Source: Daphnia pulex
Taxonomy: Eukaryota > Arthropoda > Branchiopoda > Diplostraca > Daphniidae
DNA: 64,000 bases
Direction: 5' to 3'
NCBI RefSeq assembly: GCF_021134715.1
Contig: NC_060027.1
Location: 3,596,001-3,660,000 of the forward strand
Of the stretch, positions 1-64,000 are shown one piece after another. Position 1 is the first letter of the stretch. Each line of letters begins with the position of its first letter. The position numbers and the translations under genes are program-made. The notes beneath the pieces were generated by a model. The model was not told the origin of the DNA, did no database searches, and saw nothing but the letters and a program-made list of their open reading frames with translations.

Positions 1-18
1 ATTTTTGGTATTCCGTAG

Positions 19-2082
19 AAACAGTTAACGCCGGAAAAAACAGAGTCCATAAATTTATGCTTGACACTGCTTCGAAACATTCTGCACATTCCGGAACGCC
101 CGTCGGTACGCCCTCCGCACATGTTGCTGTCATCCCCTCGGAGTGTCATTGATCACACGTCGGACAACTCGCAGCAAAGTCAAATTGTGTGTAACCTCCT
201 TGCTCAAGGATTGGGACCGCTTCTCCTGAATTTATTAGTCTGCCCACAGAGGGTAACGTCGCTCAGTTTGTTTTCAGCAACTCGTATTAAAGTTTGGGTG
301 TTACTTAGGAAGAATTGGTGGGGACAATCACACAGGTGATCGCTGTCCTTTTTAAATGTCGATCTGCCGAAACTATACGTAACCGATTAGGCGCCGGCCG
401 CACTGTGATGGATAGCGTTATCTCTGTATTATTCGAGGAAGACGACGACGACGCTGTTTCCAAGCGTCTAGAAATATTTGTCATGGATTTTATGCCAAAA
501 GGCAAGCGATGTAATTTTTTAAAAATATGTTGCCATTTAACACCTATTTCTGTAGGTTACAACACACTTGTAGGCACCTTACATGACCAATTGCTTCAAC
601 ACGACTTGCCAATTGATGAAGCCCAATTTTTCTGGCTCATCACCTATTTTGGTGGTTTCGCACCACTTCTGAAACTGGACATAAATCACGTCAAAGATGT
701 GATGAATATTGAAATTCTATCTTACTTAACATGGGGAGTCATTCATGAAACCGAAATTTTGGACAAAAACTATTTCCGTGAAGTGAACCTAGAATCCTCT
801 GTACGTCGATTGCATCGAGGTGTCACGGCCATCCGACAATTTTTGCAGGTCTTGGAGATGTATTCCAAAGGTGTCTGTTGGACAAGTCAGCAAGTTGAGA
901 GCGATGATTCGCAAGGTTGTGAAACGTACATTCGTCAACTTCACAGTTTCTTGCCAGTAATGAAGGATCTCCACCGAGCTTTTTTAGTACTCTTGCGGCA
1001 ATATAATCCCAACGTTCAGAATCGACAGTACCTCCGTGATGTAATTGCATCAAATCACCTTCTACTGGTTACCCTTGAGCGAGCCGCTGGTGTTCCGGCA
1101 TACGGTGGGCGTAGTGTTGATTTAAAAGAACATCTGAAACAGTTCTGCACTCCCACGATCGTGGCTAAATACGCGATCGCTCTTAGTGATTTTAGAACCA
1201 ATGACATTGTCGTTAATCATTCCATTTTTCAGTTTTTGCATCATGTCAATGGTGATCTCGGTAGAATTGACCTTTTGTTAGACCCAGTTATTGTGCGTCC
1301 ATTCGTCAAAATATGTGAGGAACAATTTAAAGTAAGTTTTTTAAAAACCCTTGCTTTTTAGTTTCCCTTAATTTTGTTCTAACTTATTTAGATTTGCGAA
1401 ACATGGCATAGCATGATTCAATGTGTGGTGCAGACGTTTATACGTAATCAATTGAGTCGCGGTCATCAGAGGACGGGCGCAACGAGTAGATTGTCAGAGT
1501 CAGACCAAGTGAACCCATCATCATCAGCGGAGCCTCATCATGTCGCTAGTAATCCCTATCCCGTCTTTCGTCAACCACGAACAAATATTGAAACACTCCT
1601 CGTTCAACTGAAGAATTCAGGTTTATTTTTTTTAAACACATCTTAACTTATATTTTTTCAACCAATTATTTTTTATTATTTATCAAGGATTCCAGAGACA
1701 GCTGGACTGGATTCAATATTCTTTATTGACGACTTGCTCAGCTCAACTGGGTACTTATGATGGCCAGAATTTCTGTAATCCCATTGCTTGTCTGAGTCGC
1801 AGAAAGAAAATATCTTGTCCTATAGTTCCGTGGACCGAAGATGAGGCATCCGCTCTCCGCTCGGAAATTTTCGTTTGTCTTTTGCAGCAGTTAGGTCTTC
1901 TGCCATCGGCCTTTCATGACCAGGGGTTTTATCCTTGTATTCCTTACAATTGGTCTCCAGACACTGTGTTTAGAGTAGCTCTCATTTTCAGTCCCATTGA
2001 GCAAACAATGGTGGATTTTGATCTTTCCCTCGTCATCAACAACACAACTGAGCAGCAGAGAAATAATCCCTGCCCACCTTGA
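19..2082 (+). CDS. tim: timeless (circadian TIM) paralog, 3' portion; 5' exons lie left of the window
   Basis: Exons read 19-252, 309-1331, 1392-1620 and 1688-2082 (TGA), with GT-AG introns of 56-67 bp and consistent phases. The first exon carries the TIMELESS signature LLRNILHIPE and ends in CPQR. The second carries an acidic run (EEDDDD), then FFWLITYF, ILSYLTW, VTAIRQFLQ, LLRQYNP, SNHLLLVTLE and HHVNGDLGRIDLLLDP. The last exon holds the WTEDEAS...LLQQLGLLP...WSPDTVFR block found near the C-terminal part of insect TIM. The order matches Drosophila TIM (circadian type), not TIMEOUT. TIM binds PERIOD/CRY and acts in the cytoplasm and nucleus of clock cells. The long variable linker between the PER-binding halves is much shorter than in the fly. 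The frame is open throughout, but the 5' part is not visible, so an intact gene is likely rather than proven. The same region recurs as damaged copies at 6-10 kb. Confidence 0.85.
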
Positions 2083-3657
2083 AGTAATCTACAATACTTT
2101 CGAAAAAGTAAAAAGTATCGCGTTAAGGCAAAAGTTGTTGATTCAATATAATACTATGCCGATAGAAGATATATTTTTGAAAGAAGCAAAACTTTGTGGT
2201 GATTATGGTTGTATATATAGTAGTCTTATTTCCATCAGATTATATAGCAAATATCTGTCAACAGAATACTAAATAAGTTCATCATAAAACTGTGTTGGCG
2301 TCCAAAATCTTCTGTTGTATCTGTGACTGTGTTTGTGGCTAATGGCTATATATAAGCTATACATTTTCATATACAGTGATGCCACTGTCTATCAATTTAC
2401 TACTTAATCATTTTCTCCAGCTGTCGAATAGCCGAAATATAAATGCACACTGAAAAGTGTAATCCTCGCTATGAAAAGGTGAAACATTCTATGTGCAGTT
2501 AAAAACTGATGACAAAAAAACTCATTCACGACTTCGTGCTTTCGTGGTCTTGGATACGTGGATGTTATCAATACGGTATTATAACCAACCTTGAAAATGC
2601 AATATAGAATTTTGTATAAAAGCTATTAATTATTGTGCAGGATCTAGAGCCAATTTTAATTTGGAGTTCATTATTCATTATTCTATTTCTATAAAAGCTC
2701 CTCTTGCCACTGTCGGGCTTCTTACATTTTTTTAAATTCCCACATTTGGCTTCTAAGAGGGTCCTGATCCTGGATTATCTCATTGTGGTGGTTATCTGGT
2801 TTCGATCTAAAAGTAATTATCTGGAGGTTTCGGACAAATTTTTTTTCTATTATATATTGACTGCGGTAGAGGGCTTAGTGTAACTTGTTCAGAACAATTT
2901 TACTACAATTTTATACTAAATTAATCCCGATCCGTTCAGTGGACGCGGGCGAGAGAACTTCTTTTGTCGTTCGTTTTTAAGCGGTCTGGATTTTAGAGGT
3001 CGATATAATTTTTTCTATCGATTTCTAAGAAAAAGTGTCGTCTGCTTTCAATAAGTTTCAAAATTGAGAAAATAGTTAGAAGTAGACTAGTTAGAAGACT
3101 ACAAACACTTCAAAATTTAGCTGAAGGTAAAAATACAATTTGAAATTATTAAATGTATATTGCCTTAGTATTTTCATGTTTACAATCTCTCTGGAAAGCA
3201 ATCATGTTGGTATATGCCAAAACAAAATAATGGTAAATACCTACAGAATGTTCTTTTTAGTAATCTCAATTGTGAAACAAGGTTGTTTGTAACCAAATCA
3301 ACCCAGTGTTGTTCCTGCAGGAAAAATTGAAAGTTTATGTGAAAAACAGTTATGCTGTTGATAGAAAACATGATAAATTATAAATTTTCATTTTAGTTTT
3401 TTTGTGCTTCATTATTAACATTGTAGTTATCATTGTAGTTTCTGCAGTGTGAAAACATTTCCTTGCTTGTAATTGTTAATATTATGATTTCCTGGAAGAA
3501 ACAGAAATGGAATTATTTGTATAGACAAACAAACTATGTATGTTTCACAATTTTGATTCACCTCCTCGTTAATCTTAGAAAAGCCCACAAAAAAATCTTT
3601 TATACTATTTCATAACTACTCTCAAAAGATGTTTGTATTCAACAAATATTCGGGCTT

Positions 3658-3771
3658 ATTGTACAGTTGAGATTGAAGAAAGTTTGGAGATTACTTGAAA
3701 ATTATAAATGACATTATTGTGGGAAGTCTTATCAAAACATTCTCTTTTACGGTTGTTTCAAAACGTATCAG
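3658..3771 (+). repeat. copy 1 of a ~110-bp dispersed block (partner at 10137-10241)
   Basis: Both copies run from an ACAGTTGAGATTGAA-type start to TTGTTTCAAAACGTATC at high identity, with small indels. The partner at 10137-10241 lies immediately downstream of the stop codon of the minus-strand coiled-coil gene. This copy may therefore be the leftover 3' flank of a lost duplicate of that gene. Confidence 0.75.
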
Positions 3772-3907
3772 ACGACGGTCTATTAAGCAGATTTTTAGTG
3801 TTCGCAAATGGATTTGTGATTGTTGAAGTGCCGTTTGAATATAAGCTCGTCAATCAGTTTGTGCTTCATCCAAATTTTTTCGTCAAGGCCTGGCTATAAG
3901 GCCTATC

Positions 3908-5049
3908 GTTCGGTATTTCGTTCTTTTGAAGTTCCTAGCTCCTCCATTTCTTAAAAAAACACACGTTTCTTAGTGTTTAAATGTTTACTTTTGCCAATTT
4001 TTGATGGATTTAAAATTTAAATTAAAATTATCGATGTATTCCATAAACATGTCAGCCAGGTTTATAGACTTTGCGTATCTAGGAAAGAAGTGTTTTAAAC
4101 GGTTTTAAAGTTATACGGCCCTTGCAAGTTGCAATTCAATTCGGAGTAGTCTGACGGATGAAGTGAAATTCAGTTGCATGTTGAAGATGAAATTAAAGTC
4201 TAGAGAGGAAATGAACGCAGCAAGCGGAGCGTTCGTGCTTCAGCCAAATGTCTGCACTTTTCTTCGTTTCCTTTTTAGTGAGGTTAATCGCATCGTGATC
4301 GCATCAACCGTAGCAGATTTGTGTTTATTGAGGATATCGAGCCAATCGAGGACCATAGATTTTTGTACAGGTGTGCTTTCAGGTCCGTCATCTCTGTCAT
4401 GTCCGGTCATGTCAGTGTTAACCTCATCCACCAAAGGGATTTTTTCCTAATTGAGGTTGGATTTTTGTTGGTCAAAGTGGGCTTTCTTGCCCATCATCAT
4501 CATGCTTTTTTGTTTGTTTTTTTCTTTACATTCCACAACGTTTTCAATCACTCACTCTCCAAATCGACCGCTAGTGTTGTTCTATGTAGCCATTTCTTAT
4601 TATGGTTATTCCTCCCTCTCCCCCTCTTATCCAATTAAAGGTACACCCGCTGCGAGGTGTTTTCCTGTCGGGGAAAACTGGTTTCTACCTAAACGCTTGT
4701 TTGTATTTTTTTTAATTGTTTTGTTGTTTTAATTTTTCACCAAGGAGCGGTATTTCGGTTCGCCGATGTTGCTAGCTCCACCATTTCTAAAAAACACGTT
4801 TATTGGTGTTGTAGTCTTTTTAATTCTGCTAATTTTTGACGGATTTAAATAAAAAAATATCGATGTTTTTCATCTGCATGTCAGCTAGGTTTGTGGACTT
4901 TGGAGTTTGGAACTAGGAATGAAATGTTTTAAAAGTTACGGCCCTTGCAATTCGATTCGCAGTAGTCTGACGGATGAAGTGAAATTCAATTGCACGTTGA
5001 AGATGAAATTAAAGTCTAGAGAGGAAATGAACGCAGCAAGCGGGGCGTA
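3908..5049 (+). repeat. pair of diverged ~300-bp direct repeats about 0.83 kb apart
   Basis: The block at roughly 3908-4232 recurs at roughly 4745-5049. Shared landmarks in the same order are GGTATTTCG, an AGCTCCNCCATTTCT segment, TTTTTGANGGATTTAAA, ATCGATG, CATGTCAGC(C/T)AGGTTT, TACGGCCCTTGCAA and GTAGTCTGACGGATGAAGTG, ending in CTAGAGAGGAAATGAACGCAG. The layout resembles a tandem duplication, or short terminal repeats bracketing about 500 bp of unrelated DNA. I see no transposase, tRNA primer site or polypurine tract to support an LTR element. Confidence 0.7.
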
Positions 5050-5883
5050 GCGTTCCGGTTGCTTGGCGCGCGTTGGCACACTACTTTAGTCTGATTAAGT
5101 AGTCTTTTTCTATGTATATTTTATTCCTAACTATGTAGCTTCTTAATTTGTTTTTTGGATGGCATCCTCATACTCGACTCGACTAACAAGATTCACCAAT
5201 CGAGGGGGAGCAAATTCGTATTGCGTCGCCACAGGGATAGAATTATTCTAAAAATATTACAATAAAGTTAATGTTTCCGTACCGTCTTTGATTCCTTGAG
5301 CGTTTGTGTATAACCTGTATGACTTCTATGTCTATTCTTCATAACCCCTAACCCTTAACTTGTCTGAGCCGTTGACTTCTCAGAGTCGTGTGATTGCATA
5401 CCTACCATTTGTCCATAACCGTTCACTCGGTAATTCAAAGTGGTCTAATTAAGCCCAGGTGCGTAGCAAATGAAGTAAGAGCGTGTAACAAAATCGGACA
5501 CCACTCGAAACGCCTTTCCTTTTTGTATCGTAAAATTTTACGGCTTATTTTTACGTGTATTGAGTATTTAAGTTTTACTTGGGAGACCGGATGTAGGATG
5601 TTCCCCCTTTTTACTGATGAGGTTCTTTCCGCATTAGATTCTCAAGCCCAAAAAAATTCAATTTTGATCGAGAAATTTGATAACGGAAGAAAAGGAAATG
5701 ATGGACGAATAGCGCTCGCTTCGTATAATCTAGTCACGACAGAGCCTGACAGAGCGCTCAGTTGCTCTTAACAGTATTTGCTGGCGCTCAAATGTGATTA
5801 AAGTAGTCAATTTCCAATGCAAGCCTGCGAGAATTTGGAAAATCAAAACATGTTTCTAGTCATTTTTACTATAGAACTTTTAT

Positions 5884-5940
5884 CACGTGGCATATGGTTC
5901 GCGTATAAAAGGCAACACATCCAGTACCGCAGCATCACTC
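5884..5940 (+). promoter_or_regulatory. E-box plus TATA core promoter of timeless copy B
   Basis: A perfect palindromic E-box CACGTG lies at 5884-5889, with a second E-box-like CATATG at 5891-5896. TATAAAA follows at 5904-5910, and an initiator-like ATCACTC lies near 5933-5939. About 100 bp further on is the ATG at 6041, which opens a TIM-like N-terminus (MDWMF). CACGTG is the canonical CLOCK/CYCLE binding site and drives timeless in insects. The spacing is what one expects of a functional arthropod core promoter, even though the gene behind it is damaged. Confidence 0.7.
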
Positions 5941-6040
5941 TTCTCTTTGAGACAGCCCTGAAATCATGTAGCTTTTCTTTGCAGTGATCCAACACCGGTA
6001 CAGACGATTAGTATTTTTGTTTGTACATCCATTTTCCAAC

Positions 6041-7865
6041 ATGGATTGGATGTTTCCGAGTGAAGGCGCTCCATCTAGCGTCTTCATTTCCTTGGAGACA
6101 TGTTACACCAACGACCAACGTTCGGGTGAGTTTCTTTTCAAGTAGTTAATTAGTAATCACATAGGAATTTTTTTAGTAAATTTCATTTTTAAATATGTGT
6201 CTGTCTTACAATTATAAAGACATTGATGGTGACGGCATTTGCCGAGCGCCATCGAACTGTGAATCTTGGTTGGGCAATACGATGACGTTTGAGCGTTTGA
6301 CTTGACAAGACTTGAATCATTTTTTTTTCTTCGTTTCAGGTGGTTGGTTGGCATAACTACGCTCATTCGCTGCTTCACTTTTGTAGAAACCTCCGGTCAA
6401 CGAATCCATGCATCTGATATCATCTGCGAATTGAGACAGCATCTTTACAGGGCTAAAGAATCCTTCCTCGACGCCAGGAGCACTAGGTCTATTATCGCTC
6501 ACGTTGAAATTCTTTTGGAGCATGTACGTATTTTGACACATGATTGAATTTCATTCGCTGTCATACTTATCTAATGCATTTTTCCTTATTCCGCAGCAAC
6601 CGTTAACGCCGGAAGAAACTGAGTCCGTAAATTTTTGTTTGGCACTTCTTCGAAATATTCTGCACATTCCGGAGCGCCCGTCCGGTACGCCTTCCGCACA
6701 TGTTGCTGTCATCCCCTCGGAGTGTCATTGATCACACGTCGGACAACACTCAGCAAAATCAAATCGTCTGTAACCCCTTTGCACAAGGATTGGGACCGCT
6801 TCTTCTAAAGTTATTGGATTGTCCACAGAGGGTATAACCATTAGTTTTTTCAAATTTTTTTTTAGCGCTCCGTGTTAACATTGATATGATGAAACTTAGG
6901 ACGAATGGCTGGGGACGATCACAAAGATGATTTCTGTGGAGTCGCCAACTTCACAGTTAATTGTCAGCAATGCGAGATCTTCGTCAAGCTTTTTGCAATT
7001 GGTTCGTCTCGACAGCACACGGGTAAACATAAGTGGACCTGGGTCTTCTCACGAATATCAACGATGGTCTTATCTACTACGTGGTTCTCTTCACGCAATG
7101 AGAGACCTCCGTCAACTGTTCGTGCTCCTACTGCGTCAGTTCAATCCAAAGTTTCACTGTAGGCGTCTTCTGTGTGACATCATCACAGGAAACCACCTTC
7201 TTTTGACTACACTTAAGCAAGCCGATGAGTTCCCTGCTAGCGTCCCACGTTTTGATATGATGACTGAGCATTTGAGCCAATTTTGCACAAAAACAATTTT
7301 GGCTCGATATGGAAGCGCTCTATCAGATTTTAGGACGAATGGGTCATTCTTCAACGACTCTATCTTCACAATTTTGCTTCATGTTAAAAATGATCTAGGC
7401 AAAATTGACCTTCTATTACATCCTGTTGTTTTGCGTCCATTTGTTAAAATTTGGGAGGAGGAATTCGACGTAAGTTTTTCACCTTTTACAACACATTTTT
7501 TATAATTAAAGTTGATAATTAAGTATGATTACTTTATTTTTAGATTTGCGACAATTGGCACACTCTGATAGAATGTGTTTTGCAGACATTTTGGAATAAC
7601 CATCAGAGTGGCAATTACATTATTGACTCTTATCCCTGGAATTCAACGACTGATGGATTGGTTGATGAAGAGAACTTGACTCTGGCGAAAGCCAGACATC
7701 CTGCTGGCAATAATAATCCTTCATTTAAAGTATTTCATACTAATATGCAGTCTGTTGTTCATAAGCTGAAAAATTCAGGTTTTGTTTTTTTAAATATTTT
7801 CAAACTATTATTTAACATCTTGCATTTTTCCACAGGATTCCAAAAACAGCTTATTTGGATCTAGG
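6041..7865 (+). pseudogene. tim: timeless copy B, truncated and frameshifted
   Basis: The start exon 6041-6125 begins MDWMFPSEG, like the TIM N-terminus, and ends at a GT donor. The next two coding exons, which survive in the opposite-strand copy at 9.3-9.5 kb, are missing. Later exons carry ELRQHLYRAKESFLDARST, LTPEETESVNFCLALLRNIL, then 6904-7470 (LLLRQFNP to HVKNDLGKIDLLLHP), 7544-7778 and a short 7835-7865 piece ending in TAG. Disabling changes are a 4-bp insertion near 6407, an extra C near 6680 that shifts the frame after NILHIPERPS, and a stop soon after FQKQLIWI. Exon 6904-7470 has also lost about 140 codons relative to the copy at 309-1331, joined in frame. The promoter appears intact, so the locus may still be transcribed. 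Confidence 0.8.
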
Positions 7866-9275
7866 AAAATTTGATTGAAAGTTTGATTCAGTGTGTCCTG
7901 CAGACTTTTAGACGTAGTCAACAGAATCGCGGTCATCTGAAATCGGGCAATAATGGTAAATTTCCGGATCAAGAAAGCCCGTCACCAATGGGGACCAATC
8001 CAGAAGATAGTGTTCATTTTCCTAGATATTTTCTGGAAACACACGGTTAAAAACGCAAAGGTGAAAAACTTACGTCGAAACTCTCCTCCCAAATTTTAAC
8101 AAATGGACGCAAAACAACAGGATGTAATAGAAGGTCAATTTTGCCTAGATCATTTTTAACATGAAGCAAAATTGTAAAGATAGAGTCGTTGAAGAATGAC
8201 CCATTCGTCCTAAAATCTGATAGAGCGCTTCCATATCGAGCCAAAATTGTTTTTGTGCAAAATTGGCTCAAATGCTCAGTCATCATATCAAAACGTGGGA
8301 CGCTAGCAGGGAAATCATCGGCTTGCTTAAGTGTAGTCAAAAGAAGGTGGTTTCCTGTGATGATGTCACAAAGAAGACGCCTACAGTGAAACTTTGGATT
8401 GAACTGACGCAGTAGGAGCACGAACAGTTGACGGAGGTCTCTCATTGCGTGAAGAGAACCACGTAGTAGTTAAGACCATCGTTGATATTCGTGAGAAGAC
8501 CCAGGTCCACTTATGTTTACCCGTGTGCTGTCGAGACGAACCAATTGCAAAAAGCTTGACGAAGATCTCGCATTGCTGACAATTAACTGTGAAGTTGGCG
8601 ACTCCACAGAAATCATCTTTGTGATCGTCCCCAGCCATTCGTCCTAAGTTTCATCATATCAATGTTAACACGGAGCGCTAAAAAAAAAAATTTGAAAAAA
8701 CTAATGGTTATACCCTCTGTGGACAATCCAATAACTTTAGAAGAAGCGGTCCCAATCCTTGTGCAAAGGGGTTACAGACGATTTGATTTTGCTGAGTGTT
8801 GTCCGACGTGTGATCAATGACACTCCGAGGGGATGACAGCAACATGTGCGGAAGGCGTACCGGACGGGCGCTCCGGAATGTGCAGAATATTTCGAAGAAG
8901 TGCCAAACAAAAATTTACGGACTCAGTTTCTTCCGGCGTTAACGGTTGCTGCGGAATAAGGAAAAATGCATTAGATAAGTATGACAGCGAATGAAATTCA
9001 ATCATGTGTCGAAAACCGTACATGCTCTGATGCTCCAAAAGAATTTCAACGTGAGCGATAATAGCTCTAGTGCTCCTGGCGTCGAGGAAGGATTCTTTAG
9101 CCCTGTAAAGATGCTGTCTCAATTCGCAGATGATATCAGATGCATTCGTTGACCGGAGGTTTCTACAAAAGTGAAGCAGCGAATGAGCGTAGTTATGCCA
9201 ACCAACCACCTGAAACGAAGAAAACAAAAATGATTCAAGTCTTGATAAGTCAAACGCTCAAACGTCATCGTATTG
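6275..9275. repeat. near-perfect 1.2-kb inverted repeat (two timeless copies head to head)
   Basis: The left arm 6275-7496 matches the reverse complement of the right arm 8057-9275 almost base for base; I notice only scattered single changes and a 4-bp indel. The loop is about 560 bp (7497-8056). The outer limits fall inside timeless intron sequence (CAATACGATGACG). The inner limits fall just after a shared splice donor (GACGTAAGT). Arms this similar imply a recent inverted duplication or ongoing gene conversion. A transcript crossing both arms would form a dsRNA stem of about 1.2 kb. Confidence 0.93.
7868..8049 (+). pseudogene. stray timeless exon fragment in the inverted-repeat loop
   Basis: The frame reads SLIQCVLQTFRRSQQNRGH followed by a hydrophilic tail to a TAA at about 8047-8049. 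It is a second, diverged version of the exon found at 1392-1620 (HSMIQCVVQTFIRNQLSRGH) and, in another version, at 7544-7778. It abuts the truncated last exon of copy B, so it looks like debris from a third duplication joined at the breakpoint rather than part of a working gene. Confidence 0.65.
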
Positions 9276-9541
9276 TCCTTTTTGTTGAAGAACACTAGTC
9301 GTCTGCAACTTACTTGACTGCTAAACGAAAAATAGCGTGCTCGTTCTCTTAACAACCAATCAGCGAGGGTTTCAGGTCCTGCAACAGTCAAATTAAAAAT
9401 GTAAGTCTAATTGTTATCTGAATTCGTTTTGAAATATTAGCCATTACCTTATTGATAATTCAAGGAAGCCAAGACCAAGTCGACGGGAATGATTTGTAGC
9501 ATCGTCAGACAGCAACTGCGTTACAAGATCTTCGAGGTTGG
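8057..9541 (-). pseudogene. tim: timeless copy C on the opposite strand, no start exon and no 3' exons
   Basis: Reading down the minus strand, exons are about 9541-9448 (NLEDLVTQLLSDDATNHSRR), about 9365-9307 (TLADWLLRERARYFSFSSQ, GT donor), about 9212-9020 (VVGWHNYAHSLLHFCRNLRS...YRAKESFLDARST), then the NILHIPE exon and the LLLRQFNP-to-GKIDLLLHP exon. It keeps two N-terminal exons absent from copy B and lacks the 4-bp insertion at 6407. It shares with B the extra C after NILHIPERPS and the internal deletion. No MDWMF-type start exon and no promoter are recognisable upstream, and the copy ends at the inner edge of the inverted repeat. I read it as a pseudogene, but its exons show how the 5' half of a complete family member is organised. 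Confidence 0.75.
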
Positions 9542-9780
9542 CTAGTCAAGTTTTAAGAACAGATTATGTTCAACGACACAGCGGCTTAACAATTCTTTGA
9601 TGTAGACGATTCCGACGAAGAAGAAGCCAAGTTCCTCAATAGGTACGTCGATCTATTTTTTTTTTTAATAGTTGCAATTAGCTTTCTAACTTTTTAAGTT
9701 GTATTAAACAGTTACGTTGTCAGGCACGAACCTGCTGAACTTATCTTCGTTCTTAAATGATTCATAGGTAATTTTATCGT

Positions 9781-9879
9781 TTACGGCGGGTCAAATCGGT
9801 CCCGTATACTTTCGGCAGACCGACCTTTGAAAAGGACAGAGATCACCTGTGTGATCATCCCCATCAGCAGCCATTCGTC
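9781..9879 (-). pseudogene. isolated timeless exon fragment
   Basis: On the minus strand an AG acceptor is followed by DEWLLMGMITQVISVLFKGR and SAESIRDRF, then a stop. This matches the start of the exon at 309 (EELVGTITQVIAVLFKCRSAETIRNRL) and retains the FKGRSAE part that copies B and C have lost. It is a remnant of a further timeless copy. Nothing coding for TIM continues beyond it. Confidence 0.7.
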
Positions 9880-10244
9880 CTGAGTTTCATTACATCCGGA
9901 AAATACTACTGCTCTGGTACTATTTCATAAGTTAGAAAGTTTATATTCTTACAAATGGTGTTTGCATCCACAGGAACAATTTCAGCTTATAGCGGTTTGC
10001 TGTCACTCTGTGTGTGTGTTTATATAGCGTCGAATTTTTTTATTCCTTACAATATCCTTGCTGAAAATCCGGAGCAAGACATCGAGGTAAATAATGAACT
10101 TATTTTAGAAAATTTTTATTCAAAAATTCAAAGAATACAGTTGAGATTGAACTGAAAGTTTGGAGATTACTTGAAAGTTATCAATGACATTATGTGGGAA
10201 TTCTTATCAAAACATTCTCTTTTACGGTTGTTTCAAAACGTATC
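9880..10244. repeat. spacer holding copy 2 of the ~110-bp dispersed block (10137-10241)
   Basis: Positions 10137-10241 repeat the block at 3658-3771 with small indels and end four bases before the stop codon of the minus-strand coiled-coil gene. This is probably that gene's 3' UTR. The rest (9880-10136) is AT-rich and shows no supportable gene. Confidence 0.6.
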
Positions 10245-11042
10245 TTAATTCTGGTTGTTTGCGTGGTCGTCTGCTTTAGGATCATCATGGAAGAGATTGT
10301 CAGCTTTTTCTCGGAGATGCGAAGCCTTTTCTTCTATAAAAAACCCAGAGTGCTCCAGTAATTGGGTCCATGTCTTTGGAGGTACTCTAGTTAACACTCC
10401 ATGTTTGACAAACCATTCCTCTAAAGTTTCATTAATTCCAACCGGATCTTCTTTATCTTCCGGTCTTGACAATTCAGATGGTGCTTCCTCTTTGGCATGT
10501 CTGACAGCTTGCTGCAATGTTCCCAGAGCTTCAGCCAGCGCTGCAGCTTGTTCAGTGGCAAGCGCTTCAGCTTGTTGTCGGGCAGTGGCTGCAGACTGTA
10601 CCACTTCATTTTTCTCATCGGTTAATTTCAATAGCAGTTCCTTTTGATTGCGAGACTCTTCCGTCAAAGTGTTGATATTTTCTTTGCATGAGTTCAATTC
10701 TCGTTCCAATTCCAGAATCTTTTTGTCTGCTTCCATCACCGCGGATTTTTCTTGATTACATTGAGCTTTCGAGATGGTTAACTCGTTTTGTGCTTCATCC
10801 AAAAGTCTGGACTTTTCGTCGGTTTCCGTTTTAGCGACGTTTACCGCATCCTCAAAATGCGCTTTTGAGCAGGTTAATTCGAAATTTACGTCTCCCTGTC
10901 CACACTGTTCTCCGGTTTCAGGAATGTTGACTTTTCCTTTGTCTTCTGCTCTGAGACGTTTGCGAGTAAGGCGTTCCAATAGCCAAGCACTGCCACATAG
11001 AAAGATTGTTACGACAGTGAATTCAACGACTGAAGTAAACAT
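10245..11042 (-). CDS. membrane-anchored coiled-coil protein, 265 aa, intronless
   Basis: This is a single open frame from ATG at 11042 to TAA at 10245. Residues about 5-22 form a hydrophobic segment (VVEFTVVTIFLCGSAWLL) followed by basic RLTRKRLR, which fits a signal anchor. Residues about 60-195 are rich in E/K/Q/A/L heptads and should form a long coiled coil. The C-terminal 70 residues are more globular (LEEWFVKHGVLTRVPPKTW). A TATA box sits about 65 bp upstream of the start codon on the same strand. I do not recognise a named family, and function is unknown. Having no introns in an intron-dense region may indicate a retrocopy or a lineage-specific gene. Its 3' flank is duplicated at 3658-3771. 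Confidence 0.7.
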   Translation of the reverse strand: MFTSVVEFTVVTIFLCGSAWLLERLTRKRLRAEDKGKVNIPETGEQCGQGDVNFELTCSKAHFEDAVNVAKTETDEKSRLLDEAQNELTISKAQCNQEKSAVMEADKKILELERELNSCKENINTLTEESRNQKELLLKLTDEKNEVVQSAATARQQAEALATEQAAALAEALGTLQQAVRHAKEEAPSELSRPEDKEDPVGINETLEEWFVKHGVLTRVPPKTWTQLLEHSGFFIEEKASHLREKADNLFHDDPKADDHANNQN

Positions 11043-11107
11043 TTTGGTTTCTGAAGTTTTTAGTTGATTGTGCTCAACACTATGCCCTATTGTGGTTTCA
11101 CGTTGCC

Positions 11108-11114
11108 TCTTTAT
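11108..11114 (-). promoter_or_regulatory. TATA box of the coiled-coil gene
   Basis: The minus strand reads TATAAAG at 11114-11108, about 65 bp before the ATG at 11042, with no intervening ATG. The position suits a short 5' UTR of some 35-40 bases. Confidence 0.5.
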
Positions 11115-11883
11115 AGGTTCTAGGCTGTCGGCTTGAAGAGCAAGTATTCAGTGCGCAATATTTTTATGTATATTTAATATTTAGAAATCTTCAATTTCAT
11201 AATTATTTATTTAGTTAAATTCAGAATTTTTTTTCACACATATTTCAAAAAGAAAATTAAAATTTAAATAATTTATGAGCACTTTGTGTTAATTTTAGTA
11301 ATGCTCACTATCAGAATGGCAAGGTGTGTTCCCTGCTGGCCGTAATTGCATCATAGTTATTTTACCCTTTTTCCAAATTTGTTAGAATTTTACTTAAATG
11401 TTAAATATTTTCTTTAAGAATTTTCTTTAAGAATTAGGCAATCAAAATTAAATTTTTTTATTTGGATCACAACGTAATCACGTAGGTTCTTGGGTAGAAA
11501 ACGAGCAGAGCAATAATAAGAAAAAACATTTATTGATTCAACACCGAATATTAAGTAAAAAATCATACGCCACGCCCACTACATGTTATTTCGTTAAATT
11601 CGTACGGCCATATCTTACGTCAACACGGAAATGCAGTAAGGATAATCGAACCCCGTAGAGCAGCACAACCCAATAAAAGTCAAGTCCAACCAGCTGTTTC
11701 GCCTGGGAATTCTTAAGAAGCACGAGATGTCCGATTGGTCGTGTCAATCTTTGAATACCTTAAACGCATGAAAAAGATATATTCGATAGAAATGGTTTCA
11801 TCGACGATGAAAGACGCTAAAGCCATAGCAGTCTTTTGCCACCCTTTCAAGGCAACACTTTGTTTCGCTCGTACAAAGCAAAG
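11115..11883. other. intergenic, AT-rich
   Basis: This segment lies between divergently transcribed genes. It is strongly AT-rich at 11160-11460, with poly-A/T runs. No gene, RNA or repeat is recognised. It should contain the upstream promoter of the secreted-protein gene at 11884, but I see no convincing TATA box near it. Confidence 0.4.
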
Positions 11884-12702
11884 ATGAAAAGGCTAGTTTA
11901 TAATCGAACTCAGATTCTTTTTAGTGGTTTCTTATTTTTATCGCTGTTTTTAGCGTTTGTTACCCCAGAAACTAACGCGTCCGAATCTCCGAGTTCTGTA
12001 GCCTCACGTCAGAACAACAAACATTTCCTACTCCCATCGAGCATTTATACCAAAGGTCCACTTAAGCTCTTCCCAACTGTAACAAAGTCAAGTTCAACAG
12101 TTGTTACCAAAATCGAAACGACGAGCGTTGTATGCGCTAAGCTAGTTAACGTCACCGGGCCTTGTCTACGACGAAGAGGAGCCTGGGTTGAAGAACCCAT
12201 CGTCCTGAGCTTCCACGGAGACTTTGACGATGCCTTCGACCTTAAGTATTCACCAGTTCTTAGGTAAGTAAAATTTTGACACTTCAAAATTTATTAATTG
12301 TCCAGATTAGATGCTCCAGACTGATGAACTGTAATTTGACATTTTGACAGAGTTGAGACAACCGCAGCTCCGGAAAGTACGACGTTTGACGAATCCCGAT
12401 TGAACAATGACCCATCAACCGCAGTCGCTTCATCTGTTCATGATAGCGAAGAAAATCAGCGACTGAATGGATTACCATTCTTCTTCTTTCGCGGTATCAG
12501 TCGCTGGTTTTTTTCTCTTCTCTCGCAGTTTGTCGAAACTAAGGTACCGCTACCAATCAACACAATCATTTTTCAACGAACCATCACCGTTACCCAGACA
12601 TCAACTGTTGTCAATACCGTCTTCGTTCAACGGTGCACTCCGTCGCCCTTTCCCTTTTCATTGTGTCGCGAAAGGAAATCGTATTCGAACTATTTTCGAT
12701 AG
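11884..12702 (+). CDS. secreted Thr/Val-rich protein, 243 aa, two exons
   Basis: Exon 1 is 11884-12263 and exon 2 is 12351-12702 (TAG), phase 2, with an 87-bp GT-AG intron. The start at 11884 is chosen because it places a clean signal peptide (RTQILFSGFLFLSLFLAFVT) at residues about 9-28. The mature part has STVVTKIETTSVVCAKLVNV, then TGPCLRRRGAW and EEPIVLSF. Exon 2 has ITVTQTSTVVNTVFVQRC. The Thr/Val strings followed by Cys and a Cys-Arg-Arg-Arg motif recall a lineage-specific family of secreted proteins I have seen in Daphnia. The biochemical role is unknown. An AATAAA near 12953 could be its polyadenylation signal. Confidence 0.75.
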
Positions 12703-13324
12703 TTACGTAAAAGAACATTTAAGGGTTGCTCAAATTTGATAAACAACTGCTTGACATTGATTTAATCTGTAGTGCATTGCATACACTTTTGAAATACGTT
12801 ATTTTATTGGAATGTGCATCTGTCTGGTGTAAAAAAATCACCCACATTTGTGTAAGATTAACCATCATATGAAATGATATCGCTAATTCGCTACCTAGCA
12901 TGTTTTTGTTGATTATGTATCGTTTGACCATTTTTAGTGCTATAGATATTCAATAAAGAAAACTGTCTTAAATCAATCGCAAATTCATGGCTGATTTGAA
13001 TCCGCTATTTTCGAATTAAAAATCCAACGCCTTTAGCAGGCATAATAGAAATAACCTGTTGCGAAATCCCCCGCAAAAGGGGGCAGCACAGAGACTCAGG
13101 CAGTAGCAGACGACTGTTCGTGACAGTTCGAGACTCGGAGTCTCGGTGCTCTCGGTGAACAACTTTATGGTTTGTGTGATTTATTTAAATTCTACTAGCG
13201 TGTGAAATAAAGTACCGTCAATTACTTGCTCTTCCCGTATTCGTCTTTCCTGAAAAGCCCATACTACCATTGTATATATCTAGTAAGTATAACATAACCC
13301 ATGTAAGCAAAGAACTTCCGCTGT
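12703..13324. other. intergenic spacer
   Basis: AT-rich 3' flank of the secreted-protein gene, then a short GC-richer stretch near 13075-13150 with repeated GACTCGGAGTCTCGG-like text (local inverted symmetry CCGAGACTC/GAGTCTCGG). No gene is recognised. Confidence 0.35.
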
Positions 13325-14172
13325 GTAGAAATCATGGCCTACTATAGTCACGGCCCATCATCGTACGCTTCTGTGTGGGACCAATTTTGGGTTCCCTGCC
13401 CCTTCCCTGTTGCCATAGTACATAGCCAGAGGGTCGTAAGTATCGGTTTTTGTTCCACATTTCCGCAGATTCTGTGTCTGGCTTGCATAGTGCTATGGTC
13501 AGAGTCAACTGAAAAAAACCATTGACAGTCGAATGGTTAAAGCGGTAGATTCCCACTAGAGTGGTATTAGGTTCAAATCTATGCAAGTCATAATCAATTT
13601 TTCATAATTTTTCCTTGTTTTTTCTTTATTTTTAAAGCGAATTAGATGGAATGCCTAGATTGTGAAAAAATGAGAGTTTTTTCACATTATTTTCAACAAA
13701 ATCTGAATTTGCTTTTTTTTCTAAGTCCTTGCCAAAGAAAACAAATTCAGATTTTGTTTTAAAAAATGTGAAAAAACTCGCATTTTTTACACAATCTAGG
13801 CATTCCATCTAATTCGCTTTAAAAATATAGAAAAAACAAGGAAAAATTATGAAAAATTGATTGTGCCTTGCGTAGATTTGAACCTAACACCTCACTTGTG
13901 GGAATCCGCCGCTATACCCACTAGACTGTCCTTCAATTGCTTTCTATCGACTCTGACCATGGCTGCATGCAAGCCAGACACACAGGCATGGCGACTTAAG
14001 CCAAAAAATCCCAAAGGGTGGAAAGAATCTGCGGAAATGTGGAAGAAAAACCGATACTTACGACCCTCTGGCTATGTACTATGGCAACAGGAAAGGGGCA
14101 GGGAACCCAAAATTGGTCCCACACAGAAGCGTACGATGATGGGCCGTGACTATAGTAGGCCATGGTAGAAAT
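13325..14172. mobile_element. foldback (fully palindromic) MITE with 8-bp target duplication
   Basis: The element spans 13333-14164 and is flanked on both sides by GTAGAAAT (13325-13332 and 14165-14172). It starts CATGGCCTACTATAGTCACG and ends with the exact reverse complement. The terminal ~120 bp of each arm are nearly identical. The rest of the arms also pair, except for a ~40-bp segment present only in the right arm (about 13993-14032) and an unpaired centre near 13715-13735. There is no transposase. An 8-bp duplication is typical of hAT-family transposases, so this is probably a non-autonomous hAT-type foldback. Homology search is needed for the family name. Confidence 0.9.
13866..13935 (-). 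other. tRNA-like segment with A-box/B-box-like motifs inside the foldback element
   Basis: On the minus strand TAGTGGGTATAGCGG (A-box-like) is followed about 25 bp later by AGGTTCAAATC (B-box-like), as in a tRNA or tRNA-derived SINE head. A diverged mirror copy lies in the left arm on the plus strand (GGTTAAAGCGG ... AGGTTCAAATC, about 13530-13575). The acceptor stem does not close convincingly, so this is not called a functional tRNA. Confidence 0.4.
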
Positions 14173-14388
14173 GGAAGACCAATCGTTCGATTCATTAAGC
14201 AGAAAAAGATGCTTGACTTTGTAAATTATTCTGAGACTCAAAGTTTATTGACTCAAATTGTAAGAAAAACAACAAAGCACATGGAAATGCTGCTATTTGA
14301 GTTTTGAGATAACGGTCTAATTATATGTAAGATATTTGTTACAAGACATTCATGTAATTTAAGTGCTATTGCTTCAACTTTGTGTTCA

Positions 14389-17076
14389 TCATTGTAGAAC
14401 CAACGTTTCTCTTCCCCGTTCACGCCGGACTGTTCCTTCCTGTAATTTATTTTTCTCCAGGCAAAGCATTTTGACTCGGAATATCCTAGAAGTCAAAGTC
14501 AATCATTTTAATTATGACTTTAACTAAAATATAAGAAAGGCAAACAAACTTAATTTATACTTTTCTATTTTCTCCCAGTATTTGATCTGCTGCTCCATTT
14601 GCGGAAGGTTATCTCTAAGCTGTTTCTGATCTTGACGCAGTTGAGCGTTGAGCTTCTCCTGTTCCGCAATTTTATGCTGAAGTTGATCCCGAACGGATTT
14701 CCCGCGTTCAGTCTGTTGCTGTTGAACGCCGCTGACGTACAGTTTCATCTCGTCGGTGGCCCTCTGTAGGTATTTTTCATTTTTCGTTAGGTTAGCTTCC
14801 AGCTGACGGCATCGTTCTTCTAGCGTGACAATCTCATTCTCCAAACCGCTTTTCACCTGTCGTTACAAATATTTCATTGACTTACCGAGTCTAACATGAC
14901 ATGCCAACCGGACCAAAATCAAACGGTTTACGTTTACTATCGACGAGATGGTATCCTCGATTAGCTGAACCTGTGCGTCATATTCTTTTTTCTTAGCTTC
15001 GTATTCGGGCAATGTTTCTTGGTAAGTTTGTCTTAGAGGTCGTAATTCTGTTTTTAACAAAATTTTGAGCTGTGATTAGTACCATTTTAATTGATTTGAA
15101 CGCAAAGGACAGACCTCGGAGAAGTGGAGCGAGAGCGACCTTCTTGTCGTTGATCTTAGAATTCAGAAGGCGGACGAGATTAGACATTTCTTCTAGAGTA
15201 CGGCCTTTCTCTTCGTCTGTGTTGGCCTTTTCGTCCGAAATTCGCTCGAGAAGATCCCTCGTTTCGCGGAATCCTCTGACACCTTGTTGCGTTTCGATAC
15301 GGTCGAGACTGTCGCTCAGTGCTCCTTCCTGAGCCCTGAGAATTTCCAGTGTCCGGCTCAGAATGCCGTATTCGGCTTTAAGGTCATTCAACTCGGCTCG
15401 TCGCTGTTTGTACACGTTACTTTTGACGCGCAAATCGCTAACATAAGCCTTGAATTGCTCACCAGTTAGTAATGCGTCGGAATTTTCACCCAATTGTTGT
15501 TTTTTGGCCTAAATGATATTGACATTGATTATCTTCGATGTTTAAAATCGTGTTTTTCAATTTAAACCTGAAGTTGGGCCTCCAGTGCCGTCATTTCCTG
15601 AATGACGTGATTTAATCTCTCAGCGCAGGCTTCTTTTTTCCGGGACATGATAAGCGACTGTTGTCTGTAAAGCGCCATACCGTCTTCTATCGGATCGTTC
15701 TGCAAGGCTCTTTTCTCCGTTAGCTGAGCAATTTGACTACGAAGTTCATCGCTCTAGATAACGACAACAAAATGTTCAAATCAAACTAGCCGCCAAGGCA
15801 TTCACTTTTAACTGTTTTCACCTTCTGGACGACAAGTTGAAGATCCGCTGAAGTTGGATTGGGCGGCGCTAAGACTTTCTCCATCAAAGCTATGCTAGCT
15901 GTTATTTGCTGGGTTTCCTTAGTTAGCTTTTCGTTGATCATGTATTGATTGACTCGAATGGCGTCTTCAGCACGCTGTATCAAACTCTGCCCACTCGCGT
16001 TGACTTTACTTTGACGCATGTCCATCAGTTGATGAGTTAGACGTTGGCGACGAGCTTCCAAGTGGCTGAGGTAACTCTTTTGGTCGTCTTTCTGCGTTTG
16101 AAACTCGCGGCTCTTCTCTTTCTCGGCGCGCAGCTTTTTCGCCATGGAAAGTAGTTGGTTATAATTCGCCACACCCTCCACCTTGCAGTACGTGAAATAA
16201 AGTTAAAATAAGGAATAATAAAGGAAACCCCGCTGCTGGAAAAAATATGCTCACTTTGCGTTGTGTGCGTTCAATTCGACGGATCAAAACTTCTCTGTCA
16301 TCTTCCATTGATTGGAGATCTTTTCTTAGATCGGATACAGTGTCATTTACAGCTTGGCTGGTGTCGAATTGTTTGTGTCGCTGTTTAAACTCTTCAATCA
16401 GGAATTCGTACTGTAATCAACCAGTGTAGTATAGATTTTAAAATGGTGTTTTATTTTTCAATAGAATTTCCTAATAATTACTCCTTACCTGTTCATAAAG
16501 ATCAATAACATCACTGTCTGACCGCATTTCAGGCGCGATATCAATCTTGACCAAGTAGCGTGACAAGTAAGCTCGTTTCTTCAGGTCCTCCCTACGCTGC
16601 AGTAGCCAGTTAAGTATCGGGTTGATGGTTTCCGGTCTACCAGCGATCAAACCTTCACGGAATTCATTTCTATGAATTTAGTAAAAAAAAAAAAACATGT
16701 GTATCAGTGATTCCCGTTTGTAGACTCTCAAAATAAACTTACGGATCTTCCGTTTCAGGTTTGAATTTGAAAATTTGTAACGAGGTCAGTAAACGCAAAG
16801 CCAACGCATCGACTGGCTCGTCGTTGATATCGACCCGAGTTTTCGATTCAATTTCGCACAAGACATCGCTTAAAAGCTATTGAATTCCCGTATATAATTT
16901 GGGTTTTTTAAAGAGATTTAGATTATACTTTCAATTTTACTTGTAGTGGTCTGAACGAATTTTACCTGTAACAGCTGAGGAGGGTGAAGGGCGTTGAAAG
17001 TGATGTTAGTTAGATTTAAATTAAAAGGTGGTTGGTTTAGTTCGATCACAATGATTTTGACTAGCTGCTGCGTCAT
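14389..17076 (-). CDS. IFT81: intraflagellar transport protein 81 (IFT81), 674 aa, ten exons
   Basis: Exons are 17076-16966, 16876-16743, 16669-16489, 16410-16255, 16181-15822, 15753-15568, 15508-15115, 15047-14938, 14856-14561 and 14485-14389. They sum to 2025 nt in continuous phase, giving 674 residues, essentially the length of human IFT81 (676). IFT81 is an IFT-B core subunit. Its N-terminal calponin-homology domain binds tubulin with IFT74, and the rest is coiled coil. Visible family signatures are the N-terminal ITFNALHPPQLLQ, INPILNWLLQRREDLKKRAY, YRQQSLIMSRKKEA, FKAYVSDLRVKSNVYKQRRA, ELRPLRQTYQ, LQRATDEMKLYVS and the C-terminal ETLVLQ. The donor of exon 8 is chosen by phase. A stronger-looking GTAAGT at 14885-14880 would break the frame. 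In arthropods this gene serves cilia of sensory neurons and sperm. Confidence 0.95.
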
Positions 17077-17293
17077 TCTACAAAGCCTTTTTGATTGAAA
17101 TCACTGAGAAGAAGTACGTGTGATTTGCAACGACGTGTTTGACGTGTCCTGTTTGTTTTTATTGTTGCGTAACCATGGCAACGTAAAAAGTCCAAAATAT
17201 TGACACACTAAAGTAAACAAAACCATTTCCGACTACTAATTTCAAATTAAATTTTATTGTGGACTTTGCAGCAATAAAATGATGCCATACAAA

Positions 17294-17980
17294 TTATCCA
17301 AGAAAGGGTAAACTAGAATTTGCAGCGCCATTTCCAGATTGAACAAACTCGACCAAAGCATGCCAAGCGCTTAAGCCCTTTTGTTTCGCCTGATGTAAAA
17401 CGTTGATGGAATCAAGAAATGCCCATCCTAATCCAGTCCTGGGAACATTGGAGTTACATTTGTTCCAAAATCCGCACTGCTGGCCGACGACCGTCATGTT
17501 CAGCGACATACCGGATACATTAGGATAGACGTTGCCTTCTCTGCTCCCGTAGTATGTGTGATTTCGATGGTCGAGCTGCATCACGTAAGGCAATGGATAC
17601 TCGGAGAAACAGTCACGAATGAAGGCGAATTCGAATTGTTTGATGCGGCCGGAATTCATGTAAGAAAAGATTATGTGAAGCGTTCCGCAATAGCCCTGGC
17701 CTGGTGAGCAGGTTTTGACGTGTGCGTTATTTGGCCTGAATCTTTGATCCTGTCCACAAGGATCGTCAACAAGAGACGGTCCGTCTGCACGCGAGATCCA
17801 GCTGCAATGATAACACTCCATTGGAGCGGATGATGATGTGTAATACTGAGCAAGACAAACGATAACTGCCATGAAAGTTAAAATTAACAGGATGACTGGA
17901 ATTTTCCAAAAATTTGACCGAACGACTGGCCTTTCTCCAGAAGTACTCCTCTTAATTTTCTTTTCTCCTTTTCTCGTCAT
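17294..17980 (-). CDS. Ly6/three-finger-like membrane-anchored protein, 228 aa, intronless
   Basis: A single frame runs from ATG 17980 to TGA 17294. A basic N-terminus (KKIKRSTSGERPVVR) precedes a hydrophobic helix at about residues 28-46 (PVILLILTFMAVIVCLAQYY), which fits a signal anchor or a long signal peptide. The ectodomain starts ECYHC and has the spaced cysteines DPC, CSPGQGYC, RDC, QQCGFWNKCN. The CxxC-type start and terminal CN are the hallmarks of Ly6/uPAR domains, which bind receptors or channels extracellularly. There is no strong C-terminal hydrophobic GPI signal, which is unusual for the family. Its start codon lies about 400 bp from that of TIMM29, head to head. Confidence 0.7.
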   Translation of the reverse strand: MTRKGEKKIKRSTSGERPVVRSNFWKIPVILLILTFMAVIVCLAQYYTSSSAPMECYHCSWISRADGPSLVDDPCGQDQRFRPNNAHVKTCSPGQGYCGTLHIIFSYMNSGRIKQFEFAFIRDCFSEYPLPYVMQLDHRNHTYYGSREGNVYPNVSGMSLNMTVVGQQCGFWNKCNSNVPRTGLGWAFLDSINVLHQAKQKGLSAWHALVEFVQSGNGAANSSLPFLG

Positions 17981-18378
17981 TTTAACTCAGGACTTTAACT
18001 TATTGAATCTTATCAGTAGTTAGTTCTACAACCTTCAGATATGATCGTTAATCTCCAACTGAATGTAATGTTCCTCATTCTCACCAAATAACTCACTTTC
18101 CCTGTGAATTGAAATATAGAGGGAGGAAGAAGGGAAATCAAAGAATTCCTTTCCTTGTGGCTTTGAAGGCCAATTTTAAACTTTCAAGCCAACGATCTTC
18201 TTCGCTCTTAATTTCAAAAGCTCGGAAATTGCGATAGCAGGAAATAGTTTAGGTTTAGGCAACACCATTCCAATAATGTTGTTGAAACCCAGAAATTTAT
18301 AAACACGTGAAATTCGTCTGCTTCAAAATCCCACTTGGTCGAGACTCGACTCGTACGATTTACTCTTCCAGAAAGAAA

Positions 18379-19147
18379 ATGTTTCGATTTTCACGAAGAA
18401 TTTTTGGTCGAAAACATGGAGGAAAAACAAAATTTTCGTCCACAACATCAACAACGGCAAATCCAGTGCCAGTTCCACCGACACCCGTCGAAGAAAAAGT
18501 ATCCAAGATGGATCAGTGGAGTAAGACTTGAGAAACATGACTTCGGCATTATGCTCAATTAATATGTACCCAAACAATAATCTCACTCTTTTTCACAGAA
18601 AAATTCTGGACAATTCTCTACTCTGACTATAAAGATGTTGCAGTTGACACTATCACAGGCATGAAGGAAAAACCTAGGAAAGCTGCAGCATATTTTACAG
18701 GTATTTTTACTTCATTACTCTGAAATTTTTTAACCTGTTATTAATTAATCTCATGAATATACAGGAATTGGCTGTGTGTTGTATGCAATGGAAACAAATC
18801 CTGAAGCACGGACTTACTATGAAACAATGGTAAAGGCAGCAGATGACACAATTCTGGTTTCTGATGCCAATCTCAATCCAGCCACAGACAAACGTCTTTG
18901 TTTAATCCGGCAAAGTTACAATGAAGGAACAGTTCGCTGCTTAAATTTGGGTGTATTTTCCTTGATTTGGTTGGGGAACTATCATCAGGATTGTGGTATT
19001 TATCCCTCTCAGTGCAAATACTTGAAACCAGGAATAGTTAATTTCCACAAGAGGATTATTGATGTTGGCTTTCTAGGCCAATGGTGGAATATTAATTGGT
19101 ACATGAAAGACTTTGATATAAATGCCATTGAGTTTTCTGGTCAGTAA
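18379..19147 (+). CDS. TIMM29: mitochondrial inner-membrane translocase subunit Tim29, 208 aa
   Basis: Exons 18379-18520, 18599-18700 and 18765-19147 give 627 nt in phase. The N-terminus is basic and Ser/Thr-rich (MFRFSRRIFGRKHGGK), as expected of a mitochondrial presequence. The conserved C-terminal block CKYLKPGIVNFHKRIIDVGF then GQWWNINWYMKDFDINAIEF matches the Tim29 (C19orf52) signature in human. A membrane segment near AAAYFTGIGCVLYAM precedes it. Tim29 is a metazoan subunit of the TIM22 complex, which inserts carrier proteins into the inner membrane. The protein ends soon after the DINxxEF motif, so it is shorter than human Tim29 at the C-terminus. The name is not related to timeless. 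Confidence 0.88.
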
Positions 19148-19972
19148 GAATTTTAAATGATGTATAGAGAAACAAATGCAATTTCTTTCCAAACTTTATT
19201 ATTCACCCAGCTTTTTCTAACAATTTAGTTAAAGACATTAATATTTGTTATTAAAACCATTTAGCTAGTTTTTGTTGAAATATAGTTTTATTTAATTATA
19301 TGGTTTTATTACCAAGTATGATAGGCAGATATTGTGATGTTAAAGAGAGAGTTTATGAAAATCAAACGTTAAAATACTGATAAAAATCTCATCAAGTTAC
19401 TCCTAATTCTGTTTTCAGCAGCTAGCTTTACTTGAAATTTGATATCCTACTGTACATTTACTAGAATGGATGACAAGGAGGCCTCAGCATTGAGAGCGCT
19501 CTTTTGTTGCTGAATCTGCCCTTGTTACTAGCCAGTTACTAGCGTACACCATCTATATAATCTAAATCGTACTGTCATGCGAATTAGCTATTTGTGATCA
19601 TGATGACCGATGATTGATGACTGAAAATTTAAGGGCCGCTTTTAATCGACGGTTTTCACAGAACTTGATAAAAAGTAATGCAGAATTCCTATAATTGATA
19701 GTGGAAATAAATATTGAAAGATGTTAATTTGAACAACCCTAAAAAGCACAGTTAAATTGATTAAATTGTAGGTTCCGTAACCCGTCACAACTCACAATTC
19801 ACAAGTCCGGCAGGAACATCGGCGATCGGCCGGTACTCCGGCCGGACGACAACTTGACAACAGTGTATAGTGACAGAAATAGAAAAAAGTGAAAGCAGTT
19901 TGTTTATCATTGTTGTTAATTTTGTCATGTTTTAGATTAAGATAAGTGTGCTAATTTTCTTATTATATAAAA
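19148..19972. other. intergenic 3' flank / promoter
   Basis: AT-rich 3' flank of TIMM29, then the promoter region of the zinc-finger gene with a GC-rich dyad-like stretch (CGGCGATCGGCCGGTACTCCGG) near 19817-19842. A tight cluster of ATGATGACCGATGATTGATGACTGA near 19598-19622 looks like box C/D words, but the spacing is far too short for a snoRNA. Confidence 0.35.
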
Positions 19973-20785
19973 ATGGAATGGGATAGAAATGTAACAGCTC
20001 TACCAAAAGACGCAAGGTATAGATTATTACTTCAAACGACTAAACAACGCGCTATAAATTAATTCCTATAATTTCCCTGTTTAGATGGCAAGATTTGATA
20101 CCACAGTTAAAGTGTCCTCAATGTCAAATGTACCAAGGCTCCAGCATATCAAACTTAGAACGACATGTTATATTGCACTGTAAATGCAGGCCAACTTTGA
20201 TGAAAAATCACTACATTAAAAAACTTAAACATTTATGTGCAGTAAGTAAACAATAAATCTCTTTAAATAAAGTAACATACTGATGCATTGAAATGTGTAT
20301 GTGTCAAACAGCGGGTTCATTCTGCAGATGAAGATGTATTGGACTATGTGAGATTGGCCTTAGAAGCAAAATTGCTGCAGTGGAGAAAAGAGGGAATGCC
20401 TGAAATACCTCTTCTCTTAAGGCAAAATGACATTCAGTCTGCACAGAAAAAAGTGTCCAAAAATCATTCAAAACTGTTAGATCTTTGGAGATTGTGGCAC
20501 CAAGAAGTGGACAGTGTTAGTCTGGAATTCAACACCTCTGAGCTGCTTCAACTTATGACAGAAGCTGAAGGTTTGGAATGGGAACCTTGTGATGACATCC
20601 TTCCTCCTCTTAGACAGGGAGATGATCATCAGTTTAATCTCGAGCTCATGTCAGAAGTTACAGGCAAATTGAAGCAAATGCAGTCTTTATCACCTGAAGA
20701 AATGAACATTGAAGACGAGAATGTTGAGAGATTAGAAAAAGAAGCCAGGATAAATGACGGGTGGCCTACCCGTCTTTCCATTTAA
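19973..20785 (+). CDS. single C2H2 zinc-finger protein of unknown function, 224 aa
   Basis: Exons 19973-20016, 20085-20241 and 20312-20785 sum to 675 nt in phase. Residues 25-46 form one C2H2 finger (Cys25, Cys28, His42, His46; spacing C-x2-C-x13-H-x3-H). This is followed by basic KNHYIKKLKHLC. The large last exon encodes an acidic helical region (DEDVLDYVRLALEAKLLQWR, then many E/Q/L residues) ending RINDGWPTRLSI. I do not recognise a named family. One finger plus acidic helices could mediate protein or RNA contact, but that is inference. The start is the first ATG after a TATATAAAA-like string at 19964-19972. Confidence 0.75.
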
Positions 20786-21383
20786 GATTTAATACTTACT
20801 TAATACTTATACATGAATTCATTGTTCTTAACAAATGCAGTGGTCCATTTCTGTATCTGTTTATTAATCTTTTCAATTTGTTAATCAGTGGATACAATGA
20901 ATTTTTCTTTCAGTAGCATGTCAATTTAATAACGCAACGAGCAACGTGTACAGTTAATTATCCTATAATGCAGACTGCAGAGTTCTAGTGAATTGTGACT
21001 TGTGACTTGTGAGCTGTAGATGGCCCGTGACAGCGGGCAGAGCTCATAAATTAATTCTAAATATCGTAACAGGATTTCTAAATCTGCAGCGGGCCATAGC
21101 GGCTTTTCCGTTTTTCTCGCCTTTTCGGCCGTATTCGCCCAGGCAGAGCTATAGGCCTAGCTCTGGCCCAGCCGCCCAGGCGCCCAGCCAGCCGGCCCAG
21201 CGCTTATTTAATTTTGTAGAGCAACATCACATAAAAGACGATGGAAACTTCGTCTGCTAACTTTCGTCTCGTTTTGGCCGCGAAATCAAACAAAAGCGAA
21301 TCTTCAACATTTTACAGTGCCATTTCAATAAGCTATTACATTTAAAATATAAAACCTCAATATTGATTTCGTGTGTTTTAAAA

Positions 21384-22693
21384 ATGCCAAGAATAACTAG
21401 AAAGAATTCAATTAAAGAAAGTATCGTAGATGTTAGTTCATCGCCAGAAAAGGATACTAAAAGCAATGCTAGAAATGCAACAATTTCTGCTGTCAAGACC
21501 ACCCATCCTGAATCACAATGTGTGATGATTGTCCCAGGTAACCGAATGTTTTCTATTTAAATATTTATTTAGCTAACTTTTCTCTTGTTTAAAAGATGGC
21601 ATGTTGAATGATAACCAAAGGGGTATAGTGGTTGGAAAACTACGTAATCCAAAAACAGGCACAGGAACTCTGTATGCATTTTCCCACAACAACACAAAAC
21701 TTTACGAAATGAATCAATTTGATGAAAATAAAAGGTAATGAATTTTTAAAATACATTATTTTGCGTACTAAAATTTTCCTTATTTTGTTTTAATGAAGAT
21801 CATGGTTCATTGATAACTCTGTTCAATCAGATGGTTCTTTTTTTCTAACAACCACTATAGATCCATTGTTCGTCATCATACCATATTTACAAAAAGTACA
21901 ATAACAATTTTAATTTGGAAAAACTTTATACCATTCATACCATTTATAACATTGTTTAAAATTGACTTTAGGCCAAACATACAAGCCCTATAGATCAACT
22001 ACTTGTTGATGAAGAGTATACGGATACAGGAAAGTTATCTTTGTGTTCCAAAAAAGAAGATCTTGAAAAAATTGCTGATTGTAAACAATCTGGAACTTTT
22101 CAAGCATGGAAATATAATGAAGGAAAAACCTTTGATTGGCTAGGGAAAAAAGTGTCACGACTTACTCAACATCTAAAAGACAAAAATTTCAATGTAACCC
22201 AATCATCAGCTGTATCATCAAACTATGTAAAAACTGATAGTGCAACGGTTCCAGAAAGTAATTGTCTTGAAAGGTTATATTTTTCACTTAGACCTTTAAT
22301 GATTTCCTCAATTATCAAGGTTTATTTACGCGATACGCATTCGGGCTAATATCTGAATACCTATCCGACGAATTGAGCGCAGCGTTGGAAAAACATTTAG
22401 AACTGCCTGCTGTGCCCAAATTTGCTAATAACGATGACGTTAAAGAGCCACCCGCAAAACGACAAAAGTTCGGTTCTGATATCAAATCCGAGCCAACAGA
22501 GGATTACAGCAAAGACCAGAAACCATTTGTAAAAGTAAGTCAATCAAGATATACAGTACATGTATAATAATTGGATTAAATAAATTATATTCCTTCCTGA
22601 TAGGAAAAAATTCAAGTTTCAGCGAAATCGAAAGCATTAGCCAGTGCGGCGAAAGGATCGAAGAGTATAGCCTCCTTTTTTGGGAAGAAATAG
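21384..22693 (+). CDS. RNASEH2B: ribonuclease H2 subunit B, 326 aa, six exons
   Basis: Exons 21384-21537, 21596-21734, 21799-21895, 21972-22257, 22320-22534 and 22604-22693 sum to 981 nt in phase. RNase H2 removes ribonucleotides misincorporated in DNA and degrades RNA-DNA hybrids. Subunit B forms the triple barrel with subunit C and tethers the complex to PCNA. Family signatures are GTLYAFSHNNTKLYEM, SWFIDNSVQSDGSFFLTTTI then DPLF, KTFDWLGKKV, FTRYAFGLISEYLSDELS, and a basic PPAKRQKF. The C-terminus KSIASFFGKK is the PIP-like box that corresponds to SIDTFF in human. Introns are only 58-76 bp. The donor of exon 4 at 22258 is phase-determined. A nearer-looking GT at 22274 would shift the frame before FTRYAFGL. 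Confidence 0.93.
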
Positions 22694-23099
22694 AGTATGT
22701 GTCCTCGTGTGTCGTGTCCTAATCTTTATCGAACACCTTATTTTTTTCTCGTTTCCTCTTTTTCTTAATACATACTCCCATCTTTCAAATTAGTATTTGC
22801 TTTTCTAAATTTGAAATGGTTTACATTGCCGTAATTTTCTATTATTAGCGGCCGGGTTGCAAGCTTTCCCCTTTCATGCTTCCAGCATGTTTTTTTTTTT
22901 TTAAATTTGAAACAAAGGTCTTCGGGTACCTTGCTAACGCAGGTAGCTGACAATTTGGTTTATTTTTTTCCGTCCGACTCTAGTTTTCCTCGTCCGTGGA
23001 TGCTAAGTGCTGTCACTAGGTGGCTAAAAATTTCAGTGTGTTTAGGGATTCAACTATTCAGCCTGTGTTGGTAGAGGGATGTACTGGAGGGGGGGTCAC

Positions 23100-24690
23100 C
23101 ACAGTTTTGAGACGAGAAACCAAGTGTCGTTCTTTTACTTCCGAGACGCTGACCGAGAAGGTTACTCTAGTCATTATTGCTGGGTACTTTCATTCCTGAA
23201 ATTGTTCTTCATAAAATAAGGTAATTCCTACTCTAATTCTTAATGTTTTCTACGGTCAATTTACGGGTAAATGGCCTTAAATTTATATTAGTCAATTCAA
23301 TGTGGCCATGTGTGTTGTACACTTTGTTTAAAATGTCGTCTCTTGCTGAGTGTTGCACTCTTCGTCATGTCAAAGTACTTTAGAACAGTACAAGTAATAA
23401 TGTAGAGTAACATAATGATTCTATGACTTTGTTTCCACATTAAAATTCTGTGAGGTTTCTGATAGAAAATTGAGCTGTTTTATTACCAATTATCAAACAT
23501 TAGTTAACTAAAGTTACATGTCATTTGCGAATATTTTCTGTGATTTGTTATGTGAATTTTGTAAATTTGAGAGATGCCCTTGAATTGAGCTTGCGAAGAC
23601 ATGAACTTTCATTAATAATGATTTGAAAAGTGTCAATAACTAATCTAATTTTTTTTGTGACAGGTTGGTGGAGATTGTTCTCAATGTGGAATGCCAAATC
23701 AACAAGATGAGATAAGATCCCAAGCTTCTGATGATTCCTCTACCATGTTGTGAGATGAAAATGTGCACACTAGGCAAGCTGAAATGGTAACATCTACTTG
23801 TAATAAGACAACTTCCGTGGGTTAGCATCTTGTTAAATTATAGTCTATTTGTGTTCTTTGTTTAGAATTTACTCGAGTTGGGCCTAAAATTCATGATTTA
23901 GAAGCAATTTGACAACTACCAACTGTTTCAAATAAGCATTTGTGAAAAGTTTTGATCACCTTGGGAAGAGTTACAATTTGGTTTATTTGAGAATTTTTAT
24001 TAAACAGCTCAAATTATCTATTTTATAATTTTGATATTTTATTGGTTTATTAATGTACTTTTGGCTTTTGCTTTGCAGGTTTCATTGGTTAGAGAAAGTT
24101 TGAGCTGTTCATGGTGTTTGGTGTGGCAGTCATTTTCTGATTGAGAGGTGCACTGAAATGGATCTTCTACAGACTTGCAGTTCAACATCATACTTCAATT
24201 TACCATGTTGGTGTCCATGCAGAGTTGAGCTGTTGTGCAAAATAATAGGTGTTGCCTGATGGCTTTCTGGCAATTTGTTGGTGTATTCTTCTGCTACCTG
24301 TATCAATGTTGAGGTAATGCTGGATGAAAAGTTTTATTCAATTAATAACTAATTTTCTATTCTCGTTTCAGTTCAATCGATCGGCGCCGTTCCGGACTTG
24401 ATCCATTGGTGAAGCTAAGAAGAGGTTGCTGAACTTAATGTGGTGCTGAACTTCAAGAGATTGATAAATTATTCAGTCTTAGAGATTTTTCAAATTCACA
24501 TCTGTTCTCTCTTTCCCCAAGTAAACAAAATTTCCTCTTAGGTAGTTGTGTGGATGGGTAATTGCAATAAGATTTTATATTTTCTATGAGAAAGTTCAGT
24601 TAAACTTAAAACCATAAACTCTTGTGTACTGATTAACTTACATCTACCATAACAAACCTGAAATAATACCACCTTGTTATAAAATAAATT
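23100..24690 (+). ncRNA. candidate spliced noncoding transcript or spliced 3' UTR downstream of RNASEH2B
   Basis: Several strong splice-like junctions occur in order without long reading frames. They are a donor AATAAG|GTAATT at 23220, acceptor TTTTGTGACAG at 23663, donor AAATG|GTAACA at 23786, acceptor CTTTGCAG at 24078, donor GTTGAG|GTAATG at 24313, acceptor TCTCGTTTCAG at 24371, and AATAAA at 24683. The predicted exons have stops in all frames. No good polyadenylation signal is evident between the RNASEH2B stop and 23100, so this could also be a long spliced 3' UTR. The call rests on pattern only. Confidence 0.3.
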
Positions 24691-25268
24691 ATTGAAATCA
24701 TAACTACTGACTACTGCATTTTTTTTTAATCATGATACTATTAAACAAATATTATTTTACAATTGCAATAATATCCAGCCCAAATTTTTATTAATTTTTA
24801 AAATTTGCTAAAAACAACCACCATTTATTTTTACTAAGTCTTTTTCGCAAAAAATTGGCGATGTTCATTGCTCCCACGTTTTTTTTGTTTATAAAATTAA
24901 AAACAATTTTTCTTATTATTTTACAATTTTTATTTTTTTAACATATCCACATATATATTTTATGGCCCCCAGGGAGGGGGGGGCCTGTGACTTTCCCAAC
25001 CGCGATAATAACATGTGCCGTTATTATTTTGTTGGTGCGGAAAGCCGGAATTTAATCTAGCAGTTGTCGACTGTATCAAAACTGACATAGAATCAGTTTG
25101 CCACAGTCGTATACTGCCCAAGTAAAAAGGAAAAAAAAAACAACATATGAAACCAATTCAAGTCAGCAACTCACTGGCAGAGCAAAACCACAAATAAAAG
25201 GGGATAAAAATATTTCAAATCAGCACCAAGGATACCACTTGCAAAGCAAAAAACACAAATGAAAGCAG
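24691..25268. other. intergenic, includes imprecise ~60-bp tandem units
   Basis: AT-rich sequence up to about 24960, then a G-rich spot (CCCCCAGGGAGGGGGGGGCC). At about 25150-25300 there are two to three imprecise repeats built on GCAAAGCA/CAGAGCAAAA plus ACACAAATGAAAG/CCACAAATAAAAG, in the 3' flank of the small secreted candidate. No gene is recognised. Confidence 0.4.
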
Positions 25269-25746
25269 TTAAAATTTTGAAGTCTGCAATTTGGACAAAT
25301 TCTGGCTCAGCTGCTTCGGAATAACTCCAGCACAGCTACTTCTGGATAACACTGGCACCACATCCTGCATACAACGGTTGAACTTTTCTTCATCACACCT
25401 TTCACCATCTGGCTGCAGCGTGCAGCGTGGTTGATGGACCTATTGAAGAAAATAAAAAAATTACCATCAGGAAACACAAGTTAACTGGACTCTTACGACA
25501 AAAGATAAGGAGTAAGACAAAACAGAATAGCTTTGATTTCTGCAATTTTAACGAAAGAAGTAATAGTTGGAAAGGTATTCAAATTTCTACAGTAGCAAAG
25601 CCAATTGATCTCTAGTGTCATATTAACCAAATAGTTTTAGGAAATCTGAAGAAAATAATTACTTTTGCTGTTGCATGGGATGAGACGTACGACTGGGTAC
25701 AGGCAGCGAGACACACGAGGCACGACATTTCGGCAAGTGTAGACAT
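25269..25746 (-). CDS. candidate small cysteine-containing secreted protein, 84 aa, two exons
   Basis: On the minus strand exon 1 is 25746-25663 and exon 2 is 25439-25269 (TAA), phase 0, with GTAATT...TTCAATAG intron borders. The first coding exon has an upstream acceptor (TTTTCAG at about 25784), so an untranslated leader exon is implied. The protein starts MSTLAEMSCLVCLAACTQSY, a short and weak signal peptide. It continues with PRCTLQPDGERCDEEKFNRC and ends with CAGVIPKQLSQNLSKLQ. The paired cysteines around an acidic loop suggest a secreted disulphide-bonded domain. No family is assigned. Evidence is splice phase plus reading frame only. Confidence 0.45.
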
Positions 25747-26963
25747 TTTCAATTCAGGTGGCAAAGTGGTAAGATCAATCACCTGAAAATTGACACATCG
25801 AAATTTTACATTCCATTAACCTAATTAATTGACAAGAAATACCTTTTCATTTTGGGAAACGTCACGACCGGCATCTCACTTCTGCTGCGTCAAGGAACAA
25901 AATGGCCGAATTTAGGCCTCGAAGACACTCGCGCCACCTGGTGGACATCAATTGGATTGCTTGCTTGCTGACAGCACGCAGCAGCTAAACTTGAATTCTT
26001 CACGCCTTTCACTAACTGGCACGAAATGAATCAAGTGAGGATGAATACCAGATTACTCAAACAGCTTTCCCTATGAGACAACACACAAATTATTAACTTG
26101 GCTATTTCCGAACATTTTCCGTAACTTTTTCAACATAAAAATCTATAATAGGAACAAAAAGTATGGGGGGTTTAAGACTACAAATACAACTTACAATTTT
26201 CTGAAGAAAAGAATCATTTTCCTGCCTGTGGCCGTAAGGCAGCAGCAATGTGTTGTCTGTGTTTGAGTTAGGGTTCCAACTAACTTTGGCAAAGGAAATA
26301 TTTCAATTAATATTCACATTCATGCAATAAGGTAAAGTTAGTTGTTACCTACTACTTGAATAGAACATTCAGAAAAATACAAATCTGGTCATGTGCCCTG
26401 TGTCTTTTCACGGGACTTCTCCCAAGTCCCAAGTTGCTGCAATTAACCTGAAGATTACCCATGGCCTGTATTATGTGAAATAATAGATAGCATGAAATAA
26501 AAGTAACAAATTTCTCAAGGAAGAATAATACTTGTCTGTCAATGCATTATTTGTAGAAAACATGAAAAAACAACATGTGTTGTCCACGCTGGGGTTAGTG
26601 ATCTACCAAGTACCAACATTATTAGAAACTCCAGATTACCAATAGAATATGAACTAAAACTAGGTTTTTACCTGCATCAACAGGATAAAGCATTCAGCAG
26701 AACGGCGATTTTAATCAAAGAATTGATGGTAGGCTACTCCACCATCACATGATAAACAAGAAGTCAAGAACACCTATGTCATCTATTGGACACCTCCGAC
26801 ACTTCAAGTCCCAAAACGCAATTTAGTTTTTGTGAGACACACCATGGAGTTTTTTAATTCTAGTGATATTTTAAAAATAACATTACTGCTTTGCATTAAA
26901 AATATTTCATATATAGGGTACCAAAAATGTTTTACCGCCACTAGTGTGATCGCTGATCGGTAT
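25747..26963. other. no gene recognised
   Basis: The region probably contains the promoter or leader exon of the small minus-strand gene (a GT donor after AAAATGAAAAG near 25842). Beyond that it is AT-rich, with no open exon that I can support on either strand. Confidence 0.35.
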
Positions 26964-27280
26964 GACGACAGTAGACCTCCAACGACAATAGAACCCCAAT
27001 ATTTGAAATGATTTTTAAAAATTTCTCTGTATGCGACAATAGAACTCCAACGACAGTAGAACTCCAAAGATATAAGATCTCCTTTTTTAAATATTATTAA
27101 AAATACCCGACAATAGAACTCCAGCGCGACAGTAGAACTCCACTACGCGACAATAGAACTCCAATAAATTCTTTAATTATTTTCATGTTCCACTATAGAA
27201 CTCCATTGAATTTAAAATATTTTAAATGTGGGGTTCTATCGTCGGTGGAGTTCTACTGTCTTTGGAGTCCTACTATCAGC
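26964..27280. repeat. cluster of a 16-bp motif CGACARTAGAACTCCA in both orientations
   Basis: At least seven plus-strand copies (near 26964, 26983, 27037, 27053, 27109, 27126, 27145) and a diverged one near 27190 carry GACA(A/G)TAGAACTCCA. They are followed by minus-strand copies near 27230-27280 (GGGTTCTATCGTCG, GGAGTTCTACTGTC, GGAGTCCTACTATC). Copies are adjacent or separated by unrelated AT-rich DNA, so this is not a simple tandem array. The left and right ends are in opposite orientation, giving overall dyad symmetry. Confidence 0.85.
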
Positions 27281-27400
27281 AACCCGTGTGATCTGTCATG
27301 TAACTTAAGCAATTCAGTTCTATAGATACCGATATAACTTGAATAGTGCACTTTTATTTTGCCTAAACCTATAGCTTGAAATCTTGAGAATAGTACAGAG

Positions 27401-27782
27401 AACAAAGCTCACTTGTTAGTTTTATGCAAATTTTCCGGAAGTATACCGGAAGTAAGCGATAGCGCATTAACCATTGAGCTGCCGACAAAATAAACCAAAA
27501 ATTCGTGATCTCCGTGAAATTTGGGTTCGATTAAGTGTAATTTAAACGAAATCCAAAATTTGGTCAAAATCGCGATTTTTCTGAAATTCAGGATAATTCT
27601 CGAAACCGGAAGTACACGTACGTAGAAAAAAAAACTGTTACTTTACCACAAATTTGACGAGGATCACGAATATGTGGTTCTTCTGTGCGTCAGATGAATA
27701 TTGACTAACTACTGACAGAAATGAGAAAACCGGAAGTATAAAAAAACTCACATTATTAAAAATCTAACAAGTGAGCTTTGTT
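27401..27782. mobile_element. MITE-like element with ~20-bp terminal inverted repeats
   Basis: The left end AACAAAGCTCACTTGTTAG (27401) is mirrored at the right end as CTAACAAGTGAGCTTTGTT (ending 27782). Internally CCGGAAGTA recurs four times and AAATTTGG/CCAAAATTTGG strings add symmetry. There is no coding capacity. A clear target-site duplication is not visible, so the superfamily is not assigned. Confidence 0.8.
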
Positions 27783-29825
27783 TTTGTAACAGAAACTGAC
27801 AGCCATCACCCAAAATTACCTAATAGTAGCAGAGAGAAATTTCTTCAGACATGTGCAAAGTAAACGTAATAAAACTGAGTGGAAAATGATCAAAAGCTAT
27901 GCCGTCTAGCGTCAGAAAAAAGAAACGTTTAATTATTAAAAATATTGTAACGCAATTATGCTCATAATATAACACCAGTTAATTGGCATTAATTTAATAG
28001 TAGAACAATAGAACATACGCTCACCCATTTCTCGAACAACTCTTGTAAAACTCTCAAGAAAGACAAGGACATTCTGTCCCGTCCATCTCAATCGACACTT
28101 TTCGTTCTCAAGAAATCTAAATAATCACTAGAGCGTTTCAAGAGTAAACACAGCAACTAACTGTCTCGCTTTTACACAGATGTAACACACCCTTTTTTTT
28201 TCTCAATGGCCCTTATGGGCCACGAGCATTCCGGGAATAGTTGGATGTTGCGTGAGGCCGGCCAACAGCACGCCAGAAAGATGAAACCTTGAAAAAGAAA
28301 GAATGAGCACAAACTCTCAACGCATAAATCGTGGGAAGGTTACGTATGTATCCAACTGCTGTCCTCTTCTCCGGTTGTTGAATCCTCGCCAACAGAGCAT
28401 GAAACGAAGCTGTCAGGCGCGATACATACTTCTTTTCAATTGATCCTCATCAGTCTGTCTTCACACAAAAAATACACGCCCATCATCCAATTTTTCACTT
28501 CTGATCTGGAACAACTATAAAATTAATGAAATGGTTTATTATTGCTTTAAAATAACGACGGTTTATTGCAAAATTAAAATTTATTGGCAATCGTGTTTGC
28601 CTTATGGGTTGATTCATTCACGGGGACAGAGCATGGAAGAAAAAAAGGATCAATGCACATAAATTTGTGCTAGACTTCCAGAAACTCTTTGTTGTGTATC
28701 CCCACCGACGCCCTGCATTGGATAATCGCTCTATAGCCTAAGTGGGTCGAATGATTATATGCAAAAGAGAATGACTGAATGGCATGCCACCTCCGCGTGA
28801 CAAACTGTGTGTGTGCAGTCATAAATTCGCTTTTAACCCAAGAGGATTCGTGCCAAGTGTTGCGCATTCTTTACCAGCGAAAAATTAAAAAAAGAAGGAC
28901 CATGGCAACCGAAAATTTCAAACAGACGGCAGCAATTGGAACCTAAAAAGTAATACTGGAGTGATTTCATTCGTATCAGTGTGTATCGTATATGTATGTT
29001 TATTCGTAAATATACACCAATAATAAAACAGTGAAAGAATCCGAGAAAGAATCGGCATATTTTTGACATCATAATTAAAGAGCGAGGGACATACTCGAAT
29101 GAGAAAAATTTCGGGAATAACAACGCGAACAACGAAACGGAAACTAGACGCATGACGTGAGTGTAACACAGACGCATAATAGGACATGTGGATATATAGA
29201 GGAGAACTTTAATATAGTTATATTATAACGACGGGTGGGCGCTGCTGGACGTAGCAACCGCGCGCCATTTGCTCTGAATATTACAACACAAATTCTGTAC
29301 AAGATATGTTTACACGTACACCTTTGGTGGGCTCTTTTGTCTGTTCTCAAAATCCCAAACAATCCATCTCTCTTTCACTCTCTGTCTCCTCCACCACCAG
29401 CACGTCCTCCACCTCTACTATATTTAGCCAATGATTGTGTTACACTACAGGAAAAAACAGAAAAGAAAGTTTTGTGGAAGGACCATCAGCAAAAGGAGGG
29501 ACTGGGATGTAATTTGTTTATGTTGAGAGTGGGGAGGTTGGCCGATAGACGATCAGACTGGCTGCTGCATTGTACGTGTGCTCGCAAGAGTTCCTCCTAT
29601 ATTTATACACAATAACGGAACGCCGAGCGTATCTATAGAGAGAGGAGCTCGACAAAACAAATGGCAGAGTAGAAAGAAAGAAAGAAAAGTGTATAGGAAA
29701 AAAAACACGAGATAACAAACTCGCTCTAAGATTTATAGCCATTAGATTGTGTACCCTCTTTGTAAATCTGTCTGTGTGTTAAACATGATGTTCTCTAAAC
29801 ACACACAACAGCGCAACAACGTTTT
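27783..29825. other. gene-poor 3' flank of the GPCR gene
   Basis: There is no supportable exon on either strand. Several unrelated frames of 60-126 codons overlap each other and have no family features. AATAAA-type signals on the minus strand near 29700-29800 could end the GPCR transcript. Confidence 0.4.
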
Positions 29826-32082
29826 TCAGACAATAGATGCAGAAATACAAGCGGTCGGCTGAGGATTATTGGACGTCTTGGTCGATTTGACCGAGGTCGG
29901 CTCCTGGCCGGACAGGCATCGGCTCCTGCAGACGTCCATGATGAATAATGAGAGTATGAAATTGGTCGTCTCCTTGACGGCGTTGGCCAGCTGGCGGCTG
30001 TAGCGCGGGTAGATGAAGACCTGAATCCAGTGGTGGGTGACGACCAGGTGGAACACAAAATCGCCGATGAGCCGGAGTCGCAGTGGCACCGTGTGAAAGG
30101 CGGCGCCCTTCTCGACTTTGTGCGGATTGGTGGACAGGGCCCAGACGAAGAAGACGTGACCGGGCAGCCAGCAAAGAGCGAAAATGACGACCACCAGAAT
30201 CATGGCGTGCATGGCCCGCAGTTTGGCCCGGTGAATGCTGCACGAGCCGCGGTTGGCCTTTTCGCTTTGTTGGGCGTTGCGCAATAGTCGCGTGACCAGC
30301 ACCGTGTAGATGACGCTGATGATGCAGAGCGGAATTATGAAGATGGCCACCAAAGAAACGAGATTGACTTTTCTGACCAGGGCCAGGTTCTCCGGGTCGA
30401 CGGTGAAGCAGAAATCAAAGTCGGAGCACTGCGTCTGATTGGCACTGACACACGAATTGGTTCCCGATCCTTCGTACTGGATGGGCACGTCGTCCACTTC
30501 CTGGATGGAGATGAGAATGCAAGCGTAGGTCAACGACACGGCCCAGCCGGCCAGAATGACCAGCTTGCAAGTCATGTTGGCCGGACCGCGTCGCTGGCGG
30601 GCGTTGGTCGACAACAAGGTCCGCCACCTTTCCACTGCCATGGCCAGCATGCAGGAAATACCTTTGGAATTGACGAGCGAGCCAATACATATAACTAAAT
30701 GCCATAACCACTCGTCGTCATATCACACACACATTAAGAAAAGGTGAGAAAATATCTATAGGGGTTGTTCTTACTGTTACACGCCGTAGCGAAGAATATG
30801 GACGTCTTCACGTTTTGAACGGAACATATGGGGAGACTCAATCCCGACACTGTGTAAGGCCTTCGAACAAAAAATGTAATCAAGTTATAAATTTTTTTGT
30901 TTTTTTTTCATTTTGGCTATACAGATAAAATGGCGCAATAGTTTTAATAAGACACAGAGAAGCCGAAACAATCAATCAGTATTATTTGCGGCGTTGTTGT
31001 ATGAGAAGGAGAACTGTCAGTTTGGTTCGTCTAGCCAGTCGCTCAAGACAAATGACTCAGAATAACGGAAGCCAATCGCGTAACTTACAATGCGGCGCCC
31101 TGTTAGATTTTTTAAAAAATAAGCTCCTTTCCAAAAGAATCTGAAACTAAAGCCGAAAATATCTTTCCATCTTTATAGAGAGAACAATATTCCAACCAGA
31201 ATAGACTTTTTCGATTCATTGTCGAGCGATGGAACGGATTAAGACGCTACCAATCCGGTGGTTAGATGGTTATCTATAGAATATAGTACATTAATCATCT
31301 TAATGGCTACATCTCCCCAAAAGAAAAAAAGTAGCGTCTATTTGTCTGCCTATCTATCATTGTATTTGTATCTATCTATCATATATCATGCGAAAGGACC
31401 GGAACTATCGATCACGACAAGTCTACTGTTGGCATTTCGCTCGTCCACTGCTGCCTATGTGTGCAGTATATATCTCGCAGAAAAAGAAAATGGGTCCACA
31501 CAGATCAGATTGTGGATCTCTTTTGTGTGATGCTGGAGGAATTGCTATGGGGAGGACTCGGTCGTCAGCCGAAACAAAAAGATTTGGAATAAAAAGAAAG
31601 AAAAATAAGCAAAAGCAAAGCAAAATAAGATCAATCCATTATCGCGGAATACAAGGGCACTGTCAGCACTCTGTGCCCAGCACTTGGGACGCATAGCTCG
31701 ACCCTTTTTTTCCCCAAGTTCGGACACGACAGCTTCCGCTATTTGTTATTTATACGCGGCCGATGCAACGGAAACTTAAGTCAAGAGTATTATTATTGTT
31801 CGATCGCATGCACATCTATACTAAGTGGAATGAATTCGATCAATCGTTATTGGGTTTTGGTTTTTTTCCCGCTTACCCGACGTAGTTGCCGAAACCGAGT
31901 GGAACGATAATTCCGGTGATGAGTCCGGAGAAGCACATGGAACAGATGTAACAGTTCATAGCGTTGAGCAAAGCTCGGTGCCGGACAAACGTCACGACTA
32001 GTAATCCGTTGCCCAGAACGATGGCGGCCGCTTCGACCAAAGTGAACGAGAAAAGCGCCGTGTCGTAAACGTTCATATCCAT
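29826..32082 (-). CDS. orphan rhodopsin-like (class A) G-protein-coupled receptor, 375 aa
   Basis: Exons 32082-31877, 30860-30775 and 30661-29826 sum to 1128 nt in phase (375 aa plus stop). The N-terminus is very short. TM1 has the conserved GN (VLGNGLLVV), TM2 runs NCYICSMCFSGLITGIIVPL, and the TM3 end reads SISCMLAMAVERW. TM4 has GWAV, TM5 IFIIPLCIISVIYTVLVTRL, TM6 the CWLP motif (FALCWLPGHVFF) and TM7 HWIQVFIYPRY. The second loop carries cysteines (NSC, TQC, DFCF), with an N-glycosylation site NQT. Two hallmark motifs are altered: DRY is ERW, and NPxxY is QVFIY. The overall build resembles small-peptide or amine receptors, but I cannot assign a ligand. The tail is Ser/Thr-rich. Confidence 0.88.
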
Positions 32083-35000
32083 CGTGAAAAAATGTCTTGT
32101 GTCGTTGTTCGGATGATTTCTGTCGTTTCAATCAAATCAAAATCACAAACACACTGGGCCACCAAGTAAGTCAACGGTCGTCCAGCTCATGACGGTGGCG
32201 ATTGGGCGAGAGGGGAGCCGGCCACTCTGTCCGCACCGTGTCGACGGCCGATGCGGAATGAACGATGCGAGTCTCCGCAGAGCGGCACAGCCGAGAGAGG
32301 GTGTGCCGCGGGAGGATGCGATGCGCTGTCGAGGAGAGACGAAGACAGAGTGAGAGAAATTGAAGCAGAGCACGTGACAGCGCGCGGCCAGTTGTTTCCG
32401 ATCAACTCGACAAGCGAAACCAAACAATTTGTCTTGAGAACGATGATGACGAAGTAGAAACAAGAAAAGAAAAAAAGGTTGGACTGGCTGGATCAAGTCG
32501 AAAAGATCCCCCCCCCCCAAAAGAGGGTGGACATGAGAGACGACGGCAGCAGACAACAACACGACAAGTCAATAACAAAAGCACCAAAAAATCTTCTAGT
32601 CGAGAGACGCACTACGTCGGGAGCAGCAGCAGCAGCAGCAGCACGGAGGAGTCACGGTTTATTTGATCTTGCCCTTCACGAAGGACAGATGCTGACTGGA
32701 AACCTAAAACCAACAGTTGACGAGAAACACTTGCTGCACTGTTCCTTTGCACGCGAAGTGTGAAGTGTTGTTCAAAAAAAAAAAAGGGTAGAGCGGGATT
32801 TTGAAGCGCGCGTTCAGTCTGTCGTCGGACGAGCAAATTCACGACGCGCCCAACGAATACACACACACACACACTCCTTTTCGTACGTTAGACCCGTGTA
32901 GAGTGTGTCTGTGCTGCATGCTGGGCTGTTGGAGTGGCAGCCCAGCGGGTAGGGCGCCGTTCAGCATTCACGACTATGTCTAAGAAACGCCCTCGCTGCT
33001 GCTGCTGCTCTACTGTCGTCACTTTTATTTTGTTTTTTCCTCTTTTCTCCCGCCGACGCGCCAGCGCACTCCCCTACACGCCAACGGTATCCACCGTTCA
33101 GAAAAAAAAAGCGACACAGTGTAATAATAATAATAACACTCAAAAGAATACATACAAAAGAGTATATACAAGTATAATATTTATTTTGGAAATGAGCCGA
33201 GATTTCTAGAAAAAAAAATCTGCATTACGTGACTAGTTTTAGTTTTGTTTGAATTCGAGCGGTGAAATGTTGGCCCTTTAGGGACCGTGCCAACAGAGAT
33301 CCCTAGATATAATGCGCATTAAAAACACACACGGCGAGTCGAAAAGCAGCAGCCTGAGCCACCGTTTTGACCTTTTGTAAAAGCTAAAGGTTGTCATCGG
33401 ACGTTTAATTATGCGCCATGAATCGCGCCCGCCGTCCGGATTCCCGCGTGAATATTTAGTTGTTTCACGGCTGGTGGCTTTATCGTGTTCTCTCTCATCA
33501 GGAGAGCCGAGAGTTGCCAAAATACGAACGCCGCGGTCGCAATGTCTATAAAACCCCAGACGGGAGCGGATATACGGCAGGGCATGCACACAGGATACTG
33601 GACAGGATCCATTTCCCCCAGTCGTCATTGAATTTCTAAAGGCCGCGCCAGAGCTCACGTCATAAAGTTGCCAACTGTACAGCCACCGACTCAACAATAT
33701 ACAACTAGATGTGCATAGAATAGAAAGAAAAAAATATTTCACCATTTTGGGGGGAGTTGCGGAGTTTGAGCTCCATCATTCCATTTCCACTGGTTAGTGC
33801 TTTGCCAGTTCCGGATTGGCGGTAAAAAGAAAAAGCTCCAGCCAGTATATAATAACTTGTGGAGCCGAGAGTGTTAGTAACATATTCAAAGTTACGGCCA
33901 CTGTATAAGCAACGTTGTATACAGTTCCGGAATTTCAAGGGAAATTGGAGCGGCCACAAACTGAGGCGGATGTGCACTAGCTTAAAATGGGAATCGAGTC
34001 AAAATTCTACAAGTCAACTGGTGCTGGGTTATGCGCCCATGCTAAATTTAAAGCCCAACGTCACACCGAATAGACTGCGGTCGCTTGAGTACTGTATATC
34101 CCTTCTATACTTTCTTATAGCTATTCCGGGCGTACATTTTTTCCTATGCGGCAACAATCTCGCAAGGAAACATAAAGGGCCGCAACCTGCTGAACAAATA
34201 TTTCCCCTTTTGTTTTCGTTCTGGATGTTATTTAAGTTCGTGTTGATATCAACGAACGCCATTATTTCTTCTGTAATCAGATCTGAAAGCAGAGGGGAGC
34301 GAAAACACGAGAGAAAGAATAGGGCCGTTAAGAAAATAAACTCATAAGGGATAGAGACCCAAAGCTGCTGCTGCGTGACTGCCACGTTGAAAAATGGCAT
34401 CGTGACGATGGATTTTAAAGGGGAGGAAAAACTTGAGAATCTGCAGAGCTTTTCAGACTTCCCGCACGGAGTTGGAGAGAGAAGGTCGTCAAGGCTCCTA
34501 TTTCCCAGTGTGTCTCTCTTTTTCTATCCACCCCACATGTATTTATAAATATTCATGAAATAACCGACTATATAGGTAAAAATAGCCGAATGAACATTTT
34601 CGGGATAGCAGAGTGCAGACCAGGAAAACTGGAACAAAAAAAACGCAACATCTCAAGGCCGATGTATAGCGTGAGCAGCAGTCGGCTGTGTGCAAAAATT
34701 CAGAGACTAAATTCGCCATAAGTTACAATGACATTTAGAACTGTCAAATGTCCAATATATCTTTGACATCAATTTTGTGAATTATTAACATTTTAGAATC
34801 GATAAACGCGAGCGAATTCCGTCATGAACATAGCTTTGCTGGTCATAGCTTACGTTTCAGCCAATAAGGTCATAACTTACATGTATTGGAAATTTGACAA
34901 ATGTTTCAATTATTCAGGATAATCTGATCCGACCATGTTTCAGATCGAGATTTTCTCGAGAGACGTGAAATCATTTCGTTCTCCTGCCAGGCATCGAAAT

Positions 35001-36612
35001 CAATCGCGCATCAATAGTGTGCGATGCCAGCGCGATTGCGTGACAAATGGTACAACTTTTTTAAAGATTTTTCTATAAGGTTTTATTGACGTTAAGAAAT
35101 CAAAATAAGGAAAACCGGAGATCGGTAGAAAAGTATAGAGACGGAAATTGCCAGAAGAGCCACATTCAATATTGGCCGACGCACCCGGTAACCCCAGAAG
35201 ACAGGGATATAGTAAATTTGCAATGTCTCGCCATAAAATAAATAAAGTTATCATTGGCAAAAGGCCAGAAAAAAGAAGCGCTAATAGTCAAAACGACATC
35301 AAGCGTAAGCGCACGCGTTACGACTCGAGAGTTTTCTTATTTGGTTATTTATGGACATTTATTGTTATATTCCTCGGGAAATTTAACTTTTTTTTTCGTG
35401 CACGTGCGCTAGCTACCTCCGTCTAAAACTGTGTTGAATAAGAGAAGCCATCCCGCAATTTATATTTCCTTGTAGAATATAAATTCCGTCACTGCGTCAT
35501 TTGTACGGGGTTTATACTTGATTGCGCTGTGCTTTATAAGGAATATGTCGACTCGATTGAAAGCAAAGAATGTCGCAAGCTTTTTTTGGGAAACTGCCCA
35601 ACATCAGAAACCCCGTGCAGGTTTTCCAGTGAAAAATCATTTCAAGTTATTATCCAACCTTTATACCTGTGTACTTCTCCTGCATGGTAACCAACTTGCT
35701 GCTTGTATAAGGACGATTGAACTGACACAATTAACGAACGGTGGATTCGTCCCAAACACCTCAAAATGGTGTTTTTCTAGTCGTCCTTCAACACATGTTA
35801 TATAGTTGATGCCCTTGGAAATAATTGGCTGTCGACCCGGCATTTCTGCATCCTGGCAGAGCTCTACTAGTGGCGACAACTCGCCCGTTATTACTCGCTT
35901 TTCACCGGCGAACGACAAGCGAGTGATAACTTTTGGGGGGGAAAAACTTTTATAGTGTATCAAAAAAAGGTGCGTTGTTGATTACTTCTTGTCATTCAAG
36001 ACGCAGTCAAGTGACGTAGACTGACGTTCTCGGCGAACGACCACCCGGAGTCCGGAACCGTGCGGAACAAGGCTACCCATTAGCGGAAGAAGAAGAAGAA
36101 GAAGGAGGACGATATCAAAGCTATTATAGCGTCGGTTGGTGGTGCGCGGTTCTCGTTTATCTTCCGAAGGGAAGAGCAATGGCGTCAGTCATTACACACA
36201 CAAACAGAGCGAAACAAACGGCCGTAACACGAAAACAAAAGGGCTTTTGCGACCTACCAATAAATCGTTAGCTGCTGGCAGGAGCGGCCGAGAGAGAGAG
36301 AGAGAGCCGCCCAAGTGAATTGACCAGTAAAACATTGGGGGGAAATAGCAAATAAGACCGTCGTAAAAGTATAACCGATACGAGTTATTCTGGCCGTCTG
36401 AAATAGCCCAGCCAGCAACTCAGTTTCTTCATTTTACCACCCCCAAAAAGACAGAGAACAGAGAAAATAAATGCCATTCCCAAGAATAATCGGCACACCA
36501 GCCCAAAACATCCGCAATGGCATACAGGCCGCGACGTATTGATCAATCGAACGAGACCGCCAGCCACCACGGAAGGAAACGGTTAAAATAGGTTCGTAGT
36601 TTAGACGCAAAC
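32083..36612. other. long intergenic region with microsatellites and no supportable gene
   Basis: This contains the upstream region of the GPCR and the 3' flank of the Gr pseudogene. Simple repeats are (AGC)n near 32620-32645, (CA)n near 32858-32872, (CTG)n near 32996-33009, (TAA)n near 33122-33135, (GAA)n near 36088-36103 and (GA)n near 36290-36306. A CACGTG lies near 32371 upstream of the GPCR start. Frames of up to 162 codons (33859-34347) show no family features or splice logic, so I leave them out. Confidence 0.45.
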
Positions 36613-39487
36613 TTATACCATTGAAAGGAAGGTCACCGTTGTTGTATGACAGTTTGCTAGTTTCGACGCTGTTTTACTACTATGCTCAAGAAGAACCCAA
36701 ATGTATGTAACTATCGTTGCGGTAGCCTTAGAGAGCCCCCCAGCAAAAGATATATAAATCCGTTATCAAAAAGTTCGAAATAAGTTTCTCGGACGTGCTC
36801 GTGTGTATACCATACCGCTGGGACTAGGTACTTGCCCAGGTTGAAGAGACCAAAGACGGACAACTCGACCGACTCGCATTTTACTTGCGAGATGAAAGTT
36901 TTGGAACCTTTAGCGACGCATAACAATAAATTCAATAATCTCTAATTGCATCAATCCTTGTGTGAAAAATGTGAAACGATTTCTTTACTGCGCTCCACAA
37001 TTGAAAGACCCTGGGTTGAAATTATGTTGGTTAAACTTCAAAAGTTTTTGACCTGTACATCGAACAAACTTTTTCGTTAAGGACAGGATAGTGACGACGA
37101 TTCAAACGAGGAGGCGGTGTGGGCAGCACGTCTTTCTTCATCATAAAATTTTCCAGTTGCACTTTGCTTGAAGTGTTTAAAGTTAAAATATTTTTCAAAT
37201 TTGATTGTTTACCCACAGACAGAGTTGTGAGGTACAAAACAAGCCTGATCTGCAGTCGTTCGACAAATGAGTTGTTTAATGAACTTTATGTCTTTAACTG
37301 AGATAAAACAAAAACGCCAAGAGAAAACCGAGTTCCAGTCAACCGCCTAGCTCAGGAATAATCGTACTATCTAACGATTTACAATCAATGCCGGCCGGCC
37401 ACTAATACTCAAAAAGGAGGAATAGAGATTCATAAATGTGTCCTACCTTTAAGCCTGGGAAATACAGCCAGGCATCCATCCGCTGAAAAGTTGAATCCAC
37501 CAGGCGGGATAGGAAAAAGGCCTCAGATGACTCGTGAATACACCCACATTCACATGGGTGTACACGAGGACAGAGGGGATTAAAGAAATGGGCAGAAGAG
37601 ATCCATAACTCGTCCGACATCGGAAGTTTCTCCATTTGAAAGAAATGCTGTGTACCTAAAAGGAAAATGAAAAATTGGCTACGGAAATTTTTTTTAGAAA
37701 CAACAACTCAACAAGTAAGGAAAATTTTAAAATGAGACATTGGGTAAACCTTGATTGTTAGGAAACAGGCTAATTAAAGATTGCCATGTAATACAGTTGC
37801 ATTTTGCAAATTATGCATTACCAGGTCACAGACTCACAGGAATAAAGTAACGAATCATTACCCAAGTAAAGATGCTGATATTGCCATATTGGTTGCTGAC
37901 AACAGGTCAATGCCAGCACTTGAATATCTTGTTGTTATCCTGGTGGCTGGCTCAGGCCTCAAATCTGCACAAATTAAAAGGTTATTATGTAGTGCAAACA
38001 AAGTGGCATGTATTGACTTGGGGCTTACATGATAAATGCTGTCAGCTAGGAATTAACATTTCACAAATTTTTAACAGGGTTTATCTTCTAATTAAGCACC
38101 CATAATCACTCTATTTGTATTCTTAGTTTTATATTTACCTGCTAAACAGCATGAAGTGTGCACAAAGCGATTCTGTATACAGCAGACGACACAAATTTGT
38201 TAATTGACTATGCTTAAATAAGATATCGATACACGAAATCGATAATGAGACAAATGAGTTTACCTTTCCTTGAACGCAATCAGCGGATTGAAATAGGACG
38301 AAGATACCTAGGAAATCCCCGATGGTGAAAAACCAGTAAACAGCAGGAATGACAGGAATAGATCTGTGTTTCATTAAGTCAACAATGAAACCGTGGCAAC
38401 CAATAGAAGCGTTGATTAGTTTAGAGAAAAGGTAAAGCAACATAGGCAATCCAAAGACTCGATTAAGGGGATTAATCACGGCCTCACTCAATATCAAATA
38501 AATAGATTGAACGAATGGTAAGCGTGACGTCAAAGATCTATAAAAACAAAATGGATTTCCTAATTTCTTTTTCTTAAAGCAAACACAAATGTCTCTTATT
38601 TTATACACACCGGCAACGTAATCGATCCAGCATTGCGACTGAGGATTCCGATTTTGACACGCCATCGTCAGAAAAAACCCGACCGTGAGTGCCATTGATG
38701 CTACACGCACTAGCAATTAAGAGCTTGGGGTTTGCTGGCCAACATTTATCTACGACAGCGGTTGATGCAACAAAACCGCGAGGCCACCAAGTCCAATCAT
38801 TATAGAGCACGAACTGGCCAACTAAATCACCAACTTAAACGTAACACGAATTAAGTTTAACTCATTATAAAAGGAAAATAAAACGTATTATACAGTATAC
38901 CATGTTGGAGTGAAACTGTCCAAGGTTGTGCATTAAAGTGTCACTTATACGAGCGACCACCATCCAACCGGAATCGTGTCCATGCTCCAGAATGACAGCT
39001 CGAGTGAAAACGTTCAAAAGGCTTTTGCTGGATAAATATAAACACCTTTCACATTTATGACTGTATATCCTTAATGGCAGGAATCAGCGGTGTTACCCAA
39101 AATAAATTTATGAGAATACCTAAGACGATCCTCTTTCGTGCTCGATAGACGTCAGCAGTGGGTGGTAGTGCGCCGTATAAAGATCGACGGAACAGCTGAA
39201 AAAGAGTCTGGAAGCTGGACAAGTTCAAGTGAACTAATTTGGACAATGTTACGTATGCGCGTTTGTGACATAATGTTCGTAAAACGAGTATGAGAGAAAA
39301 GCTTTTTCAGTTTCCTCGGAAAGATGGAGGAGCGTGACAAATGCGAACCCAAACGTCTGCGGATGACGCCATCGGAAAGCCAAGATTCCGGCGGCTGAGT
39401 CGCTGTGGAGAAAAAGCGCACCGTCCATCAAACGTAAGAACCAGACAACCGGCCAAAAAGCGATTGGAAAAGATCGGCACTTACCAT
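36613..39487 (-). pseudogene. gustatory receptor pseudogene (Gr), tandem neighbour of the intact Gr
   Basis: Exon by exon it parallels the intact gene at 40521-42334. The start region is ATG 39487. Exon 1 runs to a TTTTGG|GTAAC donor near 39094, exon 2 ends HSNM near 38900, exon 3 is about 38835-38615, and exon 4 is about 38537-38262 (LSEAVINPLNRVFGLPMLLY). Exon 5 is about 37052-36984, exon 6 36941-36826 (ESVELSVFGLFNLGKYLVPA) and exon 7 36726-36613 (TIVTYIWVLLE). Disabling changes are a frameshift near 39455 after MVSADLFQSL, a second frame change in exon 1 after VTLLHLS, a frameshift in exon 3 near 38755, an in-frame TGA at 37040-37038, and loss of the exon-5 donor (GT to GA near 36982). 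The C-terminal TYxxxxxQF motif is also altered. Confidence 0.8.
37225..38153 (+). repeat. intronic dispersed repeat, copy 1 (in the Gr pseudogene)
   Basis: About 930 bp starting TTGTGAGGTACAAAACAAG and ending near GCTAAACAGCATG recurs at 45283-46203 inside a flotillin-1 intron. Identity is moderate, with indels. Two stem-loops are kept in both: GCCTGG-N9-CCAGGC (37453-37473) and CTCGTGAATACACCCA paired with TGGGTGTACACGAG (37531-37568). There is no coding capacity and there are no terminal repeats, so the element type is unresolved. Confidence 0.8.
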
Positions 39488-40520
39488 TGTGAACGCCGAG
39501 GAACTTTCAAGAGCAATGGTACGGAACGAGGTTTCAACTTGGTGCTGCACTTATTTCTTGGTTGTCTTAAACATAAGCTGCTTATTTCCCCGTTTAAATC
39601 TTGGACATAAGAAGAAACCCAAGGGACGGACGCGTGAAAGATGCGCATTGCTCAAAATGCGTGACACGACTTAAAATGGAAGACCTTTTTTTCAACGGTT
39701 GGTGTTTTCCCGGAAGCGCTAATGGTTCAAACCGTCACGTGTATGTCGACTTGGCAAGCTCCAGGAATTCTGTTGCGCATAATTAAGTCAAAAATCGATG
39801 ATCAAATTTGATGTTCGTTTGCCATCAATTACTGTGAGATCCAGCAGCAACGTATGGTGACTGTCCTTTGAGAAAGACGTGCAGACTTGGTTCAGTTTAA
39901 CGTACGTAAAAAGACATTTTCCATCACATACGCCATCAGTAAATGAATGCGTGGGCAGTAATATAGTATCAGACTAACTGGGGGCGAGAAAGGTTTAATA
40001 AAATTGTCTTATGAATCAACATTTGTGGCCAACTACTAGAATCAGCGGCCGCTAGCCATTAATAATAATAAGAGGATATAAAATTATATAACTCAGTCTA
40101 GCTGTTGGGTGGGTTGGCGTTTGTTTTTGTTTATGTCCCTTCGGATGGGAATGACGTCACTGCAGATAAATACCAATAGAAAATCAAAAAGGGCTTAGCG
40201 TCTATGAAAACACGACATACATCGCATCAACAAGCAGCGAATAGGAAATAACAAAAAAGCGGAGATCGTAAGAGTTCAGTGACCAGCATCAGTAGGATAA
40301 TCAGAAAAAAGGAGCCAGACAAATACATTTCTTTATTGCAATAATGACTACAGAGGGTCTTCGTCCATTTATCATGTGGCGAAAAGCTCGGCAAAGCCTT
40401 AATTTGCGTTAGTTTTCGCACACTAAGCTTTGCAACATTTGTTAGCGGAAACGACTTTATCGCAAGAATTGTAAATATTAAAGATAAAGAAAGTTTGCCA
40501 TCAGCCAACCCAATATTTAT
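39488..40520. other. spacer between the two gustatory receptor loci
   Basis: About 1 kb of AT-rich sequence holding the 3' end of the intact Gr transcript and whatever promoter the pseudogene had. No exon is supported on either strand. Confidence 0.4.
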
Positions 40521-42334
40521 TCAAATAACCGAGCCTTTGACGTCAGCATTGATTACATCTTCGGATGCATTGAACTGAAACAGAACCAAAATATAAGTAG
40601 CTATCGTCCCGGCAACCTATATAAACAAGAAATGAAGAAAGTAATTTAAAAAGCATATAAAACCACTTTGTGATCGATAAACGTTTATACCGCTGGCAGT
40701 AATTGCTTCCCCAGTTTGAAAAGTCCGCAAACGGATAACTCAATAGACTCTCCTCTTAGTTGTAAAATGAAAGTCTGTATCTATATATGCCCAACAATAT
40801 GCGGATTACTTTTTAAAAAAGTATTTCAGTAATAAAATTCGATGAATAAGTTATTACTTCACTGCGTTCTGCATTCGTGACATCTTGGGTCGAAATCCTG
40901 GCCACTGAACTGAAAAAACTCTTTACCTACGCAAACAAAATTTCTAAAAATCCGTAACTTTGATTTCTCAGAAATTTGTATCTACCTGATTGCGAACGTA
41001 GTCAGCAGACTGGAATATGATGAACATTGCCGTTATATCCGGGATGTTGGTAAGACACCAAAATAAGCCAAGATTAACATTATTCATGATGTGATGAATA
41101 AAGCTATGGCAACCGATGGAAACGCTAATCAATTTGGAAATCAAGTAGAATAATAGAGACAATCCGAAAACTTGGTTGAAGTGAACCAACACAGCCTCAC
41201 TCAAAGTTAGATAAACCGTTTTGAGGAAAACTAAACGTGAAGATAAAGGTCTATATCAATACGAAAAATATTGATTATTCAAATTGCTACCAGGGATTTT
41301 CAAATTCAATTGTTTTATACTACCGCAAACGTAACCCATCCAATATCGAAATTGGCGGGCCGACATCGGGCAGAGATTCGTTGTCGGGAAGGACTCGGTT
41401 TTGCATCGACGGTTGGTTGATTGACGGACTTGCGTTTTGGGAGTTAAAATTATCATTCCATAAATGGCGGAATATCCCTTCGTCGATAACGACTGTCTGT
41501 TGCAATATCTCCTTGAGACCAGCGAAACGAAGACCGATAATGTAGCATAAACTGGCAAATAAAATTACCAACTGAATGGGAAGTAAAGGTAATTAAGCAA
41601 TTTTGAACCTTCAGTTACAAAAAAAAATTTGATTGAAAAATTAACTTGCCATGTTAGAGTGCAACTGGCCAATAATATGCATTAAATTAATTGTTATCCG
41701 GCCGGCAAACATCCAAGCAGAGTCGTTCCCATGCTCTCGAAATATGCCATCCAATCCGTATATTAAGAAAATCATGTCCTATAACAACGTCGAGAAAAGT
41801 TGACTTCATAAGTATAAGACTTCGTAAAAGACTCGCCATGAAAATTATGGACTTTTGCCTTACCCAAAATAAATAAATGGAAAACGCAAAGATGATCATT
41901 TTTCGTGTTCGACGTGTAACAACGGAAAGCACAGGCACAGCGCGATCAACACTGTCCATTTGCTCAAAGAAAATCTGAAAACTGGCCAATTGGAAGTGGA
42001 TAAATTTGGAAAGCACAAACGTGTCGACGAGAAATCGCGCCTGGGAAATCGAGTTGGTTAATTGGGCCGTTGGATTGGTGACGAAATGAGCGCCAGGTTC
42101 GTCAATTTCGTTGTCTGATTTATCGCCCAAAGAAAATAGACCTCCAAAGACTTGAGCCGAGATGAAGCTCAAGTGGACGAGCGTGACGAAAGCGAACCAG
42201 AATGTCTGCGGATGACACCATTGAAAGCCCAACATTCCGGCGAACGAGTCGCTGTGAAAGAATGGCGTTCCGCCCGTCACACGTAACACCCAGAAAAGCG
42301 GCGAAAGCGATCGGAAAATTTCGCCACTCGCCAT
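40521..42334 (-). CDS. gustatory receptor (insect-type 7-TM chemoreceptor), 455 aa, seven exons
   Basis: Exons 42334-41864, 41778-41650, 41571-41324, 41250-40986, 40926-40858, 40780-40691 and 40616-40521 sum to 1368 nt in continuous phase, giving 455 residues, a normal Gr length. The C-terminal three exons are split as in arthropod Gr genes. The last exon carries the family motif TYILVLFQF. Exon 6 has LRGESIELSVCGLFKLGKQL, and exon 4 VFGLSLLFYLISKLISVSIG. These receptors are ligand-gated channels with inverted topology in sensory dendrites. The start ATG 42334 (MASGEIFRSL) matches the start region of the neighbouring pseudogene. A longer upstream frame exists, but it has no Gr features. Intron 2 has a GC donor (ATG|GCAAGT). 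The ligand is unknown. Confidence 0.88.
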
Positions 42335-43309
42335 TGTGAAGGAACTTGGCAATGACCGGATAAAGTTTTTCGTTCCCGTTCTTTTATGTTCCTTTTCGGC
42401 CGCTCCTTCGTTATAGGACATTGAGGTTGTTAACGTGCTGTGTGTTGACTGTTGACGTGGGCAGAGGCCTAGCCGGCGTGTGTATAGAGATGAGGGCGAA
42501 ATAAGATCAGTATCGTTCAACTTGAAAAGCTTGGATGATGGATTGGACACGTTTTTCTGCCGTTTTAGTAGTTTTTAAGAGATATTATTTATGAATAGAC
42601 CTGTGCGGACGCATAGCAACTGCGCCTATGCACAGTACGCAGTACGGCAGCGGTATATTTAATCAAACTAATGAGTGCATCACTTTTCATTCGATACCAA
42701 TTTAATTAAATGCAGGGAAACTCATCGTTTGACAATCATCCATCAATCTAAAACGGCAATGCTCAATAGCTAAGAATACACACGCGTAATAATGACAATG
42801 GATGATTATTAAAATTTCAATATAACAGCTGATCGTGAGTTATATGCACCAGCAAGCGGGCAAGGGCGGGGTAGAAATGAATCGATTTTTCCCGGCAAGT
42901 TACTATGTATGCAAGAAAGTCATTTATCGAGCACTCTGGAGACCGCACGCATCAATGCGTAAATTATGTTGCGCGTTTCCCGTGTAGCTAAGCAACACAA
43001 TGATGCGCATTAAGTTACGCCACTTATGATTGCGATCTTTCTCGTCATATTCATGAAACGCAGACTATGTCAGAGTGACACCATTTACAACTAAAGTCCG
43101 TACACGAGTTCTGTAATAGTATCACACATATATAGCCCGTAATGCAATGGCTTATTCTCATCACCTTATCAGTGGAACTTGGATCGGTGAAGTTATTATC
43201 TCAGTTTGGGAAAGTCTTCGCTCTCAGTCGTGGTGCAACTCAAGTTAGAGTTGAAAAGTCACGCGGGAGCGAGAAAAAACTATTAGTGCTAGTTTTCAAG
43301 TGGCTGAGA
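42335..43309. other. divergent intergenic region (Gr / flotillin-1)
   Basis: The two genes are transcribed away from each other across about 1 kb, so both promoters should lie here. No other exon is recognised. An in-frame ATG at 43142 would add 56 residues to flotillin-1, but nothing there resembles a flotillin. Confidence 0.45.
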
Positions 43310-46300
43310 ATGGGATTCGTGACGTGTGGGCCCAACGAAGCGCTAGTAGTTTCAGGTACTGAGCTATATTCTCGCCTTAACTAACTTCTAACCTTAACCG
43401 AAATCGTTATTAGATCGTGCATTGTGTCCGTATACTTTAAGACTAGGCCTGTACTCAGTGATTTTGTGAAACTGTTATTGATCCAAATAAGAGTCCAGGA
43501 CTTTTTATGACAGTTTAAATGAATGTAAACTTTGGATATTTTATTTCATTTAAAATAGTATTTTCATTGAACAAACGTGACTTTTAAAACTTCTTATCAG
43601 CTCGCTTATTGTTTATTATCTACGGATGTTAAAGAGCATATGGCATCTGTCAATATTTGTTTGTGAACGTGCGATTTGTAATTGTAACACTTGATGGCTG
43701 CATTTAGTTGCTAACCAAAAAGTGAAATTAATTTTTCAAATCTTCATGAATTTGTTGGCATTCTAATTAATTTTCAAATTATTGTCTTCATTTTCTACCG
43801 AATTCTATTTCATGACAGAAAAGCTCAATAACTTAGTTACTATGCATAAAACGCTTTATTAAAAAACAAATTTTACTTGCCGGATTCAGTTTTTCGAATT
43901 AAAAAAATGTCTTTGCGTATTATACGAACAGGATGCTGCTACAATCGCAACCCGCTCCTCGTCGCTGGTGGCCGTGTCTTTGTATGGCCTTGCCTTCAGC
44001 AACTTCAGAGGTAATGTGTATACGTATAGACATTAGCGCATATTGAAAGAATAGCCTGAAAATATTTTGAAATGAATTGATGCGGATAAACTGACGTTTT
44101 CTTTAATACAGGATAACGTTGAATACGATGACTCTCAAAGTTGAGAGTCCGTCTGTATATACCGTCGAAGGTGTTCCCATTTCAGTAACTGGCATTGCTC
44201 AGGTATGATTAAATGATTTCCATGCAGACTGCTTTACATTATTTAGTTAGTTTCACTATAGAGTACTTAATGATCAGCGTAATAGTGCTTTCTTAATTTT
44301 AATAATTCATCTAAGTTACATCCACTAGGTAAAGGTACAGGGTCAAAATAAGGAAATGCTTTTAGTTGCTTGCGAACAGTTCCTCGGCAAGAGCGAAGAA
44401 GAAATTCGACACATCGCTCATGAAACTATGGAAGGTCATCAACGCGCAATAATGGGGACCATGAGTGTCGAAGTATATTGGGTTTTATATCAACTTGAAT
44501 TTAGCTATTCTTTATCGGCATTATTGCAACACGCAGGAAATCTATCGAGATCGCAAGAAATTTAGTGAACAAGTTTTCAAAGTGGCTTCGTCCGATTTGG
44601 TCAACATGGGAATCACCGTCGTCTCCTACACCATAAAAGATATTTCCGATGCACACGTAACACGACATCCATTAACTCTTATCACTACACCACAGATCCT
44701 ATATTTAAATTCATAATTCTTGTTTTTTGCTGTCAGGGCTATTTGATGGCACTAGGTATGGGGAGGACGGCAGAAGTCAAAAGAGACGCGAGAATCGGAG
44801 AAGCCCAAGCGAAATCTGATGCCCAAATTAAAGAGGCCATCGCCGAAGAGCAGCGCATGGCCTCACGTTTGGAGAACGACATTCAAATTGCCAAAGCTCA
44901 ACGAGATTTCGAAGTCAAGAAAGCTGCCTATGACAAGGAAGTCAACGCAAAGGTAAAATGGCGAATAGCTAAACCCTTAAATAATATACATTCAATGGTG
45001 CCTACATAAAGAAAGCGGAAGCCGAACTCGCTTACGAACTTCAAGCTGCCAAAATTAAACAACAGTTGCGTGAAGAAGAGATGCAGATTCAAGTGGTGGA
45101 ACGCACTCAACAGATTCTGGTCCAAGAGCAGGAAATCATCCGCAAGGAAAAAGAATTGGATGCCACTGTTCGTCGCCCGGCAGAAGCGGAGAAATATAGG
45201 TACGAGAATTAAGCGCAACATTTTTTTCTTTTTAACAACGAGGAGGTGCCGGCGTTGAGGCAGGTCCCTCTTGGTAAAAAAATTGTGAGGTACAAAACAA
45301 GTCTGATCTGCAGTCGTTCGACAAATGAGATTTTTAGTAAATCTTTACTGAGAAAAAAACGAAAACGGAGAGAGAAAACAGTTGCAGTCAACCGCCTAGT
45401 TCAGGAATAAACGTTCCTATGTGACTAAGTAGCCTAACGACTTATAATCAACGCCGCCAAAAATTGTCAAAAAGGAAGAAAAGGGATCAATTTTGTCCTA
45501 CCTTTATGCCTGGGAAATACAGCCAGGCATCTACAGTTGCTCCATCCATCCACTGAAGAGTTAAATTAGCCTACACCAGACAGGATAGGGTAAAGGGTGT
45601 CCTCGTGAATACACCCACATTCACATGGGCGTACACGAGTACATTTAAAGAAAGGGGAAACAGAGAGATCCGTAACTCGATGGACACCGGTAGTTTTACC
45701 AATGCAATGGGATGCTTTTTATCTGAAAAAAATAGAAAATGGGTTACGAAAAAAAAAATTGACAGAAACAACAAGTCAGGGAAAGTTTTTTTAAATTTTT
45801 AATAAATGGAAAAATGAAAGGTTTACTTTACATGTAATACACTGCATTGATGTAGGTAATGCAGCATTACCAAAATATCAGGTCTCACAGGTTAGTAAAA
45901 GTAAAGGAACCCTAGCGATGATCCTGAGATTGTTGAGGATGACAGTTTACAAGAAAACTTGCATATTGTGTTGTTGTGATGGCTGGCTTTGGCCTCAAAT
46001 CTGCAAACAAGAAAAACTTTACATAATAGTACAAACAAACTGCCATGCATCGACAGGGAAATCACATGATAAATGCTAGTCAGGTATACTAACATTTCAC
46101 AAATTTGAAACAGGTTTACTGGCTTGTTTACTGGTTTAACTCTTCTATAGCTCCCACAATCATTCTATTTGTATTTTTAGTTTTATTTACCCGCTAAACA
46201 GCATGGAGTACGACGGTTATCAAAAACAAAAAAACTTTGACAGCTTGACTCTGACTTTTTCGAAATTTTAAACTAAACAAAAGCAGACGACACTGGTCCA

Positions 46301-47204
46301 ATTTTTTTCTAATCAGCATGCTTACGAGTTACGATAATACGATATCGATAGAAATTAGAAATGATAAAAAATCAAATTCCCCCTCAAAATCCAAACCGCT
46401 CAAAAACAAAAACGATAAGGGAATAAGTTTTAGTTGAAATCTAATCCCCACCCCCTTGCAAATAAAATCGATTCCTCGACTACCTTCCTTCTTCCTTCTG
46501 GAAGCCAAGAGGGAACCATCATGTCAGCTCTCTATAATTTTATTATCTGTAAATTTGCTTATTCACACGAACTCTTTTTTTCCCTCTCAAAGATTGGAAA
46601 AAATAGCGGAAGCCCATCGACAGCGAACAGTGTTGGAAGCCCAAGCCCAAGCTGAAGCTCTCCGCTTACAGGTGATATCCGGCCGCACTTGAATTTTTAG
46701 AGCGAAATGTCATAAAAAAATTAAATTTCAATTGATGCAGGGTGAAGCCGAGTCTTTTGCAATTGAAGTCAAGGCTAAAGCAGAAGCCGAGCAAATGAAG
46801 TTGAAAGCCGCAGCTTATCAACAGTATAACGAGGCTGCTATGATGGACATGTTGATGCAATCGCTTCCAAAGGTATCATAATCGACAGTTCAAATTTTCT
46901 TGATTGTCCTCTTTTTATACTGAACACATTACACAGATGGCCCACGAAATAGCCACTCCAATGTCTAAAACGAAGAAAATCACCATGGTGACATCCAACG
47001 GCGAAACGGGTGCGGCTAAATTGACTGGCGAAGTCTTGGAGATTATGACAAAGATGCCGGAATTGGTCAAATCACTCACCGGAGTAGATGTTTCCAAGGT
47101 ATACTATATTGCCAACATATATAATATATAGACTGACCCAGCAACGTAAAATTCTTAACTTGTTTTTTTCTTTAATAATTAAGTCGATGCGAGGAATCAA
47201 GTAA
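43310..47204 (+). CDS. FLOT1: flotillin-1, 425 aa, eleven exons
   Basis: Exons 43310-43355, 43932-44010, 44112-44202, 44329-44472, 44537-44656, 44737-44952, 45012-45199, 46593-46671, 46741-46872, 46937-47098 and 47184-47204 sum to 1278 nt in phase. Flotillins are scaffold proteins on the cytoplasmic face of membrane microdomains. The start [63 protein letters not shown] and VVSYTIKDI define the SPFH/PHB domain (residues about 1-190). The rest is an Ala/Glu/Lys/Gln-rich coiled coil ([28 protein letters not shown]), ending with [20 protein letters not shown]. It follows FLOT1 rather than FLOT2, which starts MGNIHTVGPNEA. Intron 7 is inflated to 1.4 kb by a dispersed repeat. Confidence 0.95.
45283..46203 (+). 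repeat. intronic dispersed repeat, copy 2 (in flotillin-1 intron 7)
   Basis: This is the partner of 37225-38153, in the same plus-strand orientation, so it is sense to flotillin-1 and antisense to the Gr pseudogene. The conserved stem-loops are at 45507-45529 (TGCCTGG/CCAGGCA) and 45602-45639 (CTCGTG...CACGAG, one extra mismatch). Insertion of this block accounts for most of the length of the only long 3' intron of the gene. Confidence 0.8.
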
Positions 47205-48951
47205 AAAAAAGTAAAAAGAAGGAAGAAAATCTGGATGAAAGAGAGCGCACAAGCGGAAAACGTCTCATCAATCAAGTCACTGAGCCGTCAAAATTTCCTC
47301 CCCAAATTTTAGATTTTATCCTCTTTTTCCCCTGTAGACTATCCAGCAGGATGTTATCCATCTTGACAAAATGATGCTAATAGCCTAATACATACAAACG
47401 ATTGAAAACTTTTAACAAGGTCTGCCCTCTTTCGTCGTCACAACTTTAACGGTGGTTGATAACATTTTAATGAGTATGCACGTCCTTGTTTCGTTCCCCT
47501 CCAGTCGGTTGTAAAAATAAAACCATGAAAACCGTTAATCTAGAAACAACTGACATCGTTGACGGCTTCCAGCGCATCTCTCTCTCGGAGCGAACGAGGC
47601 GCAACGCCATTAATTTACGTTGAAGAAGTGTATATAACGAATTGGAATGACAAATGGATACAGGACAAGAATTTGTAATCATGATTATAAGATGGTTTGG
47701 GTCGGAGGTTGGTTAATTAAATAACAATAACACAAAACAGATTTGAAAAAAAAAAGTTCCAAACAAAATAATAGGGGGGACCGATCGCTTTCATTGTTTA
47801 AGGACAAGGAATATTCTTGACGGATGATAACTGATCCACAATAACCCGAACGTCGGCGATCGGCAGATCATCAAGATCCGTATCTCAACAGAGGTTATTG
47901 AACGCTCGCAGACTTTAGTATCACACCGAGATAGAAACGAGAGTGGGAGAAAAAGAGATATAGATAATTATAGGTGAAACATCATCATCATCATCGTCAG
48001 AAAATGTGCACTCGTATAGCCGTTTCAATGTCAGTCCACCGGGGGCGTGGCGTCACCAAGAATTTAGGAGTTTTTAAACAATTGACGGAAAATAAAAAAA
48101 ACACACGAATCCAAATAGAATTTGACAGTATCGAATACAAATACAAACGCACTTCATCTTCATTTGATTAAATTATGTTTCCCGCCCGCACATCGATCCA
48201 ACTCTTGTGTGTGTGTGGTTGGCTCCTCCTGCTAAAACGTAGTACATTTTATTGCACATATGATTTTTTTTTTTTTTTTAAGTTTTCTTTCGATTTGTTT
48301 TTGACTATATGGTACAAATAGAAACATGTTTCCCTTTACATATATAGCCACAGCCATGCACATTCCACCCATTCTCGCACTCAATTGTTTCTTCTTCCTC
48401 TTTTTTATTAAAATGTGGAATGTCCTAATTTCACGCATCCTGATGAACCGTTGGGGAAATTTTCGGTCCCATGGAATCATAGAAAAAGGGAAGGTACAAC
48501 ACACTCTATCGTCTTTCAAAAGGAGGGATCGGGAGAGGGCAAACAGCGTAAACATGGAAAAAGTCGGAGGCGCGAAGATAGTGAAAATATAAAAACGAAA
48601 GAAGCGGACGACGAGTTGATTGACAATCAAAAGAAAGATTTTTTTTTGGTGGGGGGATGATTCGATCGAGGGAATCTTTTGACGGCGCCGACGATGACCA
48701 TGACTCACGTCCACGCACAGCGGGACATGTCAAATGATATTCAAATCAGAACACACGCGTCAGGCGCTCTCCATCCGTTTTGTACAGGCTTTCATTTACT
48801 TTTGCGTTCGTATCTCTTTTATTATATTACTTTTTGTTTGTAAAACATTCTTTTCGCTCTCAATGTCCAAATGACGTTGAGGGGCTTCCTTTCATTCTTG
48901 ATTTTCTCTCGCAAGTGGTTGCCGGGCTGGTTCGATTGATTTGAATTCGTC
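47205..48951. other. convergent 3' regions of flotillin-1 and neurexin
   Basis: The flotillin-1 3' UTR probably ends near an AATAAA at about 47515. The minus-strand neurexin 3' UTR occupies the right part, with TTTATT motifs near 48818 and 48399-48408 as possible polyadenylation signals. No additional gene is recognised. A (T)n tract lies at 48266-48279 and a (GT)n tract at 48206-48219. Confidence 0.45.
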
Positions 48952-51900
48952 CTAGACGTACCACTCTTTGATATCTTTCCCGCATTTTTTGGACGGTGGT
49001 GACTTCTTCTCCAAGTTGACCAGGGCCGGATTGAGATTCAAAGGGCCCGCTTTCATTTGACCGCCAGCTAGTCCGGTTCCAGCCAGTCCGCCGGGCCCGC
49101 CACTTCCTGCCACGCTGCCCGTGTTGAGCAAGGCGGCGTTGGAATTGCTGTGGCTCGGCGTCTTGCTAAAGTTTTTGCGCTCGTCAATCTTGTAGGCGGC
49201 GTTGCCTCGATTCTTCAACTTCAACACGAGCAAGACGACGAGGATGACAGCGATCAAGGCGGCAGCTACAATGCCAATAATCAACGCCGTGTTCTCCGCC
49301 GTCTCCGAGCTGATCCGGTCTCTTGTTCGCTTGCTTTTTTCTATACGAAAACAAAACAAAAAGATCAACACATCATTAATTTAACAATGTGATTTATTTA
49401 TTCTTTATTATTACCGTCGAGGTCCCGTTTTTTCTCCATCTCTTCTCGGTTGGCTTTCTGCCAAATGAGGTCAAAGTTATCGATCGTGGTGCGCACCCGA
49501 TTGCGAGGAGTGGCTGGCGAAGGCAAGGCCGGATACGCCGGAGTCGGATACATTTTCGCCGGGTATCTGCTCGTAGTTGTTGTGGTCGTCGGTCTGACCG
49601 TCGGTCGGGTCACCATCCACGCCGGGGACGTATTTACGATTGCTGTCGTCGTTGGATTCAAACTCGTTGCACTGCTGATCGTGCTCGCTCTGTTCGTTTG
49701 CCAAAGAAGCGTAGAAGACGTGGTGGCCGCCGTCGACTCGGTTGTAATTTCATCTTCCAACTGGTGAACGGGTTCGTCTGTCACCAAAGGATCAGATCCG
49801 GAGCCTTCGTAGCAATTGTCTTCGTCGTCACAGGGTCGTTCCACCGCTACAACGATCGTCGGCTTGGGCTTAGGCGGGCGGGTAGGTGGACTGAAGATGG
49901 GCGTGATCAAATCGTCTAAAAAAAAACGAATCGTTTTAAATCGGAAATGTAAAATTAAATTCCGTTTCGAACGTCTTCTAAAAATGTTACCTCCTCTTCC
50001 CGTGTTGTAAGATGGGACGCACTCGTCGTCGACGGTGCTAGAGACGCATCCGGATCCGGCGCCGGAAAAGACTAAATCATCGACGACGTTCGGGTAAGCA
50101 GATTCCGGCGCTCTCTGCATCGATTGGTTGTTATCTTTAAAACGCTGACGGTAGTCGGCAGGAATCGACGTGAGCAGTTCAATGTCGCCACGAATTTGGA
50201 TCTTGGGATCGCGCTCAGCCGCCAAATCAAGTACGCGGATGCCATTGAAAACCAATCCGGCAATAATGCCCACAAATGGTCGATCCACTTTTGACTGTGT
50301 GGTAAAAGTAAACATCAGTTTTAAACATTTTAAATTTCATATTCATCAATTTGAATGTATATTACCTTCACTTCGTTCCAGCTTCCTCCAACGTGAATCT
50401 GAGACTGGCTGTTGAAGATGACTCGTTGTCGGCCACCTGGATTCTTCGTTTGGACGTTGTAGTCGTCAACCTGGAGCGTTGCATTGGCGCTGGAACGTGT
50501 CAGCCGCACGACATGATGTTCTCCGTCGTTAACTTTGACGGCCACTTCACCCAAACTGTGATCGTCCGTCCCAACGTTGTACGACGAGTACAAATGACCA
50601 TCCACCTATTAGAACAAAGAAAGCGGATCAAAGTCGTTTCACATCTTCAAAAAGTGTTCGACAGTTCCCAAGGCTAGGGGAGGAAGCCGTTTACCAGAGT
50701 GAGTTCGAGGAAATCGTTGGACGAGGCGCTGGTTATGCGAATCAACTGCGCATTCTCCTGGACGGTAATGAACCCGAAAGCCAAGATGTCGCTCTTGGAA
50801 TCAGGACGACGATCTTCCGGGAAGTTGTAGATCAAGACGCCGTGCTTGGGACCGAATTCGAAGGCCACCGAGTCTGCTCGTGACGAGAAACAGAATTATC
50901 AATTTGTTATTCCCGAGACAGTCATGTAAATTGAATGAGAAAAAAAAAACAGGAAGCAGTTTCCATGAATAATATGCCCGTCACCGTCAAACTACAGACT
51001 ATAAAGAAGGAGAGAGAGAGCAAAGCCGAGTCGCAGTTATATAAGAGCAAGGGCTTCTCTCTGGAGAACCGGAAGAAGCCGTGTGCTGTCTGTGTGTGTG
51101 TGTGCGAGAGAGATAGAAATACCGTCGGAACAGGTTGGACCGCTGTACGAAGTTAATTGGCAGTAGCAGAAAAAAGTGTTCCACTGCTGGACACAGACGC
51201 CTCGGTTGGAGCAGCTATCCAAACTGCAGCGATGCTCTTCACGACCTAGTAATTGACTGTTGGGGCATAGCTCTTTTTTGTTTTGTTTGTTTATCCTAAT
51301 CTTAGACACGGGACTTGACATTGAAACAGATCGCAGTTGGGCCGGTGAATAACAAAAAAATCGATCCTTAAGAATAATTGGAAAAAGGATCCAAGATTTC
51401 ACCTTCGCAGCCGGGTACGACCAACGGACTGGGCACCAGAGCATCTAGCGTCGTGTCGGGTGACTCTCCGTTGAGATCCAGGCTGGCCAGGCAACCTTCA
51501 AAGCCGTGACGGGATTGCATTTGACGCGGGAGGAAGTTGTACATGTCTTTGCGAACGCCACCTATATGTCAAGCAGCGATGAAATCAATTTTTATAATTC
51601 GTCCAGTTGAGTTTCGTTTATCGTGAAATTTACCCAGGTACAGTATGCCATTGAGATCCAGATTCTCGTTATGTCCCTGACTAATGACAGTTGAAATGGA
51701 GTCGTCGACCATCAGCGTGTGCTGTCGAGGGCCAGGCCGTCCGATAGTCACCGAATGCCAACGGTTGTCGTTCAGGCTGTTGCGAAGATTGTCCCGGATG
51801 CGGATGGGTCCGTCGCCCAAGTTGACGGCGTAGTGGATGTGGCCGTTGATCAGCTCGATGCCGATAAAATCCTGGCCTTTTCCAGCGTTGTAAAGAATGA

Positions 51901-54900
51901 CTCCTTTGGGTTCCAGCGTCTTGAACTGGAAGTAGATGTTGGTCGACGAGTAGGCCTTCAACTGGGGCAGACCGACGTACGTGTGCTTGGATTTGAAATT
52001 CACCGGATGGTGAATGCTCTGCTCTCTCGCACCAAACTTTGCCGTGACGTTGGCCGAAGTGCCCAGCTGGCCGGAACGTGCCATATCGATCAGATAAACA
52101 CCGTTGAAGTAGAGCTGCTGGATTTGGCCGACGAAATTCGGCTGAGCGTTGGGGCCCAGCATGGAGACGGTGGTCGTTCCCGAAGTCTCTTCGCGTTTCA
52201 AATTGCTGCCGACCAACAACGCCCGCGTCTCCAGAGTGGCCGACCTCCCAGTAAGTTCGCCTGATCAATTTTTAATCAATTAATAGGATCAATGTCTGTT
52301 TGAGATTTTTGCTGGACTTGTGAGAGATGTTACCCTGAACTGGAGGTTCGTCGTCGATAGTCAACCGGATGGATCCTCCGCGTCGAGAGATGCTAACTTG
52401 ATGCCATTGGTTATCGTTGAGTCCTTGGCCAACGAACCAAGTCTGACCGGAAATAAGATTCAGTTACGACAGGGTTGATGGGAGCATAATAATACAATAC
52501 ACGACACAGTCTGTCATCTTGATCAGGATCAAATCAAATCACCTTTGGGCGATCGACCGCGAACTGCGTGAATCGAAGTCGGCCACCTTCGAGGTCGAGC
52601 TCTACCCGGCCGTGAGATTGGCTGTCGCCGATGGTGGTCAAAAGTAAACCGGAAGGTTTGGGCGTGCGGAATCGAAGTCGCCAATCCTCCGCCTCACTTC
52701 GCGACGGCGAATCGAAGGAAACGCGGAAGTGCTGGTTGCCATCGAAACTCAAAGTCGCCGCGTCTGCACGAAAATTTATTCAAAACATCGGCGTTATTTC
52801 AAATGGAATTAAAAAAAAAATAACAATCAAACGAAGTGGACATTCGATTTTTTGGGTTGTGGTTGCTGTTGTACCTTTGCCGCACGTCGGTCCGTTGAAA
52901 CTGGTGGACGAGCAGTCACAGAGAAATCGATTCCAACCTTCGGTGCAAGTGCCTCCGTTCATGCAAGGCTGCGATTCGCACTGCGGCGGCAGGACGTGGC
53001 ATGCCGGACGGATGGCTCCTAAAATAGACGAATGCAAATGGGCACCAAACTTTAGCTCTTCCTTCCAAACAGAGGCCGTCAATCCCAATTAGACCACCAC
53101 TCTCTCTCTCTTTTTCACTTGGCCTATTTTTTGTTTTGTTTTTGACCACACACGGTCGAGGGTATCGATCCAGGCACACTTGGAAACAAGAAGAATAAGA
53201 AATTCCATCCCTGAATTTTTAGGCCACTAAATACGGCAGCGCATACAGCAGTCGTGCCGTATCAATCATGGAAGAAACTGAAACTAACAAGAGTCTTCTC
53301 GATTACCAATCTAGGAGCGGATCGACTCCTGCGTCCCGCCGATCGATTCGACACACGTCCTCTGATGTCGAGGGAAGAAGAAATAAAAAGAAAATAAAAA
53401 AGAACAAAACAACTACTAATTGAGCTATAGGCAGAAGAAAATCCTCTCAAAAATCACGCTGTCACTGAGCCTTGAAGTCTCGATTCGATATTTAGCGCAT
53501 CTCCTCTTTCAATTCTCTCTTTTTAATGAGGTTCTTTTCAATCATGCGAGAGCCGCAGCTCTCATGTTGGCCATCATTTCGTTCACAATAGCTGGTGTTG
53601 TTTGATCTTCACAATTTCCCTCCTTATTCTACAAGATAAGTGGCGATTTAATGCCCCACCACCCGCGTTCTGTCGTCTACAGGACATCGATTTAACGTCG
53701 AGTGCCCGTTACATATGACGGGAAGAAAAGGGTGGAACTAAGAAGCCGGAACAATGGGTAATCACGGGGTATAGTATAAAGTATATATCTCTTACCGGAA
53801 TCTTGTTGACGAGCGAAAGCGGCCAAGTCGACGGCATTGCCGTTGATGACTAGATCACGCATGCAGCCGACGTATCCGTGCCGAAGAGTGGCCGACCACA
53901 AGCCGGACGGGATGGCAGCGTTATCAACCACCATGCCGATACCGCCAACCATTAGGGACCCATCCAGGTCAAGTTGGTATGAATCTCCTATCCGACCAAG
54001 GAAAAAATGTCAAGTAGGAGAAAAAACAAAAGAAATTGTTAAGTTCAAATAAAAGGACAGACCTGGCGTGACGAAATCAGTGCTGGCCCCGTCCACCGTG
54101 GCCCGACCGCTTTTGCCGTTCCGTGAGATGGTGATCTCGTGCCAAGTGCCGTCGTCAATCCGCCTCGATGTAGCCTTCACCTTAACGCTGCCGGATCCCA
54201 AATCCAGGTGGAGGTAGACGTGACCGTTGACCAATTCCACGGCGAAGTAATCACCCTGTATGTAACAAGACAATCAAAAAGAGAATAGGAACAATGAATC
54301 TTGGATGGGATGAATTCAACCTAACTCATCACCGCACCCACAATCAAAAGCGACAAACAACACAAACCTGTGCGTGCGGGGCTCCGTTATTGTAGAGCAA
54401 TAGTCCGTTGGGCTCGTTGGTCCTGATCTTGAACGACATGGATCCCGTTTTGGAGGCTTCCCAAGAGGGCAGCATCTTCAATTGACGACGATATCAAATG
54501 CGAGAGAAAAAGTCAAAAAGGAGAACAAAACAAAAGAGAACCTTGTTTCAGACATTGATCCGTATTGGAAGACGTGAAAATGCCAAAAGGGGATAAATAA
54601 AATAAAAAGGAGAAGCCCAAATAACAAAATAGGATCAACCGAAAAAATGACTGGGGGAAGGAGGACGAGGAGGAAAAGGGGTATAAGAAAACAAAATAGA
54701 GCGTATCGCTATCGTGTAACACACAAACTACGACGCGGAAAAGAAAAATGGAGGGCAACACCCTGGCGTTCCGTCTTATTGGTGTGTGTGTAGTCTCCGA
54801 GCTTGCACGGATCGGAATCCAGGCGAAACAAAGTTACAAAACGAAGTCAAAAGAAAAATGATCCGCTGAAAGCCGCCAAGAAATCGACTCCTCACGACGG

Positions 54901-57900
54901 AAGGAATGAAATAACTAGATAGAAGAACATTTTCCCTTTTTTTCTTGACGATTCTATAATTTCCGGATAATATAACTACGTATTCTTCTTTTCTCCGTCG
55001 CTATAGATACGTCATCCACCCCGCCATGTCTAGACGCCCACACGCCGACAGTTCCAAAAATAGAGCGCCAGAAAGAAATTGCGCATGATTGGCTTTCAAT
55101 TCGAGACGTGCATTACGCCACACGTATCATTCCGGTGGGTTGGCGACATAAAAGAATAGAAACACAATAATAATGCGACTATTACGCTGATGTGAAATGG
55201 ATGACTAGACGCGCATTCAGATAATAAGGAGAGAGAGAGAAACAGCTCTTGATTAATAATAAGACATTAAAAGGATGATGAACGGGCGGGGCGCCAAAAG
55301 CGACGCCAGCCAAACTAATAGTTTTGACAGTACGTCAGCCGCGTCTACTGAATACATGCGAAACAAACGAAGAAAGATGCCAACAAGTACAAAGTTTCCG
55401 GGGCTAGTCCCCGTCTCATCTATTATACAGAGGCTAGCCATATCATCATATATATAAATGTAGTAGGATACTATTATATTCGGCCATCTTACAGGCGCCA
55501 CTGAATGTGTAAAGGAATGCGGAGGCGACCGTGGCTGACGACCGAGCATTAAGTATACAGTACATAACGGTGCGTGTGCGTGGGCTTTAGAATATCATCT
55601 GTCTATTATGCCAGCAGCTATATAGGGGCACCATGGCAGCACACTGCGCCATAACGTGACCAAGGTAGCAGATCCGTTTGATTTATGGACTTTTTTATTC
55701 TTTCTTTTTTCGTCCGTTTCTTTGCTGGGAATAGGAGTAGTACGAGGACAACCGCCGCTGCCGGCTTCCACCAATGGAATAACCGATGGAAATACATAGC
55801 CGATCGATTGGCTGTATATATGCGCCCTGTGTGCGTGATATTCGATTTGGTCATTTCTATTTCATCATATCATTGGGTTATCTAGGAGACGGACCAAAAA
55901 AACAAAAAGATCCGTCCTCTTTCGCATCATTACTTGATGATGGCTTGTTTTCTTAATGACGGGACACTTGAATCCTTCGCAACGGCGACCCGTTTCCCCA
56001 GCTCGCCAGTTGGTCATTTTCACGTCCGCTTTGGGCGCGCGCTATGAAACGACAAATCATTTGAATAATACAAGATGAAGCTCTCTCTCAGCGTTGGTCA
56101 TCCTGCGCGTACGTATATCATAGTTAAGATGAGAGAAAGATGACAAGCCAAACTGATTGGCCCTCTATATAATTATGTGTGTGTGTGTGTGGGTTGGTTC
56201 CACTTTCTAGCTGTGCGGATAGTTTCGCAACTAACTCGATCATCACGAAAATGGAACTAGCCCAGCGCGAGCATCAAGTTTGGGCATCCAAGCACAGCAG
56301 TAGAGTCATCGATCCTTCATATTCCATTTCATGTGCTGTGAGAGAAAGAGCCACGACTACTCTTAGGGAGTGGCATCGTTATTATAAGGATCTCTGTGCT
56401 GGAACAAGTTTTGTGCAGTGGCGTGGGCGTTCAAGGGACATGGGAGGAGGAAAACAAAAAGGTATGTACACAGCATAAAAATAGGTCGCCGACATCAAAA
56501 AGAATCAAGCATGACTCACCAAAACCGTGTCGGGAGTCGTGAAAGTGATGGGATCGGCAACTTCGACGGCCTGGCACATCCAATCAGGTCGGCCGGCCAC
56601 CGACAGTAACTTGTTGCCAGTTCGTGCCAGTTCCAAAATGTCCAGTCGCAGAGAATCGGCCGTGAATTCCACCTATATTTAGCATGAAATCAATCGCGTT
56701 AAAAATCTGCGTCATTTTCTATTAAGTACATTTAGGCAAGGTAGAGACTGTCAAAAAGCTTCAAAACATTTTCCTAAAACGATTAGCTATTCGCCTCACA
56801 AACCTTTCATCGCTAATGAAGCGAGAAAGCTTACGCAAACGCTCCCCCCAAGCAGCTCCTGGAATATTTTTGTTAAACTGATTAAAAGTCGTTAAAGGTC
56901 GCCCGGGCGGCAGCGCCTGGAGAGAGAAAAAGTGAAAACTTTTTTTTGTGTGGTATTTCCTTTCCGGTTTGGCACGCGTTCATTTCCCCTTTTTTTTCCA
57001 CCCCGAGTAATTTCCAAGCCAGTGACTTATATGAACTTATCTGATAATGAGAACAAGACCATCAGAAACGCAGAGAAAATTGTTGGCGTAGGGGGAGAGA
57101 GAAAAAAGGGATGTTTTGTAAGGCATCATCACGGTTCAATGGTATATCAAAAAATATTCTTTGGTTAACAGGATCATTTTGGAAGCCGGGGCGGAACCGT
57201 TTCTTGACAGGTAGCACACCTACACGGTATATATGTATACATAATACTAGGCTGCACGGTTATATCGGGATCTGTTTGACACAGCCTGGAACTAATCCCA
57301 TTGTGAATTCTCGGCACGGCGACAAGCAAAACACCTAAACCAACTCTCGGAAAGAATTAATAATGCCCGTAGAAAAGGACAAAAAGTTGACGATGAGAAA
57401 TGATTCGATTCGAGAAAATTTGCTTTAACTATACATCAACTTTGTAGCCTTTTTTATCACGTTCCCTGGTATATAAGACACACTGTGCGAGCTCTTATAG
57501 TTTACCTTGCGTAGGCAGCCGATAAAGTCATTTCGCGTTCGCAATCCTGGTAACGAGCTGGATGGATCGGCGCCGCCTACGAAGAGTCGGCTGGACGAGA
57601 GCATCGAAAACGTCCCAGCCGTTGTCCAGCGCTCAGAGTGGATCCCGTCGACCGTCATGACCAACTAAATCCACGCCAAAGTGGATCATAAAAGAGCAAA
57701 GAAAAAAAAAGACAATCATGAACATCAAAAGAAACAAAAAAGTTCATTTCCCCGATTCCGGGCGCTCAGCGGATGTCGACCGCCCCAAAACGAGAAGGTG
57801 GAGACAACAGAAGCAACAAGAGCCGAGGCTTACGTGACATAGGCTTTCCGGTCCCGAAATCTGCCGAAAAAAGAAAAAGAAAAAAAGTAACGTGCGGATT

Positions 57901-60900
57901 AGGAGAGAGAGAAAAGAGGAAGAAAAAGAGAAAAATATCGCGGATCAAAAGGGATAAACAATGAACAAAAGAAACTGTGGAAACACACGGCACGGAAATA
58001 TTGAACGCCCACCATCAGCTTGGCGATCGTTTGCGCCGATACAGCTCGGCAACAAGAGGAGAAAAAGCGGATTGCAAACATCTTTCAAGAGACCGAGGTC
58101 TTAAGATGGTATTAAGGCACATACGGCTTTTCATCGGGAACAGCACACAAGTCTAAGTAGAAGAAGAAGAAGAAGTCTACCTCTTGCGCTTTGCGGTGGA
58201 TGTTGACTCGATGCCATTGATTGTCGTCAAAACGGACCCGAGGGGGTCGAATCTGTACGTCCAGTTTGCCGCTTCCCAAGTTGATGTTGAGAGTCACGGC
58301 CCCGTCACGCAGAGTCAACGCCAGATAATCCTCGCCATCGCCTTCGAGTGCCACACACATTTTCCCCCAAAATCAAAAAAGAAAATAAATTGTGCAGCCC
58401 CTTATTTGCTCGCGATGAAATGACGCCATCAAGTTGTTTGTCATCTACATACATTAATGCTGGACTAGATTGATAGCGTAAATATCTGAATACCCGTGTA
58501 GAAGAGCATGCCGGTGGCCTGGCGCGTTTTGAAGTAGAGTGAGACCTCGTCGCTGCTGCTGACGATCGGCTCGCCACCGCTCTGCGCCATGTCGTAGAAG
58601 AAGTAGTCGTGACCCCTTAGCGTCGCTTCTGGTGGCTGCTTGGCTGTTTGTTGACGACAAACGAACGAGTTTGTACACACACATGGAAAAAAGAGACAAA
58701 ATCAAAATAAAAAAGAGAACACAAATATTGAGTGAGAGTTTCTAGACATGTGAAAATATATAGAATATCAAGTCACCGTTTTTTATTATGCGATACTTAT
58801 TGTGTCTATTATACATGTACGCAGCGAAATTGTGTGTTTTTCCTTCTTCTATTTTTCCAGGCTATTGCAATGCAAACGAAGAACATTTCTATTGGCCCCA
58901 TCGGGCGTATAACTTTTTTCTCGACGTTTTGACAAGACAAAAAGAAATGAGTGTACCGTGTGTATATATTTATATATCTATATATATGCTCTGCTGTAAC
59001 AAACAATAAAAAGGGAGAGAACGAGAGAGAGGAAAAAGACCCTTAGGACAAGTTTTCGGTAAAATGTTTATCTGTCCGGGAGTTTTGAAACTGGCAAGTT
59101 TTGTTTTTTGTTGTTTTATTTCTCTAGACACACTGAAATGGATGGGGGGTTCAGGCCGTGATAACTCTCGTCTGTCACGAAGCTTTCGTCTGTTATCGAT
59201 CGTCTGACAAAACAAGAAACAGAGCCTCAGGTTAATGAACAGCACTCGAAAAACAGAAAAAAAAAAAAGAATTCATCGTGACTTTTGGTTTCTTATTTCT
59301 GGTGATTTGCGCCAGAAATTTGACGAATGACGTCCTTCTGTTAACGACTGAAACTGTAGAACTCGTATGAAGGTTTTCGCCCTTGTTTTGACGCCCTTGT
59401 CAGTGACCGTACATTCTGCCTGAGCTATAGCGCTGAAATTAGAGTGCAATGTTTCCGCCTTTGTACAGTCCCAGACAAACTGCGGTTGTCAAAAGTCTAC
59501 ATCCGCTATACGACTAAACCTTACAGCGTCCATTCACATTAGAAAGCGCGTGTGCATATAAATAGTAGCCTGTACAGAGAGAGGGGGGAGCACCAGCTGT
59601 TTAGCCATCGCCGTTTATATTATACTGTCGACATCCGAGTGGGTAGAGAAACCGAGAAGAAAGTGGAGTCGTCGTAGTAAATAGCGTAGTGATAGTAGTA
59701 GTAGTATTACTTCCTTCACTATTACTCTCTTAGCGGGGTGCCCTTCTCCTACCACCCACCCAAAACTCACCCGACCCCTCAAGTTTATGGCCAACGTCGG
59801 GACCCAAAATGATGGCGTCGTCATGATATACACTCATACATGCATCGCCAAAGGGTTCTTGTGTTAGACAGTAAAGATGCGAGATGGATAAACAGGACAC
59901 AGCCACCACCACCAGAGCTGTTGGGGAGGAGGAGGATGTTTCCGGCTCTCTTCTCGTACTATGTGCACCCGTCAACCCTCCCTGCCGTGTTCCGGCCATT
60001 ATGTGATCAACGACGTCATTACAGGAGCGCTGTAAAGCGACCACCCACCATTGAGCCCAGTGTCGGCGTCCATCAGAGACCCTGACAGGAGAAGAAGGGG
60101 GGCGATGATCGTTCGATCGCTATCTTTATCTAACTGGGGCGCCCATCAAAAGTAAAAAAGGAGGACAGGCTCAAAAGGTGATATCGGCTAGCACACGTTA
60201 AGCAATACCCCCCTCCACAAAAAAATAAAGTCTTTTGAGTTTATGCTTCGACATTAAAGCCAATAATAGGAAACGACGTCTCCTTCGGGAGGATTCTTGG
60301 ACGAATCCCTATGTATTATATCAGATATGCAGATATTATAAGCTCCTTTCTTATATAACATCGCAGCATGATATCCGTCCTGCATCAAACGGGAAAATAA
60401 GAATATCAGCGCTGGCTGGTAGAGCTCTGTTTTTTTTAGCAACGACTATTTATTATGCATACAACATTATTTTCGAATTTTGTGTTTCCTCTTTTAGTTT
60501 TTTTTTTTTTTTTTTTTAAGAACAGGATCACTAAAGTTAATACTCAATTTAGTCAATGTTGTACACACAGCAGTCTGCTTATTTCACATGATGGCTTCGT
60601 ATGAATAATGCGCAGGCGGATAATAGACATCATCCGCCGCATGATGACTATACTATATTCACGAAAGACTTTCTCCCCCCCCCCCGTCTTGATGACGTAA
60701 CTGCCGGTATAATATAACTGGCTCCCGCATCTGTATGCGTATCTCAGCTGTTTGTTTGTGCTAAAACTTTTCCTATACATATACTAAATTCAGAGAAGAA
60801 GGGGAAATTTTCTTAACGCCCGTCTCATTATCTCAACTATTTTGTAGATTTTGATTGAGCGAATTCTTATATAACCTGGACAAGGCGCACAAAGAACCAC

Positions 60901-63761
60901 ACCCAGAGTCTGTCTTCTCAGGTATATGGAAGTCGCCTTCTCCCAACTCGGCATGCCACACTTTTGTTTACCTCACATCACCATGGCGAATGAATCGATC
61001 CGCAAAGAAACACACACACACTACTCCTTGTGCACGCACGTATATCAAAAGGAAAAAGAAAAAAAAAACCTTCCAGGCAGCAGCCACCGTCCAGGGCAAG
61101 TCGCCTTCCTGTGAAACGAAACATTCGGGCGAGGGCTCTGCTGTGTACAGCACATATATACTTTCTCCTTATTCGGCTGAATATTGAATGCATTAAAGGT
61201 ATACATAGTAGAGGAAAGAGACTCGTCCTTTTTGAAAGGTTTACGAATAGGCTTAGACATAAAAAGAATCCTGATGGAATTTCCTCTTTGCATGTTGATC
61301 CCCCCCCTCCACTTCAATCAGGAGCCGCATGCAGCAGAGAGGTCGAGTACGTGAATTGAACAACTTTTGGGCCTGTCTGTATAGTATGAACGGGGGGTGC
61401 AAACTCCTTAACCCCCCCTTTTGATCTGTCAGCTCTCTAATCGCAACAAGGGCCATCCTTGTTCAACCATGTAGACACACAGCAGCAGCAGCGTCGTGGA
61501 ACATGACAAGGCATCAAACCGTTCATTCATGGTCACCGCATCAATTCACGATCTGATCCCGTCTGACGCAACCATCGCAGTCTGGTCAGTCCCATTTTTT
61601 TGTAGACAGATCAAACGTCTAGCTGGCTGTTTAGATCGCTTGACAATGTACACACACACATATACTACTCCACTCTAACCCATCTATAAATATACCTTCC
61701 CTTTTTGAATCAATAACGCGCTCCGTCTATATATATTCTCCTGTCTGCTGATTCTATTATTTCGCTGTGGCCGCAAATTTCCCTTTTATTCGCCGGTCGC
61801 GTCTTTTATTTAAAAAACCCCGACCTTTCACTCTAGGCTCCTTTTTGTTTTGTCTGAGTGCAACTTTTGCGGTTCGATGGGGGGGGGAGATCTGACTGAA
61901 GATATACACTCTCTCAAATATTTGGGAGTATATAGACGGTGTGGGGAGAAGAAAAAGGAAAATAAAATAAAAAGGGAAATAATGATGATGAAGGGACCGG
62001 GAGTTTTTGAGTCGGACACAAAAGATGGCGAAGAAAAGGGCTTGGAAAAGTTATAAGGAACCAACGAGACGGATGACGTTGTAATGAAAAGCAATCACCA
62101 AAACCTATATAGTTCACAGTCGAAAAAGTTGACTCGTCTGTCTGAGTTTAGAGAACCCCCGCCCCAGCCGAGAAAAAGTCTTGCCGCTTCAAAGGTCATC
62201 GATGGGTACACCGACCATGTTTTGAAACCCTTGAGCGATTTGATATAATAAATCTTAATAGCGTCGTTAACCACCAATTCATGTCGTCGTCTATAAACAA
62301 CTGAGACGTGTACCAGTAGTCGCATACATGCTCAGAGGAGAATAACGAGTCTCTACTACACACTCCCATGTAAAGCAGTCGCTAGTTCTCACATGGGCGC
62401 GCTATAGAGTGCCATACCTTTTCTGGCGTACACACACACACACTCTGTGTCCCATTACGATAACACACGACATGACAATGAGACAATATAACAATAGGGG
62501 GAAAGTCTATAAAGAACATCGAAGAGAAAAAGAAGAAAAGATGACGGTGAAATCCATTTCGTTTGTTGATGGCGCTGAGTAATTATTGATCTTTCTCTTC
62601 TGACAAAAGGACCTTTCTTTTCGCTTTTTTTTTTTTTGATCCGCACCAATAAAAGTCGAAAGTTTTTCTCTGTGGACAAACATTTCACTTGATCACCATG
62701 TACATACGACAGAAATATATATTTCAGCCGATTGAAAAAGAAAAATATTTTCAATCGGAAATCAATACTAACGCTATTTTATGGCGCAGCGGAGGAATCT
62801 ATACTATACAGTCTTTTTTAAATGTCAAGTGGTGTCCAGTGCATGTCTAATAAAATATGTATATGCCTACACTTTGATCGACTTTCATTCAGACCAGCGA
62901 GCAGCGACCTTATTAACTGGCACCGGCTATTTCCCTTGTGACGTTTGCGGTTTCCCTAAATTTTACAGTTGCATTCAATGAACTTTTGAATTCGACTACT
63001 TGTGAAATTGAAACGCCTATCGATTGATTTCAACTATTAATTGCATTAGCGTCGCAACGTTTTTTTTTTAGCTACAAGTAGTAGCACAAAATAGATACGA
63101 TTCAGCACAGATTTGTTTCGACTCTTGTTTGGTATCTAGCTCATACGTGTGGGAGTGTCTCGGCGCGTGCAAAGAGTAGGCGGGAACAATAAGAGCCACA
63201 GGCAGCGATATCATCGCCCAGTTGGTTGCAAAAACAACGTTGGCTTGGTCCGGCTGTCCAGCGCATGAGAGTAAGGCTCTTTCCAATTGCTTTTTCTTTT
63301 GTTTTTCTAACCAGCTGGATCGTTACTGGGCGACTGTTTGACCCAGGAAATTCGGATTAGTGATCGCACCTTTCCGTGTTCAATAAGAAAAAAGAGACCT
63401 GCAATGTTCTATAGCAACAGCCGCCCACACCTTTACGTCAAGATGCACCTTTAGGATATCAGTTTTGATAAGAGACTCGCTGATCGCGTTGACCATTTGC
63501 TCCCGAGTTAATGTCATCGACCATCGAATTGAAAGGCCCAGGTTTGATAATGATTTGCATGTTCACGGCATCAGCATAATTCATTCGGGGATCGATAGGT
63601 GTATGAATAATTGAGCAGCACTCACCTTTCTCACAAAAAGGTCCGTCGTAATCAAGATTTCTGCACTCGCAAACCGGACCCGTGTCGGTGTTGATGCAGA
63701 TGCCTCCGTGCTGGCAAGGATCCTGTTGAACGCACATGTCGAACTGGCTGACGCGCACTCC
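48952..63761 (-). CDS. Nrx-1: neurexin-1 (alpha-type), from EGF1 to the C-terminus; 5' end beyond the window
   Basis: Exons in order: 63761-63626 (EGF1), 58643-58494, 58341-58181, 57860-57834 (microexon), 57664-57506, 56672-56520 (LNS2), 54475-54368, 54255-54063, 53987-53796 (LNS3), 53018-52875 (EGF2), 52763-52543, 52442-52334, 52260-51634 (LNS4/LNS5), 51561-51403, 51245-51123 (EGF3), 50873-50695, 50605-50366, 50294-49991 (LNS6), 49915-49415 (Ser/Thr stalk) and 49340-48952. All phases agree. Neurexins are presynaptic adhesion receptors. Visible are six-cysteine EGF modules ([54 protein letters not shown]), laminin-G LNS signatures ([14 protein letters not shown]), a Thr-rich mucin-like stalk, one TM helix ([20 protein letters not shown]), a protein-4.1-type juxtamembrane stretch ([13 protein letters not shown]) and the C-terminal PDZ ligand EWYV, which binds CASK/Mint. 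LNS1 and the signal peptide must lie right of 64000. Confidence 0.95.
54476..56519. other. neurexin intron between LNS2 and LNS3
   Basis: A 2-kb intron with purine-rich stretches and short simple repeats, such as (GA)n near 55230. I see no exon with neurexin features and no independent gene. Confidence 0.5.
57834..57860 (-). other. 27-nt neurexin microexon at splice site SS2
   Basis: A strong polypyrimidine tract and CAG precede 57860, and GTAAGC follows 57834. The nine codons (ISGPESLCH) are in phase 0, as are both neighbours (RKAQE before, LVMTVDG after), so it can be skipped without a frame change. Its place in LNS2 corresponds to vertebrate SS2, where a small exon is alternatively used. 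Confidence 0.7.
58644..63625. other. 5-kb neurexin intron between EGF1 and LNS2
   Basis: This is the longest intron in the window. It contains (GTA/GTAGTA)n near 59690-59706, a (CA)n near 62430, poly-C near 60672-60684 and a long T tract near 60502-60520. No LNS- or EGF-like frame and no obvious internal promoter for a short neurexin form is recognised. Confidence 0.5.
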
Positions 63762-64000
63762 CTGCAAGCGAAAAGACAATAAACAAAAAGATTAGAAAAC
63801 GATAAGGACAGAATGTAACAATGTCAAGTGCCAGCACAATATGACAATATATGAGTAAAAAGGGAACAACCACGCTGTGACACACACATTCTGGAATGGT
63901 TCATGTGTCAACTTTGAGGCCACGAGCCAGGCAGCAGCAGCACGCACACACAGAATGAACATCAATCGGTTAAAGTGCTCGATTTGTTGTTGTCTCTGGT

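Follow-up and report, generated by a model that had tools for sequence, protein, structure and literature searches.

In Drosophila, hairpin-RNA (hpRNA) loci can lie near the genes they target, as Dsim-hp58 does by CG17385 and hp-pncr009 among the 825-Oak genes, and some hpRNAs of Drosophila simulans were born beside their target through partial duplication (PMC10317233). The locus described here in Daphnia pulex, consisting of a timeless gene (D) and its inverted partial copy (D'), is similar in that an inverted partial gene copy lies among its paralogs and contains 21-mers matching them perfectly. However, the Drosophila loci are described with siRNAs and a dcr-2-dependent rise or repression, and concern testis genes (PMC10317233), while D/D' involves crustacean clock-gene paralogs and is known from sequence alone.

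The timeless family is expanded in D. pulex, with eight paralogs cited (Tilden et al., as cited in PMC4991082). The genome analysed here likewise holds several timeless copies, although a profile search placed the timeless C-terminal domain at 16 sites, all above the Pfam cut-off and more than the eight cited, and D/D' differs from that family in being a broken inverted pair. One of the 16 sites, on contig C8, is probably timeout. On contig C10 (3.48-3.63 Mb), four very similar timeless copies (L046-L049) lie within ~140 kb, and the single pair compared, L046 and L047, has 9354 21-mers in common over 10 kb. Inverted partial duplications and pseudogenes occur in tandem gene arrays, and D/D' resembles them in its common lesions, copy decay, and local rearrangements, with nothing essential differing. 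Among the literature matches listed, we recognised no title on a timeless hairpin or on Daphnia hpRNAs, which is not proof of absence, and in PMC5887150 Daphnia appears only in the reference list.

The timeless array and its inverted repeat

The window, i.e., the whole 64,000-nt stretch analysed, covers positions 3,596,001-3,660,000 of NC_060027.1 (contig C11 in our labels). BLAST on this contig found four same-strand timeless genes (A, B, C, and D), followed by the inverted copy D' (Table 1). Exons 1-6 of tim-C are open, exon 1 beginning 915 bp upstream of the window and exon 6 spanning 309-1331. Exons 1-5 of tim-A are also open, as are the parts of tim-B that were read (exon 1, the exon-6 region barring an apparent intron, and the C-terminal domain). 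The B-type fragments between C and D appear to be debris of another B-type copy. Since B-like and other fragments sit both there and beside D', the array is plainly rearranging. An intergenic stretch of the window (3911-5242) has counterparts upstream of A (~ -16.3 to -15.6 kb) and C (~ -2.6 to -2.0 kb), and the duplicated unit therefore takes in flanking DNA.

A preceding sequence-only reading of this DNA, made without database searches, had proposed two nearly identical timeless arms in opposite orientation, and both the identity of the gene and the geometry are borne out. The exon-6 frame of D (6900-7502) matches Drosophila TIM (8dd7_B) with an E-value of 1.1e-28, and exon 6 of tim-C matches it far better (6.4e-52) than the human timeless homolog 7pfo_K (6.2e-11). 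A frame in arm 2 (8817-9257) matches Pfam TIMELESS at 27.4 bits (cut-off 25), while frames 6900-7502 and 8050-8469 matched no Pfam family. By these similarities, the repeat is assigned to timeless of the Drosophila type.

In the best local alignment, the arms are 97.6% identical with gap columns counted: of 1208 aligned columns, 1194 match and 14 are substitutions, and four gaps of 1, 4, 8, and 2 bases add 15 gap columns. In the two longest stretches, matching is uninterrupted for 320 and 218 bp. A mechanical inverted-repeat search recovered pieces of 632, 346, and 116 nt at 98-99% complementarity and a further 90-nt piece at 98%. The arms and loop are thus placed nearly as had been proposed, except that arm 1 ends at 7486 instead of 7496 (10 bp too far) and that the loop is 570 bp long, not 560. 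The sequence-only reading overlooked two points: the arm-2 side extends to ~9595 with exons 2-3, and D combines two paralog types in one chimeric gene. A repeat of this kind is far more than chance would give, judging by 16 other 10-kb stretches of the genome (160 kb), picked for bearing or adjoining timeless genes and hence not random, none of which has an inverted repeat of at least 60 nt within 3 kb.

Table 1. Features of the timeless array and of the D/D' locus (window coordinates unless stated otherwise; percentages are identities)
Feature	Position	Strand	Details
tim-A	~ -14.8 to -11.1 kb relative to window start	same as B, C, D	BLAST
tim-B	-9.2 to -5.7 kb relative to window start	same as A, C, D	BLAST
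tim-C	-1.4 to 2.1 kb relative to window start (in window 1..2100)	+	BLAST
Putative tim-B-type debris	2492..3193	+	2492-2669 at 90.6%, 3030-3193 at 68% to 5' part of tim-B
D	5.5 to ~8.05 kb in window	+	BLAST
D promoter with exon 1	5508..6189	+	~70% to C, 68% to A
CACGTG	5884..5889	+	only in D among 13 timeless genes with tested upstream regions
TATAAA	5904..5909	+	aligns with TATAAA of C and A
Exon 1 of D	6041..6126	+	begins MDWMFPSEGAPSS...
Arm 1	6275..7486	+	D exons 4 and 5 and the shortened exon 6, without exons 2-3; exon 5 has one base more than in C
B-like tract of D	7004..7860	+	89% to B overall, 98-99% over 7004-7203
Loop	7487..8056	+	remainder of D, including A-like exon-7 fragment (7883-8008)
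D'	~9595 down to 8057	-	BLAST
Arm 2 (D')	8057..9275	-	inverted copy; private 4-bp loss, 8-bp gain, TAA change
Continuation of D'	9279..9595	-	exons 2-3 (~80% to A and C), each with a lesion; missing from D
Extra timeless fragment	9586..9889	-	around exon 5/6 boundary; 69% to A; 71% to C over 9744-9885
Change polarised to D	6487-6488		
Changes polarised to D'	7073, 7172, 7229, 7367, 7461-7463		4-bp loss, 8-bp gain, TAA change (7073), single changes (7172, 7229, 7367), triple change (7461-7463)

A chimeric gene, its lesions, and the age of its copy

D is the fourth gene of the array and a chimera, with a promoter and exons 1, 4, and 5 of the A/C type and a B-like tract beginning sharply at 7004. 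The stretch 6320-6937, which includes exons 4-5, is 79% identical to C and 77% to A. Past the first 200 bp of the B-like tract, identity to B falls from 94% to 73% (100-column windows), compared to ~60% for C and A, and the exon after exon 6 is left as an A-like fragment at 74%. Exon 6 of D (6900 to ~7469) is ~450 nt shorter than that of C and holds an open frame of 201 codons. Over 7005-7472, the codons of D and B differ by 11 silent and 9 replacement changes, plus one gapped codon. Replacement sites are about three times as numerous as silent sites, so this pattern points to coding constraint during much of the time since D and B separated, and says nothing about a hairpin.

Compared to C and A, both arms carry an additional base in exon 5, and both have the shortened exon 6; most simply, therefore, the gene was broken before it was duplicated. 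With the further lesions private to D', neither D nor D' retains an intact reading frame as a working timeless gene, just as the sequence-only reading had stated. Eight differences between the arms can be polarised by A, B, or C, and seven of them fall on D' (sign test, 0.07), which is only suggestive of further decay in arm 2. The paralogs disagree over two of the seven: C has the D' base at 7229 while A and B agree with D, and at 7367 A and C both have the D' base, the polarity being set by B only. Excluding both, five of the six polarised changes are on D'. Differences outside the exons (6304-6305, 6325, 6529-6530, 6534, and 6855) were left out of the polarising. In exon 6, the arms show five differences, and D has the B state at each of them. 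That more changes lie on D' may reflect maintenance of arm 1, but conversion from B at a later time would have the same effect.

At the mutation rates reported for D. pulex (2.30-4.53e-9; PMC12926508), 14 substitutions in 1208 columns correspond to a separation of ~1.3-2.5 million generations, a figure that becomes lower if clustered changes are single events and higher if conversion renewed the arms. Simple youth of the arms, a possibility also raised beforehand, fits these data best.

Promoter region and hairpin competence

The CACGTG and TATA motifs described ahead of a start exon at 6041 are present, with TATAAA lying 137 bp before the ATG in D, compared to 150 bp in C, 153 bp in A, and 168 bp in B. 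When the D, C, and A promoters are aligned, the region downstream of TATAAA is well conserved, but CACGTG is absent from A and C. Nor does it occur in the 1.5 kb ahead of any of the 12 other timeless genes tested; the test comprised the 13 genes with a first exon found, leaving out L012, L042, and L043, which have no recognisable exon 1. A clock promoter as a feature of the timeless family was thus ruled out. The upstream 1.5 kb of 8 of the 13 genes contains the looser CACGTT/AACGTG (C, D, L013, L050, and L046-L049), at differing places. Given 24 CACGTG in 224 kb, one would fall within 160 bp by chance in ~1.7% of cases, and the window itself is not enriched (5 observed against 9.8 expected from base composition). 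The clock-type control that had been read from this E-box, which is private to D, is accordingly unsupported.

The arms are well able to pair. For 6275-9275, the predicted RNA fold has an energy of -2421 kcal/mol, compared to -762 to -806 kcal/mol for three mononucleotide shuffles, and pairs 1198 of 1212 arm-1 bases with arm 2; such a strong predicted fold follows from the complementarity of the arms and is no evidence of use. Perfect duplex is formed by 958 of 1192 arm-1 21-mers, of which 161 match B, 47 match C, and 28 match A, and none occurs in ten other loci tested (a set without L047-L049, which are closely related to L046). The earlier claim that the arms can fold into timeless dsRNA matching the paralogs therefore stands as a prediction. 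Its choice of target, the gene at 19-2082 (tim-C), fares less well: the homology is real, but B matches better, which rules out C as the main target, and A and C have 111 21-mers in common even though neither belongs to a hairpin. B shares none with either.

No AATAAA starts on the plus strand between 5262 and 11671 (6.4 kb), an interval longer than any other without this signal in the window, where 59 signals occur at a mean spacing of 1085. The loop is thus free of this signal, as had been noted, yet it contains an ATTAAA at 7505, with another at 9392. The TATA box and start region resembling those of A and C, the 201-codon frame, and the long stretch without AATAAA are compatible with a hairpin transcript that is used.

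As to the machinery, two Argonautes and three Dicers are reported for D. pulex (PMC2685406), and fed dsRNA works in Daphnia melanica (PMC4597761). Our profile search found Dicer dimerisation domains at five places in the genome, all above cut-off, and 35 Piwi matches counted exon by exon, 32 of them above cut-off.

Readings of the locus

D/D' is probably a pseudogene that was recently duplicated in inverted orientation and is now decaying, i.e., ordinary gene-array debris, because the arms share the frameshift and exon-6 shortening, most polarisable private changes lie on D', and substitutions between the arms are few. The anatomy of the locus, its shared and private lesions, and the chimeric make-up of D are seen directly, whereas we infer the order of events, and the lack of function, as follows. 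The 5' half of an A/C-type gene would have been joined to a B-type 3' half, giving rise to the chimeric fourth gene D, which then lost its reading frame. Part of it would recently have been duplicated and inverted just downstream as D', leaving both copies broken, with D' taking most of the polarisable changes. Should the surviving TATA promoter of D still be active, its read-through RNA would form a 1.2-kb hairpin that could yield siRNAs matching the neighbour B.

This last step leads to the unlikely reading of D/D' as a newborn crustacean hpRNA gene, in which Dicer would cut a read-through RNA from the D promoter into siRNAs that repress the neighbouring timeless paralogs, tim-B above all and C and A to a lesser degree. 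In its layout the locus does look like a newborn hpRNA, whose transcription and dicing are hypothetical. The perfect-duplex 21-mers matching B and absent from the ten other loci, the two long perfect runs, the retained TATA box, the lack of AATAAA, the Dicer and Piwi domains in the genome together with the reported Argonautes and Dicers (PMC2685406), and the precedent of D. simulans hpRNAs arising beside their target (PMC10317233) are all consistent with it. However, the 21-mers that A and C have in common by descent indicate that homology to paralogs needs no selection. The 14 substitutions and four gaps each leave the arms unlike, with no paired changes, although differences so few and so young would hardly show whether pairing is kept. 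Further, the ATTAAA within the loop would argue against read-through, and splicing of the arm-1 introns would leave bulges. Overall, we see nothing in the letters themselves that points to selection for a hairpin RNA. If the reading were true, endogenous RNAi would have been born within, and would act on, a clock-gene array, and siRNAs from it would show a tandem array giving birth to a crustacean hairpin silencer that touches the clock. If no siRNAs are made, the locus would be a clear case of a hairpin-shaped locus wrongly flagged by target homology alone, which misleads because array neighbours can have 21-mers in common anyway. Far more improbable is a clock-driven version, in which CLOCK/CYCLE at 5884 would make the hairpin RNA rhythmic and add a small-RNA loop to the clock. 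The CACGTG does lie 20 bp ahead of the TATA box, but it is missing from the 12 other upstream regions tested and from the aligned A and C promoters and is not enriched in the window. In D. pulex microarrays, moreover, no canonical clock gene (four of the eight timeless paralogs included) was rhythmic under stringent criteria, although timeless-b, -e, -f, and -g scored as rhythmic when the period limit was relaxed (PMC4991082).

Gene conversion, between the arms or with B, may have kept older arms alike, a possible if rather improbable reading. The D-B identity that is highest over 7004-7203 and lower beyond has the form expected of a conversion tract, and D agrees with B wherever the arms differ in exon 6. 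Conversion is nonetheless not needed for the arm identity, and one genome cannot separate it from youth; the readings overlap, and conversion with B or between the arms may accompany the young duplication of a pseudogene. Highly complementary inverted repeats of D. simulans have been misassembled from short reads (PMC10292708), which would make an assembly artefact conceivable here. The arms, however, differ by substitutions and by 8-bp and 4-bp gaps, and not just in single-base runs. A fold-back copy is very unlikely, since the arm-2 side continues into timeless exons 2-3, which D lacks.

Other repeats occur elsewhere in the window. The segment 10219-10400, mostly inside a 300-aa minus-strand frame (10245-11147) with no Pfam match, is repeated at 91-92% in four other places, all on C11, and weaker, longer matches (68-79%) are also found on C11, with one on contig C6. 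At 13333-14164 lies an 832-bp palindromic element of nested inverted repeats (arms of 141 and 147 nt), probably representing a fold-back or MITE-like repeat family: the 40 of 88 candidates that were scored include at least five more copies of full length (90-97%), along with many fragments, on other contigs.
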